From Streptomyces sp. NBC_00344 (GTDB lineage: Bacteria > Actinomycetota > Actinomycetes > Streptomycetales > Streptomycetaceae), in contig NZ_CP107996.1 in assembly GCF_036088315.1 (NCBI RefSeq), forward strand, positions 2,562,501 through 2,626,500: a stretch of 64,000 bases of DNA, in the 5' to 3' direction. The stretch's first letter is position 1, and the number at the start of each line of letters is the position of its first letter. Position numbers and translations under genes: made by a program. Shown here piece by piece: positions 1-64,000 of this stretch. The notes beneath the pieces are model-generated. The model was not told the origin of the DNA. It saw only the letters and a program-made list of their open reading frames with translations, and ran no database searches.

Positions 1-1507
1 CGACCTGCGCGGGGGTCTGCGCGTTCGGGAAGTCGCCCCAGACCGCGAACCGGGCCCCCTGGATGAGGTGGGCGTACTTCGCCGGAACCGGCTTGGTACC
101 CCGCACCACCCGGGGGGTCCACTCCTCGTAGATCCGTCGGCCCGTCGGATAGGTGAAGTTGTTGGGCTCACCTAGTACGTAGTAGAGGTACTCGTCGTTG
201 AGATTCACCAGGTGCCGGCCGGCGCTCAGATACTCCACCGGCGGCCGGACGCCGTACTCCTTGCCGGTCCAGTACTCGACCTCGATGGACGGGTCGGCCT
301 TCACCACTCCGTCGCGGAAGAACCCGTCGTTCCATGCCTTGAGCTTCTTGCCGTACGGGCGCATCACCGCGGCACGGTCGTTCAGCCAGCCCGCCGCCAG
401 GTCCTGGACCGTGGCCTTCGCCCCGTACTTCCGGTGCGCCTCCTTGGCCAGCTGCGGATAGGAGGCCTCCGGATTCTTCACGGTCAGCGCACGGTACTCG
501 TCGCCTCCCAGGTGCCAGTAGGCGGTGGGACCACCCTTGGGCGAGAAGAGCGGGGCGTACTCGCGCAGCAGGTCGTCGACGATCCGGGCCGAGGCCGGGT
601 TGGACACGTCGACGGCGCCGGTTGACGCCGCCCCGTTGACGTCCTTCAGCTGGAGATCGGGGTGCGCCTTGATCACCGCTCCCAGATGTCCCGGCGAGTC
701 GATCTCCGGCACGACGGAGATGTGCAGGCTGGAGGCGAGAGCAACGATCTTGCGGACCTCCGCCTTGGTGAGGTGCTCGGGCGAGACCACCTCGGGGTGC
801 GAGTCCGACTCGATGCGGAAGGCCTGGTCGTCGGAGAAGTGCAGCCCCAGCTGGTTGAGCTTGAGGTCCGCCATCTCCCTCAGCCGGTCCTCGATCCAGC
901 CCGCCGTGTAGTGCTTGCGCGCGATGTCGAGATTGAATCCACGCTGCGGAAAGGCCGGCCAGTCGTGCACCACGCCCTCGGGCAGCTTCCCTTCGGCCCG
1001 CACCGACTGCCGGAGGGTGCGCGTCCCGTAGAAGACTCCGGCGCTGTCCGGACCTGTGATCCTGACCCGGTTGTCGCGGGTGGTGAGGGCGTACGACTCG
1101 TGAACGGCCTTCTTGTCCGGTTTCAGGGCGAGCTCGATGTCGCCCGCTCGCGCCGTACCGCCGTACGCGTAGCCCATCTTCAACTCGTGCGAGAGGAGTT
1201 CCCCCTCGTCGGTGAGGCCCTTGCTGCCCTGGGCCACCAGCACCCGCGCTCCGGACGCCGGACGCCAGCCCGGGCCGTGCGCCGCACCGAACTCCCTGAC
1301 CGACGGGATGGTCCGCGGCGCTTCGGAGACCGGATAGTTCCGTGTGGCCACGGGAGCGGGAGAGGAATTCACCGGACCGGTGCTCACCGGTCCGTTCCCG
1401 CCCCTGGTGTCGTCGTCCGGCCAGACCACGAAGGCCAGTACCACTGCGGTGGCGGCCGTGACGGCCACTCCGGCGGCCACACCAACTGATCGGTTGAACT
1501 GCCTCAT
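1..1507 (-). CDS. Beta-N-acetylhexosaminidase, GH20 family (C-terminus cut by window edge)
   Basis: Family 20 glycoside hydrolases remove terminal N-acetylhexosamine from chitin oligomers and glycans by substrate-assisted catalysis. The start is ATG at 1507. Residues 10-28 form one hydrophobic segment (signal peptide or membrane anchor), so the enzyme is probably exported. The catalytic Asp-Glu pair is visible in HLGGDEYRA (D336, E337), after a barrel strand reading RGFNLDIARKHY. The frame is open to base 1 and about 502 codons are present, so perhaps 30-40 residues are missing. It is transcribed away from the uraD-like gene, 67 bp apart. Family assignment is firm; the natural substrate (chitin fragments or peptidoglycan GlcNAc) is inference. 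Confidence 0.9.
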   Translation of the reverse strand, partial: MRQFNRSVGVAAGVAVTAATAVVLAFVVWPDDDTRGGNGPVSTGPVNSSPAPVATRNYPVSEAPRTIPSVREFGAAHGPGWRPASGARVLVAQGSKGLTDEGELLSHELKMGYAYGGTARAGDIELALKPDKKAVHESYALTTRDNRVRITGPDSAGVFYGTRTLRQSVRAEGKLPEGVVHDWPAFPQRGFNLDIARKHYTAGWIEDRLREMADLKLNQLGLHFSDDQAFRIESDSHPEVVSPEHLTKAEVRKIVALASSLHISVVPEIDSPGHLGAVIKAHPDLQLKDVNGAASTGAVDVSNPASARIVDDLLREYAPLFSPKGGPTAYWHLGGDEYRALTVKNPEASYPQLAKEAHRKYGAKATVQDLAAGWLNDRAAVMRPYGKKLKAWNDGFFRDGVVKADPSIEVEYWTGKEYGVRPPVEYLSAGRHLVNLNDEYLYYVLGEPNNFTYPTGRRIYEEWTPRVVRGTKPVPAKYAHLIQGARFAVWGDFPNAQTPAQV

Positions 1508-1574
1508 TAGTCAGAAACCTCCCATTTACAGCGAAGGTAGGGCGAAACTCCGCCCAAATCGTCCATCCCACGCC

Positions 1575-2327
1575 ATGAAACTCTCCCTTCCGGGTGAAAT
1601 TCGTGCATCCGTCGGACACGGGACACTCCGCGCCGATACCGTTGGGGCTCATCCATCTGCCGTCACACCCGACCCACCCGTCGTGTTCGAGGAGCTCACG
1701 CTGTCCAGCGAACCCCACGCCGGCCCGCCGACGCGACCGCCGACACTTCACCACACGGCGCGCGGCCCGGCCCGCCTGGCCCCGCTGGGTCAGGCGCACG
1801 GCCAGCAGCCACCGGGCAGGCCCAGCGCCGGCGCGCACGGTCTGGACCGGTTCAACAGCGCCCCTCCCCATCTCGCCGAGGCCGCACTGCTCGGCTGCTG
1901 CGGAAGCCGGCGCTGGGCCGAACGCGTGGCCGCACACCGCCCCTACCCCGATCTGGCCGCTCTGTTCGCGGCGGCCGACGAGGCGAGTTACGACCTCTCC
2001 CCCACCGAGCTCACCCGGGCGCTGGCCGGCGAAACCGCGGCAGGACTGCTCCACCACCGCACCCCGCAGACCGCGCACACCGCGCTGCGCGCCGCCCATT
2101 CCGCGTACCAGAGCCGCTTCGGCCACGCCTTCGTGATCTGCCTCGACGACATCCGCCCCGCCGAACATCTCGACCAGGTGCTTGCCGGGATCCGCTCGCG
2201 GCTCGCACACGAACCTGACGAGGAACGCACGGTCGCCGCGGGCGAACTGCGCCGACTCGCCCGGGGACGAATCGCCCGTCTTGTGGCGGATGCGGGCCGT
2301 GCGGATAGTCCGTCCGTGCCTGTTTGA
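1575..2327 (+). CDS. OHCU decarboxylase-like protein (uricase-associated, UraD family)
   Basis: UraD-family enzymes decarboxylate 2-oxo-4-hydroxy-4-carboxy-5-ureidoimidazoline, the last step from urate to S-allantoin. The C-terminal 160 residues fit this fold, from LDRFNSAPPHLAEAALLGCC to the HEPDEERTVAAGELRRLARGR end. About 85 N-terminal residues are Pro/Ala-rich and unlike the family. The start is doubtful: ATG 1575 is the only Met but has no ribosome site. GTG 1683 also lacks one. A GAGGAG at 1689-1694 lies just ahead of an ACG-CTG pair, so a rare start near 1698-1701 is possible. No other purine-catabolism gene is nearby, so the role is family inference. Confidence 0.7.
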   Translation: MKLSLPGEIRASVGHGTLRADTVGAHPSAVTPDPPVVFEELTLSSEPHAGPPTRPPTLHHTARGPARLAPLGQAHGQQPPGRPSAGAHGLDRFNSAPPHLAEAALLGCCGSRRWAERVAAHRPYPDLAALFAAADEASYDLSPTELTRALAGETAAGLLHHRTPQTAHTALRAAHSAYQSRFGHAFVICLDDIRPAEHLDQVLAGIRSRLAHEPDEERTVAAGELRRLARGRIARLVADAGRADSPSVPV

Positions 2328-2370
2328 TCACACCGAAGGACCCCGGGCGAGCGAACCGACAACTCGTCGC

Positions 2371-2376
2371 TACGAT
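2371..2376 (+). promoter_or_regulatory. Candidate -10 box of the sdh operon
   Basis: TACGAT lies 108 bp before sdhC in the 156-bp gap after the uraD-like gene. No convincing -35 is seen. It implies a leader of about 100 nt before the GGAGG site at 2470-2474 and the GTG start. Confidence 0.35.
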
Positions 2377-2483
2377 GGCCAGGGCCGGTGGACCGTACCC
2401 GGCCGGGCCAGACCGACACAGCTGCTCTTCCCGAGCAGTCCTTGGCGGCATGACCCCCATCCCCGCTCCCGGAGGGTTTTTCC

Positions 2484-2864
2484 GTGCCGGCTGGAACGCT
2501 GTACCGCGGCCGGGAAGGCATGTGGTCCTGGGTGGCTCATCGAGTCACCGGTGTCCTCATTTTCTTCTTCCTGTTCGTACACGTCCTGGACACTGCTCTC
2601 GTCCGTATCTCCCCAGAGGACTACGACAAGGTCATCGCCACGTACAAGACACCGATCGTCGGTGTTCTGGAGTACGGCCTTGTCGCAGCCATCCTCTTCC
2701 ACGCTCTGAACGGTTTGCGCATCATCGCCGTGGACTTCTGGTCCAAGGGCCCGCGCTACCAGAAGCAGATGCTGTGGTCAGTCGTGGGCATCTGGGTCCT
2801 GCTGTTGATCGGGGCGATCTACCCCGTGCTCGGGCACGCCGCACGTGAACTGTTCGGGAGCTGA
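2484..2864 (+). CDS. sdhC: Succinate dehydrogenase cytochrome b556 subunit
   Basis: One of two membrane anchors of complex II; with SdhD it binds heme b and the menaquinone site. The 126-aa protein has three hydrophobic helices (about residues 22-43, 62-80, 97-117). It carries the family signature SWVAHRVTGVLIFFFLFVH near the N-terminus and a heme-ligand-type histidine in ILFHALNGLR. GTG 2484 is preceded by CGGAGG at a good distance. It is first in sdhCDAB: seven bases separate it from sdhD. It should share one transcript with the other three subunits. Confidence 0.95.
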   Translation: MPAGTLYRGREGMWSWVAHRVTGVLIFFFLFVHVLDTALVRISPEDYDKVIATYKTPIVGVLEYGLVAAILFHALNGLRIIAVDFWSKGPRYQKQMLWSVVGIWVLLLIGAIYPVLGHAARELFGS

Positions 2865-2871
2865 GGACTGA

Positions 2872-3348
2872 ATGTCTGCTGAGACCTCTGCCGCTGTCGG
2901 GCCCGTCGAGGGCGTTTCGCTCTTCGACGCCGACAACCCGGCCCCGCTCATCGAAGCCCCCCGCGCCCGCACCAAGAAGACGCCGAAGTCCACCCGCGGC
3001 AACTTCGAGATGTACGCGTGGCTCTTCATGCGCCTCTCCGGCATCGTGCTGGTCGTCCTCGTTCTCGGCCACCTGCTGATCCAGCTGGTGCTCGACGGCG
3101 GTGTGACCAAGATCGGCTTCGCCTTCGTGGCAGGCCGCTGGGCCTCGCCGTTCTGGCAGGGCTGGGACCTGCTGATGCTGTGGCTGGCGATGCTCCACGG
3201 CGCGAACGGCCTCCGCACCGTCATCAACGACTACGCGGAGCGCGTCAACACGCGCCTGTGGCTCAAGGGCCTGCTGTACACCGCCACGGTGTTCACCATC
3301 CTGCTGGGCACGCTGGTGATCTTCACCTTCGACCCGAACATCCGCTAG
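2872..3348 (+). CDS. sdhD: Succinate dehydrogenase hydrophobic membrane anchor subunit
   Basis: Second membrane anchor of complex II. The 158-aa protein has an N-terminal cytoplasmic tail of about 45 residues, rich in acidic then basic residues, and three hydrophobic helices (about 48-68, 90-108, 127-150). FEMYAWLFMRLSGIVLVVL is the typical SdhD first helix, and LAMLHGANGLRTVINDYAER matches the heme and quinone region. It follows sdhC by 7 bp and precedes sdhA by 25 bp. The long charged tail is common in actinobacterial SdhD. Confidence 0.95.
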   Translation: MSAETSAAVGPVEGVSLFDADNPAPLIEAPRARTKKTPKSTRGNFEMYAWLFMRLSGIVLVVLVLGHLLIQLVLDGGVTKIGFAFVAGRWASPFWQGWDLLMLWLAMLHGANGLRTVINDYAERVNTRLWLKGLLYTATVFTILLGTLVIFTFDPNIR

Positions 3349-3373
3349 AAGCCCGGGACCGAGGCGCTTTCAC

Positions 3374-5128
3374 ATGAAGATCCACAAGTACGACACCGTC
3401 ATCGTCGGCGCCGGCGGCGCCGGCATGCGCGCGGCCATCGAGTCGACGAAGCGCAGCCGGACCGCAGTCCTGACGAAGCTGTACCCGACCCGCTCCCACA
3501 CCGGCGCTGCCCAGGGCGGCATGGCCGCCGCCCTCGCCAACGTCGAGGAGGACAACTGGGAGTGGCACACCTTCGACACGATCAAGGGCGGCGACTACCT
3601 GGTCGACCAGGACGCCGCCGAGATCCTGGCGAAGGAGGCCATCGACGCGGTCCTCGACCTGGAGAAGATGGGCCTGCCGTTCAACCGGACGCCCGCCGGG
3701 GAGATCGACCAGCGCCGTTTCGGCGGCCACTCGCGCAACCACGGTGAGGCCCCGGTCCGCCGTGCGTGCTACGCCGCGGACCGCACCGGCCACATGATCC
3801 TCCAGACCCTCTACCAGAACTGCGTCAAGGAGGGTGTCGAGTTCTTCAACGAGTTCTACGTCCTCGACCAGCTCCTTGTGGAGGTCGACGGGGTCAAGAC
3901 CTCCGCCGGTGTTGTCGCCTACGAGCTGGCTACCGGCGAGATCCACGTCTTCCAGTCGAAGTCCGTGATCTACGCGTCCGGCGGCACCGGCAAGTTCTTC
4001 AAGGTGACGTCCAACGCGCACACCCTGACCGGTGACGGCCAGGCCGCGTGCTACCGCCGGGGTCTGCCGCTGGAGGACATGGAGTTCTTCCAGTTCCACC
4101 CGACGGGCATCTGGCGCATGGGCATCCTGCTGACGGAGGGCGCCCGCGGTGAGGGCGGCATCCTCCGCAACAAGGACGGCGAGCGCTTCATGGAGAAGTA
4201 CGCGCCGGTCATGAAGGACCTCGCGTCCCGTGACGTCGTCTCCCGCTCCATCTACACGGAGATCCGCGAGGGCCGCGGCTGCGGTCCCGCCGGAGACCAC
4301 GTCTACCTCGACCTCACGCACCTCCCGCCGGAGCAGCTGGACGCCAAGCTCCCGGACATCACGGAGTTCGCGCGCACCTACCTGGGCATCGAGCCGTACA
4401 CCGACCCGATCCCGATCCAGCCCACCGCGCACTACGCCATGGGCGGCATCCCGACGAACGTCCAGGGTGAGGTCCTCTCGGACAACACCACGGTCGTTCC
4501 CGGCCTGTACGCCGCCGGTGAGGTCGCCTGCGTCTCGGTGCACGGAGCCAACCGCCTGGGCACCAACTCGCTGCTCGACATCAACGTCTTCGGGCGCAGG
4601 TCGGGCATCGCGGCCGCCGAGTACTCCGCGAAGCACGACCTCGTCGAGCTTCCCGAGAACCCGGCGTCGCAGGTCGAGGCCCAGGTCGAGCGGCTGCGCA
4701 ACTCCACGGGCACCGAGCGGGTCTCCGAGCTGCGTCTGGAGCTCCAGGAGTGCATGGACGCCAATGTGATGGTGTTCCGCACCGAGCAGACGATCAAGAC
4801 CGCGGTCGAGAAGATCGCCGAGCTGCGCGAGCGCTATCTGAACGTGTCCATCCAGGACAAGGGCCGCCGGTTCAACACCGACCTCCTCGAGGCCATCGAG
4901 CTGGGCAACCTGCTCGACCTCGCCGAGGTCATGGCGACCTCCGCCCTCGCGCGCAAGGAATCCCGCGGCGGTCACTACCGCGAGGACTTCCCGAACCGCG
5001 ACGACGTCAACTTCATGCGCCACACCATGGCGTACCGCGAGGTGGGCGACGACGGCTCCGAGTCGATCCGGCTCGACTACAAGCCGGTCGTCCAGACCCG
5101 CTACCAGCCGATGGAGCGTAAGTACTGA
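3374..5128 (+). CDS. sdhA: Succinate dehydrogenase flavoprotein subunit
   Basis: Oxidises succinate to fumarate and passes electrons through SdhB to quinone. The FAD Rossmann motif VIVGAGGAGMRAA lies at residues 9-21. His42 in RSHTGAAQGG is the expected covalent FAD attachment site. FHPTG, the RSIYTEIREGRG segment and HGANRLGTNSLLD carry substrate-binding residues. At 584 aa it has the normal length. ATG 3374 follows a GGGACCGAGG stretch. It overlaps sdhB by one base (TGATG), which suggests translational coupling. Confidence 0.97.
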   Translation: MKIHKYDTVIVGAGGAGMRAAIESTKRSRTAVLTKLYPTRSHTGAAQGGMAAALANVEEDNWEWHTFDTIKGGDYLVDQDAAEILAKEAIDAVLDLEKMGLPFNRTPAGEIDQRRFGGHSRNHGEAPVRRACYAADRTGHMILQTLYQNCVKEGVEFFNEFYVLDQLLVEVDGVKTSAGVVAYELATGEIHVFQSKSVIYASGGTGKFFKVTSNAHTLTGDGQAACYRRGLPLEDMEFFQFHPTGIWRMGILLTEGARGEGGILRNKDGERFMEKYAPVMKDLASRDVVSRSIYTEIREGRGCGPAGDHVYLDLTHLPPEQLDAKLPDITEFARTYLGIEPYTDPIPIQPTAHYAMGGIPTNVQGEVLSDNTTVVPGLYAAGEVACVSVHGANRLGTNSLLDINVFGRRSGIAAAEYSAKHDLVELPENPASQVEAQVERLRNSTGTERVSELRLELQECMDANVMVFRTEQTIKTAVEKIAELRERYLNVSIQDKGRRFNTDLLEAIELGNLLDLAEVMATSALARKESRGGHYREDFPNRDDVNFMRHTMAYREVGDDGSESIRLDYKPVVQTRYQPMERKY

Positions 5129-5904
5129 TGGCTACACCGACCATGGACAAGGCCGAGTCGGCCGGCAAGGCGGAAGCAGGCTTCGCCGACTCCCCCTTCA
5201 TCACGGCCATTTTCCGGATCCGCCGCTTCAACCCGGAGATCTCGGACGAGTCGCAGTGGCAGGACTTCGAGGTCCTGATCGATCCCAAGGAGCGTGTCCT
5301 CGACGCTCTGCACAAGATCAAGTGGGAGATCGACGGCACCCTGACCTTCCGGCGCTCGTGCGCGCACGGGGTCTGCGGCTCCGACGCGGTGCGGATCAAC
5401 GGCAAGAACAGGCTCGCCTGCAAGACGCTGATCAAGGACATCAACCCGGACAAGCCGATCACCATCGAGGCCATCAAGGGCCTCACGGTCCTCAAGGACC
5501 TGGTGGTCGACATGGACCCGTTCTTCCAGGCGTACCGCGACGTGATGCCGTTCCTGATCACCAGCGGCAACGAGCCGACGCGGGAGCGTCTGCAGTCCGC
5601 CGAGGACCGTGAGCGTTTCGACGACACGACGAAGTGCATCCTCTGTGCGGCCTGCACCTCCTCCTGCCCGGTCTTCTGGAACGACGGCCAGTACTTCGGC
5701 CCGGCCGCGATCGTCAACGCGCACCGATTCATCTTCGACTCGCGTGACGAGGGCGGCGAGCAGCGTCTCGAGATCCTCAACGACAAGGACGGCGTGTGGC
5801 GTTGCCGCACCACGTTCAACTGCACGGACGCCTGCCCGCGAGGCATCGAGGTCACCAAGGCGATCCAGGAAGTGAAGCGCGCACTCATCACCCGCCGCTT
5901 CTGA
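5128..5904 (+). CDS. sdhB: Succinate dehydrogenase iron-sulfur subunit
   Basis: Carries electrons from FAD to quinone through three Fe-S clusters. The [2Fe-2S] loop reads SCAHGVCGSDA followed by LACKT; the usual third Cys is Asp, as in Escherichia coli SdhB, so this is a normal variant. CILCAACTSSCP binds the [4Fe-4S] cluster, and CTDACPRGIE contributes to the [3Fe-4S] cluster. At 258 aa it is complete. It is the last gene of the operon, followed by a strong hairpin terminator. The first 20 residues are a non-conserved Ala/Gly/Lys-rich tail. Confidence 0.96.
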   Translation: MATPTMDKAESAGKAEAGFADSPFITAIFRIRRFNPEISDESQWQDFEVLIDPKERVLDALHKIKWEIDGTLTFRRSCAHGVCGSDAVRINGKNRLACKTLIKDINPDKPITIEAIKGLTVLKDLVVDMDPFFQAYRDVMPFLITSGNEPTRERLQSAEDRERFDDTTKCILCAACTSSCPVFWNDGQYFGPAAIVNAHRFIFDSRDEGGEQRLEILNDKDGVWRCRTTFNCTDACPRGIEVTKAIQEVKRALITRRF

Positions 5905-5933
5905 CCCTTCCGGCCTCACCGGCCGCCGCGCAT

Positions 5934-5978
5934 CATCAGGGCCCCGTTTCCCGGCTTCCGGGCAGCGGGGCCCTGATG
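5934..5978 (+). terminator. Terminator after sdhB
   Basis: A perfect 13-bp stem CATCAGGGCCCCG / CGGGGCCCTGATG encloses a 19-nt loop that contains a second small hairpin (CCCGG/CCGGG). It begins 29 bp after the sdhB stop. There is no U-tract, as is usual in streptomycetes. Confidence 0.8.
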
Positions 5979-6060
5979 CGTCTTCCTGTGCCAGGATCTC
6001 CCTGTGGGCCTTACGGGGCGTTGAGTGCGGGACGCCGCATGCAGGAGAACGGGGAGCGCG

Positions 6061-6582
6061 ATGAGTGACATGCAGCCATACGGGCCGGACGGGGACTATC
6101 AGTGGGGCCCGCAGCATCCGCCGGGTGCGCCCGGCTACGGCTATCCCAACGGGGCGCCGGCCTACGGCTATCCGAATCCGGGCCCCGCTTACGGCTACCC
6201 CCAGCAGGCCGGTCTTCCGGTCCCGGCGGGCGGTGGCGCCCCGCTGGTGTCCATCGGTGACATCACCGTGGTCCAGGACGGCATCATCACCCCGGCAGGC
6301 ACGCTGCCGCTCCGTGGCTCCGTGTGGAACGCGACGGACATGTCCCGCACCGAGGAGCGGATCCCGCCGGTGGCGATCGTGCTCGCGATCGTGTTCTTCC
6401 TGTTCTGTCTGCTGGGCCTGTTCTTCCTTCTGATGAAGGAGAAGAAGACGGTCGGCTTCATCCAGGTCACGGTGACCAGCGGTGGCCGCCATCACGCGAC
6501 GATGGTCCAGGCAACCGGCCCCGGGACGTTCCACCAGGTGATGGGCCAGCTGAACTACGCGCGGTCACTGAGCGCCATGTAG
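6061..6582 (+). CDS. Small membrane protein with Gly-Tyr-Pro-rich N-terminus, function unknown
   Basis: The 173-aa protein has three parts. A cytoplasmic head carries repeated GYGYP/AYGYP units (residues 21-52). A short domain follows (LVSIGDITVVQDGIITPAG). One strong helix at about 104-124 then leads into a KEKKTVGFIQVTVTSGGRHH tail. ATG 6061 has AGGAGAACGGGGAG upstream. It stands alone between the sdh terminator and the convergent Lrp gene. The domain around the helix resembles a conserved streptomycete family without known function. The Gly/Tyr/Pro head resembles that of the RDD protein at 34925. Confidence 0.75.
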   Translation: MSDMQPYGPDGDYQWGPQHPPGAPGYGYPNGAPAYGYPNPGPAYGYPQQAGLPVPAGGGAPLVSIGDITVVQDGIITPAGTLPLRGSVWNATDMSRTEERIPPVAIVLAIVFFLFCLLGLFFLLMKEKKTVGFIQVTVTSGGRHHATMVQATGPGTFHQVMGQLNYARSLSAM

Positions 6583-6622
6583 TCACGCGCCCGGCGGCCG
6601 CTGGGCCGCCGGGGCGGGGCCT

Positions 6623-7078
6623 TCAGGTACCGAGCGGCGATACGGCCCGCTCGAAGAAGGTCTCGAGCGAGACCGTGGCCTGGGTCCCGCTGACCCCCGG
6701 GATCGCGTACAACCGCCTGAGGACGTCCTGGAGTTGTTCGGTGGTCGGGGTGCGCACCTTGACCAGGACGGACGCGCTGCCCGCGATCACATGCGCCTCC
6801 TGGAGTTCGGGGATCGCGGCGAACGCCTCCGCCGAATCACCCATCCACACCGACGACTCGATCATGACGAACGCCAGCACACCGCGCCCGACGGCAGCCG
6901 GGTCCACCTCGATCGTGGTGCGCCTGATGATGCCGCGCTCGCGCAGTTTGCGTACCCGCTCATGGACCGCGCCCGCGGAGAGGCCGACGGCCTTGCCGAG
7001 CGCCGCGTAGGCCCGGGTGGCGTCCTGCTGGAGCAGCGCGACGATTTCCCGGTCGGTGTCATCCATGAGCGTCACCAT
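6623..7078 (-). CDS. Lrp/AsnC-family transcriptional regulator
   Basis: A DNA-binding regulator of the feast/famine family, usually sensing amino acids as dimers and octamers. The winged helix-turn-helix spans about residues 5-50 (DREIVALLQQDATRAYAALG then VGLSAGAVHERVRKLRERG). The RAM effector-binding domain follows (VLAFVMIESSV to SGTQATVSLETFFER). At 151 aa it has the family length. ATG 7078 is used; ATG 7066 (MDDTDREI) is equally plausible and neither has a clear ribosome site. No target is evident: the upstream neighbour is the marR-like gene on the same strand, 177 bp away. Confidence 0.88.
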   Translation of the reverse strand: MVTLMDDTDREIVALLQQDATRAYAALGKAVGLSAGAVHERVRKLRERGIIRRTTIEVDPAAVGRGVLAFVMIESSVWMGDSAEAFAAIPELQEAHVIAGSASVLVKVRTPTTEQLQDVLRRLYAIPGVSGTQATVSLETFFERAVSPLGT

Positions 7079-7191
7079 ATACCGGCCCGAGGTATCCCTG
7101 ATGTGGCGAATGAGGTTCCGGTGAGTGCGGATGTGAAGCAACGGCGTTCACCGGCTTTCCGGACCGACCCCCGCGGTCACCAGCGACTGCC

Positions 7192-7225
7192 GGGGCCACC
7201 GGTGGCCCCGCCGCACCGGGCGGGG
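7192..7225 (-). terminator. Overlapping hairpins after the MarR gene
   Basis: GGGGCCACC/GGTGGCCCC (7192-7209) overlaps a second stem CCCCGCC/GGCGGGG (7206-7225). They lie 30-60 bp past the MarR stop. The two are mutually exclusive; either could end the MarR transcript. Confidence 0.45.
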
Positions 7226-7254
7226 AACCGGCGGGGGCACGGCCCGGACGTGCG

Positions 7255-7755
7255 TTACGCCCGGTCGTCGCCCTCGGCGACCAGCATGATGCGCCGGAGC
7301 AGGTCGGAGAGGTGCCGCCGCTCGCCGCTGTCGAGGATGCCGAGCAGCCGGGACTCCTCGTTGCCGAGCACGTCCATCGCGCCCAGCCACATCTCCCGTC
7401 CTGCCGGGGTCAGTTCGACATCGACACGGCGACGGTCCGTGCTGGACTGAGTGCGGCGCACATAGCCTCGTCGCTCCAGGACATCGAGGCGACCGGTGAC
7501 CGATGCCGGAGCCAGGTCCAGGTCCGCGGCGAGTTCGGAGGGTGTGGCCGTGCCGTCGCGGCCCGCCAGTTTGTGCAGGGTCTCGAACTCGGGCCGGTCG
7601 AGTTCGAACTCGACCAGCGACTGCTCGCGCACCCGGCGCAGATGCAGGGTCAGCTTCTGCATCCGCGTGACCGCCCCCTCGATGTCGGGGTCGAGGTCGG
7701 GGAGCACGGGCGCCCATTGCGCCACGTGCCGGTCGGTTTTGTCGCGGTGCTCCAT
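7255..7755 (-). CDS. MarR-family transcriptional regulator
   Basis: Winged-helix regulators of this family are mostly ligand-released repressors of a neighbouring transporter or detoxification gene. The 166-aa protein shows the MarR core: a dimerisation helix, LHKLAGRDGTATPSELAADL, the recognition helix in APASVTGRLDVLERRGYVRR, then the wing QSSTDRRRVDVELTPAGREM. It is divergent from an MFS exporter gene 93 bp away, with a palindrome over the exporter -35 box. This is the classic layout for a local repressor. The ligand is unknown. Confidence 0.9.
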   Translation of the reverse strand: MEHRDKTDRHVAQWAPVLPDLDPDIEGAVTRMQKLTLHLRRVREQSLVEFELDRPEFETLHKLAGRDGTATPSELAADLDLAPASVTGRLDVLERRGYVRRTQSSTDRRRVDVELTPAGREMWLGAMDVLGNEESRLLGILDSGERRHLSDLLRRIMLVAEGDDRA

Positions 7756-7807
7756 GTGCTGGATCGTACGACCACCGACCTGCCCACGTTCCTTCGGCCC
7801 CGTATAT

Positions 7808-7841
7808 TTCGTTGACGAATACTTCAGGTCCGAATTAATTT
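7808..7841 (+). promoter_or_regulatory. Exporter promoter with overlapping MarR-type operator
   Basis: TTGACG (7812-7817) and TAATTT (7836-7841), 18 bp apart, form a good promoter for the MFS gene. The palindrome TTCGT-TG-ACGAA (7808-7819) covers the -35 box. The -10 box ends 7 bases before ATG 7849, so the mRNA is probably leaderless. Binding by the adjacent MarR protein is inference from position. Confidence 0.6.
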
Positions 7842-7848
7842 ATGCGAC

Positions 7849-9105
7849 ATGCACTCACATCCCTTGCGCAGACGGGCGTTCAGGCTGCTCTTCACCGGAC
7901 GCACCCTGTCCATGGCGGGTGACGCGGTCATCCCCGTCGCCCTCGCGCTCGCCATCCAGCAGGCCACCGATTCGGCCGCCGCCCTTGCCGTGGTGCTTGC
8001 CTGCGCGATGATCCCCAAGCTGCTTCTGCTGCCGATGGGCGGCGTGGTCGGCGACCGCTTCAACGCCCGCACGGTCGCTCTCACCACTGATCTCGTACGC
8101 TGCGCCACCCAGCTCTTCGTCGGTGCCGAACTGCTGAGCGGTCAGCCGCATCTCGCCCATCTGGCCGTCGCCGAGGCCATCGGCGGGGCGGCAGGCGCCT
8201 TCGCCATCCCCACGTCGTCGCCGCTGGTCGTCGGCACCGTCGACGGTGGCGACCTGCTCCGGGCCAACTCCCTGATGGGTGTGGCCGGCAGCGCCACCCG
8301 GCTCGGCGGGCCCGCGCTCGGCGGGCTTCTCGTCGCCACCGCCGGCCCAGGCTGGGCTTTCGTCCTGGACGGCGCCACCTTCGCCGCGAGTGCCGCACTG
8401 CTCGCCGTGATCACGGTCGCCCGGGTTCCGGTCCCCCGGAGTTCGGTCCTGTCCGACCTCAAGGAGGGGTGGGCGGAGGTCCGTTCCCGCGACTGGTACT
8501 GGACCAGCCTCATCGGTCACTCCACCTGGAACGGCGCGGCGGCGGTGCTGATGACCCTCGGCCCGGGGATCGCCGTCCATGAACTCGGCGGGAAGTGGGT
8601 GTGGGTCTGGACCCTGCAGTCCGGCACGGTCGGGCTCCTTCTGGGCTCCCTGCTGGCGAGCAGGGCCCGGCCCCGGCGGCCGGTGCTGGTGGCGAACATG
8701 GGCCTCGCGCTGTACGCGGTGCCGCTCGGCCTGATGGCCCTGCACGCACATGTCGCGCTGATCATCGCGGCGTACGGGCTCGCACTGGCCGGGCTCGGCT
8801 TCCTGAGCCCTGTCTGGGAGACCGCGGTGCAGTCGGCGGTACCGGCGCATGCACTGGCCCGGGTGGACTCCTACGACTGGCTGCTCTCCCTGGCGGCGAT
8901 GCCGATCGGATACGCCGTGGCCCCGATGGCCGCCTCCGCCTGGGGCCCCGGGACGCCGCTCGCCTTCGCCGCCGGGGCCGTCGCCCTGACCTGCCTGGGA
9001 ACCGCCGCCGTCCCGGGCGTACGGCGGTTCACCGGCAGCACGGGAAGGACCGGCCCGCCCACCCGGGCCGAGGCCTCCGCCCCCAGGGCGGCTCCGGCGC
9101 CCTGA
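7849..9105 (+). CDS. MFS transporter (drug-exporter type)
   Basis: A proton-driven membrane exporter of the major facilitator superfamily. The 418-aa protein has about 12 hydrophobic helices. FTGRTLSMAGDAVIPVALAL is a typical start of the MFS_3/enterobactin-exporter-like group, and GGVVGDRFNART is the conserved loop between helices 2 and 3. The Ala/Pro-rich C-terminus is cytoplasmic. ATG 7849 has no ribosome site but lies at the expected transcription start. Control by the divergent MarR protein suggests export of a toxic small molecule. The substrate cannot be told from sequence. Confidence 0.88.
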   Translation: MHSHPLRRRAFRLLFTGRTLSMAGDAVIPVALALAIQQATDSAAALAVVLACAMIPKLLLLPMGGVVGDRFNARTVALTTDLVRCATQLFVGAELLSGQPHLAHLAVAEAIGGAAGAFAIPTSSPLVVGTVDGGDLLRANSLMGVAGSATRLGGPALGGLLVATAGPGWAFVLDGATFAASAALLAVITVARVPVPRSSVLSDLKEGWAEVRSRDWYWTSLIGHSTWNGAAAVLMTLGPGIAVHELGGKWVWVWTLQSGTVGLLLGSLLASRARPRRPVLVANMGLALYAVPLGLMALHAHVALIIAAYGLALAGLGFLSPVWETAVQSAVPAHALARVDSYDWLLSLAAMPIGYAVAPMAASAWGPGTPLAFAAGAVALTCLGTAAVPGVRRFTGSTGRTGPPTRAEASAPRAAPAP

Positions 9106-9243
9106 TACCGCCGGGCGGCGTGCACCGCGCCGGCCCCGGGATCCGAGCGCCCGCGCCGCACATGCGGTCATGCCTGACTGACAGGACCTCAGAAGGAAGC
9201 CACACCACAGCGATGCGGGCTGCCCACCACTCCGGCAGCCCGC

Positions 9244-9257
9244 TTGAACATGTTCAA
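9244..9257. promoter_or_regulatory. TetR-type operator, site 1
   Basis: TTGAACATGTTCAA is a perfect 14-bp palindrome 56 bp before the start of the three-gene unit that ends with a TetR gene. Its centre lies 44 bp (about four helical turns) from the second site. Confidence 0.65.
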
Positions 9258-9287
9258 AAGAAGGTCTACAGTCCACAGCAAGAGCTT

Positions 9288-9301
9288 TTGAACACGTTCA
9301 A
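9288..9301. promoter_or_regulatory. TetR-type operator, site 2
   Basis: TTGAACACGTTCAA has the same 6-bp arms as site 1 (TTGAAC-N2-GTTCAA). It lies only 11 bp before ATG 9313, overlapping the leader and ending at the AGGGAG ribosome site. A protein bound here would block transcription or translation. Confidence 0.65.
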
Positions 9302-9312
9302 GGGAGTGGGGC

Positions 9313-9720
9313 ATGGATCTCACAGTTGTCGCGTACATCGTCTATCTGGCCATCAGCGTGTCGCTGACGGTCTGGGTGGCCCGGACACTCAGCAACAACG
9401 GCCGGGTCTTCCTGGCGGACGTACTGCACGGGAACGAGAAGCTCGCCGACGCCGTCAACCACCTGCTGGTGGTGGGCTTCTACCTGGTCAACCTGGGATT
9501 CGTCGCGCTGTATCTCCAGGACGACACCACCATCACCGACGCCCGGGGCATCTTCGAGGCACTGTCGAAGAAGCTCGGGGTGGTGCTGCTCGTCCTCGGC
9601 GTGATGCACCTCGGCAACGTCTACGCACTCAACAAGTTCCGCCGGCGCGGAATCATGGAACGCGAGCAGACGCCGCCGGTGCCGCCGCAGGGCTGGGCCG
9701 CCCCGACCCCGGGAGTCTGA
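9313..9720 (+). CDS. Small integral membrane protein, function unknown
   Basis: 135 aa with three hydrophobic helices: residues 4-22 (VVAYIVYLAISVSLTVWVA), 47-66 (HLLVVGFYLVNLGFVALYL) and 87-106. The C-terminal tail is charged and Pro-rich (KFRRRGIMEREQTPPVPPQGW). A perfect AAGGGAG site precedes ATG 9313. It is the first gene of a unit with a DCC-family protein and a TetR regulator. I know the family only as conserved in streptomycetes. The context points to a redox or envelope-stress role, which is inference. Confidence 0.8.
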   Translation: MDLTVVAYIVYLAISVSLTVWVARTLSNNGRVFLADVLHGNEKLADAVNHLLVVGFYLVNLGFVALYLQDDTTITDARGIFEALSKKLGVVLLVLGVMHLGNVYALNKFRRRGIMEREQTPPVPPQGWAAPTPGV

Positions 9721-9726
9721 GCGGCC

Positions 9727-10119
9727 ATGAGCGGGATTCCGGTGCGGGGGCTGACCGTGCTCTACGACGCGCAGTGTCCGCTCTGCGTCCATCTGCGGCA
9801 CTGGCTTCTGCGGCAGCGCCAACTCGTCCGACTGGAACTGATTCCCGCCGCTTCCGCCGAGGCGATGCGGCGGTTCCCCGGCCTCGACCACCGGGGCACC
9901 CTGGAGGAGATGACCGTCATCGGCGACCGGGGCCAGATCTACCGTGGCCCGGCTGCCTGGATCGTGTGCCTCTGGGCGCTTGCGGAGCACCGGGCCAAGG
10001 CCCACTGGCTCGCCACCCCGGCCGGGGCGCCCTTCATCCGGGTCGCGATGCTCTCGGCGGCGAAGTACCGGGACGTCACCGCACCGCCCTGCGGTGATCG
10101 GTGCGAGATCCCCGGTTAG
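9727..10119 (+). CDS. DCC-family (DUF393) thiol-disulfide oxidoreductase-like protein
   Basis: A 130-aa protein with the family signature near its N-terminus: LTVLYDAQCPLCVHLRHWL (Asp-x-x-Cys-x-x-Cys). The thioredoxin-like fold suggests thiol-disulfide chemistry. The later IYRGPAAWIVCLWAL segment is also typical of the family. It follows the membrane-protein gene by 6 bp and lies 11 bp before the TetR start, so the three are co-transcribed. The partner and the redox substrate are unknown. Confidence 0.85.
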   Translation: MSGIPVRGLTVLYDAQCPLCVHLRHWLLRQRQLVRLELIPAASAEAMRRFPGLDHRGTLEEMTVIGDRGQIYRGPAAWIVCLWALAEHRAKAHWLATPAGAPFIRVAMLSAAKYRDVTAPPCGDRCEIPG

Positions 10120-10130
10120 GCTCGTTCACC

Positions 10131-10826
10131 GTGACAGCAGCCAAGAGCGAGCAGACCCGGACGCTCATCCTCGAAACCGCGCTCCGGCTGTTCCAGGAGC
10201 GCGGTTACGACAAGACGACCATGCGGGCCATCGCCCAGGAGGCAGGCGTCTCCGTCGGGAACGCGTACTACTACTTCGCCGGCAAGGAACATTTGGTCCA
10301 GGGCTTCTACGACCGGATCGGCGCCGAACACCAGGCGGCGGTACGCGAGGTGCTCGACAACGAGACGGATCTCGAGACCCGGCTCACCGGGGTCCTGACG
10401 GCCTGGCTGGAGATCGCCGCTCCGTACCACGAGTTCGCGGCGCAGTTCTTCAAGAACGCCGCGGATCCCGAGAGCCCGCTCAGCCCCTTCTCCGCCGAGT
10501 CACAGCCCGCCCGTGAGGCGGCCATCTCCATCCACCGGGAAGTGCTCGCGGGCGCCAAGGCGAAAGTCCCCGCTGACCTGGAGGACGTACTCCCCGAGTT
10601 GATGTGGCTGTCCCAGATGGGCCTGGTCCTCTACTGGGTCTTCGACCGCTCCCCCGGGCGCGAGCGGACACGGCGGCTCGCGGGACGAGGAGCACGGCTC
10701 ACCACCCGCGGTATCGCGCTGGCACGGTTCCGGGTGCTGCGGCCGCTGGTGCACGAGGTGCACGAGCTCTTCACCGACTTCCTGCCGGGGATGGCGGAGA
10801 CGGCAGCGGCCCGCAAACGGTCCTGA
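10131..10826 (+). CDS. TetR-family transcriptional regulator
   Basis: A 231-aa regulator with an N-terminal helix-turn-helix at about residues 8-55: TRTLILETALRLFQERGYDK, TTMRAIAQEAGVSVGNAYYY, FAGKEHLVQGFYD. The rest is an all-helical ligand domain. GTG 10131 is preferred because AGG lies 10 bases upstream; GTG 10101 is a longer alternative that overlaps the previous gene. Two copies of TTGAAC-N2-GTTCAA in front of the unit are its likely binding sites, giving autoregulation. The ligand domain contains a basic insertion (RSPGRERTRRLAGRGARL). Confidence 0.9.
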   Translation: MTAAKSEQTRTLILETALRLFQERGYDKTTMRAIAQEAGVSVGNAYYYFAGKEHLVQGFYDRIGAEHQAAVREVLDNETDLETRLTGVLTAWLEIAAPYHEFAAQFFKNAADPESPLSPFSAESQPAREAAISIHREVLAGAKAKVPADLEDVLPELMWLSQMGLVLYWVFDRSPGRERTRRLAGRGARLTTRGIALARFRVLRPLVHEVHELFTDFLPGMAETAAARKRS

Positions 10827-10848
10827 GCCGGCGGGCCCCCGGCCGGCC

Positions 10849-10868
10849 GTCCGCCCCCCGGGGCGGAC
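10849..10868. terminator. Bidirectional terminator between TetR and peptide-binding protein genes
   Basis: GTCCGCCCC/GGGGCGGAC stem with a 2-base loop. It is flanked by further GGCCGG complementarity, in the 67-bp gap of two convergent genes. Confidence 0.65.
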
Positions 10869-10893
10869 AGGGGCCGGCGCGTGGGCCGAGCCG

Positions 10894-12450
10894 CTACAGC
10901 CAGCCCAGATCCCAGATGCGCCACACACCCGTGCCGTCCGACAGGTACTGGGCACCCGAGATGTCGTTGCTGGACAGCACGTAGTCCTTGCGCTGCCAGA
11001 GCGGAATCACCGGCACGTCCCTGGCGACGTCGTCCTGCATCGCCTTGAAGTCGTCGGCGGTGCGGGCACGGTCGGTGTACTGCTGGGTCTGGCTGATCAG
11101 CTTGTCGATCGGCTTGCTGCTGTAGCCGTTGTAGAGGCTGTTGCCGGTGCCGACGAGTGTCTGGGTGTAGTTGTCCGCGTCCGGGTAGTCGGCGATCCAC
11201 CCGACGGTGTACGCGTCGAACTTGCCGGCCTTGTACCCGTCCTGGAACTTCTCCCAGTCGGTCATACCGATGAGCTTGACCTTGAAGAGCCCGCCCTTCT
11301 CCAACTGCTGCCTCAGCAGGGCGGCTTCGGCGTCGGTGACACTCGTCCTTGAGTACGCCAGGCTGAAGCTCACCGGAGTCCGCACCCCTGCGCTCTGCAG
11401 CAACTGGCCGGCCTCGGAGACGTCGGTCTTCGGATAGGCGTCGAAGAAGGCGGTGCTGTGGCCGGTGAAGCCCTGCGGGATCAGCGAGTACAGCGGCTCC
11501 ACGGTGCCGCTGTAGACCTTCTCGGCCAACTGCGCACGGTCGACGAGGGCCGCCGCGGCCCGCCGCACCTTGGTGTCCGACATCGCGGACCCCTTGCGCA
11601 CGTTGAAGACCAGGTTGCGGATCTCGCTGCCGGTGGCCTCGGTGATGTGTGCGTTCGGGTCGCTGGGTGACAGCCGGGCCAGCACCGCCGGCGGCATGTC
11701 CCGGTGCGCGACATCGACCTTCTTGCTCTTCCACGCGGCGTCGAGCTGGTCCGGCTGCTTGAAGTAGTGGATCTCGATCGGTACGCCGGTCTTCTTGATG
11801 GCGCCCCGGTATTCCGGGTTGGGCTCCAGCAGCGCGCTCACACCGTCCTTGTAGGACTTGAGCACGTATGGCCCGGAACCGACCACCGAGTCGCCGGCGC
11901 GCTCCTTGCCCTCCGGGTACTCGGAGTGGTCGACGATTGCACCACCGCCGGTGGCGATCTTCGAAGCGAAGGTCGCGTCCCGGGTCTTCAGATGGAAGGT
12001 GACCTTGTCACCCGATGCGTCGACGTTCTTGAGCGTGGGAAAGAGCGGCGCGGGGCCGTTTCCGTCCTTCATGTGCAGCACGCGGTTGAACGAGAACGCG
12101 ACATCCACCGCGGTGACCGGGTGACCGTTGGAAAAGGTCAGGTCGTCACGCATGGTGCAGGTGAACGTTCGCAGCGCGTCGTCCGTGAATTCGCAGTTCT
12201 GGGCAGCATCGGGAACGGGCTGCGCCGAACCGATGTCGAAAGTCATCAATGACTGGTAAAGGCTGCTGTAGAGAGCCCAGGAGCCCGCGTCGTACGCCTC
12301 TGCCGGATCCAGCGAGGAGACGACATCGGTGGTCCCGATGATGATCGGCGCCTTCTTCCCGCCGTCGTCGGGCAACAACTGCCAGGCGCCGATGCCGGCA
12401 CACGCCAGAACGACGCAAATTGCCAGAATCCGCATGCGGATCGAACGCAT
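10894..12450 (-). CDS. Solute-binding protein family 5 (peptide ABC transporter), lipoprotein
   Basis: Family 5 proteins capture oligopeptides or similar solutes outside the cell for an ABC importer. The 518-aa protein starts at ATG 12450 (GAGGGG upstream). It has a signal peptide with a lipobox-like VLAC followed by AGIGAWQL. The fold is recognisable: IIIGTTDVVSSLDPAEAYD, DAAQNCEFTDDALRTFTCTM, the DDLTFSNGHPVTAVDVAFSF signature, and the domain-2 segment KVRRAAAALVDRAQLAEKVY. No permease or ATPase genes adjoin it, so it is an orphan receptor sharing a transporter encoded elsewhere, or a signalling protein. Confidence 0.92.
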   Translation of the reverse strand: MRSIRMRILAICVVLACAGIGAWQLLPDDGGKKAPIIIGTTDVVSSLDPAEAYDAGSWALYSSLYQSLMTFDIGSAQPVPDAAQNCEFTDDALRTFTCTMRDDLTFSNGHPVTAVDVAFSFNRVLHMKDGNGPAPLFPTLKNVDASGDKVTFHLKTRDATFASKIATGGGAIVDHSEYPEGKERAGDSVVGSGPYVLKSYKDGVSALLEPNPEYRGAIKKTGVPIEIHYFKQPDQLDAAWKSKKVDVAHRDMPPAVLARLSPSDPNAHITEATGSEIRNLVFNVRKGSAMSDTKVRRAAAALVDRAQLAEKVYSGTVEPLYSLIPQGFTGHSTAFFDAYPKTDVSEAGQLLQSAGVRTPVSFSLAYSRTSVTDAEAALLRQQLEKGGLFKVKLIGMTDWEKFQDGYKAGKFDAYTVGWIADYPDADNYTQTLVGTGNSLYNGYSSKPIDKLISQTQQYTDRARTADDFKAMQDDVARDVPVIPLWQRKDYVLSSNDISGAQYLSDGTGVWRIWDLGWL

Positions 12451-12565
12451 TGTGCTGTACCCCTCGCCCACCCTGTGAACGCGCGGATCGTCGCGCGCCA
12501 AACCAAAGTCGGCGCTAACCCAACCACACGAAATTCACAAGTGGAAGAGAAAATCTCCACGAGAA

Positions 12566-12579
12566 GCCAACCGGTTGGC
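12566..12579. promoter_or_regulatory. Palindrome GCCAACCGGTTGGC upstream of the peptide-binding protein gene
   Basis: A perfect 14-bp palindrome in the 193-bp gap, about 116-130 bp before the start of the family 5 binding protein and about 65 bp after the metallophosphoesterase stop. It has the size and symmetry of a repressor or activator site. No adjacent regulator is evident. Confidence 0.4.
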
Positions 12580-12643
12580 CACTACAGCGGATGTTGTACG
12601 GGGTCGGTGTCTGCGGGCGGGCCCTCCGTCCGCGTCTGTTCCG

Positions 12644-13936
<1,293 letters not shown>

Positions 13937-13940
13937 CCGA

Positions 13941-14189
13941 TTACGCGCCGCGCCGAGGCGAAAGGGCACGCACTCCGCGGAACCCGATCACGCCGACCGC
14001 CGTCCCCAGAAGAAAGGACGTGATGGCGAGCAGCAGATGCACCCAGAAATAGGCAGTCGGGTGACCCGCGTCGTCGAAGGCGAGCCCGCTGCCGTCCTTC
14101 CAGAGGTTTTTGGCGAAAGTGATCCAGATGAACCAGCTCCACACCCCGAACGCGAGCAGGAACCAGGAGACGGGTCGGCTGAGCTTCAT
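13941..14189 (-). CDS. Small two-helix membrane protein (SCO4848-type)
   Basis: An 82-aa protein with two hydrophobic helices: RPVSWFLLAFGVWSWFIWIT (5-24) and AYFWVHLLLAITSFLLGTAV (46-65). A basic tail follows. A Trp/Phe-rich first helix followed by FAKNLWKD is the hallmark of a small conserved streptomycete family. The name SCO4848-type is from memory. It is first in a two-gene unit with the metallophosphoesterase and is divergent from the D,D-carboxypeptidase gene 121 bp away. No function is known. Confidence 0.8.
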   Translation of the reverse strand: MKLSRPVSWFLLAFGVWSWFIWITFAKNLWKDGSGLAFDDAGHPTAYFWVHLLLAITSFLLGTAVGVIGFRGVRALSPRRGA

Positions 14190-14310
14190 AGGGTCAGTAT
14201 CGACGGCCCGCTCCGGGAGGGTCCGCCCGGGTGGGCTGGTGGAGGGCACCGTGCGGCGGGTCACAACCGCGGTGTCCGGCCGGCTCGCGGTGCCCTGTAC
14301 GTTCCTCACC

Positions 14311-15537
14311 GTGTCTGCCGTAAAAAAGGCCGCCCTGACGGTCCTCGCCGCCGCGTTTCTGCCTGCTCTGTGTGCCGTGCCCGCGTCGGCCGCCACCGGG
14401 GACGATCCGAAGCCGCCCGCATCGATGTCGAAAGTCGGCGGATCCCGGCTCGGGCTGACGGGGACCCAGGTGGCGCTCGGTCCCACCGCCCCGGTGCTGC
14501 CGAAGCAGTTGAGCGGCCGGTCCTGGATCGTCGCGGACGCCGAGTCGGGCGATGTGCTCGCCGCGCACAACGCGCACTGGAAGCTGCCTCCGGCGTCCAC
14601 CCTCAAGATGCTCTTCGCCGACACGGTCCTGCCGCGCTTCCCGAAGACCGAGACCCACAAGGTGGCGCCGGCCGACCTGGCGGGCATGGGCGAAGGCAGC
14701 AGCCTGGTCGGCGTCAAGGAGAATCTGACCTACACGGTGCGGGACCTCTGGCTCGGCGTCTTCCTGCGCTCGGGCAACGACGCGGTGCACGTGCTGGCGG
14801 CGATGAACGGCGGGGTGGCCAAGACCGTCAGCGACATGCAGCGGCACGCCGGCGAACTCCAGGCACGGGACACCCATGTGGTCTCACCGGACGGCTACGA
14901 CGAACCCGGCCAGGTCTCCAGCGCGTACGACCTGACGCTCTTCGCCCGCAGCGGGCTGCAGAAGAAGGACTTCCGGGAGTACTGCGCCACCTCCAGCGCC
15001 CAGTTCCCCGGCCTGCAGAAGAAGGGCAAGAAGCGCGAGACCTTCGGGATCCAGAACACCAACCGCCTGCTCACCGGCGCCGACGGTGTCGGCCAGTACA
15101 AGGGCATCGCGGGGGTCAAGAACGGCAACACCACCAATGCCGGGGCGACCTACACGGCTGTCGCCGAACGCGGCAGCCATGTGCTGCTGGTGACCGTCAT
15201 GAACCCCGGCTCGACCGAGAGCCACGCCGTCTACAAGGAGGCGGCGCGTCTGCTCGACTGGGGCTTCGCAGCCGAGGGCAAGGTCACACCCGTCGGTGCG
15301 CTGGCCGCCCCGAAGTCGGCCACGCCGGTGAAGCAGCCGTCGAAGGGCCCGGCGGGCTCCGGCCGGAAGGGACCCGCGCAGGCCTCGGCGGTGACCAGGA
15401 CGGACGGTGGCACCAGCGGAATGGGGACCGCCTTCGGTATCGCCGCCGGAGCGCTCGCCGTGCTGGCCGCAGGGGTGTATCTGATCAATCGTCGGTGGCC
15501 GCTGCCGGATCTGGTACGACGTTTTCCACGTCACTGA
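14311..15537 (+). CDS. D-alanyl-D-alanine carboxypeptidase (S11 family, DacA/DacC-like)
   Basis: Low-molecular-weight penicillin-binding proteins of this family trim the terminal D-Ala from peptidoglycan stem peptides. GTG 14311 opens a signal peptide (ALTVLAAAFLPALCAVPASA). The catalytic SxxK is in PPASTLKML and SxN in RSGNDAVH. The third motif, usually KTG, reads KNG (GVKNGNTTNAG). One C-terminal helix (about 376-393, AGALAVLAAGVYLINRRW) anchors it to the membrane. The 3-prime end overlaps the convergent BrkB-type gene by 53 bp. GTG start is moderately sure: no ribosome site is visible. Confidence 0.88.
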   Translation: MSAVKKAALTVLAAAFLPALCAVPASAATGDDPKPPASMSKVGGSRLGLTGTQVALGPTAPVLPKQLSGRSWIVADAESGDVLAAHNAHWKLPPASTLKMLFADTVLPRFPKTETHKVAPADLAGMGEGSSLVGVKENLTYTVRDLWLGVFLRSGNDAVHVLAAMNGGVAKTVSDMQRHAGELQARDTHVVSPDGYDEPGQVSSAYDLTLFARSGLQKKDFREYCATSSAQFPGLQKKGKKRETFGIQNTNRLLTGADGVGQYKGIAGVKNGNTTNAGATYTAVAERGSHVLLVTVMNPGSTESHAVYKEAARLLDWGFAAEGKVTPVGALAAPKSATPVKQPSKGPAGSGRKGPAQASAVTRTDGGTSGMGTAFGIAAGALAVLAAGVYLINRRWPLPDLVRRFPRH

Positions 15538-16399
15538 TCTCCTCGCCCTTCGCGCTCCCCGTCGCCGTCCAGGCCGCGCAGTACAGCAGCAGTTTCACCG
15601 TGAAACTGATCCACAGCAGCAGGGCGATGGGGACGCCGAAGGCGCCGTACATACTCTTCGAAGCGACGCCTCGCATATAGCCGCTGAGCAGCAGTTTCAG
15701 CAGCTCGAATCCGAAGGCGCCGATCAGTCCCGCGGTGATCAGCCTGCGGCGGGGCGGCTCCACGCCCGGGAGCAGGGTCAGTACGTACATCAGGACCAGG
15801 AAGTCGGCGAGCACGGCCAGGGCGAAGGCCACAGCCTGGAGCAGTGCTCCGCCCCAGCCGCTGTCCTGGAGCCCGATCCGGTCGGCCGTCCAGCCGACCG
15901 CGCTGGAGCCGACGGCGGAGGCGCCGAACGAGGCGAGCACCGCGCCGCCCATTCCGAGCAGGATGCCGCCGTCCTTGAGCTTGCGCAGGACCGGGTTGCC
16001 CTCGTCTGCGTTGTCGAGCTCCCAGACGGCGCGCATGCAGTCCCGCATCGAACCGACCCAGCCGATCCCGGTGAAGAGCAGCAGCGCTCCGGCGACCAGC
16101 CCCACCGTGCCCGCGTTGGCGACCAGGGAGTTGAGGTCCAGCTGGTCGGAGATCCCGGGGACCTGGTCGGCGAGCTTGTGCTGGAGGGTGTGGACCTGGT
16201 CGGTGCTCAGCAGCGCGGCACCGATCGCGGCGGCGACGGTGATCAGCGGGAAGAGCGCCAGAAAACTGACAAAGGTGATCGCGGCGGCGAGCCGTGTCCA
16301 GTGCACGCGATCGAGGGTCTCGTACGAACGCCAGGCGTGCGTGCCCATCAGGCGGGCCACCCAGGGGCCGACAACGGGGAGCTTCTTCAGCCAGTCCAT
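15485..16399 (-). CDS. YihY/BrkB-family inner membrane protein
   Basis: A 304-aa integral membrane protein of the YihY/virulence-factor BrkB family, once annotated as ribonuclease BN. There are about six hydrophobic helices: ITFVSFLALFPLITVAAAIG, GLVAGALLLFTGIGWVGSM, DGGILLGMGGAVLASFGASA and three more, ending ALLLWISFTVKLLLYCAAW. Family members are proposed transporters or lipid-scrambling proteins; the true substrate is unknown. Its start overlaps the end of the GtrA gene by 13 bp, suggesting coupled translation from the envelope-sugar cluster upstream. Confidence 0.88.
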   Translation of the reverse strand: MDWLKKLPVVGPWVARLMGTHAWRSYETLDRVHWTRLAAAITFVSFLALFPLITVAAAIGAALLSTDQVHTLQHKLADQVPGISDQLDLNSLVANAGTVGLVAGALLLFTGIGWVGSMRDCMRAVWELDNADEGNPVLRKLKDGGILLGMGGAVLASFGASAVGSSAVGWTADRIGLQDSGWGGALLQAVAFALAVLADFLVLMYVLTLLPGVEPPRRRLITAGLIGAFGFELLKLLLSGYMRGVASKSMYGAFGVPIALLLWISFTVKLLLYCAAWTATGSAKGEEISDVENVVPDPAAATDD

Positions 16400-16809
16400 G
16401 GCACTCGTTTACCCTGACCACCGAAAACCAGCGTCCTCGTCCCCCAGAAGCGCAGACACGTGGCCAGCGCCATCCCGACGACCGCGCCCGAGACGGTGTC
16501 GGCGCGCGCGGACGTCAGCCCGAGTGCGTAGTGCGAGACCGCCAGACAGAGCAGCTGGACCAGGGCGCCCGCGATGTTCACCCCGAAGAACACGGCGTAC
16601 TCGCGCCATCCGGCCCGCCTGCCGCGGTAGGTACCGAAGGCATTGCCCAGATAGGCGACCGTGCAGCCCGCCAGGAAGGACACCGCCTTGGCGGTGATCG
16701 GATCCCAGCCGGCCCTCCCCCGCAGCGCCACGAACAGACCGAGGTCGGCGGCGTAGGCAAGGGCTCCGGCCAGCGCGAAGCCGGTGATCTCACGGCGGCT
16801 CACACTCAC
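16387..16809 (-). CDS. GtrA-family membrane protein (Rv3789-like)
   Basis: GtrA proteins are small four-helix membrane proteins linked to polyprenyl-phosphate sugars, either as flippases or as partners recruiting glycosyltransferases. This 140-aa protein has four helices (about 9-29, 40-57, 68-90, 103-118), with REITGFALAGALAYAADLGL as the family start. It sits 10 bp after the UbiA-type gene and before brkB. In Mycobacterium tuberculosis a GtrA protein (Rv3789) lies next to dprE1/dprE2. The same association here suggests a role with polyprenyl-phospho-pentose. Which of the two models applies is open. Confidence 0.87.
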   Translation of the reverse strand: MSVSRREITGFALAGALAYAADLGLFVALRGRAGWDPITAKAVSFLAGCTVAYLGNAFGTYRGRRAGWREYAVFFGVNIAGALVQLLCLAVSHYALGLTSARADTVSGAVVGMALATCLRFWGTRTLVFGGQGKRVPWTG

Positions 16810-16819
16810 CGATACGCGC

Positions 16820-17800
16820 TCACAGATCGATGACCGCGAGTGCGTACATGGCGATCCACACGATGCCGATGACGGCGAGTGCGCGATCCCGGAGGACGAC
16901 GTCCTCCGGGGCGCCGGCGCTGCCGCGGTCGGCGAATACGGCGTACCGCAGTACGGCGAGGATGAACGGGATCATCGACAGCTGACGCCATGGCAGCAGG
17001 CCGCCGTCGGGGGTGCCGCCGCTCTCCATGGCCCAGAGGCAGTAGCCGAGCACGGCGACGCCGGCCGCCAGCTGCCAGACGAAGCGCAGATAGCCGGGGG
17101 TGTACGCGGAGAGCAGCGCACGGGTCGCCGCGCTGCCCTCCATCTCGACCGCCTCGGAGTAGCGCTTCGCGGAGACCATGAACAGCGCGCCGAAGCCGGC
17201 AGTGATCAGGAACCAGCGCGACAGCGGGATGGACAGCGCCACCCCCCCGATCATCGCGCGCATCAGGAAGCCGGTGGTGACCACCACCAGGTCGACGACG
17301 AGGACATGCTTCAGGCTGATGCAGTAGGCGAGCTGCATGGCGACGTACGCGGCGAGCAGCGCGGCTGTCATGGTGTTGCAGTACACGAAGGCGGTGGCGA
17401 TGGTGAGGACGCCCAGCAGCACGCCGGTCAGGTAGGCGACGGGAACCGGTACCAGCCCGGCCGCCACCGGGCGGTGGCATTTGACCGGGTGAGCCCGGTC
17501 GGCCTCGGCGTCCCGGGCGTCGTTGACCAGGTACACGGCGGACGCCGCGGCCGTGAACAGCAGGAACACCAGGGCCAGTCGGGCCGTGACGCCGGGTGCC
17601 ATCAGCCGGCCGGCGGCAGCGGGCGCGGCGACGACAAGGACGTTCTTGACCCACTGGCGGGGGCGAGCGGTCCTGACCAGTCCCAGCGGCAGGCGGAGCG
17701 CCCCGCGCAGCCCGGCCGTGGCGGCCGTCGGGGGCCGCGGCGGCTCGCCGAGCAATACGGGGGTCCGCTCGGACATCTCGGGCATGGGCCTCTCAGGCAT
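16820..17800 (-). CDS. Decaprenyl-phosphate phosphoribosyltransferase (UbiA family, Rv3806c-like)
   Basis: Transfers phosphoribose from PRPP to a polyprenyl phosphate, the first committed step to polyprenyl-phospho-arabinose in mycobacteria. The 326-aa protein has about nine hydrophobic helices. The UbiA first Asp-rich motif is clear (VNDARDAEADRAHPVKCHRP), as is the second conserved loop (SAKRYSEAVEMEG). RTARPRQWVKNVLVVAAP is the characteristic start of this subfamily. Start ATG 17800 overlaps the PAP2 gene stop by 8 bp. The identity rests on recalled similarity to Rv3806c together with the neighbours. Confidence 0.9.
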   Translation of the reverse strand: MPERPMPEMSERTPVLLGEPPRPPTAATAGLRGALRLPLGLVRTARPRQWVKNVLVVAAPAAAGRLMAPGVTARLALVFLLFTAAASAVYLVNDARDAEADRAHPVKCHRPVAAGLVPVPVAYLTGVLLGVLTIATAFVYCNTMTAALLAAYVAMQLAYCISLKHVLVVDLVVVTTGFLMRAMIGGVALSIPLSRWFLITAGFGALFMVSAKRYSEAVEMEGSAATRALLSAYTPGYLRFVWQLAAGVAVLGYCLWAMESGGTPDGGLLPWRQLSMIPFILAVLRYAVFADRGSAGAPEDVVLRDRALAVIGIVWIAMYALAVIDL

Positions 17801-18308
17801 GAGCGCCTCGCATCCACCTCGCGCCGAGCCGGGCGGTCAGCCCGCCGAGCAGGGCGCCCGCGGCCACGTCGGTCGGGTAGTGCACACCGACGACCAGACG
17901 CGATACGCACATGGCGGCGGCGAGCGGCGGCACGAGATGGCGGCCCGCGGGACGCAGTCCGCCCAGGGCCACGGCGGCGGCCGCCGCGGACGAGGCGTGC
18001 GAGCTGGGGAAGGAGTGCCGGCCGGCGGTCCGTACGAGGGGCGGTCCGGCAGGGGTACGGGGGCGCGGGCGGCGTACCACCCGCTTGACGCCCATGCTCG
18101 CCAGGTGTGCGGCACCGATCAGCGCGGTGGCCCGCAGCCAGGCGCCGCGGCACTCCCGGTCGGCCAGGGCGCCGACCAGCCCGGCGGCAAGCCAGAGTGC
18201 CCCGTGCTCACCGCTCCAGGACAGCGCACGGGCGGCGGCGGCCACGCGCGGATCGGTGCCGCAGTCACGCATCGCGGACAGAAGTCTGTGGTCGGCGTCG
18301 ATGGACAT
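17793..18308 (-). CDS. PAP2-family phosphatase (Rv3807c-like, polyprenyl phosphoribose-5-phosphate phosphatase)
   Basis: PAP2 phosphatases remove phosphate from membrane lipids. All three motifs are present: KRVVRRPRP, PSSHAS and SRLVVGVHYPTD. The 171-aa protein is mostly hydrophobic. Encoded first in a tightly coupled unit with the phosphoribosyltransferase (8-bp overlap), it is well placed to convert polyprenyl-phospho-5-phosphoribose into polyprenyl-phospho-ribose, the substrate of DprE1. Rv3807c has been proposed for the same step in mycobacteria. That it acts on this lipid is inference from gene order. Confidence 0.88.
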   Translation of the reverse strand: MSIDADHRLLSAMRDCGTDPRVAAAARALSWSGEHGALWLAAGLVGALADRECRGAWLRATALIGAAHLASMGVKRVVRRPRPRTPAGPPLVRTAGRHSFPSSHASSAAAAAVALGGLRPAGRHLVPPLAAAMCVSRLVVGVHYPTDVAAGALLGGLTARLGARWMRGAHA

Positions 18309-18444
18309 CCCGTCACCTCTTCTCCGTGCAGGCTTCCGGCCGGAGCGGCCGCCAGAAGAAGACTCTTATATGACATAGCCCCGTATCCCTGGTCATCATG
18401 CCTGACACTCCCTCAATCACCCATTTCCGCCCGTACAGGGGCGC

Positions 18445-18450
18445 TACGGT
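18445..18450 (+). promoter_or_regulatory. Candidate -10 box of dprE1-like gene, leaderless start
   Basis: TACGGT ends 6 bases before ATG 18457, which would put the transcription start on the initiation codon. No strong -35 is seen in the 148-bp divergent gap. The gap also holds an AT-rich TCTTATATGACATA near 18363-18377 that may serve the PAP2 operon. Confidence 0.4.
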
Positions 18451-18456
18451 CAGTCC

Positions 18457-19827
18457 ATGTCTGCCGAAGCCGCCACATCCGACGGCCATCTGAGCTCCGT
18501 GACGGGCTGGGGGCGCACCGCCCCCACCACCTCGCATCTGGTCCGTCCGCGCACCCACGAGGAGGCGGCGGCCGCGGTGCTCAACTGCGGCAGGAGGGGT
18601 TCCATCGCCCGCGGTCTGGGCCGGGCCTACGGTGACGCGGCGCAGAACGCGGGCGGGGCGGTGCTCGACATGACGGGTCTCGACCGCATCCGCTCCATCG
18701 ACGCGGACGCGGGTGTGGTGGTCTGCGACGCGGGAGTCAGCCTGCACCGGCTGATGGAGGTCCTGCTGCCGCTCGGCTGGTTCGTGCCGGTGACGCCGGG
18801 GACGCGCTACGTCACAGTGGGCGGGGCGATCGGGGCCGACATCCACGGCAAGAACCACCATGTGTCCGGTTCCTTCTCCCGCCATGTCCGGTCGCTGGAC
18901 CTGCTGACCGCGGACGGTTCGGTCCATACGACCACCCCCGGCACGGTGCTCTTCGAGGCGACGGCGGGCGGCATGGGACTGACCGGTGTCATCCTCTCGG
19001 CGACGGTCCGGCTGCTGCCGGTCGAGACCTCCTTGATGTCCGTGGACACCGAGCGGGCCACCGACCTGGACGACCTGATGGCCCGGCTGACCGCCACCGA
19101 CCACCGCTACCGCTACTCGGTGGCCTGGATCGACCTGCTGGCGCGGGGCGCGGCGACCGGGCGCTCGGTGCTCACCCGGGGCGAGCACGCCCCGCTGGAC
19201 GCCCTCCCGGCGCGCGCCAGGCGCTCCCCGCTGTCCTTCCGGCCGGGAACGTTCCCCGCGCCGCCGTCCTTCGTCCCGGAGGGTCTGCTGGGCCGCACCT
19301 CGGTCTCGCTCTTCAACGAACTCTGGTACCGCAGGGCCCCGCGCAGCCGCACCGGTGAACTGCAGCGTCTGTCCACCTTCTTCCACCCGCTCGACGGAGT
19401 GCCGCACTGGAACCGGATCTACGGGCGCGGAGGCTTCGTCCAGTACCAGTTCGTCGTCGGCCACGGGCAGGAGGACACACTGCGCCGGATCGTCAGGCGC
19501 ATCTCCCGGCGCGGCTGCCCGGCCTTCCTGGCGGTCCTCAAACGCTTCGGCGCGGGTGACCCCGGGTGGCTCTCGTTCCCGATGCCGGGCTGGACACTCG
19601 CCCTGGACATCCCGGCGGGCCTGAACGGCCTTGGCGCCTTCCTCGACGAGCTGGACGAGGAGGTGGCGGCGGCCGGTGGCCGGGTCTATCTGGCGAAGGA
19701 CTCCCGGCTGCGCCCGGATCATCTGGCGGCCATGTATCCGCGTCTCCAGGACTTCCGCGACCTGCGCGCGGAACTCGACCCGTCCGCCGTCTTCACGTCA
19801 GACCTCTCCCGCCGCCTCGGCCTGTAA
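18457..19827 (+). CDS. FAD-linked decaprenylphosphoryl-beta-D-ribose 2-oxidase-like protein (DprE1 homologue)
   Basis: DprE1 oxidises the 2-prime hydroxyl of polyprenyl-phospho-ribose to the keto intermediate. The 456-aa protein starts at ATG 18457. It shows the PCMH-type FAD domain (ARGLGRAYGDAAQNAGG at about 49-65, GGAIGADIHGKNHHVSGSF) and an oxidase domain ending in YLAKDSRLRPDHLAAMYPRL. The Lys in AKDSR matches the catalytic Lys418 of the M. tuberculosis enzyme. At the position of Cys387 there, the target of benzothiazinones, this protein has Ala382 (GWTLALDI). It is followed 12 bp later by the DprE2-like reductase. Confidence 0.92.
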   Translation: MSAEAATSDGHLSSVTGWGRTAPTTSHLVRPRTHEEAAAAVLNCGRRGSIARGLGRAYGDAAQNAGGAVLDMTGLDRIRSIDADAGVVVCDAGVSLHRLMEVLLPLGWFVPVTPGTRYVTVGGAIGADIHGKNHHVSGSFSRHVRSLDLLTADGSVHTTTPGTVLFEATAGGMGLTGVILSATVRLLPVETSLMSVDTERATDLDDLMARLTATDHRYRYSVAWIDLLARGAATGRSVLTRGEHAPLDALPARARRSPLSFRPGTFPAPPSFVPEGLLGRTSVSLFNELWYRRAPRSRTGELQRLSTFFHPLDGVPHWNRIYGRGGFVQYQFVVGHGQEDTLRRIVRRISRRGCPAFLAVLKRFGAGDPGWLSFPMPGWTLALDIPAGLNGLGAFLDELDEEVAAAGGRVYLAKDSRLRPDHLAAMYPRLQDFRDLRAELDPSAVFTSDLSRRLGL

Positions 19828-19839
19828 GAAAGCAGCCCC

Positions 19840-20595
19840 ATGAAAGACGCCTTCGGCACCCCGCAGTCCCTGCTGATCCTCGGCGGCACCTCCGAGATCG
19901 CGCTGGCCACCGCCCGCCGGCTGGTGGCACGCCGCACCAGGACGGTCTGGCTGGCCGGCCGTCCCTCCCCAGCCCTGGAGTCGGCGGCGGAACAGCTGCG
20001 GAAACTGCGCGCGGACGTCCGTACGGTCGCCTTCGACGCCCTGGATCCGGCATCCCACGAGGAGGGCCTGGGCAAGGTCTTCACCGAGGGCGACATCGAC
20101 ATGGTGCTGCTGGCCTTCGGCATTCTCGGCGACCAGGCCGGCGACGAGAGCGCCCCGCTGTCGGCGGTCAAGGTGGCGCAGACCAACTACACGGGAGCCG
20201 TCTCAGCGGGGCTGATCTGCGCGAAGGCCCTGCAGGGCCAGGGCCACGGCTCGCTGGTGGTGCTTTCGTCCGTGGCCGGCGAGCGGGCCCGCCGGGCGAA
20301 CTTCATCTACGGCTCCAGCAAGGCGGGCCTGGACGCCTTCGCCCAGGGACTGGGCGACGCCCTGCACGGCACAGGGGTGCATGTGATGGTGGTCCGCCCC
20401 GGCTTCGTACGTTCGAGAATGACAGCCGGCCTGGCAGAGGCACCGCTGGCCACCACGCCGGAAGCAGTGGCGCTGGCGATCGAGACGGGGCTGCGCCGCC
20501 GCTCGGAAACGGTCTGGGTGCCCGGCGCGCTGCGGGTGGTGATGTCGGCCCTGCGCCATGCGCCGCGGCCGCTGTTCCGCCGCCTGCCGGTGTGA
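19840..20595 (+). CDS. Decaprenylphospho-2-keto-pentose reductase-like SDR (DprE2 homologue)
   Basis: DprE2 reduces the keto intermediate made by DprE1 to polyprenyl-phospho-arabinose, using NADH. The 251-aa short-chain dehydrogenase has an N-terminal cofactor motif (LILGGTSEIALATARRL, in place of the usual TGxxxGxG), the catalytic Ser in VVLSSVAGERAR, and YGSSKAGLD as the YxxxK motif. Start ATG 19840 lies 12 bp after dprE1, so both form one operon. The C-terminal RHAPRPLFRRLPV may attach to the membrane. Cofactor and substrate are inferred from the mycobacterial pair. Confidence 0.9.
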   Translation: MKDAFGTPQSLLILGGTSEIALATARRLVARRTRTVWLAGRPSPALESAAEQLRKLRADVRTVAFDALDPASHEEGLGKVFTEGDIDMVLLAFGILGDQAGDESAPLSAVKVAQTNYTGAVSAGLICAKALQGQGHGSLVVLSSVAGERARRANFIYGSSKAGLDAFAQGLGDALHGTGVHVMVVRPGFVRSRMTAGLAEAPLATTPEAVALAIETGLRRRSETVWVPGALRVVMSALRHAPRPLFRRLPV

Positions 20596-20715
20596 CGCCG
20601 GGGCGCCGGTGAGCGGGGCCGGACGGCTACTTCCCGGCCGGCGGACGGCGGTGCCGCCTCCGGCACGGTCGGCCGCCGGTGCCCCGGAGACGCCCGGGCG
20701 ACTCCGGTCGCGGAG

Positions 20716-21300
20716 CTACGGCCGGGAGGTGGCCGGCGCCTCACGGGACACACTCGGACCCGGGACCACTCCGCCGCCGCCCCCGAACGCGTACTCCCGC
20801 AGTTTCCGCCACACACCGTCCTCGCCCTGCTCGTACAGGGCGAAGGAGCCGCACGTCCAGGTGGCCTCGAAGGAGGCCAGCGCCTCGTGCGCCCGGTCCA
20901 TCGCCTCGTCGGGGATGCCGTGCGCCACCGTCACATGCGGGTGGTAGGGGAAGTGCAGGTCCCGCACCAGCGGGCCGGACGCCTCCCTGATCTGCTGCTG
21001 CAGCCAGGAGCAGGCCGACCCGCCCGTCACCACCTGGACGAAGACGACCGGCGACAGCGGACGGAACGTCCCGGTCCCGTGCAGCCGCATCGGGAACGAC
21101 CGGTTCTTCGCGGCGACCGACGCGAGATGGGCCTCGATCGCGGGCAGCGCCTCCGAGTCGGCCTCGGTCGGTGGGAGGAGGGTGACATGCGTGGGGATGC
21201 CGTGCGCGGCAGAATCCCCGAAGCCCGCGCGCTGCTCCTGGAGCAGGCTGCCGTACGGCTCCGGGACCGCGATCGAAACGCCGAGCGTTACGGTCCCCAC
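20716..21300 (-). CDS. 2H phosphoesterase (2-prime-5-prime RNA ligase family)
   Basis: A 194-aa protein of the 2H phosphoesterase fold, with the two catalytic HxT motifs in GIPTHVTLLPP and YHPHVTVAHGI. Members hydrolyse or ligate 2-prime,3-prime cyclic phosphates of RNA, or cyclic nucleotides. It lies 86 bp downstream of trpS on the same strand. A role in RNA end processing is a reasonable guess but not shown. The Gly-rich tail (AFGGGGGVVPG) is not conserved. Confidence 0.85.
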   Translation of the reverse strand: MGTVTLGVSIAVPEPYGSLLQEQRAGFGDSAAHGIPTHVTLLPPTEADSEALPAIEAHLASVAAKNRSFPMRLHGTGTFRPLSPVVFVQVVTGGSACSWLQQQIREASGPLVRDLHFPYHPHVTVAHGIPDEAMDRAHEALASFEATWTCGSFALYEQGEDGVWRKLREYAFGGGGGVVPGPSVSREAPATSRP

Positions 21301-21386
21301 GTCGTTCTCCTCCGCTGTCGGATGCTTATGTGCAGTGTGGCGGGCGATCCGCCCCTCTGACCAGAGTCCAAGGTCACAAGCCCGGG

Positions 21387-23057
<1,671 letters not shown>

Positions 23058-23061
<4 letters not shown>

Positions 23062-23969
23062 CCGACCGGGACACCGACCGGGAACAGCGCCTCCCCGAGG
23101 AGCTGCGCATGCTGGGGCGCCGGCTGGACTCCCTGCACACCGACGGGGATTCGATGGCCGAACGGGTGCTCGCGCAGCTCATCGCGGAGTCGGTGCCCAC
23201 CCCGGTGAGGACGGCGGACACCCCCGGCCGGGTCGGCCGGGCGCGGGCCTGGGCTAGAAGGCGATGGCGTGCTCTGCTCGCCCTGTTCTCCGGGCTGCTG
23301 ATCCTTTTGGTGCTCACCCCGCCGGTCCGGGCGGCGGTCGTGGATTGGTTCGACTTCGGTGGGGTCGCGGTGCACTACGACCCCACGGCACCAGCCAGGG
23401 CCGGTGCGTCCGTGCCGGGCTGCGGCACCCCGGTCACGTCGGCCGCGGCAGGTCGCACGGCAGGCTTCGCTCCGGTCGTTCCGACCGCGCTCGGGACACC
23501 GGCTGTGGTGTCGGTGGCGGGAGGCCAATCGAACGATACCGAGAGGGCTCCCGCAGGGCCGGCGCCACACGTGCGGGCCAGTGTGGTCTGGGGACTGAGC
23601 GGCGTGGGCGGCTGGCCCCAGACCCGGGCGGCCCCGGGTGGGGATATCGCGATCGAACGAGAGGATCAGGTCATGGTGGGGGACGACTCCACGGTCTGGG
23701 TGCGCTCCGACCCCGCGGTCGACGTGAAGGACGACGATATCCGCTGGCACCGTGTCCCGGCCGAAGTCCTCGATCTGCTGGCCAAGCACAGGCTCCTCGG
23801 CCCTGCCGAGGCGGCGGCAACCGGCCGGCCCACCACGGCGGGATGGTGGTGGGCCCTTCCCGGCCTGGCGGTGGGTGCGGCTGCCGGATACGGCGGTGCG
23901 CTGCTGGGGCGGCGCCGGGGACACGAGCTCCCGGAGCCGCGCCGGCAGTTGATAGATCTCGATTCCTGA
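23058..23969 (+). CDS. Membrane protein coupled to the sigma factor, probable anti-sigma factor
   Basis: The 303-aa protein has a cytoplasmic N-terminus of about 70 residues, a helix at about 71-92 (RALLALFSGLLILLVLTPPV), an extracytoplasmic domain of about 165 residues, and a second helix near 264-283 before an Arg-rich end. The gene overlaps the sigma gene by 4 bp. This arrangement is typical of membrane anti-sigma factors. I see no zinc-type HxxxCxxC motif, so it is not a ZAS protein. The assignment rests mainly on position and topology. Confidence 0.7.
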
Positions 23970-24021
23970 GCCGACCGGCATCCGGGCGGCCTCGGATGCC
24001 GGGAGGAACTGCTGAGAGGTA

Positions 24022-25338
24022 CTAGGGCAGGGGCAGTCCCGGTGCCGGGAATGCGGCCATCAACTCCGCCACTTCGGAGCGCACCACGGCCAGGGCGTCC
24101 TCGTCGCCGGTGCGAGCCGCGGTGACGCCCCGGTCGATCCACTCGGCGATCGCCGCCATGTGCCGTGCAGCGAGACCGCGCGAGGTGAGTGAGGGGGTGC
24201 CGATACGGATGCCGGAGGGGTCGAAGGGCTTCCTCGGGTCGTAGGGCACTGTGTTGTGGTTCACGACGATCCCTGCCCGGTCGAGCGCTTTGGCGGCCAC
24301 CTTGCCGGGCACTTTGCGTGAGGTCAGGTCCATAAGGATCAGATGGTTGTCGGTGCCGCCCGAAACCAGATCGAAGCCGCGCGCCAGCAGCTCCTCGGCG
24401 AGGGCACGGGCGTTGGTGACGACCGCGCGTGCGTAGTCGCGGAAGCCGGGCTGGGCGGCTTCCTGAAGGGCGACGGCGATGGCAGCCGTCGTCTGGTTGT
24501 GCGGGCCGCCCTGGAGACCGGGGAAGACGGCCTTGTCGATGGCCTTGGCGTGCTCCTCGCGGCACATCAGCATCGCGCCCCGCGGGCCGCGCAGGGTCTT
24601 GTGGGTGGTCGTGGAGATCACGTCCGCGTAGGGGGCGGGAGAGGGGTGGGCGCCGCCTGCGATCAGACCGGCGATATGGGCGACATCCGCAGCGAGCACG
24701 GCACCGGTCTCGCGGGCGATCTCGGCGAAAGCCGCGAAATCGATGGTGCGGGGAAGGGCGGTGCCACCACAGAAGATGACCTTGGGGCGTTCCTTGATGG
24801 CGAGTTCGCGTACCTCGTCGAAGTCGATCAGCCCGGTGTCGTGACGTACGCCGTACTGCACGCCGCGAAACCATGTGCCGGTGGCTGAGACGCCCCAGCC
24901 GTGGGTGAGGTGGCCGCCCATCGGGAGGGCCATGCCCATGATCGTGTCACCGGGTTCGGCGAAGGCGAGATAGACGGCCAGGTTTGCCGGGGAGCCGGAG
25001 TAGGGCTGGACGTTGGCGTGCTCGACACCGAACAGGGACCTGGCACGGGAGATGGCGAGCCGCTCGATCTGGTCGATGTTCTGCTGGCCCTCGTAGTAGC
25101 GGCGGCCCGGATAGCCCTCGCTGTACTTGTTCTGCAGGACGGTTCCGGAGGCCTCCAGGACGGCCTGCGAGACGTAGTTCTCGCTGGGGATCAGCCGCAG
25201 TGTGGTGGCCTGCAGGAGTTCTTCCGCGCCGACCAGTGCGGCCAGCTCGGGGTCCGTTGCGCCGAGGGCCGGATGCGAAGCGGCGGACTGCGGGGCGGCG
25301 GGGTACGCGGGTGTGGGCTGGGCGGGGTGAGTGTTCAT
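24022..25338 (-). CDS. glyA: Serine hydroxymethyltransferase
   Basis: Interconverts serine and glycine with tetrahydrofolate, supplying one-carbon units. The PLP lysine is in STTTHKTLRGPRGAM. RLIPSENYVSQAVLEASGT and YYEGQQNIDQIERLA are family hallmarks. ATG 25338 (ribosome site CCGGAGACC) gives 438 aa. The first 25 residues form a Pro/Ala-rich extension not usual for GlyA. The gene has its own promoter and a ZTP riboswitch in its 5-prime leader. That ties expression to folate status, in line with folD, purN and purH further right in this window. Confidence 0.95.
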   Translation of the reverse strand: MNTHPAQPTPAYPAAPQSAASHPALGATDPELAALVGAEELLQATTLRLIPSENYVSQAVLEASGTVLQNKYSEGYPGRRYYEGQQNIDQIERLAISRARSLFGVEHANVQPYSGSPANLAVYLAFAEPGDTIMGMALPMGGHLTHGWGVSATGTWFRGVQYGVRHDTGLIDFDEVRELAIKERPKVIFCGGTALPRTIDFAAFAEIARETGAVLAADVAHIAGLIAGGAHPSPAPYADVISTTTHKTLRGPRGAMLMCREEHAKAIDKAVFPGLQGGPHNQTTAAIAVALQEAAQPGFRDYARAVVTNARALAEELLARGFDLVSGGTDNHLILMDLTSRKVPGKVAAKALDRAGIVVNHNTVPYDPRKPFDPSGIRIGTPSLTSRGLAARHMAAIAEWIDRGVTAARTGDEDALAVVRSEVAELMAAFPAPGLPLP

Positions 25339-25429
25339 GGCGGTCTCCGGATCGGCCGAACATCGGTGAACCGGGGTGACGACTCGGGCCCGCCGGAGGC
25401 GGGTTCGGGCAGCATCCACACGGTTCCTG

Positions 25430-25518
25430 GTCCGGCGGTGCCCAGGCGGACGGCACCACGTGTGGTCTCCCGCGCACGGCTTCCCCAGGGTCGCTTCCCT
25501 GCGCGCCAGTCGCCGTGC
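25430..25518 (-). ncRNA. ZTP (pfl) riboswitch upstream of glyA
   Basis: Read on the minus strand, the leader shows the pfl-motif layout. Stem P1 is GCACGGC (25518-25512) with GCCGTGC (25480-25474). It encloses GACTGGCG and a CAGGG/CCCTG hairpin followed by GGGGAA. After a linker comes the hallmark CCGCCTGGGCA (25449-25439) inside stem GTCCG/CGGAC (25451-25430). ZTP riboswitches turn on folate and purine genes when 10-formyl-THF is short. About 92 nt remain to the glyA start, with a CCCGCC/GGCGGG hairpin and the ribosome site as a possible expression platform. Confidence 0.85.
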
Positions 25519-25526
25519 GTGCCCCC

Positions 25527-25554
25527 ACACTAGCGGCCGGCTTGAGGTCGGCAA
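25527..25554 (-). promoter_or_regulatory. glyA promoter
   Basis: On the minus strand TTGCCG (25554-25549) and TAGTGT (25532-25527) are 16 bp apart. The expected start lies about 7 bases on, at the run of G just before riboswitch stem P1, so the whole aptamer is transcribed. purN has the same arrangement. Confidence 0.65.
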
Positions 25555-25560
25555 GGTTTG

Positions 25561-25589
25561 TTTGTGCTTGACGTGACCCACGATAGGAA
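25561..25589 (+). promoter_or_regulatory. Candidate rocD promoter
   Basis: TTTGTG (25561-25566) and TAGGAA (25584-25589) with a 17-bp spacer. It would give a leader of about 160 nt containing the 16-bp tandem repeats. Confidence 0.35.
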
Positions 25590-25661
25590 TGGGCGCACCC
25601 TGACCCGTACGCCGCAGAATTCGCACGGCACGCGGTCCGCACCACGCACGAACGAGTCGCA

Positions 25662-25741
25662 CGATCCGCACACCGCTCGATCCGCACGCCGCTCGATCCG
25701 CACGTCGCAAGGTCCGCACACCGCAAGGTCCGCACGTCGTA
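25662..25741. repeat. Five tandem copies of a 16-bp repeat upstream of rocD
   Basis: Units starting at 25662, 25678, 25694, 25710 and 25726 follow the pattern (CGA/AGG)TCCGCAC(A/G)(C/T)CG(C/T)(T/A). Copies one and two differ at one base; copies four and five differ at three. The last copy ends 14 bp before the rocD start and abuts its ribosome site. A 16-bp period does not keep frame, so this is not coding. In the 417-bp glyA-rocD gap it lies upstream of the glyA promoter and inside the rocD leader. Confidence 0.8.
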
Positions 25742-25755
25742 GGAACGGAGAACCC

Positions 25756-26961
25756 GTGTCAGTTACGGAAACATCGATCGCCTCCGCCGAAGAGCACAGT
25801 GCGCACAACTACCATCCACTCCCCGTGGTCGTCGCATCGGCCGACGGTGCCTGGATGACCGATGTCGAGGGACGCCGCTTCCTCGACATGCTCGCCGGTT
25901 ACTCCGCGCTCAACTTCGGCCATGGCAACCGGCGTCTGATCGAGGCGGCCAAGGCCCAGCTGGAGCGAGTCACCCTCACCTCGCGGGCCTTCCACCACGA
26001 CCGGTTCGCCGCGTTCTCCACCCAGCTCGCGGAGCTGTGCGGGATGGAGATGGTGCTGCCGATGAACACCGGGGCGGAAGCGGTGGAGACGGCGGTGAAG
26101 ACCGCACGCAAGTGGGGTTACCAGGTCAAGGGCGTTCCGGACGGCCGGGCGAAGATCGTGGTGGCGGAGAACAACTTCCACGGCCGGACCACCACCATCG
26201 TCAGCTTCTCGACGGATGCCGAGGCACGCGCGGACTTCGGCCCCTACACGCCGGGCTTCGAGATCGTCCCCTACGGCGACCTGGCCGCGCTGGAGGCGGC
26301 GGTCGACGAGAACACCGTCGCCGTGCTCATCGAACCCATCCAGGGCGAGGCCGGTGTGCTGGTGCCGCCTGCGGGCTATCTCCCGGGCGTACGGCAACTC
26401 ACCACGGACAGGAACGTCCTGATGATCGCCGACGAGATCCAGTCCGGTCTCGGCAGGACCGGCAGGACGTTCGCCTGCGAGCACGAGGATGTCGTGCCGG
26501 ACATGTACGTCCTGGGCAAGGCGCTCGGCGGCGGGGTGGTACCGGTGTCGGCCGTGGTGTCGTCGGCCGACGTACTGGGCGTCTTCAAGCCGGGTGAGCA
26601 CGGCTCGACCTTCGGCGGCAACCCGCTTGCCTGCGCTGTCGCGTTGGAGGTCATCGCGATGCTGCGCACCGGTGAGTTCCAGCAGCGGGCGGCCGAGCTC
26701 GGTGACCACCTCCACCATGAGCTGGGTCTGCTGGTGGGCGGTGGCGCGGTGGAGGCCGTCCGCGGACGCGGGCTGTGGGCCGGGGTGGACATCGTGCCGT
26801 CGCACGGCACCGGCCGGGAGATCTCCGAGAAGCTCATGGACCGCGGTGTGCTGGTCAAGGACACCCACGGCTCCACCATCCGGCTCGCCCCGCCGCTGGT
26901 GATCACCAAGGAGGACCTGGACTGGGGCCTCGATCAGCTGAGGACCGTGCTGGGCGCCTGA
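25756..26961 (+). CDS. rocD: Ornithine aminotransferase
   Basis: Class III PLP aminotransferase converting ornithine and 2-oxoglutarate to glutamate semialdehyde and glutamate in arginine breakdown. The PLP lysine is in YVLGKALGGGVVPVSAV; VLMIADEIQSGLGRTG and FHGRTTTIVSFSTDAEARAD also fit RocD-type enzymes. GTG 25756 has GGAG at a good distance and gives 401 aa, the usual length. The gene stands alone, divergent from glyA. Other class III enzymes (acetylornithine or GABA type) are less likely given YHPLPVVVASADGAW at the N-terminus. Confidence 0.9.
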   Translation: MSVTETSIASAEEHSAHNYHPLPVVVASADGAWMTDVEGRRFLDMLAGYSALNFGHGNRRLIEAAKAQLERVTLTSRAFHHDRFAAFSTQLAELCGMEMVLPMNTGAEAVETAVKTARKWGYQVKGVPDGRAKIVVAENNFHGRTTTIVSFSTDAEARADFGPYTPGFEIVPYGDLAALEAAVDENTVAVLIEPIQGEAGVLVPPAGYLPGVRQLTTDRNVLMIADEIQSGLGRTGRTFACEHEDVVPDMYVLGKALGGGVVPVSAVVSSADVLGVFKPGEHGSTFGGNPLACAVALEVIAMLRTGEFQQRAAELGDHLHHELGLLVGGGAVEAVRGRGLWAGVDIVPSHGTGREISEKLMDRGVLVKDTHGSTIRLAPPLVITKEDLDWGLDQLRTVLGA

Positions 26962-27013
26962 CACCGGGCGGTTCCGGTTCGGGGACAGGCCCGGGCCGGA
27001 CCCGCCCGCCGGG

Positions 27014-28210
27014 CTACAGGATGACGTGGGGCAGGAAGCGGGCGTACTCGTCCGTGACCGGCCCCGCCGACTCCCTGATGCCGAGCCCCGCGGCCTCGTC
27101 CTCGACCACCCACGCACCGAGCACCACACGGTTGCCGTCGAAGTCGGGCAGCGGGGCCAGCTCCTGGTAGCAGCAGAGCTCGTCGGTCCGCGCCGCAGTG
27201 CTGCCGGCCGCACCGGAGCACGCTTCGTGGAGCAGCACACCGGCGCCCTCCCTGCCGAGCAGCGGCTTGGAGACGTACCCCTTCGACTCGGCGAGTTCGC
27301 GCGGGCCGTCCAGATAGGCGGCCAGCAGGTTGGGATGTCCCGGGTAGAGCTCCCACAGCACGGCGAGCAGCGCCTTGTTGGAGAGCAGCATCTTCCAGGC
27401 CGGCTCGATCCAGCAGGTGGAGCCGGTGGAGCCACCGTTGTCGAGGGTGTCGAGGACATGGGGCCCGAAGCTGTCGGTCGTCAGCCACTCCCACGGGTAG
27501 AGCTTGAAGCAGCTGCGGATGAAACGCATCCGTTCGTCTACGAACCGCCCGGACAGCGGGTCCCAGCCGATCTGTTCCACCGTCAGTGCCTCGGTGTCGA
27601 TTCCGGCCTGCTGGGCGGTCTCCCGCAGATAGGCGACCGTCATCAGATCCTCGCCGAGCTCGTCGGCGTGGGAGTGCGCGAAGTGCAGCGGCCCCGGTGG
27701 CAGCAGCGGAGCCTGTCGCTTCCAGGCCGCGATCAGGCGCTCGTGCAGCGAATTCCACTGGTCCGCACCGGGGAAGCGGTCCTCCATCCAGAACCACTGA
27801 GGGCTCGCCGCCTCCACCAGTGAGGTGGGGGTGTCGGCGTTGTACTCGAGCATCTTCGCGGGGCCGTCACCGTCGTACCTGAGGTCGAACCGCGCGTACA
27901 CGGACGGCAGTTCGGCGCGTCTGCGCCACGACTCGCCAACCAGCCCGGCCAGCCGCGGATCGGTGATCCCCAGCTCAGCGAAGCGGTTGTTCTCGACGAT
28001 ATGAGCGGCCGCCGCGAGGCACATGGCATGCAGTTCCTCGACGACCTCCTCGAGCGCCTCGATCTCGGGAAGCGAGAACGAGTAGTACGCGCTCTCGTCC
28101 CAGTACGGGCGGAGCGAGCCGTCGGGATAGCGGGTCAGCGGGTATATCAGCCCCTGCTCCTCGACTGTCCGCTGCCAGCCGGGGCGGGGTTCTGTGGTGT
28201 GGCGCTTCAT
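27014..28210 (-). CDS. Glutathionylspermidine synthase-like ATP-grasp protein (YgiC/YjfC type)
   Basis: The 398-aa protein has the C-terminal ATP-grasp amide-ligase domain of glutathionylspermidine synthase: KMLEYNADTPTSLVEAA and DRFPGADQWNSLHERLIAAW, then SKPLLGREGAGVLLHEACSG for ATP and metal binding. It lacks the amidase half, as do E. coli YgiC and YjfC. Streptomycetes do not make glutathione, so the substrate must differ. It lies 19 bp after a small lipoprotein gene. The pairing resembles ygiB-ygiC of enterobacteria, where a lipoprotein accompanies the ligase. Product unknown. Confidence 0.88.
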   Translation of the reverse strand: MKRHTTEPRPGWQRTVEEQGLIYPLTRYPDGSLRPYWDESAYYSFSLPEIEALEEVVEELHAMCLAAAAHIVENNRFAELGITDPRLAGLVGESWRRRAELPSVYARFDLRYDGDGPAKMLEYNADTPTSLVEAASPQWFWMEDRFPGADQWNSLHERLIAAWKRQAPLLPPGPLHFAHSHADELGEDLMTVAYLRETAQQAGIDTEALTVEQIGWDPLSGRFVDERMRFIRSCFKLYPWEWLTTDSFGPHVLDTLDNGGSTGSTCWIEPAWKMLLSNKALLAVLWELYPGHPNLLAAYLDGPRELAESKGYVSKPLLGREGAGVLLHEACSGAAGSTAARTDELCCYQELAPLPDFDGNRVVLGAWVVEDEAAGLGIRESAGPVTDEYARFLPHVIL

Positions 28211-28229
28211 GGTGTCGGGTACGCCCTGC

Positions 28230-28502
28230 TCAGCCGCCGCTGGAGTGGAAGCCGCCGCCGAAGCCGCCGCGGTGCACCGAGGACTTGTTGAAGCTGCCGC
28301 CGGAGATCTTGCCGTGCCTCGACGTGCCGCCGTAGTAGTAGGTGCCGTGGCCGCTGCTGTCGCTGCACTCGTACTTCGGCAGCTGCTTGTAGGTGTCCGG
28401 GTCCACGCAGCGCTTGTCCACGTCGGAACCGCAGGCCGTGAGCGTTGCCGCCAGCATCCCCATACCGCCGAGCACCACGGCGCCCGACCTCATTTTGCGC
28501 AT
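28230..28502 (-). CDS. Small Gly/Ser/His-rich lipoprotein
   Basis: A 90-aa lipoprotein with signal peptide and lipobox LTAC (TLTACGSDVDKRCVDP), then a Tyr/Gly/Ser-rich mature part ending KSSVHRGGFGGGFHSSGG. Two more cysteines (RCVDP, YECSD) may pair. ATG 28502 has a perfect GGGGGAGGA ribosome site. It is the first gene of an operon with the glutathionylspermidine-synthase-like enzyme, resembling YgiB with YgiC. The C-terminal tail could be the target that the ligase modifies, which is speculation. Confidence 0.8.
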   Translation of the reverse strand: MRKMRSGAVVLGGMGMLAATLTACGSDVDKRCVDPDTYKQLPKYECSDSSGHGTYYYGGTSRHGKISGGSFNKSSVHRGGFGGGFHSSGG

Positions 28503-28525
28503 GCGCTGTCCTCCCCCGTCGTACA

Positions 28526-28549
28526 CATGTCTCAGACATGCACATGTCT
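28526..28549. promoter_or_regulatory. Three CATGTCT half-sites upstream of the lipoprotein gene
   Basis: CATGTCT (28526-28532), its inverse AGACATG (28534-28540) and a second CATGTCT (28543-28549) make a 7-bp inverted repeat with a 1-base centre plus one extra half-site. They lie just downstream of the predicted transcription start, where a bound repressor would act as a road block. Confidence 0.5.
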
Positions 28550-28566
28550 TGGAACTGTCGGCGTAC

Positions 28567-28596
28567 AGACTAGATGTCGCCACCAGCCACGGGTAA
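28567..28596 (-). promoter_or_regulatory. Candidate promoter of lipoprotein-ligase operon
   Basis: On the minus strand TTACCC (28596-28591) and TAGTCT (28572-28567) with an 18-bp spacer. The start near 28560 gives a leader of about 58 nt containing the CATGTCT sites. Confidence 0.5.
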
Positions 28597-28680
28597 CCGG
28601 GTGCACATGATCTCCTCAATCACCCCTGCACTGCCTGCGCGCATCATCGCCGCCGTGCGGGCGCACCGGCCCGCCACCGG

Positions 28681-30069
28681 TCACGGCAGCACCCTGCACA
28701 GGGCGTCCAGTGCCGCCGCGTAGGCACTGTCCGGCGGGGTGCCGTAACCGACGACCAGTGCGTCGCGACCCGCGGGGGCGTCCACGTGCCGGTAGCGCGA
28801 CACTCCCTCCAGAGCCAGCCCCTGCCATGCGGCCGCCTGCACCACAGACTGCTCGGTACCCGGCGGAAGTTCCAGGACGGCATGCAGTCCCGCTGCGATC
28901 CCGTGCACCCGGACGTCGGGGGCCCGTTCGGCGAGCGCGGCCACCAGCTGGTCGCGTCTGCGGCGGTAGCGCAGCCTGTTCGCGCGGATATGACGGTCGT
29001 ACGCGCCGGAAGCGATGAACTCGGCGAGCGTCAGCTGGTCCGGCGAACTCGACAGGTCATGCGGCCCCTTCGCGTCCAGCACCTCGCCCACCGCATCCTG
29101 CGGGACCACCATCCAGGCCAGCCGCAGGCCGGGGGCCAGGGATTTGCTCGCCGTGCCGAAGTACACGACCCGTTCGGGGTCGAGGCCCTGGAGGGCACCC
29201 ACCGGCTGGCGGTCGTAGCGGAACTCCCCGTCGTAGTCGTCCTCCAGGATCAGCCCTCCCGAACCGCGCGCCCAGTCGACGGCGGCAGCCCGCCGGTCGG
29301 GGCTGAGCGGTACACCGATCGGGAACTGGTGCGCGGGTGTCATCAGCACCGCACCCTCCCGCCCCAGCGCCCCGGTCTGCGAGCCCAGTTCGTCGAAGGG
29401 CAGTGCGGGGGTGTGCAGCCCCGCGTCGGTGAGCAGGTCCCAGTGCACATCGAGGCCGTAGGACTCGACCGCCACCTCCCGCACCCGCCTCGACCGCAGC
29501 ACCTTCCCCATCAGCATCAGCCCGTGCACGAAGCCCGAACAGACGACGATCCGGTCCGGGTCGGCGTACACGCCCCGGGCCCGGGCCAGGTACTCGGCGA
29601 GTACGGTCCGCAGTTCGATCCTGCCGCGGGGGTCGCCGTAGCCGAACGCCTCGTGGGGTGCGGCGCTCAGCGCCTTTCTGGCCGCCTTGAGCCACTCCGT
29701 ACGCGGGAAGGACGCCAGGTCGGGCGTTCCCGGATTGAGGTTGTGGACGGGTCCGAGGCGCACCGGCCGCCGGGGGGTGACGGCTCTCTTCGCGGCACGC
29801 GGGGCGGCCCTCCGGGCCACCTGGGTGCCCGAACCCTGCCGCGCGGTCAGCCACCCCTCGGCCACCAGTTCGGCGTACGCGTCGGCGACCGTGTTGCGGG
29901 CCATTCCCAGATCGGCCGCGAGGGTCCTGGAGGACGGCAGCCTGGTGCCGGGAGACAGCCGTCCGGTGCGCACCGCCTTGCGAAGCGCGTCGGTGAGACC
30001 CACCCGGAGCCCGGGCCCGGTCAGATCGAGGTGCAGGTCTACGCCGAAATTGGCCCATGAATCCGTCAT
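28681..30069 (-). CDS. MocR-type regulator (GntR helix-turn-helix fused to aminotransferase domain, PdxR-like)
   Basis: The 462-aa protein joins a GntR winged helix (about 13-80: ALRKAVRTGRLSPGTRLPSS, RTLAADLGMARNTVADAYAE, LVAEGWLTARQGSGTQV) to a class I aminotransferase fold that binds PLP as effector. The PLP lysine lies in VVYFGTASKSLAPGLRLAWM, and ILEDDYDGEFRYDRQPVGAL is another hallmark. Members control vitamin B6, GABA or taurine genes, usually next to them. Here the divergent neighbour, 47 bp away, is a carboxymuconolactone-decarboxylase-like gene, so the regulon is not obvious. No pdxS/pdxT is nearby. Confidence 0.92.
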   Translation of the reverse strand: MTDSWANFGVDLHLDLTGPGLRVGLTDALRKAVRTGRLSPGTRLPSSRTLAADLGMARNTVADAYAELVAEGWLTARQGSGTQVARRAAPRAAKRAVTPRRPVRLGPVHNLNPGTPDLASFPRTEWLKAARKALSAAPHEAFGYGDPRGRIELRTVLAEYLARARGVYADPDRIVVCSGFVHGLMLMGKVLRSRRVREVAVESYGLDVHWDLLTDAGLHTPALPFDELGSQTGALGREGAVLMTPAHQFPIGVPLSPDRRAAAVDWARGSGGLILEDDYDGEFRYDRQPVGALQGLDPERVVYFGTASKSLAPGLRLAWMVVPQDAVGEVLDAKGPHDLSSSPDQLTLAEFIASGAYDRHIRANRLRYRRRRDQLVAALAERAPDVRVHGIAAGLHAVLELPPGTEQSVVQAAAWQGLALEGVSRYRHVDAPAGRDALVVGYGTPPDSAYAAALDALCRVLP

Positions 30070-30073
30070 GTAA

Positions 30074-30109
30074 ATGGACCATACGCCTGCGCCACACCGG
30101 CCGTAGGGT
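30074..30109 (+). promoter_or_regulatory. Divergent control region of MocR and AhpD-like genes
   Basis: TAGGGT (30104-30109) ends 7 bases before ATG 30117, so the AhpD-like mRNA is probably leaderless; no good -35 is present, as in activator-dependent promoters. A small palindrome ATGG-A-CCAT (30074-30082) lies between the two starts and is a candidate MocR site. Confidence 0.4.
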
Positions 30110-30116
30110 CGTAGCC

Positions 30117-30629
30117 ATGACGACAGAGACCAAGCAGGACACGAACTACGCCCCCGAGCACGCTCCCCGGCTCCAGATGGCCACGCTGGCCCCCGAGGTC
30201 TACAAGGCCATGGTGAAGCTGGACGCCGCGGCCCGCCAGGGCGTGGATCCGACCACCCTCGAGCTGGTGAAGATCCGCGCGTCGCAGCTCAACCACTGTG
30301 CGTTCTGCCTGGACATGCACACCAAGGACGCGCTCGCGGCGGGCGAGTCGTTCGAGCGGATCGTGCAGCTCAGCGGCTGGGAGGAGTCCAGGCACTTCTA
30401 CACCGAGAAGGAGCTTGCGGCGATCGCGCTGGCCGAGGCGATCACGGTGATCACCGACGGATTCGTTCCCGACGAGGTGTACGCGCAGGCGGCCCAGCAC
30501 TTCGATGAGACCGAGCTCGCCCATCTGATCGCCGCGATCACCGTGATCAATGCGTGGAACCGCTTCGCCGTCTCCACCCGGATGGCCCCGGGCCACTACA
30601 CGCCGGGCGCCTTCGCCCACCGGAGCTGA
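30117..30629 (+). CDS. Carboxymuconolactone decarboxylase/AhpD-family protein
   Basis: A 170-aa all-helical protein with the AhpD-type active site CxxC plus His in NHCAFCLDMHTKDAL, preceded by ELVKIRASQ. Proteins with this motif are thiol peroxidases or peroxidase reductants. ITVINAWNRFAVSTRM near the end is typical of the AhpD-like (not the decarboxylase) branch. ATG 30117 is close to the predicted transcription start. Its stop is 9 bp before the PEP-mutase-like gene, giving a two-gene operon controlled by the divergent MocR protein. Confidence 0.88.
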   Translation: MTTETKQDTNYAPEHAPRLQMATLAPEVYKAMVKLDAAARQGVDPTTLELVKIRASQLNHCAFCLDMHTKDALAAGESFERIVQLSGWEESRHFYTEKELAAIALAEAITVITDGFVPDEVYAQAAQHFDETELAHLIAAITVINAWNRFAVSTRMAPGHYTPGAFAHRS

Positions 30630-30638
30630 GCGACCGCG

Positions 30639-31343
30639 ATGACCGACTTCCGCCGTCTGCACCTCGGCCGCGCCGCCGGCGACCCGCTGGTCCTCCCCGG
30701 CCCCTGGGACGCCGCGAGCGCCCGGGTGTTCGCCGATGCCGGCTTCCCTGCCCTGGCCACGCCGAGCGCCGGGGTGGCGGCGTCCCTGGGCTACGAGGAC
30801 GGTTCCACCCCGCCGGACGAGATGTTCGCCGCGGTCGCCCGTATCGTCCGGGCCGTGGACGTCCCCGTGTCCGCGGACATCGAGGACGGTTACGGTCTTC
30901 CGCCGAAGGAGCTGGTGGCCCGGTTGCTGGACACCGGGGCCGTCGGGTGCAATCTGGAGGACTCGTCGGCGGGCGCCCTCAAGGACCCCGAGCGGCACGC
31001 GGCATGGCTTGCGGAGGTCCGCGTGGCGGCCGGCGGCGGGCTCTTCATCAACGCCCGGGTGGACACGTACATCCGCGGTGTCCGCGATCCGGCGCAGGCC
31101 GTCGGCCGGGCCCGCCGGTATCTCGCCGCGGGGGCCGACTGCGTGTACCCGATCGCGGCCCCGCCGGAGCAGCTCCCCGGACTTGCGGCCGCGATCGGAG
31201 CACCGCTCAACGCGATCGTGAAGCCGTCCGGCCCTTCGCCGCGCACACTCGGCGAACTCGGCGCCACCCGCGTCACGTTCGGCCCGGGCCTGCAGAGACA
31301 GGCGATGGAGCGGCTGCGTCAGGACGCGAACACCTTGATGTAG
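30639..31343 (+). CDS. Isocitrate lyase/PEP mutase superfamily protein
   Basis: A 234-aa alpha/beta barrel of the PEP mutase superfamily. The start is typical (PLVLPGPWDAASARVFADAG), the metal-binding core reads VSADIEDGYG and VGCNLEDSS, and INARVDTYIRGV matches the next strand. The KKCGH loop of isocitrate lyases is absent, so it is not a true isocitrate lyase. Members cleave or form C-C or P-C bonds of 2- or 3-carbon acids, and the substrate is unknown. The last 25 bp overlap the convergent DUF3592-like gene. Confidence 0.87.
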   Translation: MTDFRRLHLGRAAGDPLVLPGPWDAASARVFADAGFPALATPSAGVAASLGYEDGSTPPDEMFAAVARIVRAVDVPVSADIEDGYGLPPKELVARLLDTGAVGCNLEDSSAGALKDPERHAAWLAEVRVAAGGGLFINARVDTYIRGVRDPAQAVGRARRYLAAGADCVYPIAAPPEQLPGLAAAIGAPLNAIVKPSGPSPRTLGELGATRVTFGPGLQRQAMERLRQDANTLM

Positions 31344-31759
31344 GTCGTCACGAACACCACGCAGAACACCACCATCACCGCGCAGAAGACGATGACGAAC
31401 AGCGCGCCGAGCATGCTGCGGGCCGCTGTGGACGGCGGAAGCGCGGTGGCGCGTTCCGGCCGGTCAGCGGGGTAGTGGACGGTGACGAAGTCGCCTTCCA
31501 GCCGGGTACCGGGGCCGCCGGACTCCTCGAACCGGACGGGCTGCCCGCCCGCCGGGGTGAATTCGTACACGTGGTGCAGAGTCGTCGTGCGGTGGCCCGA
31601 GTCGGAGTCGCGGCTGGTCGTGGTGTACGTCCGCAGGCACCGGGCCTCGGCGGTGAGCCCACTGCGCCAGGCCGCGCGCAGGCGCAGTGTGGCGATCACG
31701 GTGCGGCAGGCGATGAGCAACGCGACCATGGCGATGAATGCGGGTACGGCATAGAACAT
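31319..31759 (-). CDS. Membrane protein with DUF3592-like domain
   Basis: A 146-aa protein with a helix at 2-22 (FYAVPAFIAMVALLIACRTV), a beta-rich domain (TLHHVYEFTPAGGQPVRFEE, DFVTVHYPADRPERA) and a long hydrophobic helix at about 113-138. The layout is that of the DUF3592 family, of unknown function. It is convergent with the PEP-mutase-like gene (25-bp overlap) and lies 135 bp past mdh on the same strand. It is separated from mdh by the strong mdh terminator. Confidence 0.75.
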   Translation of the reverse strand: MFYAVPAFIAMVALLIACRTVIATLRLRAAWRSGLTAEARCLRTYTTTSRDSDSGHRTTTLHHVYEFTPAGGQPVRFEESGGPGTRLEGDFVTVHYPADRPERATALPPSTAARSMLGALFVIVFCAVMVVFCVVFVTTYIKVFAS

Positions 31760-31832
31760 GGGCTACCCCCGTAGCGATGCGGTGCAGGAACCCTGCGTGG
31801 CCATGCCGCTCAGCATGTCTGCCTGCACAGAT

Positions 31833-31862
31833 GCCCCCGGCAACCTGACGGTTGCCGGGGGC
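31833..31862 (-). terminator. Terminator after mdh
   Basis: A perfect 13-bp stem GCCCCCGGCAACC / GGTTGCCGGGGGC with a 4-base loop, 33 bp past the mdh stop. No U-tract follows. Confidence 0.85.
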
Positions 31863-31894
31863 CGGTGTCGTGTCGGTGCGCCGCTACCGCAGGC

Positions 31895-33385
<1,491 letters not shown>

Positions 33386-33868
33386 TCACCGCACGGTGAA
33401 GTGCACCAGATCCTCCAGGAACGGGATCTCGAGCCAGGGGTTCGGCTGCACCATCAGCGCGAGCAGGGTGATCACCACGCCGAGCACCCCGTAGGTCAGC
33501 ATGTCGGTGAAGCGGGAGCGCACCGCCAGCATCCCCACCGAGCGCACCCACCAGCGCATCACCGCGCCTGCCATCAGGGCCGCGCCGATGACCAGCAGGC
33601 CCACCCGGGTGACGTCCAGGGCGACCAGCAGCAGTCCCACACCGGTCAGGACCAGCACCGTCAGCAGGGGCCACTGCCGGGCGGGCGCCGGGGCGTCCCC
33701 CGCGGCGGCGCGGCCACCGCCCTCGGGGCGGGCGGTGTCGCGGGTGACCCTGGGGAAACGACGGCTGGTGCGTACCGGCTCGCCCTCGGGGCCCGGCGCG
33801 CTGACGACACCCTTCGCCCCGGGTTCGCCGGACTCGCCGGGACCGGTCCCGGCGGGGTCAGCCGGCAC
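33386..33868 (-). CDS. DUF3017-family membrane protein
   Basis: A 160-aa protein with a Pro/Gly/Glu-rich cytoplasmic head of about 65 residues, then three hydrophobic helices ([59 protein letters not shown]) and a short end. DUF3017 proteins have no known function and in streptomycetes usually sit just after folD. Here the start overlaps the folD stop by 11 bp, so the two are translated together. Confidence 0.82.
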
Positions 33869-34712
33869 TGCGCTCAGCCGCCTCCACCACGTTCACCAGC
33901 AGCTGAGCGCGGGTCATCGGGCCCACTCCGCCGGGGTTCGGGGAGATCCACGCCGCCACGTCGGCGACTCCGGGGTGCACGTCGCCGACGATCTTGCCGT
34001 TCTCGTCCCTGCTGACGCCGACATCCAGAACAGCCGCCCCCGGCTTGACGTCCTCCGGCTTGATGATGTGCGGCACACCGGCGGCCGCCACGACGATGTC
34101 CGCCTGCTTGAGCTGCGCGGACAGGTCACGGGTTCCGGTGTGGCATTGGGTGACCGTCGCGTTCTCGGACTTGCGCGTCAGCAGCAGCGGGATCGAACGG
34201 CCGACGGTGATGCCGCGGCCCACGACCACGACATGCGCCCCGTTGATCTCCACACCGTGGTGGCGGAGCAGCTGGATGATGCCCTGCGGGGTGCAGGGCA
34301 GCGGGGCCGTCTCGTTGAGCACCAGCTTGCCGAGGCTGGTCGGGTGCAGGCCGTCGGCGTCCTTGGCCGGGTCCATGAGTTCCAGGACACGGTTGGTGTC
34401 GATGCCCTTGGGCAGCGGCAGCTGGACGATGTATCCGGTGCACTCCGGGTCGTCGTTGAGCTCCCTGACGACCGCCTCGATCTCCTCCTGGGTGGCAGTG
34501 CCGGGGAGTTCGCGCTGGATGGATCCCATGCCGACCTCGGCACAGTCGCGGTGCTTGCCGTTGACGTACCACCGGCTGCCCGGGTCGTCACCGACCAGCA
34601 GGGTGCCGAGACCGGGGATGATCCCCTTCTCCTTGAGGGCCGCCACGCGGGCGGTCAGATCGGACTTGATCGCGGCCGCGGTGGCCTTGCCATCGAGAAT
34701 CTGGGCTGTCAT
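33858..34712 (-). CDS. folD: Methylenetetrahydrofolate dehydrogenase/cyclohydrolase
   Basis: Bifunctional enzyme interconverting 5,10-methylene- and 10-formyl-tetrahydrofolate, the formyl donor for PurN and PurH. The catalytic Lys is in [15 protein letters not shown]. Other landmarks are [19 protein letters not shown], the cofactor loop [16 protein letters not shown] and the end [22 protein letters not shown] 34712 gives 284 aa, the usual length. It is first in an operon with the DUF3017 gene. I see no ZTP riboswitch in its 212-bp upstream gap, unlike glyA. That gap holds a TTGCAC-TTGCAC direct repeat. Confidence 0.96.
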
Positions 34713-34924
34713 GCACCCCATTCTTCCAGGGCGTGCCCTGATCGCCCAAGTTGCACTTGCACAACGCATACGGAAGGCGACTGGACAAACTTATGCGCGG
34801 TTTAGAACGATGATCCCGCAGTGCCGCGGGCAGTGCAGGGGGGCAGGACCGCAACATCAGCATTTCGCACCAATCCTCCGCTCGTACCGCGTCGTCCCGC
34901 ACGATCTACGGAGGAAATACCGCC

Positions 34925-35542
34925 ATGAGCTTCGGCGACCCGAACAACCCCTACGGCCAGCCGCAGGGTCAGCCCCAGCAGCCGCCGCAGCCCGGCTACG
35001 GCTACCCGCAGCAGGCGCCACAGGGCGTCCCGCCGCAGCAGGGCATGCCGCCGCAGCCCGGCTACGGCTACCCGCAGGCACCGCCGGTCCAGCCCTACGG
35101 CGGCGGCTACCCGCAGCAGCCCGGCTACGGCGGCATGCCGGAGTTCGCCGGCTGGTGGAGGAGGTTCGGCGCCCTGCTCCTCGACGGTCTGATCATTGGC
35201 GTCCCCTACAGCATCATCGTCGGCATCGGCGGCTCCGTGGGCGGCGGCGCCGGTTCTGCCATCGCCATAGTCGGCATCCTCTTCGGCATCGGGCTGGGGC
35301 TCTTCAAGCTCTACAAGGAGGGCACCACCGGCCAGTTCATCGGCAAGAAGGCCCTCGGTATCAGCCTGCTGCGCGAGGCCGACGGCCAGACCCTGGGCTT
35401 CGGCATGGCGTTCGTCCGCTACCTCGCCCACTTCGTGGACAGCATCGCCTGCTACCTGGGCTGGCTGTGGCCGGCCTGGGACGCCAAGAAGCAGACGTTC
35501 GCGGACAAGATCTGCTCCACCGTGGTCGTCAAGGTCGGCTGA
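34925..35542 (+). CDS. RDD-family membrane protein with Pro/Gln/Gly-rich head
   Basis: The 205-aa protein has an N-terminal 70 residues of repeated PGYGYPQ and PPQQGMP units, then an RDD domain: GWWRRFGALLLDGLIIGVPY (Arg and Asp of the name), two further helices, TTGQFIGKKALGISLLRE and AWDAKKQTFADKICSTVVV. RDD proteins are proposed ion transporters or envelope factors. GGAGGAAA gives a strong ribosome site for ATG 34925. The disordered head resembles those of other streptomycete envelope proteins, including the one at 6061. Confidence 0.88.
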   Translation: MSFGDPNNPYGQPQGQPQQPPQPGYGYPQQAPQGVPPQQGMPPQPGYGYPQAPPVQPYGGGYPQQPGYGGMPEFAGWWRRFGALLLDGLIIGVPYSIIVGIGGSVGGGAGSAIAIVGILFGIGLGLFKLYKEGTTGQFIGKKALGISLLREADGQTLGFGMAFVRYLAHFVDSIACYLGWLWPAWDAKKQTFADKICSTVVVKVG

Positions 35543-35559
35543 CCCGCGCCCGGTTGCAC

Positions 35560-35606
35560 CCGAGGGCCGTAACTCCGCGCTGTTCGCGCGGAGTTACGGC
35601 CCTCGG
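35560..35606. terminator. Bidirectional terminator between RDD gene and purH
   Basis: A perfect 21-bp stem with a 5-base loop (TGTTC): the arm at 35560-35580, beginning CCGAGGGCCGTAACTCC, pairs fully with 35586-35606. It is the longest hairpin in the window and lies 18 bp after the RDD stop and 14 bp past the purH stop, so it serves both convergent genes. Confidence 0.92.
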
Positions 35607-35619
35607 TCGTACGGGACGC

Positions 35620-37188
35620 TCAGTGGAAGAAGTGGCGGGTGCCGGTGAAGTACATCGTCACGCCTGCCTTGCCCGCGGCCTCCACGACCTGCTCGTCACG
35701 GATCGAACCGCCCGGCTGCACCACGGCCTTGACCCCGGCGTTCGCCAGGATCTCGAAGCCGTCGGGGAACGGGAAGAAGGCGTCGGACGCGGCGTACGCG
35801 CCCCGCGCCCGCTCCTCGCCCGCACGCTCCACCGCGAGCTTCGCCGAGTCGACGCGGTTGACCTGGCCCATCCCGACGCCGACGGACGCGCCGTCCTTGG
35901 CCAGCAGGATCGCGTTGGACTTCACAGCGCGGCACGCCTTCCACGCGAAGGCCAGCTCCGCGAGTTCGCCGGCGGCCAGCGCGTCGCCCGATGCCAGGGT
36001 CCAGCTCGCCGGGTCGTCGCCCCCGGCCTGGAGCTGGTCGGTGGCCTGGAGCAGGGCACCGCCGTCGATCTGCTTGACCTCGTACGCCGCCGAAGGGGCA
36101 CCGGGGCAGCGCAGCACCCGCAGGTTCTTCTTGCGGGCCAGCGCCTCGAGCGCACCGTCCTCGTAGTCCGGAGCGACCAGGACCTCGGTGAAGATCTCCG
36201 CGATCTGCTCGGCGAGTGCGACGGTGACCGGGCGGTTGACGGCGATCACGCCGCCGTAGGCGGAGACCGGGTCGCAGGCGTGCGCCCTGCGGTGCGTCTC
36301 GGCCAGGTCCTCGCCGATCGCGATGCCGCACGGGTTGGCGTGCTTGATGATCGCCACGCAGGGCTCCGCGTGGTCGTACGCGGCCCGGCGGGCGGCGTCG
36401 GTGTCCGTGTAGTTGTTGTAGGACATCTCCTTGCCGTGCAGCTGCTCGGCCTGCGCGAGACCGCCGGTGCCGGACAGGTACAGGGCCGCGCCCTGGTGCG
36501 GGTTCTCGCCGTAGCGCAGCACGTTCCCGCGCTCATAGGTGGCGCCCAGGAACTCGGGGAAGCCGCTGTCGTCGGATGCCGCGTACTCGACCGCGAACCA
36601 GCTGGCCACCGCCACGTCGTAGGCGGCGGTGTGCCGGAATGCCTCAGCGGCCAGCCGCTTACGGGCGGTCAGGTCGAATCCGCCGTTCCGTACGGCCTCC
36701 AGGACGTCCGCGTACCGCTGCGGGTGGGTGACGACCGCGACGGACGGGTGGTTCTTCGCGGCGGCCCTGACCATCGAGGGGCCGCCGATGTCGATCTGCT
36801 CGACGCACTCGTCGTCGGTGGCGCCGGATGCGACGGTCTGAGTGAACGGGTACAGGTTCACCACGACCAGGTCGAACGGCTCCACGCCGAGCTCGTCGAG
36901 CTGCCGACGGTGGTCCTCCAGCCGCAGATCGGCGAGGATCCCGGCGTGCACCCGCGGGTGCAGCGTCTTGACCCGGCCGTCCAGGCACTCGGGGAAGCCG
37001 GTGAGCTCCTCGACCTTGGTGACCGGCACCCCGGCCGCCGCGATCTTGGCGGCGGTGGATCCGGTGGAGACGAGCGTGACGCCCGCCTCGTGCAGTCCGA
37101 GGGCCAGCTCCTCCAGACCGGACTTGTCGTAGACGCTGACGAGCGCGCGGCGGATGGGCTTAACGGTGTCCGTATTCTCGGTGTGCAC
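35620..37188 (-). CDS. purH: Bifunctional AICAR formyltransferase/IMP cyclohydrolase
   Basis: Last two steps of IMP synthesis. The N-terminal MGS-like cyclohydrolase domain spans about 1-200 ([51 protein letters not shown]). The transformylase follows, with [13 protein letters not shown] and the catalytic Lys-His in [19 protein letters not shown] 37188 gives 522 aa, the normal length, with AAAGG upstream; it lies 29 bp inside the purN 3-prime end. AICAR is the precursor of ZTP, the ligand of the glyA riboswitch. Confidence 0.95.
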
Positions 37189-37810
37189 CGACCTGAACCT
37201 TTCGTCCCTCAATGCGGTAGCCGTCACGGGACAGACGCCCCACGACATCGACGAGCAGCTTTCGCTCGACTTCCTTGATGCGCTCGTGAAGAGCGTTTTC
37301 GTCGTCCTGCTCACGGATCTCGACCACGCCCTGCGCGATGATCGGTCCGGTGTCGACGCCGTCGTCGACGAAGTGGACGGTGCAGCCGGTGACCCGCGCG
37401 CCGTACGCGAGCGCGTCGCGTACGCCGTGGGCTCCGGGGAAAGCGGGCAGCAGGGCCGGGTGGGTGTTGACGCAGCGGCCACCGAACGCGGCGAGGAATT
37501 CCTTCCCCACGATCTTCATGAAACCGGCCGAGACGACCAGGTCCGGCCGGTAGGCGGCAGTGGCCTCGGTCAGCGCCGTGTCCCAGGCGTCACGGTCCGT
37601 GTACTCCTTCACCTTGCAGACGAAGGTCGGAAGCCCGGCGCTGTGGGCACGCTCGAGACCGGCGATGTTGTCGCGGTCGGCTCCGACCGCGACGACTTCG
37701 GCGCCGTAGGCGGCCGGATCGTCACCGATGGCATCGAGCAGGGCCTGCAGATTGGTTCCGGAACCGGAGACCAGTACGACCAGGCGGGCGGGAGAGGACG
37801 GGGAGGCCAC
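37160..37810 (-). CDS. purN: Phosphoribosylglycinamide formyltransferase
   Basis: Transfers the formyl group of 10-formyl-THF to GAR in purine synthesis. [20 protein letters not shown] opens the fold. The catalytic Asn, His and Asp are in [19 protein letters not shown] and [19 protein letters not shown] 37810 has GAAAGGG at the right distance and gives 216 aa. It is the first gene of the purN-purH operon, overlapping purH by 29 bp. Confidence 0.95.
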
Positions 37811-37876
37811 GGCGGGGCCCTTTCTGGATACGACTTGTGCGGTCGTACGAATGAATCGCATCCCCCGATACGGGGA

Positions 37877-37904
37877 AGTCTACGAATGCGCCGACCGTCG
37901 GCAA
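37877..37904 (-). promoter_or_regulatory. purN promoter
   Basis: On the minus strand TTGCCG (37904-37899) and TAGACT (37882-37877) with a 16-bp spacer, the same -35 and spacing as the glyA promoter. A small hairpin CCCC-GTAT-CGGGG lies at the expected transcription start. Confidence 0.6.
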
Positions 37905-38018
37905 CGATACCGGCACACCGAACGGCCCCCACGGGACGGGGCCACGGCCGGGAGGTAGCGTCTGGGGACAGGATCCGTCTTCCGGACGGGAACCGAACGA
38001 GGGGAAGACGTTCACCAG

Positions 38019-38828
38019 ATGCAGGACCGACGCCACCGCGCGACTCTCCGCACACCACAGCAGGGGCAGAGCTCCCTGCTGCTGCGGGAACGCCGGCCCT
38101 CTTCGACGGAGCCCGACGACAACCCGTTCGCGCCGCCGCCGGAGAACAGGCCCGATCAGCCGTGGCAGCCGCGGCGCCCGGCGAACGGCGACGACGACTC
38201 CTCGTCATCCGATCCATCCTCGCCCCCCGGCCGCGGCAGCCAGTGGAGCCCTGTGCAGCCCGGGCGCCAGGACGGTGGGTTCGGCAGCAACCCCCAGCGG
38301 CAGGGCGACGGCCCGAACGAGCCCGGCGGCGGCAAGGGCGGCCCGGGACCCGGCATGCGCTGGGACCCGAAGGACCCGGTCCAGCGCAGGGCGCGCTATG
38401 CCCTGCTCGCGGGGATGTGGGCGTTCTTCTTCGCTCTCTTCAATCTGCCGCAGGTCGCGCTGCTCCTCGGCGCGCTCGCTCTGTACTGGGGCATCAGCTC
38501 GCTGCGGGCGAAGCCGCAGCAGCGGACCGGCGACCACCCGGCCGTGAATCCTCCGGCCGCCCCGGCTGCCGGGCCGCCTGCCCCGCCGAGCGCACCGCCG
38601 GCCCCGGGGCCGCACTCCGGTTCGGCGAGGCCCCGTACGACGGCGGCCGTGAGCGGTCTGGTGGCGGCGGGACTCGCGCTGCTGATCGTGGCCCTGACCT
38701 TCGCGTCACAGCTGGTGTACCGGGACTACTACAGCTGCGTCGACGACTCGCTCACCAAGCAGGGTCAGCTCGACTGCAACAAGCTGCTTCCGGACTCTCT
38801 GGTACCGGTCCTCGGCACCAAGAAGTAG
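38019..38828 (+). CDS. Membrane protein with long disordered N-terminus, function unknown
   Basis: The 269-aa protein has about 115 residues rich in Pro, Gly, Asp, Ser and Gln, then two helices (YALLAGMWAFFFALFNLPQV, ALLLGALALYWGISSLRAK), a Pro/Ala linker and a third helix (AVSGLVAAGLALLIVALTFA). It ends in an extracytoplasmic tail with two cysteines (YSCVDDSLTKQGQLDCNKLL) that may form a disulfide. It is divergent from purN and convergent with the DUF6350 gene 13 bp away. A conserved streptomycete neighbour of purN, without known function. Confidence 0.75.
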   Translation: MQDRRHRATLRTPQQGQSSLLLRERRPSSTEPDDNPFAPPPENRPDQPWQPRRPANGDDDSSSSDPSSPPGRGSQWSPVQPGRQDGGFGSNPQRQGDGPNEPGGGKGGPGPGMRWDPKDPVQRRARYALLAGMWAFFFALFNLPQVALLLGALALYWGISSLRAKPQQRTGDHPAVNPPAAPAAGPPAPPSAPPAPGPHSGSARPRTTAAVSGLVAAGLALLIVALTFASQLVYRDYYSCVDDSLTKQGQLDCNKLLPDSLVPVLGTKK

Positions 38829-38841
38829 CCCTTCCCGCCGC

Positions 38842-40803
38842 TCAGTCCTCCTCGGGGCGGATCCGCGCCGGGGCCCCTTCCGTCCGCTCCTCCGGAGCGC
38901 GTTCCGTGGTGTGTCCCGCGGCCGCCGGGTCCGGGGCCGGTGTGCCCTCCGGCGCCCGGCCGTCGGCGTCCCCGGTTCCCACGTCCGCCGGGCCGGTGCC
39001 GCCGCCCGCCGCGGGCACGCCGGATGCGGCGGCTCCGGCCGCAGAGTCCGTGGCGGGGCCCGGCCCGGCAGCGGCCGGCGACTCGACGGTTCCGGCCGGT
39101 GCGGTGGCGGAAGCGGCCTCGGGACGTTCGCCGGGAGGCCCGTCGGGGTCGTGCCCGGGAGACTCGTCGTGAACGTGCCCAGGAGGCTCCCTGACCGCGT
39201 CGTCCCCGGCCGCGTCGTCGCAGGTCTCGCCGTCCCCCGCCGCTCCGTCGCGGCCCGCCGCTGCATCCGGCTCTTGCCCGGTGGCCTTCTCGTCGGCGGG
39301 CGCACCCTCCGGTGGTGGCTCCGCCGCACCCCGGGCCCGCGTGGTCTCCGCGGCGGTCTGCGGCGATGCGGCCGGGGAGGCATCCCGAGCGGCTGGTGCC
39401 GCGCTGCTCCGCCATGTCCAGCGCCGTCTTCGTGCCGATGGCGCTTTCGCTGTCTTCGCCGCTGCCTTCGCATCCTTCGCCGCGTCCTTCGCCGCTGCCT
39501 TCGCCGCTGCCTTCGCCGTGTCCTTCACGCGGACCTTCACGGGCCGGCTGCGCCATGCCGTCCAGCCGTACCTGGCCAGTGCGACCGGCAGCGCGGTGAC
39601 CAGCATCCACAGCAGGGCCGCCACACCCGTGCGCCAGGCCACCGGGCCGAAGGAAGCCAGCGTGCCGGTGCCCAGTGGGCCGCCGGCCAGGGCCGCCAGT
39701 GCCGCCGTCATCACGGCGCACCACACGGCCCCCACCGCGGCCGTCTGCACGGTGGAGCGGAGCGCATGGGGGCCTCCGGTGTCGTGGCGAACCCGGGTCG
39801 CGAAGCAACCCGTCACGGCTCCCGCAACCACCGGCACGGCCGCGACCGACCAGGTGAGCGGGGTGCCGCGCCCCTCCGACGGCAGCGCGGCCAGCAGCGG
39901 AAAGTACGGCAGTGCGGGGTTCCCCGCCATCGCGAGCGGCGTCACCGTCGCCCCGGTGCCGAGCGCGAAGCCGGGGCCAAGGGCGTACGACGCGGCCCAG
40001 ACCGCCGCGTTGGGCACCAGCGCGACAGCCAGCAGCAGCACCGCGAACCGGCCCGGCCACACCCCGGTGAGCTGCATCAACGATGTCCGGGCCGCCGCTG
40101 CGTGCCACACCAGCGAACCGCCGACCAGCAGCGCGCCACCGCCCACGAGCACAGACGTGCCGGCGGCCCCCGACCGCAGGGCGGCGACCGCCCAGGGACG
40201 CCGGAGGGAAGTCCGCACGCCGCTGGACACCCCGGCGCGGACCCAGCGGGGAAGCGGCCCCCGAGGGCATCCGCAGCCCCTCCAGACCCCGATCCCGGCC
40301 GCTGCTCCGACAGCGAGCGGCAGATGGATCAGGACGCTCAGCGGCTCGGCGGGCATGGGCCCCCGTTCCGCATACATCAGCACAGCCGCGGTGACCAGGA
40401 GGTAGCCGCAGAACACCGAGAAGAAGGCACCCCGCATGGTCGCGATGGGGCGCCGTTCCTCGGGATCCAGCGCGTCGCGCGCGGCCCGGTAGAGCAGCCA
40501 CATCGGCAGCACCATCAGCATCATCGGTGACACACCGAGCGGAGCCGGGCTGCCGGACAGCGTGTTGTGCCTGGTCAGCTCGACGCCATGGGCGAGCAGC
40601 CACAGCGCGGCGGTGACATGCAGCGCCCCTCCGGGGCCGCTGTCGGGATAGGGGGAACTGATCCACAGCAGCATCACCAGGACGGCCAGCGAGCCGAGAC
40701 CGAGCCCCGCCGCGACAGCGCCCCGCAACACGCAGTGGACCAACGCGGTCGTCCGGCTCCGCAGGGGTGGCAGCAGCGGGCGGTACTCGGTCGTCTGAGT
40801 CAC
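38842..40803 (-). CDS. DUF6350-family multi-helix membrane protein (PerM-like)
   Basis: The 653-aa protein has about ten hydrophobic helices in the first 430 residues (start TTALVHCVLRGAVAAGLGLG), then a cytoplasmic tail of about 220 residues rich in Ala, Pro, Glu and Asp. Between them lies a helical Lys-Ala run (AKAAAKAAAKDAAKDAKAAA) encoded by direct DNA repeats around 39460-39520. The family includes mycobacterial PerM, tied to cell division and persistence. The function here is inferred only from family. The acidic, Pro-rich tail is not conserved. Confidence 0.8.
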   Translation of the reverse strand: MTQTTEYRPLLPPLRSRTTALVHCVLRGAVAAGLGLGSLAVLVMLLWISSPYPDSGPGGALHVTAALWLLAHGVELTRHNTLSGSPAPLGVSPMMLMVLPMWLLYRAARDALDPEERRPIATMRGAFFSVFCGYLLVTAAVLMYAERGPMPAEPLSVLIHLPLAVGAAAGIGVWRGCGCPRGPLPRWVRAGVSSGVRTSLRRPWAVAALRSGAAGTSVLVGGGALLVGGSLVWHAAAARTSLMQLTGVWPGRFAVLLLAVALVPNAAVWAASYALGPGFALGTGATVTPLAMAGNPALPYFPLLAALPSEGRGTPLTWSVAAVPVVAGAVTGCFATRVRHDTGGPHALRSTVQTAAVGAVWCAVMTAALAALAGGPLGTGTLASFGPVAWRTGVAALLWMLVTALPVALARYGWTAWRSRPVKVRVKDTAKAAAKAAAKDAAKDAKAAAKTAKAPSARRRRWTWRSSAAPAARDASPAASPQTAAETTRARGAAEPPPEGAPADEKATGQEPDAAAGRDGAAGDGETCDDAAGDDAVREPPGHVHDESPGHDPDGPPGERPEAASATAPAGTVESPAAAGPGPATDSAAGAAASGVPAAGGGTGPADVGTGDADGRAPEGTPAPDPAAAGHTTERAPEERTEGAPARIRPEED

Positions 40804-40928
40804 CCGGCCATGCTGCCAACGACACGCGCTTTACCGGCGTAACAGGCAAAGGCCGGTCGTGTCACTCAATATATGTTTATGTACTTTTCGGACTGGCGCA
40901 TTGCCATGGGCATCGCAGGGGGCACCTC

Positions 40929-42371
40929 ATGACGAACCTGCCGTCGCCGAAGGACCGGCGCCGGCTCCGCGAGGCCAAGTCGCTGACCGAGAAGGAGCTC
41001 GGCGCTCTGATCGGTGTCACCGCCGCGACCGTACGGGCCTGGGAAGCCGGCCGCACGAATCCGCAGGGGCGCCGTTGCGAGGCTTACGCCCGGGTGCTGT
41101 CGGCCATCGCAGCGGAGTTCTCCGGTCCGGGCGCTGCCTCCGATCCCGGAAGCGGCCCCGGCCGTACGGCCGCCGAGCCGGGCACGAGGACCAGCGGGCA
41201 GGAGCGGGCCGGGGACGCGGCCTCCTCACCACGGCCCGACCCCTCGGCGCCGTCCCGGGCATCCGCGGCACGGACCCGGCCGAGGTCCGCATCGAAGCGC
41301 GCCCCGCGGCCGACAGCGACCACAGCCGTGCGCCACCCCCAGCCCCCTTCGGCAGGCCGGGCGACGGTGACCGCGAAGGTGGACGCCGGGGCCGGCGCGG
41401 CCACGGACACGAGCGGCGCGAGGGACATGAGAACCGAACCCCTCGTGTCCGCACCGCCCGCCACGGCGAGCGGGCCGAGCGCGCCCGAACCGGACACCCA
41501 GCCGCTGCTGTTGCCGGATCCCGGCAGTGAGCCGGCTTCGGCCGATGAGCCCGCTGCCCCGGAGCCCGGGAAGGCCACCCCCGCCGAAGCCTTCGACCTG
41601 CTCTATGCGCGGGCCGCGACCACCCTGGTGCACCAGACGCATCTCCTCACAGGCCGGCGCCGGCTCGCCGAGGAGTCCGTCGAGCGGGCTTTCCATCTGG
41701 CCTGGGAACGCTGGCCCGAGGTCGCCACGGACCGGGATCCGGCCGGCTGGGTGCGCGCGGCAGCATACGAGTACGCGATGTCGCCCTGGCACCGGCTGCG
41801 CCGCGTCAACAAGCAGGCCGACCCGCGGCCCACCGATCCGGAACAGGCCCCACTGCGCAAGGCTCTGCTCACCCTGCCTCCCTGCTACCGGCGCACTCTG
41901 CTGCTCTACGACGGCCTCGGACTCGACCTCCCGGAAACCGCGGCCGAGACCGAGGCGAGTACGCCGGCGACCGCGAACCGGCTTCTGCATGCCAGGGCCG
42001 CGGTCGCGGAGCGGGTACCGGAACTGGAGACACCCGAGCGGCTCCAGGAGCGACTGGGCGCGCTCGCCCTGGCCGGCACCGGGACAGGACTGCCCGCAGC
42101 GGCCGAGGTGCGCACGGGAAGCGAACGCCGGGCTCAGTTCTGGACCAGACTGACCATCAGCTGCGTGGTCCTGCTGACCGTGGCGACGCTCTTCACTCTG
42201 GCCACCGCGCCGACGCACTACGCGCGCCCCACCGGCCCGCCCCAGCGTGTCGGGGGTGTTCCCCCGCGGGGCGGACCGCAGCAGCTGACCCGCGCGGACA
42301 AGAAGCTGTGGAAGAAACTCCGCAGCACGCAGCCGAACGGTCCGGGACCGCTGGTCCCCCGGCCCCTCTGA
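40929..42371 (+). CDS. XRE helix-turn-helix / sigma-factor-like / transmembrane fusion protein
   Basis: A 480-aa three-part protein. Residues 8-55 are an XRE helix-turn-helix (REAKSLTEKELGALIGVTAA, TVRAWEAGRTNPQGRRCEAY). A Pro/Ala/Ser-rich linker runs to about 210. Residues 218-365 look like ECF sigma regions 2 and 4 (FDLLYARAATTLVHQTHLLT, AFHLAWERWPEVATDRDPAG, TLPPCYRRTLLLYDGLGLDL), though region 4 is divergent. One helix at about 403-427 crosses the membrane, leaving about 55 basic, Pro-rich residues outside. ATG 40929 follows GCAGGGGGCACC. A membrane-tethered regulator is the simplest reading. Not a normal sigma factor. Confidence 0.8.
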   Translation: MTNLPSPKDRRRLREAKSLTEKELGALIGVTAATVRAWEAGRTNPQGRRCEAYARVLSAIAAEFSGPGAASDPGSGPGRTAAEPGTRTSGQERAGDAASSPRPDPSAPSRASAARTRPRSASKRAPRPTATTAVRHPQPPSAGRATVTAKVDAGAGAATDTSGARDMRTEPLVSAPPATASGPSAPEPDTQPLLLPDPGSEPASADEPAAPEPGKATPAEAFDLLYARAATTLVHQTHLLTGRRRLAEESVERAFHLAWERWPEVATDRDPAGWVRAAAYEYAMSPWHRLRRVNKQADPRPTDPEQAPLRKALLTLPPCYRRTLLLYDGLGLDLPETAAETEASTPATANRLLHARAAVAERVPELETPERLQERLGALALAGTGTGLPAAAEVRTGSERRAQFWTRLTISCVVLLTVATLFTLATAPTHYARPTGPPQRVGGVPPRGGPQQLTRADKKLWKKLRSTQPNGPGPLVPRPL

Positions 42372-42400
42372 CCGGCCGCGATCGCTGCACGATCGCCCGG

Positions 42401-42424
42401 CTGACCGGCTGACCGGCTGACCGG
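42401..42424. repeat. Three tandem copies of CTGACCGG
   Basis: Three exact 8-bp copies, with a fourth copy at 42368, in the gap between the convergent fusion gene and sucD. Probably neutral slippage; it lies ahead of the terminator hairpin. Confidence 0.6.
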
Positions 42425-42473
42425 CGCGTCCGGCCGGGACGCCCGGCCCGGTGTCCCCGGACATGCGACCGGA

Positions 42474-42499
42474 CCCGTACCCCCTCGCAGGGGTACGGG
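42474..42499. terminator. Bidirectional terminator after sucD
   Basis: CCCGTACCCC/GGGGTACGGG stem of 10 bp with a 6-base loop, 22 bp past the sucD stop, in the gap between convergent genes. Confidence 0.8.
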
Positions 42500-42520
42500 C
42501 CCGGGTCACACGTACAACGA

Positions 42521-43408
42521 CTACGCGCCGGCCAGGATCGCCCGGGCCAGCTTGGCCGTCTCGGTCGGCGTCTTGCCGACCTTGACGCCCGCAGCCTCGA
42601 GCGCTTCCTTCTTCGCCTGCGCCGTGCCGGAGGAACCGGAGACGATGGCGCCAGCGTGGCCCATCGTCTTGCCCTCGGGAGCGGTGAAGCCCGCGACGTA
42701 ACCGACGACCGGCTTCGACACGTTCTTCGCGATGTAGTCGGCCGCGCGCTCCTCGGCGTCGCCACCGATCTCGCCGATCATCACGATCAGGTCGGTCTCG
42801 GGGTCCGCCTCGAACGCCGCCAGGGCGTCGATGTGCGTCGTACCGATGACCGGGTCGCCACCGATGCCGACGGCCGAGGAGAAGCCGATGTCACGGAGCT
42901 CGTACATCATCTGGTAGGTCAGGGTGCCGGACTTCGACACCAGACCGATGCGGCCGGGCTTGGTGATGTCACCCGGGATGATGCCGGCGTTGGACTGACC
43001 GGGGGTGATCAGGCCGGGGCAGTTCGGACCGATGATCCGGGTCTTGTTGCCCTTCGCGCTCGCGTACGCCCAGAAGGCGGCCGAGTCGTGCACCGCGATG
43101 CCCTCGGTGATGACGACCACGAGGCCGATCTCGGCGTCGATCGCCTCGATGACGGCGGCCTTGGCGAAGGCCGGCGGCACGAAGACGACGGAGACGTCGG
43201 CTCCGGTCTTCGCCATCGCGTCCGCCACGGAACCGAAGACGGGCACGGCGCTGCCGTCGAAGTCGACGGAGGTGCCGGCCTTGCGCGGGTTCACGCCGCC
43301 GACGATGTCGGTGCCGTCAGCGAGCATGAGCCTGGTGTGCTTCATGCCGGTGGCACCGGTCATCCCCTGGACGATGACCTTGCTTTCCTTGGTCAGGAAA
43401 ATAGCCAT
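42521..43408 (-). CDS. sucD: Succinate-CoA ligase, alpha subunit
   Basis: With SucC converts succinyl-CoA to succinate, making ATP or GTP in the TCA cycle. The CoA-binding domain opens with [31 protein letters not shown] is conserved, and the phosphorylated His lies in [18 protein letters not shown]. 295 aa, the usual length. It follows sucC by 20 bp in one operon. Confidence 0.96.
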
Positions 43409-43428
43409 GGTGTTGGTGACCTGTTCCC

Positions 43429-44604
43429 TTACTTCGCAGCCGCGAGCTCGGCGGCCTTGTCGGCCGCGCCGTCCATGGTGTCCACACGCTGAACGAGCGG
43501 GTGGTTGGCGTCCGACAGGATCTTGCGACCCAGCTCCGCGTTGTTGCCGTCGAGGCGCACGACGAGCGGCTTGGTGACCGCTTCACCCTTGGACTTGAGA
43601 AGCTCAAGCGCCTGGACGATGCCGTTGGCGACCTCGTCGCACGCGGTGATGCCACCGAAGACGTTGACGAACACGGACTTGACGTCCGGGTCGCCGAGGA
43701 TGATCTCCAGGCCGTTCGCCATGACCTCGGCGGAGGCGCCGCCACCGATGTCGAGGAAGTTGGCGGGCTTGACGTTGTTGTGGTTCTCACCGGCGTAGGC
43801 GACGACGTCGAGGGTGCTCATCACGAGCCCCGCGCCGTTGCCGATGATGCCGACCTCACCGTCGAGCTTGACGTAGTTGAGGTTCTTGGCCTTGGCGGCG
43901 GCCTCGAGCGGGTTGGCCGCTGCCTTGTCCTCGAGAGCCTCGTGCTCGGGCTGGCGGAAGTCGGCGTTCTCGTCCAGCGAGACCTTGCCGTCAAGGGCGA
44001 TGATCTTGCCGTCGCCGGACTTGATCAGCGGGTTGACCTCGACGAGGAGGGCGTCCTCCTTGATGAAGACGGTCCACAGCTTCTGCAGAACGTCGGCCAC
44101 CTGACCGGCGATCTCGGCCGGGAACTTCGCGGCAGCGACGATCTCGGCGGCCTTCTCGGGCGTGCAGCCCTCGTTGGCGTCGACCGGGATCTTCGCCAGC
44201 GCGTCGGGGTTCTCCTCGGCGACGACCTCGATCTCGACGCCGCCCTCGACGGACGCCATGGCGAGGAACGTGCGGTTGGTGCGGTCAAGGAGGAAGGAGA
44301 CGTAGTACTCCTCCGCGATGTCCGCGGTCTGGGCGAGCATGACCTTCTGGACCGTGTGGCCCTTGATGTCCATGCCCAGAATGGCGTCGGCCTTCGCAAC
44401 AGCGTCGGCGGGGTCGGAGGCCAGCTTCACGCCGCCGGCCTTGCCGCGGCCGCCGACCTTGACCTGCGCCTTGACGACGGCCTTGCCGCCCAGACGCTCG
44501 GTCACCTCGCGCGCCGCCTCAGGCGTGTCGATGACTTCACCGGCCAGCACCGGTACACCGTGCTTGGCGAAGAGGTCCCTCGCCTGGTACTCGAACAGGT
44601 CCAC
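43429..44604 (-). CDS. sucC: Succinate-CoA ligase, beta subunit
   Basis: ATP-grasp subunit of succinyl-CoA ligase. [20 protein letters not shown] is the typical start, [18 protein letters not shown] the nucleotide region, VEVNPL and [20 protein letters not shown] later hallmarks. GTG 44604 (AAAGGGACGG upstream) gives 391 aa. First gene of sucCD. A Crp-type palindrome and a candidate promoter lie in the 298-bp gap upstream. Confidence 0.96.
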
Positions 44605-44748
44605 GCGCGTCCGTCCCTTTGCTTTAAATCGTCGCAGTAGTGATCGCGGTTCGTTATCTGCGTGGGCGTGCCGCGATGGGCAACGTGACTGCGCTGTCAC
44701 AAGGGAGGCGTACACGGTGTCCGGGTACGCGGCATGTCCGTCTCGCAG

Positions 44749-44777
44749 GTTATCCCCGTGGGAGCTAGGTCCCTAAA
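44749..44777 (-). promoter_or_regulatory. Candidate sucCD promoter
   Basis: On the minus strand TTTAGG (44777-44772) and GATAAC (44754-44749) with a 17-bp spacer. The start near 44742 gives a leader of about 138 nt. The -35 is poor, which fits activator dependence. Confidence 0.4.
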
Positions 44778-44796
44778 TCGCAGATCACACCTGCGC

Positions 44797-44812
44797 GGTG
44801 ATTACGGTCACA
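44797..44812. promoter_or_regulatory. Crp-type binding site upstream of sucCD
   Basis: TGTGACCGTAATCACC (minus strand) matches the Crp/FNR-family pattern TGTGA-N6-TCACA at nine of ten positions. Its centre is about 62 bases before the predicted start, the standard class I activator position. Streptomycetes encode a Crp; that it binds here is inference. Confidence 0.5.
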
Positions 44813-44902
44813 GGTCACCCGCCCGGGCCCGGCAGCACCCGCGCGACCAGGAACCCCCCGGTGAGCTGCGACGATGCGGTCTGTGACCGGTCGGTGGACG
44901 CT

Positions 44903-46087
44903 CTAGGGGCGGGCCGGGAGCGTGTCCGGCAGGTCGCCCGGGGTGACCGACGACACAAGCGGCCGTTTCTCGATCGCCGCCGCCATCACCTCGGGGAACA
45001 GGTCCGGCGTGCAGGCGAAGGCCGGTGCGCCCAGGTCGGCGAGCGCCGCCGCGTGTTCGTGATCGTAGGAGGGCGCCCCCTCGTCGGAGAGCGCCAGCAG
45101 GGCAACGAACTGCACACCCGACGCCTTCATCGCCGCCACCCGCTTGAGCATCTCGTCCCGTATGCCTCCCTCGTAGAGGTCGCTGATCAGCACGACCACG
45201 GTGTCGGCGGGGCGGGATATCTGCGACTGGCAGTACGCGAGGGCCCGGTTGATGTCGGTGCCGCCGCCCAGCTGGGTGCCGAAGAGGACATCGACCGGGT
45301 CGTCGAGCTGTTCGGTCAGGTCGACGACCGCTGTGTCGAAGACGACCAGGCGGGTGGTGATGGAACGCATCGAGGCAAGCACCGCACCGAAGACGGAGGC
45401 GTACACGACCGAGGACGCCATCGAGCCCGACTGATCGATACAGAGGATGACGTCCTTCCTCACCGACTGCGATGCGCGGCCGTATCCGATGAGCCGTTCC
45501 GGGACGACGGTTCGGTACTGGGGGAGGTAGTTCTTCAGGTTGGCGCGGATGGTGCGGTCCCAGTCGATGTCCCGGTGGCGCGGTCTGCTGATTCTGGCCG
45601 ACCGGTCCAGCGCACCGGTGAGGGTGGCCCTGGTACGTGCCGCCAGCCGCTTCTCCAGGTCCTCGACCACCTTGCGGACCACGGCGCGGGCGGTCTCCCT
45701 GGTCGTCTCCGGCATCGCCTTGTTGAGTGAGAGGAGTGTGCCGACCAGGTGCACGTCCGCCTCGACGGCCTCCAGCATCTCCGGTTCCAGCAGCAGCGCC
45801 GACAGACCCAGCCGTTCGATGGCATCGCGCTGCATCACCTGGACGACGGAGCTGGGGAAGTAGGTACGGATGTCGCCGAGCCAGCGCGCCACGGAGGGTG
45901 CGGACGCACCCAGCCCGGCCGATCGGTCGCCGCCGCGGCCGGCCGGTCTGCGACCGTTCCCGTAGAGCCCGTCCAGCGCATGGTCCATCGCGGCGTCCTT
46001 CCCGCCCAGCGATACACCGGTGCCTTCCGCGGCTCCACCGCCGAGCACGAGCCGCCAGCGCCGCAGCCGTTCATCCATCGCGTTCAT
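44903..46087 (-). CDS. VWA-domain protein of a MoxR-associated module
   Basis: The 394-aa protein has an N-terminal helical region and a C-terminal von Willebrand factor A domain with an intact metal site: DQSGSMASS (DxSxS), a Thr in GGGTDINRAL and an Asp in LISDLYEGG. VWA proteins paired with MoxR ATPases act as metal-dependent adaptors, as in RavA-ViaA. Its start overlaps the DUF5682 stop by 4 bp (ATGA). It is the last gene of moxR-DUF5682-VWA. Confidence 0.92.
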   Translation of the reverse strand: MNAMDERLRRWRLVLGGGAAEGTGVSLGGKDAAMDHALDGLYGNGRRPAGRGGDRSAGLGASAPSVARWLGDIRTYFPSSVVQVMQRDAIERLGLSALLLEPEMLEAVEADVHLVGTLLSLNKAMPETTRETARAVVRKVVEDLEKRLAARTRATLTGALDRSARISRPRHRDIDWDRTIRANLKNYLPQYRTVVPERLIGYGRASQSVRKDVILCIDQSGSMASSVVYASVFGAVLASMRSITTRLVVFDTAVVDLTEQLDDPVDVLFGTQLGGGTDINRALAYCQSQISRPADTVVVLISDLYEGGIRDEMLKRVAAMKASGVQFVALLALSDEGAPSYDHEHAAALADLGAPAFACTPDLFPEVMAAAIEKRPLVSSVTPGDLPDTLPARP

Positions 46088-48585
46088 CCGCCCACCCCCA
46101 CCTGGCCGTTGTTGTCACAGCCGCCGCCGTCCGGGCTGCAGGTACCGCCGCCGAGCAGCAGTCGCAGCACCGGAAGCACCGCGTCCGCGCGTTCCTCGTC
46201 GAGCCCGGCGCCGAACCCCGGAGCCAATGGCTCCGGCCCACCGGCCTGCCTCGCGCCTGCCGGGCCCCGCCCGGCCAGCTCGCCGAGCGTGCGCCGCACC
46301 CCCGGTTCGTACGACGAGAAGGTGCGGCGCAGCAGTGGCAGTACGCCGGTGAACGCGTCGGCGGGCACACCGGCCAGCCAGCCGTCGATCAGCCCCAGCA
46401 GCCGCTCGTCGTGGACCAGCAGCATGCCTCCTCCGGAGGCTCCGCCGACGAAGCCCTCGATCCAGGCGGCCGCGTCGGCCGGCAGTGCACCCGCCGACAG
46501 GGCGAGCCCCATGAGCAGTGCGGCCTCCTCCTGCGCCAGCCGGCCGTCGTCGAGCAGCAGCCGTACGGCCCGTCCTCTGATCACTCCGGCGACGGTGTCC
46601 TGGCGGGCCAGTCTGTGCAGCACCTCGGCCCATCGGTCCCGCAGGCCGCCGGTGCCGGGCAGCAGGGCGACGGCGCCGTGGACGCCATCCAGACGGGCCC
46701 GCATCTCGGTCGCGCCGTCCGCGTCGAGGCCGGTGCAGGCAGCGGGCAGACCGACGCAGATCCGCTCGGCCAGACCGGCTGCCACCTCGGCCAGTGCGGC
46801 TGTGTCCGTGGACCGCACGTCTCCGTACCGCAGTGAACGGGCCAGCGCCGGAAGTGCCTGGGCGAGGTGGCCCACGTCGGTGTCGAGTGCCGCACGGTCG
46901 GCGAGGGCGCGCATCACCACCGGGAGCGCGTCGGGCAGGCCGGCCAGCAGACATTCCTCGGCGAGAGCGGTGACCGCCGTGAGGGCCGTGGCCGACACGG
47001 CCCCGGCCGCGGCCTTTGCGGTGGTCGCGGAGAGCACGGTCGTTCCCCACACGCCGGCCTCCGCCACCCGCACCGAGAGCTCGGGCTCCCAGCGCAGCCG
47101 CCAGCTCTCCCGGAAGGTGCCCAGGCTTCCCCGCCCGGCGGCCCGCTCCCCCCAGCCGACCCCTAGCAGCCGCAGCCGGTGCAGCAGCCGCGACCGTGCG
47201 GCGTCTGTCTCCTTGCGCAGATCGAGGTCCAACTCCTTCTCCAGCGCCTCCGGTTTGAGCCGAAGGGTGCGCTGCGCCCGGGTCAGGTCGCGCTGGAGCG
47301 GTACGGCCGGAGCGGTGTCGGGGACCTCCCCGAGCACATCACCCACCACGAGCTTCTCCCGGACCAGCGCCAGCGGCACATCGGAGCCGTCGCACATCAC
47401 GGCCCGTATCGCGTCGGTGGTCTCGGTCAGGCCCGGCAGCGGACGCCCCCGCATCGCGGCGAGGGTCCCGGCCAGCCTGACGGCTTCGATGACATGGGCC
47501 GACGAGACCATCCGGTCCTCGTCCCGCAGCAGCCGGGCGACCTTGGTCATCCAGCGTTCGACGGGGCGGTCGGCGGCGCCGAACAGATGCCCGTACCAGC
47601 CCGGTGAGTCGATCCCCGCGCCGTAACCGCTGTGCCGGGCGAGCCTGCGCTGGGTCCAGGGCACCCAGGTCATCTCGGCCCTGACTCTCGGCAGACCCTT
47701 CAGCAGGGCACGGTCAGCGGAAAGGGTGGTCTTCACAGTGAGCGCGGGAACATGCCAGGCGCCGCAGACCACAGCCACCTCGTCCCCGAACTCCTTCCGT
47801 GCGGACTGCAGTTGGAGTCGCATATGTGCCTCGCGCACCAGGTCGCGGGGGAATCCGCCGTCACCGTAGGTCTCCCGCAGCGCGCCCATGGCTTCGGCGA
47901 GTGCCGCGAACGGCGCGAATGCGCCCCCGCACCCGCCTCCGCCTCCGGTTCCGTTTCCGTTTCCGGGACCACGATGCTCGACGACGTCCTCCCACCAGCG
48001 CTCGGCGTCGTCGTAACCTGCGGTCTCGGCGAGCACGGCGATCGGGTCGAGCCGCACGGCGACGGCCGGCGGGGCCGCCCGTTCCGCGCCCTCCCCCTCC
48101 GGCGGCCCGTCTTCCTCCGCCCCGCTCCCCTCAGCCCTCTCAGTCCTCTTCTCCTCCGTCGCTTTTCCCTCTGCTTCCTCCACGGCCGTCGCCAGCGAGT
48201 GCGCCGCCGGCAGATCGATGAAGCGGACCGGCACTTCGTGCTGCTGCGCCCAGCGGATCGCCACCCACTCCGGTGAGAACTCGGCGAACGGCCAGAACGC
48301 CGCTCTGCCCGGGTCGTCCACGACATGGGCGAGCAGCGCGACCGGCGGACACATCGCCGGGTCCGCGGCCAGGGGGAGCAGCGCGTCACCCTCGGGCGGC
48401 CCCTCGATCAGCACGGCCCGCGGTCTCGCTGCGTCCAGCGCGGCCAGCACGGCACGGGCGGAACCCGGCCCGTGGTGGCGCACGCCGAGCAGCAGCGGAG
48501 CCGGGCGCGAAGGAGGCACTGCGGCTGCCGGTGCCGCGACTGCTTCCGGTGCCAGGAGTGCCTCCGGTGCTGCGGGCACTGTCAT
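46084..48585 (-). CDS. DUF5682-family protein
   Basis: A large 833-aa protein without membrane helices. The N-terminal domain begins LLLGVRHHGPGSARAVLAAL with VLIEGPPEGDALLPL, a pattern resembling the TraB/PrgY/EreA-type fold (paired His and Glu near the N-terminus), followed by VPVRFIDLPAAHSLA. The rest is Ala/Leu-rich and probably helical repeats. DUF5682 occurs almost only between MoxR and VWA genes. Here it overlaps both neighbours by 4 bp. A hydrolase-like or scaffold role is speculation. A Glu/Lys/Gly-rich insert lies near residues 135-170. Confidence 0.85.
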   Translation of the reverse strand: MTVPAAPEALLAPEAVAAPAAAVPPSRPAPLLLGVRHHGPGSARAVLAALDAARPRAVLIEGPPEGDALLPLAADPAMCPPVALLAHVVDDPGRAAFWPFAEFSPEWVAIRWAQQHEVPVRFIDLPAAHSLATAVEEAEGKATEEKRTERAEGSGAEEDGPPEGEGAERAAPPAVAVRLDPIAVLAETAGYDDAERWWEDVVEHRGPGNGNGTGGGGGCGGAFAPFAALAEAMGALRETYGDGGFPRDLVREAHMRLQLQSARKEFGDEVAVVCGAWHVPALTVKTTLSADRALLKGLPRVRAEMTWVPWTQRRLARHSGYGAGIDSPGWYGHLFGAADRPVERWMTKVARLLRDEDRMVSSAHVIEAVRLAGTLAAMRGRPLPGLTETTDAIRAVMCDGSDVPLALVREKLVVGDVLGEVPDTAPAVPLQRDLTRAQRTLRLKPEALEKELDLDLRKETDAARSRLLHRLRLLGVGWGERAAGRGSLGTFRESWRLRWEPELSVRVAEAGVWGTTVLSATTAKAAAGAVSATALTAVTALAEECLLAGLPDALPVVMRALADRAALDTDVGHLAQALPALARSLRYGDVRSTDTAALAEVAAGLAERICVGLPAACTGLDADGATEMRARLDGVHGAVALLPGTGGLRDRWAEVLHRLARQDTVAGVIRGRAVRLLLDDGRLAQEEAALLMGLALSAGALPADAAAWIEGFVGGASGGGMLLVHDERLLGLIDGWLAGVPADAFTGVLPLLRRTFSSYEPGVRRTLGELAGRGPAGARQAGGPEPLAPGFGAGLDEERADAVLPVLRLLLGGGTCSPDGGGCDNNGQVGVGG

Positions 48586-49685
48586 ACCGAGACCTCCCGG
48601 CAGGCGCGGTAGAAGTCCTTCCAGCCCTCGCGCTCCCGGACCACTGTCTCCAGGTATTCCTGCCAGATCACCCGGTCGGCCGCCGGATCGCGTACGACCG
48701 CACCGAGCAGCCCCGCTGCGACATCGGCCGGCCTGAGCACACCGTCCCCGAAGTGGGCGGCGAGAGCGAGGCCGTTGGTGACCACGGAAATGGCCTCGGC
48801 CGTGGACAGCGTCCCCGAAGGGGACTTGACCTTGGTACGCCCGTCACCGGTGACACCGCCGCGCAACTCCCGGAAGACGGTGACCACCCGGCGGATCTCG
48901 TCCATGCCTTCGGGAGCGGCCGGGATTTCGAGCGAGCGCCCTATCTGGTCGACTCGCCGGGAGACGATGTCCACCTCCGCTTCGGCCGAAGCGGGCAGCG
49001 GCAGAACGACCGTGTTGAACCGGCGGCGCAGTGCGCTGGAGAGCTCGTTGACCCCGCGGTCGCGGTCATTGGCGGTGGCGATGAGATTGAATCCCCGCAC
49101 GGCCTGGACCTCCTCGCCCAGCTCCGGAACCGGCAGGGTCTTCTCCGACAGGATCGTGATCAGGGTGTCCTGCACATCGGCCGGGATACGGGTCAGCTCC
49201 TCGACCCGTGCGGTCATACCGCCCGCCATGGCCCGCATGACGGGGCCGGCCACCAGGGCGTCCCTGCTCGGTCCATGAGCGAGCAACCTGGCGTAGTTCC
49301 AGCCGTATCTGATCGCCTCCTCCGGGGTGCCCGCGGTGCCCTGGACCAGCAGGGTCGAGTCCCCGCTCACTGCGGCGGCCAGGTGTTCCGACACCCAGGT
49401 CTTCGCGGTGCCGGGGACTCCCAGCAGCAGCAGCGCGCGATCGGTGGCGAGCGTGGTGACGGCGACCTCGACGATGCGGCGCGGACCGACGTACTTGGGG
49501 GTGATCACTGTGCCGTCCGGCAGCGTGCCGCCCTGCAGATAGACGGCCACGGCCCAGGGCGATAGCTTCCAGCGCTCGGGGCGCGGACGGTCGTCGGCGG
49601 CCGCGAGTGCCTTCAGCTCGTGGGCGAAAGCGTCTTCGGCATGCGGGCGCAGCACCTCGGATTCGGCGGTTTGGGACGCGGTCAT
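48582..49685 (-). CDS. MoxR-type AAA+ ATPase
   Basis: The 367-aa ATPase has Walker A GVPGTAKT at residues 89-96. In place of the usual MoxR Walker B it has ARVEELTRIPADVQDTLITI. Sensor 1 is NLIATANDRDRGVNELSSAL, followed by RRRFNTVVLPLP. MoxR ATPases remodel or mature protein complexes with VWA partners. ATG 49685 has TGGAGGGG upstream. It leads the three-gene operon and is divergent from the SWIM gene, with a shared DNA-damage-type promoter region between them. Confidence 0.93.
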   Translation of the reverse strand: MTASQTAESEVLRPHAEDAFAHELKALAAADDRPRPERWKLSPWAVAVYLQGGTLPDGTVITPKYVGPRRIVEVAVTTLATDRALLLLGVPGTAKTWVSEHLAAAVSGDSTLLVQGTAGTPEEAIRYGWNYARLLAHGPSRDALVAGPVMRAMAGGMTARVEELTRIPADVQDTLITILSEKTLPVPELGEEVQAVRGFNLIATANDRDRGVNELSSALRRRFNTVVLPLPASAEAEVDIVSRRVDQIGRSLEIPAAPEGMDEIRRVVTVFRELRGGVTGDGRTKVKSPSGTLSTAEAISVVTNGLALAAHFGDGVLRPADVAAGLLGAVVRDPAADRVIWQEYLETVVREREGWKDFYRACREVSV

Positions 49686-49722
49686 GGATCCCCCTCCAGA
49701 TCGTTCGACCCGATGTGGTTCC

Positions 49723-49745
49723 ACCGTGCACCATGGCACTGACAA
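49723..49745 (-). promoter_or_regulatory. PafBC/RecA-independent DNA-damage-type promoter of the moxR operon
   Basis: On the minus strand TTGTCAGTG (49745-49737), 8 bp, then CACGGT (49728-49723). The consensus is TTGTCRGTG-N8-TANNNT: the -35 element and spacing fit exactly, and the -10 has C for the first T. The leader would be about 30 nt. Confidence 0.6.
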
Positions 49746-49772
49746 TCGACTGTTTCCGCAGGTGGGAGCCGA

Positions 49773-49795
49773 TTGTCAGTGGTGGCGCCTAGCTT
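49773..49795 (+). promoter_or_regulatory. PafBC/RecA-independent DNA-damage-type promoter of the SWIM operon
   Basis: TTGTCAGTG (49773-49781), GTGGCGCC, TAGCTT (49790-49795): a full match to TTGTCRGTG-N8-TANNNT, the actinobacterial LexA/RecA-independent damage promoter. The -10 ends 7 bases before ATG 49803, so the mRNA should be leaderless. With the minus-strand copy it forms a 12-bp inverted repeat (49737-49748, 49770-49781). Confidence 0.8.
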
Positions 49796-49802
49796 GGTGG
49801 CC

Positions 49803-51188
49803 ATGCTGCGAAACAGCGGGGAACACCTCCCGGCGGCCCGGGGGCAGGGGGCGCGCTGGACTGCGGATCAGGTGCTGGCACTGGCTTCTGACGCAGCCTC
49901 ACGCAAGGCAGGAAGCAGGCTCGGGATGTCCGGGCCGTGGTCCGAAACGGGGTATGGGCGCGGCTCGGGGGCCGTCTGGGGAATGTGCAGGGGAAGCGGC
50001 AGCAGGCCGTATCAGACCGTCGTGGACACAACCGGCGTGGCGTACCGGTGCAGTTGCCCCAGCCGGAAGTTTCCGTGCAAGCACGCGCTGGGACTGCTGC
50101 TGCTCTGGGCGGCGGACGGGGTAAAGGAGGCCGAGTCACCGCCTGAGTGGGCCGGCGAGTGGATCGAGGCACGGTGGACCCGGCAGGGGCAGCCGCCGGA
50201 AGGGCGGTCCGGGCCCGATTCCGCACCGGCGGATCCGCGGGCGGCCCGGCGCAGAGCGGAGCGCAGAGCGGAGCGGGTCACCGCGGGGGCGGCGGAGCTC
50301 GAGCAGCGGCTCGATGATCTGCTGCGGGGCGGTCTGTCCGCGGCCGGGCAGGCGGGATACGGGCTGTGGGAGGAGACGGCGGCCCGGATGGTCGATGCGC
50401 AGGCGCCCGGACTCGCCGCCAGAGTGCGGGAGTTGGCCGCTATTCCGGCATCGGGAAGCGGCTGGCCGGGACGGCTGCTGGAAGAGTGCGCGATGCTGCA
50501 CCTGCTCGACCGGGCCTGGCTGGAGCGTGAGTTGCTGCCGGAGCCACTGGCCGCGACGGTCCGCATGCGCGTCGGGCTGCCGGCTCCGCCCGGGGGACCG
50601 GCCATCCGCGACCACTGGCTGGTGCTCTCCCAGTACGACACCTCCGACGGCAGGCTCACCACCCGGCGCATCTGGCTCCAGGGCCGCAGGTCGCGACACA
50701 CCGCGCAGCTGCTGGACTTCGGTGCGGCAGGACGGGCACCACAGGTCGCTCTGCCGGTCGGGCGGACGCTGGACGCCGAGCTCATGCCCTATCCGGGCGC
50801 GGGTCAGCTGCGGGCCGCGCTGGGCGAGCAGTTCGGCGTTCCGGCAGCACCGGACAGCCCGCCGCGGGGCGTGACCACCGCCGCCGCCCTCTCCCTGTAC
50901 GGCCGCGCCCTGCGGGACGATCCCTGGCTGAACACCTGGCCGGTGACCCTGGGTTCTGTCATACCGGTCCCCGGTACGGCGGACGGTACCGGCTGGCAAC
51001 TGGCTGATGCCGAGGGACAGTGCGCGCTGCCGGTGACGTCGGGCGCGGCGGCGAAGTCCGGGCTGTGGAGGCTCACCGCGCTCTCCGGCGGGGGGCCGGT
51101 CACGGTCTTCGGCGAGTGCGGACACCGCGGCTTCGTCCCGCTGACGGCATGGGCGCCCGGCGACCGCGACGCCGTACCGCTCAGCTGA
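49803..51188 (+). CDS. SWIM zinc-finger family protein
   Basis: The 461-aa protein carries a SWIM zinc finger near its N-terminus: YRCSCPSRKFPCKHALGLLL, with Cys83, Cys85, Cys92 and His94. SWIM fingers bind DNA or proteins. The following 370 residues contain an Arg-rich segment (RAARRRAERRAERV) and a C-terminal beta-rich part (WLVLSQYDTSDGRLTTRRIW). ATG 49803 coincides with the predicted transcription start; GTG 49797 is in frame but would lie before it. It is co-transcribed with DUF5691, 35 bp downstream, and divergent from moxR. Confidence 0.9.
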   Translation: MLRNSGEHLPAARGQGARWTADQVLALASDAASRKAGSRLGMSGPWSETGYGRGSGAVWGMCRGSGSRPYQTVVDTTGVAYRCSCPSRKFPCKHALGLLLLWAADGVKEAESPPEWAGEWIEARWTRQGQPPEGRSGPDSAPADPRAARRRAERRAERVTAGAAELEQRLDDLLRGGLSAAGQAGYGLWEETAARMVDAQAPGLAARVRELAAIPASGSGWPGRLLEECAMLHLLDRAWLERELLPEPLAATVRMRVGLPAPPGGPAIRDHWLVLSQYDTSDGRLTTRRIWLQGRRSRHTAQLLDFGAAGRAPQVALPVGRTLDAELMPYPGAGQLRAALGEQFGVPAAPDSPPRGVTTAAALSLYGRALRDDPWLNTWPVTLGSVIPVPGTADGTGWQLADAEGQCALPVTSGAAAKSGLWRLTALSGGGPVTVFGECGHRGFVPLTAWAPGDRDAVPLS

Positions 51189-51223
51189 ACCGCCACCGCA
51201 CACAACCGTCCATGGAGGGACCG

Positions 51224-52792
51224 ATGAGCGCCACCACCGCCTGGGAAGAACTCGTCACATCGGCTCTGCTCGGCACCGACCGCCGCCCACCGCGGTACGG
51301 CACACCGGCGCTGCTGGACTCCGCCGCGCTGCACACCGTGCGGCGCAGAGCGGGCCTGCTGCCCGCGCCGGCCGCCGCACGGCCCGCCGCCGCTCCGCAC
51401 GACCACCGGCCCGAGCCGCCGGCGGCCGCCCGGCGCCGGCTGGCCCAGCTGCTCGCCGACCGGGCAGGGCCCGCCGGCTCCGGCGGGCGCCGGGGTGCCA
51501 CGCCCGATCTCACGGAACTGTTGCCCCAGTGGCTCACCACAGCGGGGCAGCTCGGTTACCGGGCACCCGCCTCACTCCTCGACGCGCTGCTGGACGCGGC
51601 GCGGGCGCGCACGGATCTGCGGTCGCAGGCTCTCGCCTTCGCCGGTCCCCGGGGGCTCTGGCTGGCCGGACTGAACCCGGAGTGGAAGTTCGCGCTGCGC
51701 GGTACGGCGGGCGCAGCCGTGCTGCCTTCGACCGCGGATGCCGGAGCCGTCCGCCGGCTCTGGGAGGAGGGCTTGTTCGCCGAGCGGGTCGCTCTGCTCG
51801 GCGCACTGCGGTCCGAGCTGCCGGGCGCCGGGCTCGATCTGCTCGCCACGACCTGGCAGGCCGAGCGGGCCGAGGACCGGTTGATGTTCCTGGACTCCCT
51901 GCGCACCGGACTCACGGACGCGGACGAGCCGTTCCTGGAACAGGCCCTGGCCGACCGCAGCCGCAATGTCCGCGCCACGGCCGCGGAACTGCTCTCCGCG
52001 CTGCCCCGGTCAGCCCTCGCGGGCCGGATGGCGGTTCGGGCGATGACCTGCGTCGGCCTCGACCGCACCGATCACCGTGCCCGGATCACGGTCGAGGCAC
52101 CGCACGAATGCGACGCGGCGATGCAACGCGACGGCGTTCCGCCGGTTCCGCCGGCGGGCCGCGGTGAGCGTTCCTGGTGGCTGGGACACGTGGTGGAGGC
52201 CGCGCCGCTCACCGTGTGGTCCGGCGTGCTGGGTGGCCGTACGCCGCAGCAGATCGTCGGACTTCCGGTGACCGACGGCTGGGAGGAGGAGCTGCACGCC
52301 GCGTGGTGCCGGGCCGCGGTGCGGCAGGGCGACGCCGCCTGGTCCCGCGCGCTGCTGGCGGGCCCGGGTACTACCTCGCTCGCCGAACGCGCGCGACTGC
52401 TGGCAACGCTGCCGGACGGCGAGCGGGCAGGCTCGGTGGCCGTCTTCGTCGCAGGTCACGGCTTGTCCGAGGCGTTCCAGCTGCTGTCCGTCTGTGAGGT
52501 CCCCTGGGCCGAACCGCTGGGCCGGGCGGTGGTGGACGCCCTCGAGATAGCCCGGGACGCCGGAAGCTACCCCTGGAGCTTCAGCGGGGTGATGGGGCTG
52601 GCCGAACGCTGTCTGGATCCGGCGGAGGCACGGCGGCTCGAGGTCCTCACGGCGATACCGGACGAGGCGGAAGGAGGGGCCCCCGGAGCCGGCGGTTACT
52701 GGTCGGAGGCGTTTCAGCGGCTGGTGTCCACGTTGCGGCTGCGGGCGGCGATGCGGGAGGAGCTGGCGGGGGCGGCGCAGACGGGGCCATAG
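51224..52792 (+). CDS. DUF5691-family protein
   Basis: A 522-aa soluble, Leu/Ala/Arg-rich helical protein. WEELVTSALLGTDRRPPRYG is the conserved start. The segment FLEQALADRSRNVRATAAEL looks like a HEAT-type repeat, and further helical repeats follow. DUF5691 proteins occur with SWIM, MoxR and VWA genes. ATG 51224 has GGAGGGA at the right distance. A scaffold binding role is inference. No catalytic motif is seen. Confidence 0.85.
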   Translation: MSATTAWEELVTSALLGTDRRPPRYGTPALLDSAALHTVRRRAGLLPAPAAARPAAAPHDHRPEPPAAARRRLAQLLADRAGPAGSGGRRGATPDLTELLPQWLTTAGQLGYRAPASLLDALLDAARARTDLRSQALAFAGPRGLWLAGLNPEWKFALRGTAGAAVLPSTADAGAVRRLWEEGLFAERVALLGALRSELPGAGLDLLATTWQAERAEDRLMFLDSLRTGLTDADEPFLEQALADRSRNVRATAAELLSALPRSALAGRMAVRAMTCVGLDRTDHRARITVEAPHECDAAMQRDGVPPVPPAGRGERSWWLGHVVEAAPLTVWSGVLGGRTPQQIVGLPVTDGWEEELHAAWCRAAVRQGDAAWSRALLAGPGTTSLAERARLLATLPDGERAGSVAVFVAGHGLSEAFQLLSVCEVPWAEPLGRAVVDALEIARDAGSYPWSFSGVMGLAERCLDPAEARRLEVLTAIPDEAEGGAPGAGGYWSEAFQRLVSTLRLRAAMREELAGAAQTGP

Positions 52793-53139
52793 GGCGAGGC
52801 GCGGCGACGCCGGCAGCGCAGCGCGGACGGGCGGCAGCGACCTGAGCCGGGAGCGGCGGCACGGACGGGGGCAGGAGCACGAGCCTGCGGCTACGGCGCG
52901 GACCAGGGGGCAGGATCACGAGTCGGGAGGCTACGCGTGGGCAGCAGCAGGGGGAAGGAGCCACGAGCCGGGCAGCGCGGTGCCCCGCTACGGGGCCCGG
53001 GGACCGCGTCCCCGCGCCCGACGGCGCCCCCCGGGCCTGTCCCGGCGGCAGCCAGGTGCGGCCGAGCAGCCCGGTATCGGCCGGCCGGGCGGCTCCGGGG
53101 CGGCCCGGAGCCCGGGAACGGGAACCTGAAGGCTGTCCC
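52793..53139. other. 347-bp gap between DUF5691 and icmB with imperfect repeats
   Basis: No gene seen. GGGGGCAGGAGCACGAG (52867-52883) recurs with one change 39 bp later (52906-52922) and more loosely at 52950-52967; the first two are each followed by a GGCTACG. The right half is packed with short GC inverted repeats (for example CGGGGCCCGGGG near 52990), enough for terminators of both convergent genes. Confidence 0.5.
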
Positions 53140-53553
53140 TCAGGCCTCGGCCGGCTGGCGCACGTTCGCGTGGACCCAGTCCACGATGGAAGCCGTGGTC
53201 GCACCGGGGGTGAAGATCTCCGCCACCCCCTGTTCCTTCAGCGGCGCGATGTCCGCCTCCGGGATGATGCCCCCGCCGAACACCTTGATGTCCTCGGCCT
53301 CACGCTCCCGCAACAGCTCGAGCACCTTCGCGAAGAGCGTGTTGTGCGCCCCGGAAAGGATGGAGAGCCCGATCGCGTCCGCGTCCTCCTGGATCGCGGT
53401 GTCCACGATCTGTTCCGGCGTCTGGTGGAGGCCGGTGTAGATGACCTCCATACCGGCATCCCGCAGCGCACGGGCGATCACCTTGGCGCCGCGATCGTGC
53501 CCGTCGAGCCCCGGCTTGGCGACCACTACGCGGATCGGACCGACCACACCCAT
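53140..53553 (-). CDS. icmB: Isobutyryl-CoA mutase small subunit (B12-binding)
   Basis: Coenzyme-B12-binding subunit of isobutyryl-CoA mutase, which interconverts isobutyryl- and n-butyryl-CoA in valine and fatty-acid metabolism. The B12 motif DxHxxG is in [20 protein letters not shown], with the typical later [11 protein letters not shown] and [14 protein letters not shown] 53553 (GGAGGC at 6 bp) gives 137 aa, the length of known IcmB. The large subunit is not in this window, as in Streptomyces coelicolor. A short AACG-N2-CGTT palindrome (53576-53585) lies 23 bp upstream. Confidence 0.88.
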
Positions 53554-53824
53554 CACTGCCTCCATGCACGATGTGAACGAACGTTAAGTACAGCATCCCG
53601 CAACCAGCTGTTTCGCGGTGGCCGGGGAGGGGGAAATCACACATGGGACACATTCGTTACGCGTCGCACCCCGTACCGGCCGGCACAAAGAGCCGCGCAG
53701 GGGTCGGCGTGGCGGGAGCCGCACCGAGAGCGCCTTCAGATCCGGCCGATCTCACCTGAGTGGCCCCCATGAGTGCATACGGGGGACGGTGTCGCCCTCC
53801 GTATGCCGTTCGGGAGGTCGGCCA

Positions 53825-54679
53825 ATGAAGGTCCTGCCCTTCGCCCTCTACCCGCAGCGCCTGCTGCAACAGCTGCGGTTCTCCGCCGTACTTCTGCGCG
53901 CCACAGCTCTCGACATCGCGATCCTCGCCGGACATCTGCTTCTCTACCCTTCCGGGTTGTCGGACGAGCGACGAGCCGTCGTCACGATCGACGAGCCCCT
54001 GGAGACCACCTTCCCTCCGCCGGGCCGGGCCCAACCGCCCGTAGTGCTGCTGCACGGCTTCGTCGACAACCGCTCTGTCTTCGTCCTGCTGCGACGCTCG
54101 CTGGCCCGCCATGGCCGACACCATCCGGAGTCGCTCAATTACTCACTGCTCACCTGCGACATCCGGGCCGCCGCCGAACTGCTGGGACGTCATGTCGAGG
54201 AGATCTGCGCCCGCACCGGACATCACGAGGTCGACATCGTCGGACACAGCCTGGGCGGGCTGATCGCCCGGTACTACGTGCAACGCCTCGGCGGCGACAT
54301 CCGGGTACGGACCCTGGTCACCCTCGGAACGCCGCACGCCGGCACCCAGGTCGCCCAGCTGCTGAGCGCCCACCCCCTGGTTCGCCAGATGCTTCCGCAC
54401 TCCGACGTGATCGAGGAACTGCGCAGCCCCGCAGCAGGCTGCCGTACCCGTTTCGTGAGTTTCTGGAGCGATCTCGATCATCTGATGGCCCCGGTGGAGG
54501 CAGCCCGTATCGACCACCCCGACCTGAGAGCGACCAACATCCGGGTCACCGGCATCGGCCACCTCGCCCTGCCGGTACATCCCACCGTCGCGAACGGCAT
54601 CCTTCAGGCGCTCGACGGGGAGCAGACACCCACCGGACAGGGAGGGGCCGAGACCGGAGGCACGGTCTCCGTCGCCTGA
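53825..54679 (+). CDS. Lipase-like alpha/beta hydrolase
   Basis: A 284-aa hydrolase with an N-terminal hydrophobic region (about 19-43), then VVLLHGFVDNRSVF (oxyanion His-Gly), the nucleophile elbow IVGHSLGGLIARYY, TLGTPHAGTQVAQLL, and a late catalytic His in RVTGIGHLALPVHP. It resembles bacterial triacylglycerol lipases of the LipA/EstA type. GGGAGG precedes ATG 53825. The leader holds an 8-bp hairpin (GCATACGG/CCGTATGC, 53775-53806). The hydrophobic start suggests export or membrane attachment. Confidence 0.88.
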   Translation: MKVLPFALYPQRLLQQLRFSAVLLRATALDIAILAGHLLLYPSGLSDERRAVVTIDEPLETTFPPPGRAQPPVVLLHGFVDNRSVFVLLRRSLARHGRHHPESLNYSLLTCDIRAAAELLGRHVEEICARTGHHEVDIVGHSLGGLIARYYVQRLGGDIRVRTLVTLGTPHAGTQVAQLLSAHPLVRQMLPHSDVIEELRSPAAGCRTRFVSFWSDLDHLMAPVEAARIDHPDLRATNIRVTGIGHLALPVHPTVANGILQALDGEQTPTGQGGAETGGTVSVA

Positions 54680-54821
54680 TGTGACGTGAAGGGGCCTGAA
54701 AACGACTGAAAATCCAGCCGATTGCTCGAACATCTCCCGAACGCCGCACCAAGAGTGTGCCCGTAGTCCCCCGAAAGTCGGCCGAATGCCCGTTTCCCCC
54801 GCGTCCAATAGCCGCTGAAGA

Positions 54822-54851
54822 TTGTCGCCGCCACGTACCGCCGGGTACAGT
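54822..54851 (+). promoter_or_regulatory. Candidate promoter of the M23 peptidase gene
   Basis: TTGTCG (54822-54827) and TACAGT (54846-54851) with an 18-bp spacer. The leader of about 60 nt contains GGGG-TGA-CCCC and GGCAG/CTGCC hairpins. Confidence 0.5.
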
Positions 54852-54919
54852 CGCGCCACTGCTTTCGACCGGGGTGACCCCAGAGGCAGGGTCCTACTGC
54901 CGAGGCGAGAGAGACGTTG

Positions 54920-56791
54920 GTGAACGACCAGCAAACCCACGCCGGGTATGTCGGATACGACACTCACTCCAGCGGCAGTTATCCCACGGACAGTTACTCC
55001 ACGGAGACCTTCGCCACCGATCCGCTCTTCGGGGACCTTCCCGGCGGTCACGGAGCAGGGCACAGCGGACACTACGACACCACCCAGTGGGACACCGGAG
55101 CGCAGCAGACCGCCGGTTATGACGCGGCCTACCTCCCCCAAGGGGACACCCAGGGCCGCGGAGTCACCTATGAGACCAGCGGCCAGTGGACCATCCATCC
55201 GCAGGACAGCCCGCAGGGTCATCCCCAGGACGCGACCGCATTTCAACCGCAGGTGCAGGACTACGCCGCCCCTGACCAGGCATACGGCTACGCCACGCCC
55301 GGTCAGGCGACAACCGGCCAGGACGCGCCCGACTACCACACCACCGGCCAGTGGAATGTGAACTCCTGGAACGGCACTGGGCAGTTGGGGGCGGACGCCG
55401 ATGGCACCGCGCAGTGGACCGCTCAGGGTTACGGCCCGGAGCCCGGCCACGACAGCGTCCCCACCGACACCGGCACCGTCCACACCGGCGCCTTCCACAC
55501 GGACGTCTTCGACACCAGCACCTACGACTCGGGTACCTACGCCCCGGGCACCTACGACACCGGTGCCGTAGCGACAGATACCGATACCACCGGGACCTAC
55601 GCGACCGGGACATACGCGACCAGCTACGCGACGGGTACATTCGCGGCAGGCGCCTTTGCCGGCGACGCCTACGGCACCGGCAGTTATGACACCAGCGCCT
55701 GGGACGCGACCGCCTGGAACTCCGCCGGCGCGTCCGAGGCCGGGGCGCCGGTGCCCACCGACGCCGCCCGCGCCGAGGACCCGACGGGCCATGAGACCGG
55801 TCAGTTCACCGTCGTCGGCCTCCCGGACCCGACCGCCATCGCTGACGACTCCGCGGACGCGGGCAGCACGGGCGACGCGGACTCCTCGGACAACTCCGCC
55901 GAATTCGCAGGCCCGGAGACCGCGGACGGGATCCACGACGCCGACGACGCGACGGAGCCCACGCACTCCGCGGTGCCCGATGTGCTGGACGGCCCGCTGA
56001 CGCGTGTGGCGCGCGAGGCGCCGCACCGGGGCCGCTCCGCCTCCGGGAACCGGGGCCGCCGCCGCACCCCCGTGAAGCGCTCCGCGCTGCTGACCGTCGC
56101 CGTCCCCTCGGTGTGTGTGATGGGCGTGGCAGGTGTCGCCGCCGCGACCGTCGGCGGCCTCGGCGACAGCGACCGCGGCGACGCCACGACGACGCAAGCC
56201 GCAGCCGACCCCGCGTCCGTCAGGCAAGTAGCAGCGAACAGCAAGCTGGACACCCAACTGGCCAACCTCAGCCATGAGGCCGACGACTTCGCCGACCGCG
56301 CCAGCCGTACGCAGGAACGCATCGACCTCAAGCAGCGCCAGGCGGCCGCCAAGAAGAAAGCCGACGAGGCGGCCGCGCGCAAGGAAGCCGCCCGGCCCAA
56401 GTTCCTGCTGCCCGTGACGCAGAAGGGGCTCAGCGCCTACTTCGGCCAGGCGGGCGTCAACTGGATGTCGGTACATACCGGTATCGACTTCCCCGTCTCG
56501 TACGGGACTCCGGTGATGGCGGCCACCGACGGCACGGTCCGCACCCAGTGGAACAGCGCCTACGGCAACATGGCGATGGTGACCGCGCCGGACGGCACCG
56601 AGACCTGGTACTGCCACCTCAGCAGCACCAAAATCCGCTCGGGCACCGTCAAAGCCGGCGACGTCATCGCGTACTCCGGCAACTCGGGGAACTCCACCGG
56701 CCCGCACATGCACTTCGAGGTGCATCCGGCCGGCGGGGCGGCCGTTGACCCGCTGCCCTGGCTCCGCAGCCACGGCCTCAACCCCGAGTAA
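54920..56791 (+). CDS. M23-family peptidoglycan endopeptidase with long repetitive N-terminus
   Basis: Zinc endopeptidases of this family cut peptidoglycan cross-links. The catalytic domain is at the C-terminus: VHTGIDFPVSYGTPV (His, Asp) and STGPHMHFEVHPAGG (HxH). Before it lies a short coiled coil rich in Ala, Lys and Arg, then a helix at about 390-410 (SALLTVAVPSVCVMGVAGVA). The first 350 residues are low-complexity Gly/Thr/Tyr/Asp/Gln with repeated TGTY and TGQW units, apparently cytoplasmic. GTG 54920 is preferred to TTG 54917. Monofunctional, probably active at the cell surface. Confidence 0.9.
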   Translation: MNDQQTHAGYVGYDTHSSGSYPTDSYSTETFATDPLFGDLPGGHGAGHSGHYDTTQWDTGAQQTAGYDAAYLPQGDTQGRGVTYETSGQWTIHPQDSPQGHPQDATAFQPQVQDYAAPDQAYGYATPGQATTGQDAPDYHTTGQWNVNSWNGTGQLGADADGTAQWTAQGYGPEPGHDSVPTDTGTVHTGAFHTDVFDTSTYDSGTYAPGTYDTGAVATDTDTTGTYATGTYATSYATGTFAAGAFAGDAYGTGSYDTSAWDATAWNSAGASEAGAPVPTDAARAEDPTGHETGQFTVVGLPDPTAIADDSADAGSTGDADSSDNSAEFAGPETADGIHDADDATEPTHSAVPDVLDGPLTRVAREAPHRGRSASGNRGRRRTPVKRSALLTVAVPSVCVMGVAGVAAATVGGLGDSDRGDATTTQAAADPASVRQVAANSKLDTQLANLSHEADDFADRASRTQERIDLKQRQAAAKKKADEAAARKEAARPKFLLPVTQKGLSAYFGQAGVNWMSVHTGIDFPVSYGTPVMAATDGTVRTQWNSAYGNMAMVTAPDGTETWYCHLSSTKIRSGTVKAGDVIAYSGNSGNSTGPHMHFEVHPAGGAAVDPLPWLRSHGLNPE

Positions 56792-56887
56792 CTTCGGGCC
56801 ACCCCTCCGACCGGACCGACACCGCCATACCGGACCGGCGTTCGCAGCACCCGCCCGACACCGCGGCGTCAGCCCGGCACCGCGATA

Positions 56888-56915
56888 CCGGGCCGGTACC
56901 TCAGCACCGGCCCGG
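56888..56915. terminator. Bidirectional terminator between M23 and pcrA genes
   Basis: CCGGGCCGGT/ACCGGCCCGG 10-bp stem with an 8-base loop, 9 bp past the pcrA stop. Confidence 0.75.
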
Positions 56916-56923
56916 CGGCCCCG

Positions 56924-59398
56924 CTAGAGCTTCTCGACGGGTGCGTACCGCAGCAGCAGCTTCTTCGGGCGTTCGTCCCCGAAGTCCACCGTCACCTGGG
57001 CATCCGCGCCCGAACCGGTCACCTGCATCACGGTTCCCAGGCCGAACTGGTCGTGAGTGACCCGGTCCCCCACCTGAAGCGTGATCACCGGCTTGTCGCT
57101 GGTCCGTCGCGTCGCGAAGCCGGAGGCCCCACCGGAACCCGAGCGCGAACGCGACGACGAGAGCGACGAGGTGAGCGAGGAAGCGATCCCCGAAGTCGGC
57201 CCCGCCGGGGCCGCCATGGCACCGGTGCGCTTCCACTCCAGGTGCTGCGCGGGGATCTCCTCCAGGAATCGCGATGCCGGGTTGTACGAAGGCTGACCCC
57301 AGGCGCTGCGAAGCGTCGAGCGCGTCAGATACAGCCGCTCCCGGGCGCGGGTGATCCCCACGTAGGCCAGCCGCCGCTCCTCCTCGAGCTCCTTGACCTG
57401 CCCCAGCGCCCGCATGTGCGGGAAGACCCCGTCCTCCATGCCGGTCAGGAACACCACGGGGAATTCCAGGCCCTTCGCCGTGTGGAGGGTCATCAGCGTT
57501 ATGACCCCCGAGCCGTCCTCGTCCTCGTCCGGGATCTGGTCCGAATCGGCGACCAGGGCGACCTTCTCGAGGAATTCGGCCAGTGTTCCCGCGCCCTCTT
57601 CCTCAGCGCGCTCCTGCTCGAACTCCAGCGCCACGGCCGCGAGTTCCTGAAGGTTCTCGATCCGGGTCTCGTCCTGCGGGTCGGTGGAGGCCTGCAGCTC
57701 AGCGAGATAGCCCGTCCGTTCGAGGACAGCTTCGAGGACGACCGCGGGTCCGGCGCCGGACTCGACGACGGTACGCAGTTCCTCCATCAGGACGTTGAAG
57801 CGCCTGACGGCGTTCGACGAGCGGGCCGCCATGCCGTACGCCTCGTCGACGCGCCGCAGGGCCTGCGGGAAGCTGATCCGCTCGCGCTGGGAGAGCGCGT
57901 CGATCATGGCTTCGGCGCGGTCGCCGATGCCGCGCTTGGGCACGTTCAGGATGCGTCGCAGCGGGACGGTGTCCTCGGGATTGGCCAGGACGCGCAGATA
58001 GGCCAGCACGTCGCGGACCTCCTTGCGCTCGTAGAACCTGACCCCGCCGACCACCTTGTACGGCAGCCCGACCCGGATGAAGATCTCCTCGAAGACACGC
58101 GACTGGGCGTTCGTACGGTAGAAGACGGCTACCTCGCCGGCTTTCGCGTCGCCGGAGTCGGTCAGCCGGTCGATCTCGTCGGCGACGAACTGCGCCTCGT
58201 CGTGCTCGGTGTCCGCGACATAGCCGGTGATCTTCGCGCCCTCGCCCGCCTCCGTCCAGAGGTTCTTGGCGCGGCGGTTCTCGTTGCGTTCGATCACCGC
58301 GTTGGCCGCGGAGAGGATCGTCTGTGTGGAGCGGTAGTTCTGCTCGAGCAGGATCGTGGTCGCGTCCGGGTAGTCCTCCTCGAACTGGAGGATGTTGCGG
58401 ATGGTCGCGCCACGGAAGGCATAGATCGACTGGTCCGCGTCACCCACCACACAGAGCTCGCCGGGCGCCCTGCCCTCTCCCGAGGGGCCCACCAGTTCAC
58501 GGACGAGCGTGTACTGCGCGTGGTTGGTGTCCTGGTACTCGTCGACCAGGACGTGCCGGAAGCGCATCCGGTAGTGCTCGGCGACGTCCGGGAACGCCTG
58601 GAGCAGATGCACCGTGGTCATGATGATGTCGTCGAAGTCCAGGGCGTTGGCCTCGCGCAGCCGCGCCTGGTACAGCGCGTAGGCCTCGGCGAGCGTCTTC
58701 TCGAATCCGTCGACGGCCTGCCCCGCGAAGGCCTCCTCGTCGATCAGCTCGTTCTTCAGGTTCGAGATCTTGGCGCTGAAGGACTTCGGCGGGAAGCGCT
58801 TCGGGTCGAGATCCAGATCGCGGCAGACCAGCGCCATCAGCCGCTTGGAGTCGGCCGCGTCGTAGATCGAGAACGACGAGGTGAAACCGAGCTTCTTGGA
58901 CTCGCGGCGCAGGATCCGTACGCAGGCGCTGTGGAAGGTCATGACCCACATGGCCTGGGCGCGCGGGCCGACCAGCTCGGCCACCCGCTCCTTCATCTCG
59001 CCCGCGGCCTTGTTGGTGAAGGTGATCGCGAGGATCTGTCCCGGGTGCACCCCGCGGGAGCCCAGCAGATGACCGATCCGGTGGGTGAGCACCCGCGTCT
59101 TGCCGGAACCGGCGCCTGCGACGATGAGCAGCGGGGAACCGGAGTGCACGACGGCGGCGCGCTGCTCGGTGTTCAGCCCGTCCAGCAGTGCGGCGGGGTC
59201 CACGGCGGGGCGCGGGGCGCCGTCGCGGTAGTACGCCTCGCGCTGCGGCGGGGGCCCGTCGAATACGCCGCCGAAGAGGTCGTGGGGGACCTCTTCCGAG
59301 GCGCCCGCTCCGCCGGCGGAGTCCTCGGTGGGCGGCGGGGGCTCTTCCTCCGAAGGCTGGAGGTTCGCCAGGAAACTGTCGTCAAAGAGGCTGCTCAT
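56924..59398 (-). CDS. pcrA: ATP-dependent DNA helicase UvrD/PcrA
   Basis: A superfamily 1A helicase for nucleotide-excision and mismatch-like repair and removal of RecA or RNA polymerase. All motifs are present: Walker A VAGAGSGKTRVLTHR, motif II VDEYQDTNHAQY, AFRGATIRNILQFE, LEQNYRSTQ, TAKGLEFPVVFLTG and LAYVGITRARERLYL. 824 aa, the size of actinobacterial UvrD1/PcrA, with an acidic Pro-rich head of 60 residues. The C-terminal TLQVGDRVTHDQFGLGTVMQ is the Tudor-like RNA-polymerase-binding domain. A near-match to the DNA-damage promoter lies just upstream. Confidence 0.96.
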   Translation of the reverse strand: MSSLFDDSFLANLQPSEEEPPPPTEDSAGGAGASEEVPHDLFGGVFDGPPPQREAYYRDGAPRPAVDPAALLDGLNTEQRAAVVHSGSPLLIVAGAGSGKTRVLTHRIGHLLGSRGVHPGQILAITFTNKAAGEMKERVAELVGPRAQAMWVMTFHSACVRILRRESKKLGFTSSFSIYDAADSKRLMALVCRDLDLDPKRFPPKSFSAKISNLKNELIDEEAFAGQAVDGFEKTLAEAYALYQARLREANALDFDDIIMTTVHLLQAFPDVAEHYRMRFRHVLVDEYQDTNHAQYTLVRELVGPSGEGRAPGELCVVGDADQSIYAFRGATIRNILQFEEDYPDATTILLEQNYRSTQTILSAANAVIERNENRRAKNLWTEAGEGAKITGYVADTEHDEAQFVADEIDRLTDSGDAKAGEVAVFYRTNAQSRVFEEIFIRVGLPYKVVGGVRFYERKEVRDVLAYLRVLANPEDTVPLRRILNVPKRGIGDRAEAMIDALSQRERISFPQALRRVDEAYGMAARSSNAVRRFNVLMEELRTVVESGAGPAVVLEAVLERTGYLAELQASTDPQDETRIENLQELAAVALEFEQERAEEEGAGTLAEFLEKVALVADSDQIPDEDEDGSGVITLMTLHTAKGLEFPVVFLTGMEDGVFPHMRALGQVKELEEERRLAYVGITRARERLYLTRSTLRSAWGQPSYNPASRFLEEIPAQHLEWKRTGAMAAPAGPTSGIASSLTSSLSSSRSRSGSGGASGFATRRTSDKPVITLQVGDRVTHDQFGLGTVMQVTGSGADAQVTVDFGDERPKKLLLRYAPVEKL

Positions 59399-59407
59399 CG
59401 TCTACCG

Positions 59408-59430
59408 AGTCTAGGCCGAGCCAGTGACAG
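59408..59430 (-). promoter_or_regulatory. Degenerate PafBC-type promoter of pcrA
   Basis: On the minus strand CTGTCACTG (59430-59422), 8 bp, TAGACT (59413-59408). Compared with TTGTCRGTG-N8-TANNNT, two of nine -35 bases differ and the spacing and -10 fit. The -10 ends 9 bases before the start codon at 59398, close to leaderless. Confidence 0.45.
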
Positions 59431-59548
59431 TCCGGAGCCTTACGGCCTCCTGGGCCGGGCGGGGCCGGACGGGACCGCCGGTGGGCGCCCCGGGCCAGGG
59501 GTCGCGGAGAAGGTCACGAAAATGTATCGGGCATATCGAACATCAGGC

Positions 59549-59578
59549 TTCCCAGCTGTGACAGGAGTTGGCTATCTT
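59549..59578 (+). promoter_or_regulatory. Promoter ahead of the c-di-AMP riboswitch
   Basis: TTCCCA (59549-59554) and TATCTT (59573-59578) with an 18-bp spacer. Transcription would begin near 59585, giving a leader of about 290 nt that holds the riboswitch. Confidence 0.5.
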
Positions 59579-59669
59579 GCTCGCTCAGGGCCACCCGTAC
59601 ACCCGTCGGCGAACCACGCCGAAGCGGGCGGCCCGCGCCGAGTCCGCTCTGCCGTTCGCCGCGTCACGC

Positions 59670-59871
59670 ATGACCTGTGACATGTGCCGCACGGCAGAAG
59701 GAGCCGGGGACCCACAAGCACCACCGGGGTGAATCGGTCCGCACCACCCAGCGCCACCGCACCACCATGGACCGTAGGGCGGCCTTCCGAACGTGCCCGA
59801 ACCCTCTCCCAGAGCCTGAACGGCCTGGGCGGGGCCCCCACCGCTCACCCGGTAGGCGGTCCACGGAAGGA
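59670..59871 (+). ncRNA. Cyclic di-AMP (ydaO-yuaA) riboswitch upstream of NlpC/P60 gene
   Basis: The leader carries the landmarks of the ydaO motif in order: GGAGCCGGGGACCCAC (59700-59715), GGGGTGAATC (59726-59735), CGTAGGGCGG (59773-59782), CCGAACCC (59797-59804), a hairpin, CGCTCACCCGGTAGGCGG (59842-59859) and the closing GGAAGGA (59865-59871), which also forms the ribosome site. c-di-AMP riboswitches are known to control cell-wall hydrolase genes in streptomycetes and usually turn them off at high ligand. The 5-prime boundary is approximate. Confidence 0.88.
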
Positions 59872-59872
59872 A

Positions 59873-61036
59873 ATGCCTGTCTTGGCATCGCACCGAAAAC
59901 CGCGCAACCGTATACGCAGTACCGCCCCGGCCATCGGCATCACATCTGCCGCGCTCGCCTCTGTCTCGCTGCTCACCCAGAGTGCCGGTGCCGCACCGGC
60001 CCCCGCCACCAGGGCGAAGCCGAGCGTCGAAGAGGTGCAGAAGAAGGTGGACGACCTGTACCGCCAGGCCGGGTCGGCCACCGAGAAGTACGACAAGGCG
60101 AAAGAGGACACCGCGGCTCAGCGCAAGCGGATCGACGGCCTGCTCGACCAGGTGGCCGCACGCACGGAGAAGGTGAACGACGCCCGCCGTACGCTCGGCA
60201 GTTACGCGGCCGCACAGTACCGGGGCGGCGTGCTCTCCCCCACCGCCACGCTGCTGCTGGCCGACGACCCGCAGTCGTACTTCGACCAGAGTCATCTGAT
60301 GGACACGCTGGCCGGCCGTGAGGGCAAGGCCGTCGATGACTACCGGACGCAGCAGAAGGCGGCGGCGGAGAAGCGCGGCGAGGCGACGCGCGGGCTCGAG
60401 ACGCTGACCGGCACCCAGGCCGCGCTGAGGGCCAGCAAGGAGACGGTGCAGTCGAAGCTCACCGAGGCGCGCCGGCTGCTGTCCAGGCTGACGGCCGAGG
60501 AGAAGGCGCGGCTCGCGGCGCTGGAGTCGAAGAAGCGGGCCGAGGCCAAGGAGAAAGCCGAGAAGCTGGCCCGCGAGCAGGCGGCGGAGGCGAAGAAGCG
60601 GCAGGCCGCGGAGAAGGCGAAGGAGGGCAGCGGCTCGGCCTCCGGCGGCACCGGCACCGGCACATCCACCGACACCGGCACGTCCACCGGCAAGGCGGCG
60701 AAGGCCCTCGCCTTTGCCCGGGCCCAGGTCGGCAAGCCGTATGTGTGGGGCGCGACGGGCCCCGGTTCCTACGACTGCTCAGGTCTCACCCAGGCCGCCT
60801 GGAAGGCGGCAGGCGTGACTCTCCCCAGGACCACCTGGGACCAGGTCAAGGTCGGCACCAGGGTCGTGACCAAGGATCTGCGCCCCGGTGACCTGGTCTT
60901 CTTCTACGACGACATCAGCCATGTCGGCATGTACATCGGCAACGGCATGATGATCCACGCTCCCAAACCGGGTGCGTATGTGCGCGAGGAGTCGATCTAC
61001 TACATGCCGATCTACGGCAGCGTGCGCCCCGGCTAG
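59873..61036 (+). CDS. NlpC/P60-family peptidoglycan hydrolase (c-di-AMP-controlled)
   Basis: Secreted endopeptidase cutting stem peptides. The signal peptide ends near TQSAGAAPAPA. A coiled coil of about 200 residues follows (VEEVQKKVDDLYRQAGSATE), then a Lys/Ala-rich hinge and a Gly/Ser/Thr linker. The NlpC/P60 domain has Cys in GSYDCSGLTQAAWKAAG, His in ISHVGMYIGNG and a second His in MMIHAPKPG. ATG 59873 lies only 1 base past GGAAGGA; TTG 59882 (LASHRKPR) gives better spacing and may be the true start. It resembles RipA-like enzymes. Confidence 0.92.
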   Translation: MPVLASHRKPRNRIRSTAPAIGITSAALASVSLLTQSAGAAPAPATRAKPSVEEVQKKVDDLYRQAGSATEKYDKAKEDTAAQRKRIDGLLDQVAARTEKVNDARRTLGSYAAAQYRGGVLSPTATLLLADDPQSYFDQSHLMDTLAGREGKAVDDYRTQQKAAAEKRGEATRGLETLTGTQAALRASKETVQSKLTEARRLLSRLTAEEKARLAALESKKRAEAKEKAEKLAREQAAEAKKRQAAEKAKEGSGSASGGTGTGTSTDTGTSTGKAAKALAFARAQVGKPYVWGATGPGSYDCSGLTQAAWKAAGVTLPRTTWDQVKVGTRVVTKDLRPGDLVFFYDDISHVGMYIGNGMMIHAPKPGAYVREESIYYMPIYGSVRPG

Positions 61037-61061
61037 CCACTGCTGGAGTCCCCACGCCGAT

Positions 61062-61090
61062 GCGCCGGCGGTCACGACCACCGCCGGCGC
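61062..61090. terminator. Bidirectional terminator after the first NlpC/P60 gene
   Basis: GCGCCGGCGGT/ACCGCCGGCGC 11-bp stem with a 7-base loop, 25 bp past the stop, in the gap to the convergent small membrane gene. Confidence 0.75.
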
Positions 61091-61166
61091 CCCGGCGCCC
61101 CGGCGTGCGCATCGGCGGACGGCGCAGATGCGTTCAGGGCCGGCCCGGTGCAGCGCCCCGGGTGGG

Positions 61167-61520
61167 TCAGGTCCAGAGCAGCGCGATGAAGATGTTGACG
61201 ATGGTCAGACCGCCGACCACGCCGAAGAGACGCTTGTCGATCCTCTCGTCGTCACGCTTCACGTAGACGAGTCCGAGGATCACGATCAGTACCGCGAGCT
61301 TGATCCCGTACTTGACGGTGCTGATGGTGTACCCGTCGGCCTGGCTGAGACCGATCAGCGCCACCCCGGTGACCAGCATCGTCAGTGCGCCGTAGAGCAT
61401 CGGGGGCCCGAAGCGGGCCGTGTCCGAGCGCATCGCGCCCAGCTGCGTCAGAAAACCGCCGAGCAGCGCGGCGATGCCGATGATGTGCAGGCCCACGACG
61501 GCATTGATCAGTTCGTCCAT
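61167..61520 (-). CDS. Small four-helix membrane protein, function unknown
   Basis: 117 aa with four hydrophobic helices (about 5-26, 40-60, 67-85, 97-115): INAVVGLHIIGIAALLGGFL, MLYGALTMLVTGVALIGL, YGIKLAVLIVILGLVYVKR, LFGVVGGLTIVNIFIALLW. His12 in the first helix is the only conserved-looking charged membrane residue. Conserved between the two NlpC/P60 genes of streptomycetes as I remember it; no function is known. Confidence 0.82.
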   Translation of the reverse strand: MDELINAVVGLHIIGIAALLGGFLTQLGAMRSDTARFGPPMLYGALTMLVTGVALIGLSQADGYTISTVKYGIKLAVLIVILGLVYVKRDDERIDKRLFGVVGGLTIVNIFIALLWT

Positions 61521-61747
61521 GGGATTCGACCTTAGCGATCCCGGCCTCGGCTTCGGTCAGAGGGTTACGCAACCGATCGCCGCCCCGATAACGCATTGAT
61601 CCCCGGCGATCAGCCATCGACCAGATACGGCCACTACCTTTCATCACATCTCGTTCCCATAACCTCAGGTTTAGCGTTCTTGGTCAGGTGGCCGACTCCC
61701 CACCGCCGTCCGGAACCGGGCGGCCGTCGGTCATCACCGCCGAAAGA

Positions 61748-61788
61748 TCCGGCGGCGGCCCGCTCCCCCTGTGCGGGCCGCCGCCGGA
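61748..61788 (+). other. Strong hairpin in the leader of the second NlpC/P60 gene
   Basis: TCCGGCGGCGGCCCG pairs perfectly with CGGGCCGCCGCCGGA (15 bp, 11-base loop), 67 bp before GTG 61855. A smaller CCGCC/GGCGG hairpin follows. The 334-bp gap 61521-61854 holds no gene. The leader lacks the ydaO landmarks of its paralogue but ends with the same GGAAGGA. It could be an attenuator or an unrecognised regulatory RNA. Confidence 0.5.
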
Positions 61789-61854
61789 CACGTATCCGCC
61801 CCACGCCCCACAGGCGGGTACGGCAAGGACGTACGGAAGGACGTGGACGCCCTC

Positions 61855-62901
61855 GTGGCCGCTCACCGAAAACCCAGACAACGCCCGCTCACCGGCCCCG
61901 CGGCCCGGACAGCCGCCACCCTCGCTCTCGCCGGAGCCGCCTCGGCGACCGCCTTCGAAGGCGTCGGCCATGCCGAGCCCCAGCTCTCCCCGGCGCAGGT
62001 CAAGGCCAAGGTCGACCAGCTGTACCAGCAGGCGGAGACCGCCACCGAGAAGTACGACGGGACGAAGGAGAAGGCCAAGTCGACCGAGCGGTCGCTGCGG
62101 ACCCTGCGCGACGAGGCAGCCCGGAAGACCGAGCAGCTCAACACCGCCCGCTCCGCGCTCGGTTCGGCCGCCGCGGCGCAGTACCGCAACGGCGCGATCG
62201 ACCCTTCGCTCCAGGTGTTCCTGTCGTCCGGCCCCGAGCAGTACCTCGACCGCGCCGCCTATGTGGAACGCGCAGACGCCCGGCAGGCCGACAAGGTGAC
62301 CCGGGTGCGCAAGCAGCTCGGCAGGCTCGCCCAGCTGCGCGCGGAGGCCAACCGCGAAGTCGGCGATCTCCACGCCCAGCAGGCCGATCTCAAGAAGCAG
62401 AAGACCACCGTGCAGGAAAAGATCCGCACGGCGCAGGCCATGCTCTCCCGGCTGCCCGCACCGGAGCGCGCCCGCTACGACGCCCAGGACGCCGGAACGG
62501 CCGCGCCGCACGCCGACCGCTCCGCCGCCCGTGGCTCGGTGATCGCCCCCAACTCACGCGCCGCCGAGGCTGTCGCCTTCGCCTACAGCGCGCTCGGCAG
62601 GCCCTACGTCTGGGGTGCGACGGGCCCCGCGTCCTTCGACTGCTCCGGGCTGACCCAGGCCGCGTACCGCTCGGCGGGCCTCTCGCTCCCCCGGACCACC
62701 TACACCCAGATCAATTCCGGACAGCGGGTGGACCGTTCGGAGCTGGCCCCGGGCGATCTGGTGTTCTTCTTCTCCGGCATCAGCCATGTGGGCATCTACA
62801 TCGGCAACGGCGAGATGATCCACGCCCCGCACCCCGGTGCCCCGGTACGGATCGCGCCCATCGATCAGATGCCCTTCGCGGGCGCGGTCCGGCCCGCGTA
62901 G
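61855..62901 (+). CDS. NlpC/P60-family peptidoglycan hydrolase (second copy)
   Basis: 348-aa paralogue of the preceding hydrolase. Signal peptide (ARTAATLALAGAASATAFEG), a coiled coil of about 150 residues (VKAKVDQLYQQAETATEKYD), then the NlpC/P60 domain with Cys in ASFDCSGLTQAAYRSAG, His in ISHVGIYIGNG and His in EMIHAPHPG. GTG 61855 is preferred; GTG 61843 lies too close to GGAAGGA. The linker is shorter than in the first copy. The last 37 bp overlap the convergent esterase gene. Confidence 0.9.
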   Translation: MAAHRKPRQRPLTGPAARTAATLALAGAASATAFEGVGHAEPQLSPAQVKAKVDQLYQQAETATEKYDGTKEKAKSTERSLRTLRDEAARKTEQLNTARSALGSAAAAQYRNGAIDPSLQVFLSSGPEQYLDRAAYVERADARQADKVTRVRKQLGRLAQLRAEANREVGDLHAQQADLKKQKTTVQEKIRTAQAMLSRLPAPERARYDAQDAGTAAPHADRSAARGSVIAPNSRAAEAVAFAYSALGRPYVWGATGPASFDCSGLTQAAYRSAGLSLPRTTYTQINSGQRVDRSELAPGDLVFFFSGISHVGIYIGNGEMIHAPHPGAPVRIAPIDQMPFAGAVRPA

Positions 62902-64000
62902 GGCGCCGACGAGGCGAACTGCGCGGTCAGCCAGGTGAAGACGTCGGGCACCTGCTTGCGCCAGACCGCCCGGCTGTGCCCGCCCGTCACCGGGACGACC
63001 TGCACCGTCGTCGGCGCCCTGGCCGCATCGCGCAGTGCCAGGCCGTCCCGGTACCCGTCGCGCGGTGCCCCCGAGAGGAACAGCGCCGTACGGGGCGGGC
63101 TTCCGGCATGCCGCAGAATCCACAGCGGGTTGTTGACGCGGCGCAGCATCGGGTCCTTCGCGGTGATGGACGCGTGTTCCGCGGCCGGATCGTTGTACCC
63201 GGAGAGCCCGGCGGCGGCCCGGTAGCGGTCGGGGTGCTCGAGCGCCAGCTTCACGGCGCAGTGCGCCCCCGCCGAGTAACCCGCCACCGCCCACCCGGCG
63301 GGCCCGTGCTGCGCCCTGAAGGTGTCGGTCACCATCTTCGGCACGTCGACGCTCAGCCAGGTGTCGGCGTTCACCACACCGGCCACATTGGCGCAGCCGG
63401 TGTCACGGTTGCCGAGCAGCGACGTCCTCGGAGACACCAGGATGAACGGCGCGACCTCTCCGCTCGCCATCAACGGCGCCAGCTGCGTCTGCACATCGAG
63501 ACTGCCGAACCAGGCCTTCGCCGTGCCCGGGAAACCGGACAGCAGCTCCACCACCGGGAAGTGCCGTCCGCGGTACGCGGGTTCGTCGTACTGCGGCGGC
63601 AGCCACACGTACACCTCGCCGCGCACCCCGGACACCCGCCCGGTCAGCTGCGTGCCGATCACCCCGTGCCCCATCCGCCGGTCGCGGGCCGGGGCGAAGT
63701 CCGCCGGGCGACGTGGTCCGCCGTCCCACCGGCGGCCACCCAGACCGTCGGGCCCGAGGTCGGGGGCCGCGACGACATGGTGGCCCCTGCCCAGCAGATC
63801 GGACCAGCTGTCGTAGAGGCCGTTGCTGTTGTTGACGGCGACGAAGACCGTCAGCACCGCCGTCGCCTGCGCCGTCAGCACCATGCAGAGCCGGGCCGCG
63901 CCCCGCAGCGGCGCAGGTCCGGCGACCCGTCCCCACAGCAGCAGTGGCAGTATCACGGCGACGACCGTCGCGGCGATCGCGGTCAGGAAGAACGGGGTCC
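62865..64000 (-). CDS. Membrane-anchored esterase, antigen-85/esterase-D-like (N-terminus beyond window)
   Basis: The frame is open to the last base, so the start lies outside. The visible part begins with two hydrophobic helices (FFLTAIAATVVAVILPLLLW and LCMVLTAQATAVLTVFVAV), then an esterase domain: VYVWLPPQYDEPAYRGRHFP, the nucleophile in VAGYSAGAHCAVKLALEHPD, and a late His in PVTGGHSRAVWRKQ. This domain resembles the mycolyltransferase/esterase D superfamily. GTG 63956 is an in-frame internal candidate but would remove a helix. Overlaps the NlpC/P60 gene by 37 bp. Confidence 0.85.
   Translation of the reverse strand, partial: TPFFLTAIAATVVAVILPLLLWGRVAGPAPLRGAARLCMVLTAQATAVLTVFVAVNNSNGLYDSWSDLLGRGHHVVAAPDLGPDGLGGRRWDGGPRRPADFAPARDRRMGHGVIGTQLTGRVSGVRGEVYVWLPPQYDEPAYRGRHFPVVELLSGFPGTAKAWFGSLDVQTQLAPLMASGEVAPFILVSPRTSLLGNRDTGCANVAGVVNADTWLSVDVPKMVTDTFRAQHGPAGWAVAGYSAGAHCAVKLALEHPDRYRAAAGLSGYNDPAAEHASITAKDPMLRRVNNPLWILRHAGSPPRTALFLSGAPRDGYRDGLALRDAARAPTTVQVVPVTGGHSRAVWRKQVPDVFTWLTAQFASSAPYAGRTAPAKGI

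Follow-up and report, generated by a model that had tools for sequence, protein, structure and literature searches.

The five genes studied here occupy positions 44,903 to 52,792 of a 64,000-nucleotide stretch of DNA from Streptomyces sp. NBC_00344 (hereafter the window) and are arranged in two divergent units. The unit on the minus strand encodes a YehL-like MoxR-type AAA+ ATPase of 367 amino acids (48582..49685; Pfam AAA_5, E 2.1e-36), a YehM-like DUF5682 protein of 833 amino acids (46084..48585; PF18934, E 1.3e-295) and a YehP-like VWA_CoxE protein of 394 amino acids (44903..46087; PF05762, E 1.3e-59). The plus-strand unit comprises the genes for a SWIM zinc-finger protein of 461 amino acids (49803..51188; PF04434, E 4.2e-06) and a DUF5691 protein of 522 amino acids (51224..52792; PF18944, E 9.2e-165 for the ATG-started protein). 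These genes had been proposed by an earlier reading made from the sequence alone, and their coordinates were confirmed, as was the spacing, with neighbouring minus-strand genes overlapping by 4 bp (ATGA) and 35 bp separating the SWIM and DUF5691 genes. The automatically assigned TTG starts of the MoxR gene (49745) and the SWIM gene (49773) overlie the promoter elements described below; the true starts are likely the ATG codons at 49685 and 49803, which places the divergent units 117 bp apart.

The MoxR protein possesses a Walker A motif (GVPGTAK), a sensor motif (ATAN) and an arginine finger (ALRRRF), and two glutamates are found at Walker B in 15 of 15 aligned sequences. A motif check identified the MIDAS-type motifs DQSGS, GGGTD and LISD in the VWA protein, which is encoded together with the ATPase, the DUF5682 gene lying in between. 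The VWA protein had no match among PDB sequences up to an E-value of 0.1. In an alignment of 50 DUF5682 sequences, the residues of GxRHHG, E61, SPEW and CGAxH are invariant. The DUF5682 profile yielded no match to PDB sequences up to E 1, and the best hit of a profile of its N-terminus had an E-value of 0.5. By eye, a TraB/TIKI-like fold was suggested for this N-terminus. Two of the 50 members match the TraB/PrgY/GumN (TIKI-like) family PF01963 weakly (best E 0.038), an hhalign comparison with a narrow YbaP (TraB) profile gave a probability of 0.2%, no better than two unrelated controls, and the TraB and ChaN families each match one of 198 genomes of a phylum sample. The SWIM profile retrieved nothing convincing from PDB sequences (E 0.91). 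The motif CxCPSR-x2-PCxH is present in all 37 aligned SWIM proteins; outside this alignment, the zinc-finger part is gone in three of 44 Streptomyces loci (L074, L098 and L099), which retain the promoter and the C-terminal part of the gene. DUF5691 is probably a HEAT-repeat alpha-solenoid, as suggested by weak HEAT_2 matches in 16 and HEAT matches in 12 of 33 relatives (best E 6e-05); a weak match of its profile to the PDB sequence of FliG (E 0.00079) is in line with helical repeats.

The region between the two units, which had been read as a shared control region, indeed appears to be one and holds two conserved promoter elements of the RecA-NDp/PafBC type. The strict motif was defined as TTGTCRGTG-N8-TANNNT before a transcription unit. 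The element directed towards the SWIM gene, TTGTCAGTG-N8-TAGCTT (49773..49795, plus strand), fits it exactly, and the element directed towards the MoxR gene, TTGTCAGTG-N8-CACGGT (49723..49745, minus strand), departs from it only in its -10 element, which begins with C instead of T. The back-to-back arrangement of the two elements gives rise to a perfect 12-bp inverted repeat, CACTGACAATCG/CGATTGTCAGTG (49737..49781, arms 49737-49748 and 49770-49781). Among 45 Streptomyces loci, comprising 44 fetched loci and the window, the strict motif precedes the SWIM gene in 41, TTGTCAGTG is found on the MoxR side in 43, and at least one of both is present in all 45. If any first base is allowed, these numbers rise to 44 and 45, respectively; in four of the six cases of a missing element, either the 9-mer differs at the first base only or the locus is L074. 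No match to two crude LexA-box patterns was found in the divergent regions of the 43 of 45 loci covered (all except L074 and L098). The finding of these predicted promoters is new, and we regard it as strong.

In the whole genome, 15 strict sites were detected in 7.06 Mb versus none in a reversed control. Genes next to these sites include recA, uvrB and ruvC, which were recognised by eye, as well as genes for a UvrD-type helicase, a RecD2-HHH protein and MgsA/RarA, and the C-variant of the element seen on the MoxR side also precedes genes for Pol I, Pol IV, the A subunit of a type IIA topoisomerase and an Lhr-type helicase. The genome contains pafA-pafB-pafC, and the motif signature was found in 61 of 61 Streptomyces genomes. 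An initial search had suggested that the PafBC motif of M. smegmatis is not conserved in S. venezuelae (PMC9380542); the results presented here indicate that the RecA-independent damage regulon, which that study left open for Streptomyces, leaves a motif signature throughout the genus. The promoter recurs in paralogous Streptomyces operons, for instance 85-89 bp before a WGR-DUF4132 gene in L113, L114 and L117; in 13 of 22 such operons the strict motif was not found in the searched stretch. Outside Streptomyces, the strict 9-mer is seemingly absent at most loci. A shorter core, TGTC-N12-TANNNT, was picked after inspection of the start regions of these loci, and its form TGTC-N12-[T/C]ANNNT precedes the SWIM gene at 19 of the 26 loci on which that choice was based, which come from other genera of the class. 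In a later test on a largely different, named set, it was found at 25 of 46 Actinomycetota loci outside Streptomycetaceae (background 0.8%) and at one of 12 loci of other phyla. The core is missing at the other 21 Actinomycetota loci, including four of five from Arthrobacter, both from Nocardioides and all three from Lentzea, and at the other 11 loci of other phyla; thus, the link to DNA damage is not universal.

Named loci were identified via DUF5682, and 67 of the best 80 of 585 matches had enough flanking DNA to look for all five families. Among these loci with DUF5682, all five families occur in 62 of 67, so that they are not mostly found apart, and in 52 of the 62 the genes form a single co-directional row, SWIM>DUF5691>MoxR>DUF5682>VWA. 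Among the matches listed, the divergent layout occurs in Streptomycetaceae, and SWIM and DUF5691 are fused in one open frame at six loci, with both domains confirmed by Pfam in the two that were tested (L204 and L230). In the sample of 198 genomes, DUF5682 was found in 17 and DUF5691 in 19, 16 of them above the cut-off. All of these 16 genomes are among the 17 with DUF5682, and in each of them one contig carries both genes, less than 3.4 kb apart; genome G182 is the only one with DUF5682 and no DUF5691. The neighbourhood is not due to chance but is an old set, which is kept together in several bacterial phyla, and the earlier view of these genes as a self-contained, ATPase-driven set was borne out.

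At little better than even confidence, we read the five genes as encoding an AAA+ remodelling machine that would be induced by DNA damage and maintain the chromosome by acting on chromosome-bound complexes. The two conserved promoters, which are predicted from their motifs, provide independent evidence for the link to genome maintenance that had been raised before. Since both units start from RecA-NDp-type promoters, PafBC should switch on all five genes together as single-stranded DNA accumulates. Judging from the motif, PafBC, the LexA-independent activator of recA and repair genes, would drive both units. SWIM and the HEAT-repeat protein DUF5691 might together act as a single adaptor for docking on DNA or on a DNA-bound complex, and the MoxR ring, with VWA as plug or co-chaperone, could use ATP to pull apart or re-fold the client. 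DUF5682, encoded between motor and VWA protein, may couple the motor to the client and may itself touch DNA. The loss of the SWIM finger in three of the 44 Streptomyces loci speaks against the finger as an essential dock, which weakens the earlier suggestion that it binds DNA.

A different explanation is that MoxR and VWA act as a chaperone for metal cofactors or complex assembly, like NorQ-NorD or CoxD-CoxE, and mature one dedicated enzyme, with DUF5682 and SWIM serving as handling factors; the damage promoter would then only mirror stress on this enzyme. The VWA protein belongs to the CoxE family, NorQ is among the solved relatives of MoxR, although midasin scores higher, and PMC9976466 describes a ring-plus-VWA-plug mechanism for NorQ/NorD, which inserts FeB in an ATP-dependent manner. 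However, the genes sharing the promoter mainly belong to DNA repair. The obvious neighbouring enzyme, succinyl-CoA ligase, is no constant companion either: sucC is located within the fetched stretch at 40 of 44 Streptomyces loci, but at just 10 of 106 other loci, all of which belong to Streptomycetaceae. We consider this explanation unlikely, albeit the most credible of the alternatives.

The sequence-only reading stated that no function is established for the set. This is nearly correct, as literature searches on its families retrieved no functional paper on the five-gene set or the yeh operon, but a phenotype has been published for the probable S. coelicolor orthologue of the DUF5682 gene, sco4804 (PMC8120823), an assignment made from its length, the gaps and its proximity to SCO4808, not from the SCO4804 sequence. 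Expression of sco4804 and adjacent genes increases around eightfold upon depletion of topoisomerase I (TopA), a condition that also induces recA, recX and lexA (PMC6637917). A transposon in sco4804 lowers topA transcript and TopA protein levels, and both the transposon mutant and overexpression alter topA promoter activity and the gyrB transcript (PMC8120823). The latter findings would fit a transcription or supercoiling regulator, in which DUF5682 and its partners activate the topA and gyrase promoters. However, purified SCO4804 binds DNA without sequence preference and loses this binding in the presence of poly(dIdC), it does not interact with TopA, supercoiling is unchanged and the effect was judged to be indirect (PMC8120823). 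Moreover, five genes built around an AAA+ ATPase would make an unusual regulator, and the effect on topA could follow from DNA stress; we thus regard a regulatory role as quite improbable. The published data fit a remodelling machine, whose loss or excess would affect the expression of topoisomerase and gyrase in an indirect way, like that described for SCO4804, although the binding lost with poly(dIdC), the lack of interaction with TopA and the unchanged supercoiling count against this reading as well. The five-gene set is now tied to this published phenotype. In a more specific version, which is speculative and decidedly doubtful in this form, the SWIM-HEAT adaptor would bring the MoxR-VWA motor to DNA-trapped proteins, such as topoisomerase or gyrase complexes and other DNA-protein crosslinks, which DUF5682 with its invariant His, Glu and Arg would process or release, making the set an unrecognised damage-response machine in several phyla. 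If true, this would account both for the joint control of the set and the repair genes and for the changes in topA and gyrB expression linked to SCO4804.

The least probable alternative is a phage-defence or conflict system akin to the ternary systems with MoxR and vWA described by Kaur et al. 2020 (PMC7159879). In its favour are the shared chaperone pair and the one to four DUF5682-family matches per positive genome of the genus, some of which may be fragments of a single gene and some of which lie in accessory paralogous operons. However, the set is near-universal and syntenic in the genus (main-type DUF5682 of at least 799 bits in 56 of 61 Streptomyces genomes), and DUF5682 is rare on phages (one of 50,697 records, 26% identity) and plasmids (17 of 72,556), which makes phage defence unlikely. 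No PADLOC family matched below E 0.01, the two IetA matches reaching 0.017 and 0.027, bpMoxR scored 22.4 bits against a cut-off of 27, and none of 29 pattern matches on viral contigs was confirmed as a DUF5682 relative. A defence island was dropped as the leading idea after these PADLOC, phage, plasmid and viral-contig tests. The earlier interpretation was supported in part, as regards the motor-driven set, the shared control region and a link to genome maintenance, but not as regards defence.

With the ternary conflict systems, the five-gene set shares the MoxR and vWA core; no VMAP, iSTAND, FtsH, beta-propeller or effector domain is found above the Pfam cut-off in the five proteins, and SWIM, DUF5682, DUF5691 and Yeh are not mentioned in the main text of PMC7159879. 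The comparison of MoxR and VWA with RavA-ViaA holds as a functional analogy but not as family membership, which was ruled out by a VWA score of 23.9 bits against the curated ViaA cut-off of 500. Like NorQ-NorD and other MoxR-VWA pairs, the set combines a MoxR ATPase with a VWA protein bearing MIDAS motifs; in NorQD, a hexameric ring whose pore is plugged by the VWA protein remodels its client in an ATP-dependent manner (PMC9976466). In contrast to these pairs, it adds three conserved partners and a DNA-repair-type promoter and has no known enzyme to mature. The nearest named kin is the distantly homologous E. coli yehL-yehM-yehP-yehQ row, in which AAA_5, DUF5682, VWA_CoxE and SWIM are encoded together, as they are in the five-gene set, and which shares the two glutamates at Walker B. 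It differs in gene order, and the E. coli control contains no DUF5691 match. Upstream lie yehI (DUF4132) and yehF (WGR), partners that recall the paralogous Streptomyces operons and not the five-gene locus, and the E. coli yeh genes are listed as deleted in the genome-reduced strain DGF-298. Motif, spacing, presence of PafBC and repair genes as co-targets all agree with the RecA-NDp/PafBC regulon of Actinobacteria, although the accessible parts of the literature on this regulon do not list the five genes among its members. Taken together, a set containing two DUF families, with distant kin in the E. coli yeh operon, can now be placed in the actinobacterial DNA damage response, a predicted role that is directly testable.

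The divergent five-gene module lies in the window with the extents and overlaps that the sequence-only reading had assigned to it. VWA (44903-46087), DUF5682 (46084-48585) and MoxR (48582-49685) are encoded on the minus strand, and SWIM (49803-51188) and DUF5691 (51224-52792) on the plus strand; sucC and sucD adjoin the module on the left and an alpha/beta hydrolase gene on the right. ATPase and MIDAS motifs are present in the proteins of the window, and the SWIM protein possesses a CxC...CxH motif.

The module is real and old, and was so far largely a collection of DUFs. DUF5682 has a match in 58 of the 61 Streptomyces genomes, 56 of which contain a main-type match of at least 799 bits. Among the main-type loci, 44 of the 55 from other genomes of the genus were examined; the divergent five-gene order is identical in all of them, and sucC falls within the fetched stretch in 40. 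In a class sample of 246 genomes, DUF5682 occurs in 61 (over the cut-off in 59), and in a phylum sample of 198 genomes it occurs in 17, with DUF5691 over the cut-off in 16, always alongside DUF5682; three more DUF5691 matches, below the cut-off, lie in genomes without DUF5682. The co-occurrence of the five families, which the sequence-only reading had proposed to check, was borne out in 62 of the 67 loci with enough flank among the named loci, i.e. the best 80 of 585 confirmed DUF5682 matches from a genome-collection scan, a sample that was drawn by DUF5682 and reveals its companions, not how common the other families are without it. The incomplete loci among these 67 are L211, L215, L255, L261 and L264. 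Of the 62 complete loci, 52 show the one-strand row SWIM>DUF5691>MoxR>DUF5682>VWA and nine the divergent form, and the complete loci presumably, judging from organism names, belong to Actinomycetota, Cyanobacteriota, Pseudomonadota, Bacteroidota, Verrucomicrobiota, Planctomycetota and Chloroflexota.

In six named loci among the best 80 of 585 (L204, L230, L248, L251, L263 and L270), SWIM and DUF5691 form a single open frame, and Pfam detects both domains in the two tested fusions, L204 and L230; this fusion argues for SWIM and DUF5691 being physical partners. The zinc-finger part of SWIM is lost in three of the 44 genus loci (L074, L098 and L099), which retain the SWIM promoter and, in frame, the C-terminal part; in a further locus, L097, the finger is divergent.

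MoxR and SWIM are separated by 117 bp containing a perfect 12-bp inverted repeat, each arm of which forms the 5' portion of a promoter of the RecA-NDp type: TTGTCAGTG-N8-TAGCTT towards SWIM and TTGTCAGTG-N8-CACGGT towards MoxR. Across 45 loci (the 44 genus loci and the window), the strict SWIM-side motif is present in 41 and the MoxR-side 9-mer in 43; the divergent-region scan gave 39 and 41, and the sites in L074, L098 and L099, where the SWIM alignment starts late, were added from the locus scan. The SWIM-side motif is absent from L072, L074, L078 and L096 and the MoxR-side 9-mer from L064 and L101, and five of these six elements differ in the first base only (CTGTCAGTG in L072, L074 and L078, ATGTCAGTG in L064 and GTGTCAGTG in L101); with any first base allowed, the counts rise to 44/45 and 45/45, respectively. 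The 44 genus loci (716 kb) contain 89 copies of the 9-mer TTGTCRGTG, both strands counted, of which 82 lie at these promoters and seven elsewhere. A single palindromic operator is ruled out, since in some loci (e.g. L080, L084 and L085) MoxR and SWIM lie 600-700 bp apart and each retains its own element; the region thus holds two promoters.

In the 7.06-Mb genome, the strict motif has 15 sites and the reversed control motif none. The genes behind them include the repair-type genes recA, uvrB and ruvC (these three recognised by eye) and those for a UvrD-type helicase, a RecD2-HHH protein and MgsA/RarA; the others encode a SnoaL-domain sigma factor, the SWIM protein of the module, an ABC permease, ribosomal protein S6, an HSP90-like ATPase, PhoH, a WGR and beta-propeller protein and two proteins without assigned function. 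A variant with C as the first -10 base has ten sites (none reversed), which precede MoxR and the genes for a gyrase/topoisomerase IV A subunit, an Lhr-type helicase, DNA polymerase I and DNA polymerase IV; no repair gene lies behind the other five. The gene of the sigma-70-family factor with the SnoaL domain has its strict site 38 bp before the start (G000:C1:2534897), and through this factor the damage response may have a second tier. Beside uvrB, the WGR and beta-propeller gene is divergent from uvrB, with a strict site for each (L033). The genome also encodes pafA, pafB and pafC, and PafBC has been described to work through the RecA-NDp motif and to be activated by single-stranded DNA (PMC6789036, PMC11804915). 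The S. rimosus recA promoter is given as TTGTCAGTGGC-N6-TAGggT, relatives of which mark 67 genes in S. coelicolor, 13-20 of them for DNA repair (PMC2375139). Strict sites occur in all 61 genus genomes (11 to 44 each; at most one reversed), in contrast to the statement that, in an initial search, the mycobacterial PafBC motif seemed not to be conserved in S. venezuelae (PMC9380542).

Few loci outside Streptomyces have the nine-base form. The core TGTC-N12-TANNNT, chosen after the 26 class loci had been viewed, lies directly before SWIM in 14 of them, and in 19 with C allowed at the first -10 base (reversed, none; random windows, 0.5%); four more class loci in which the SWIM alignment starts late (L167, L168, L171 and L182) also have it. 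Of seven loci from the phylum's other classes, two have it (three with C). Among named loci from the best 80 of 585, the core with T or C at that base precedes SWIM in 25/46 Actinomycetota outside Streptomycetaceae (random windows 0.8%), 11/11 Streptomycetaceae (2.2%) and 1/12 from other phyla (0.5%). For Streptomyces and roughly half of the remaining Actinomycetota loci covered, the computational case for control of the DNA-damage type is good.

A phenotype has been published for S. coelicolor sco4804. SCO4804 has 815 amino acids, a size that only DUF5682 reaches among the module proteins, and is flanked by 103 bp (before) and 171 bp (after) of non-coding DNA; gaps of similar size surround the DUF5682 genes (814-815 amino acids) of L066 and L268, while most loci show 4-bp overlaps. 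We therefore infer that SCO4804 is the DUF5682 protein. The nearby SCO4808 has been described as a subunit of succinyl-CoA synthase (PMC8981147), matching sucC beside the module. According to PMC8120823, a transposon in sco4804, which was polar on sco4805, left ~70% of the topA transcript and ~50% of the TopA protein, and overexpression made the topA promoter more active and led to a brief rise in topA and gyrB transcripts. The same paper reports DNA binding without preference that competitor abolished, no contact with TopA and unchanged supercoiling. TopA depletion induced sco4804 and adjacent genes eightfold (PMC8120823), and also recA, recX and lexA, which was interpreted as LexA-dependent (PMC6637917). 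This co-induction is explained by a damage-type promoter no less simply than by a supercoiling sensor.

From the protein families, a MoxR ring with a VWA plug would be expected, as described for NorQD (PMC9976466). SWIM-DUF5691 might serve as a docking adaptor, a role for which the three fingerless loci weaken the case, DUF5682 might be a coupler or an enzyme, and the clients may lie on the chromosome; a TraB/TIKI-type fold of DUF5682 is unproven. In E. coli K-12, yehL (AAA_5), yehM (DUF5682), yehP (VWA_CoxE) and yehQ (SWIM) form a row downstream of yehI (DUF4132) and yehF (WGR); DUF5691 had no match in this E. coli control. All 15 aligned MoxR proteins, comprising MoxR proteins of the module, two paralogues and YehL, have EE in Walker B, which in this MoxR family (48582-49685 in the window) replaces the usual DE. 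Paralogous operons carry the strict motif upstream in 9 of 22 cases from the own and other genera. Three of those in Streptomyces (L113, L114 and L117) combine WGR-DUF4132 with MoxR-DUF5682-VWA and have a strict site upstream of the first gene, at a distance of 85-89 bp; further ones begin with long genes without assignment. Another VWA-MoxR type (L115, L116 and L193) encodes a first protein of ~670 amino acids without assignment and has a strict site upstream. WGR proteins occur with the E. coli yeh operon, with some of the paralogous operons of Streptomyces and, at L033, beside uvrB. The L113, L114 and L117 operons resemble the yehI-yehL-yehM-yehP set, and the five-gene module, judged from its sequence, belongs to the MoxR-VWA kind as a previously unrecognised variant with a predicted function.
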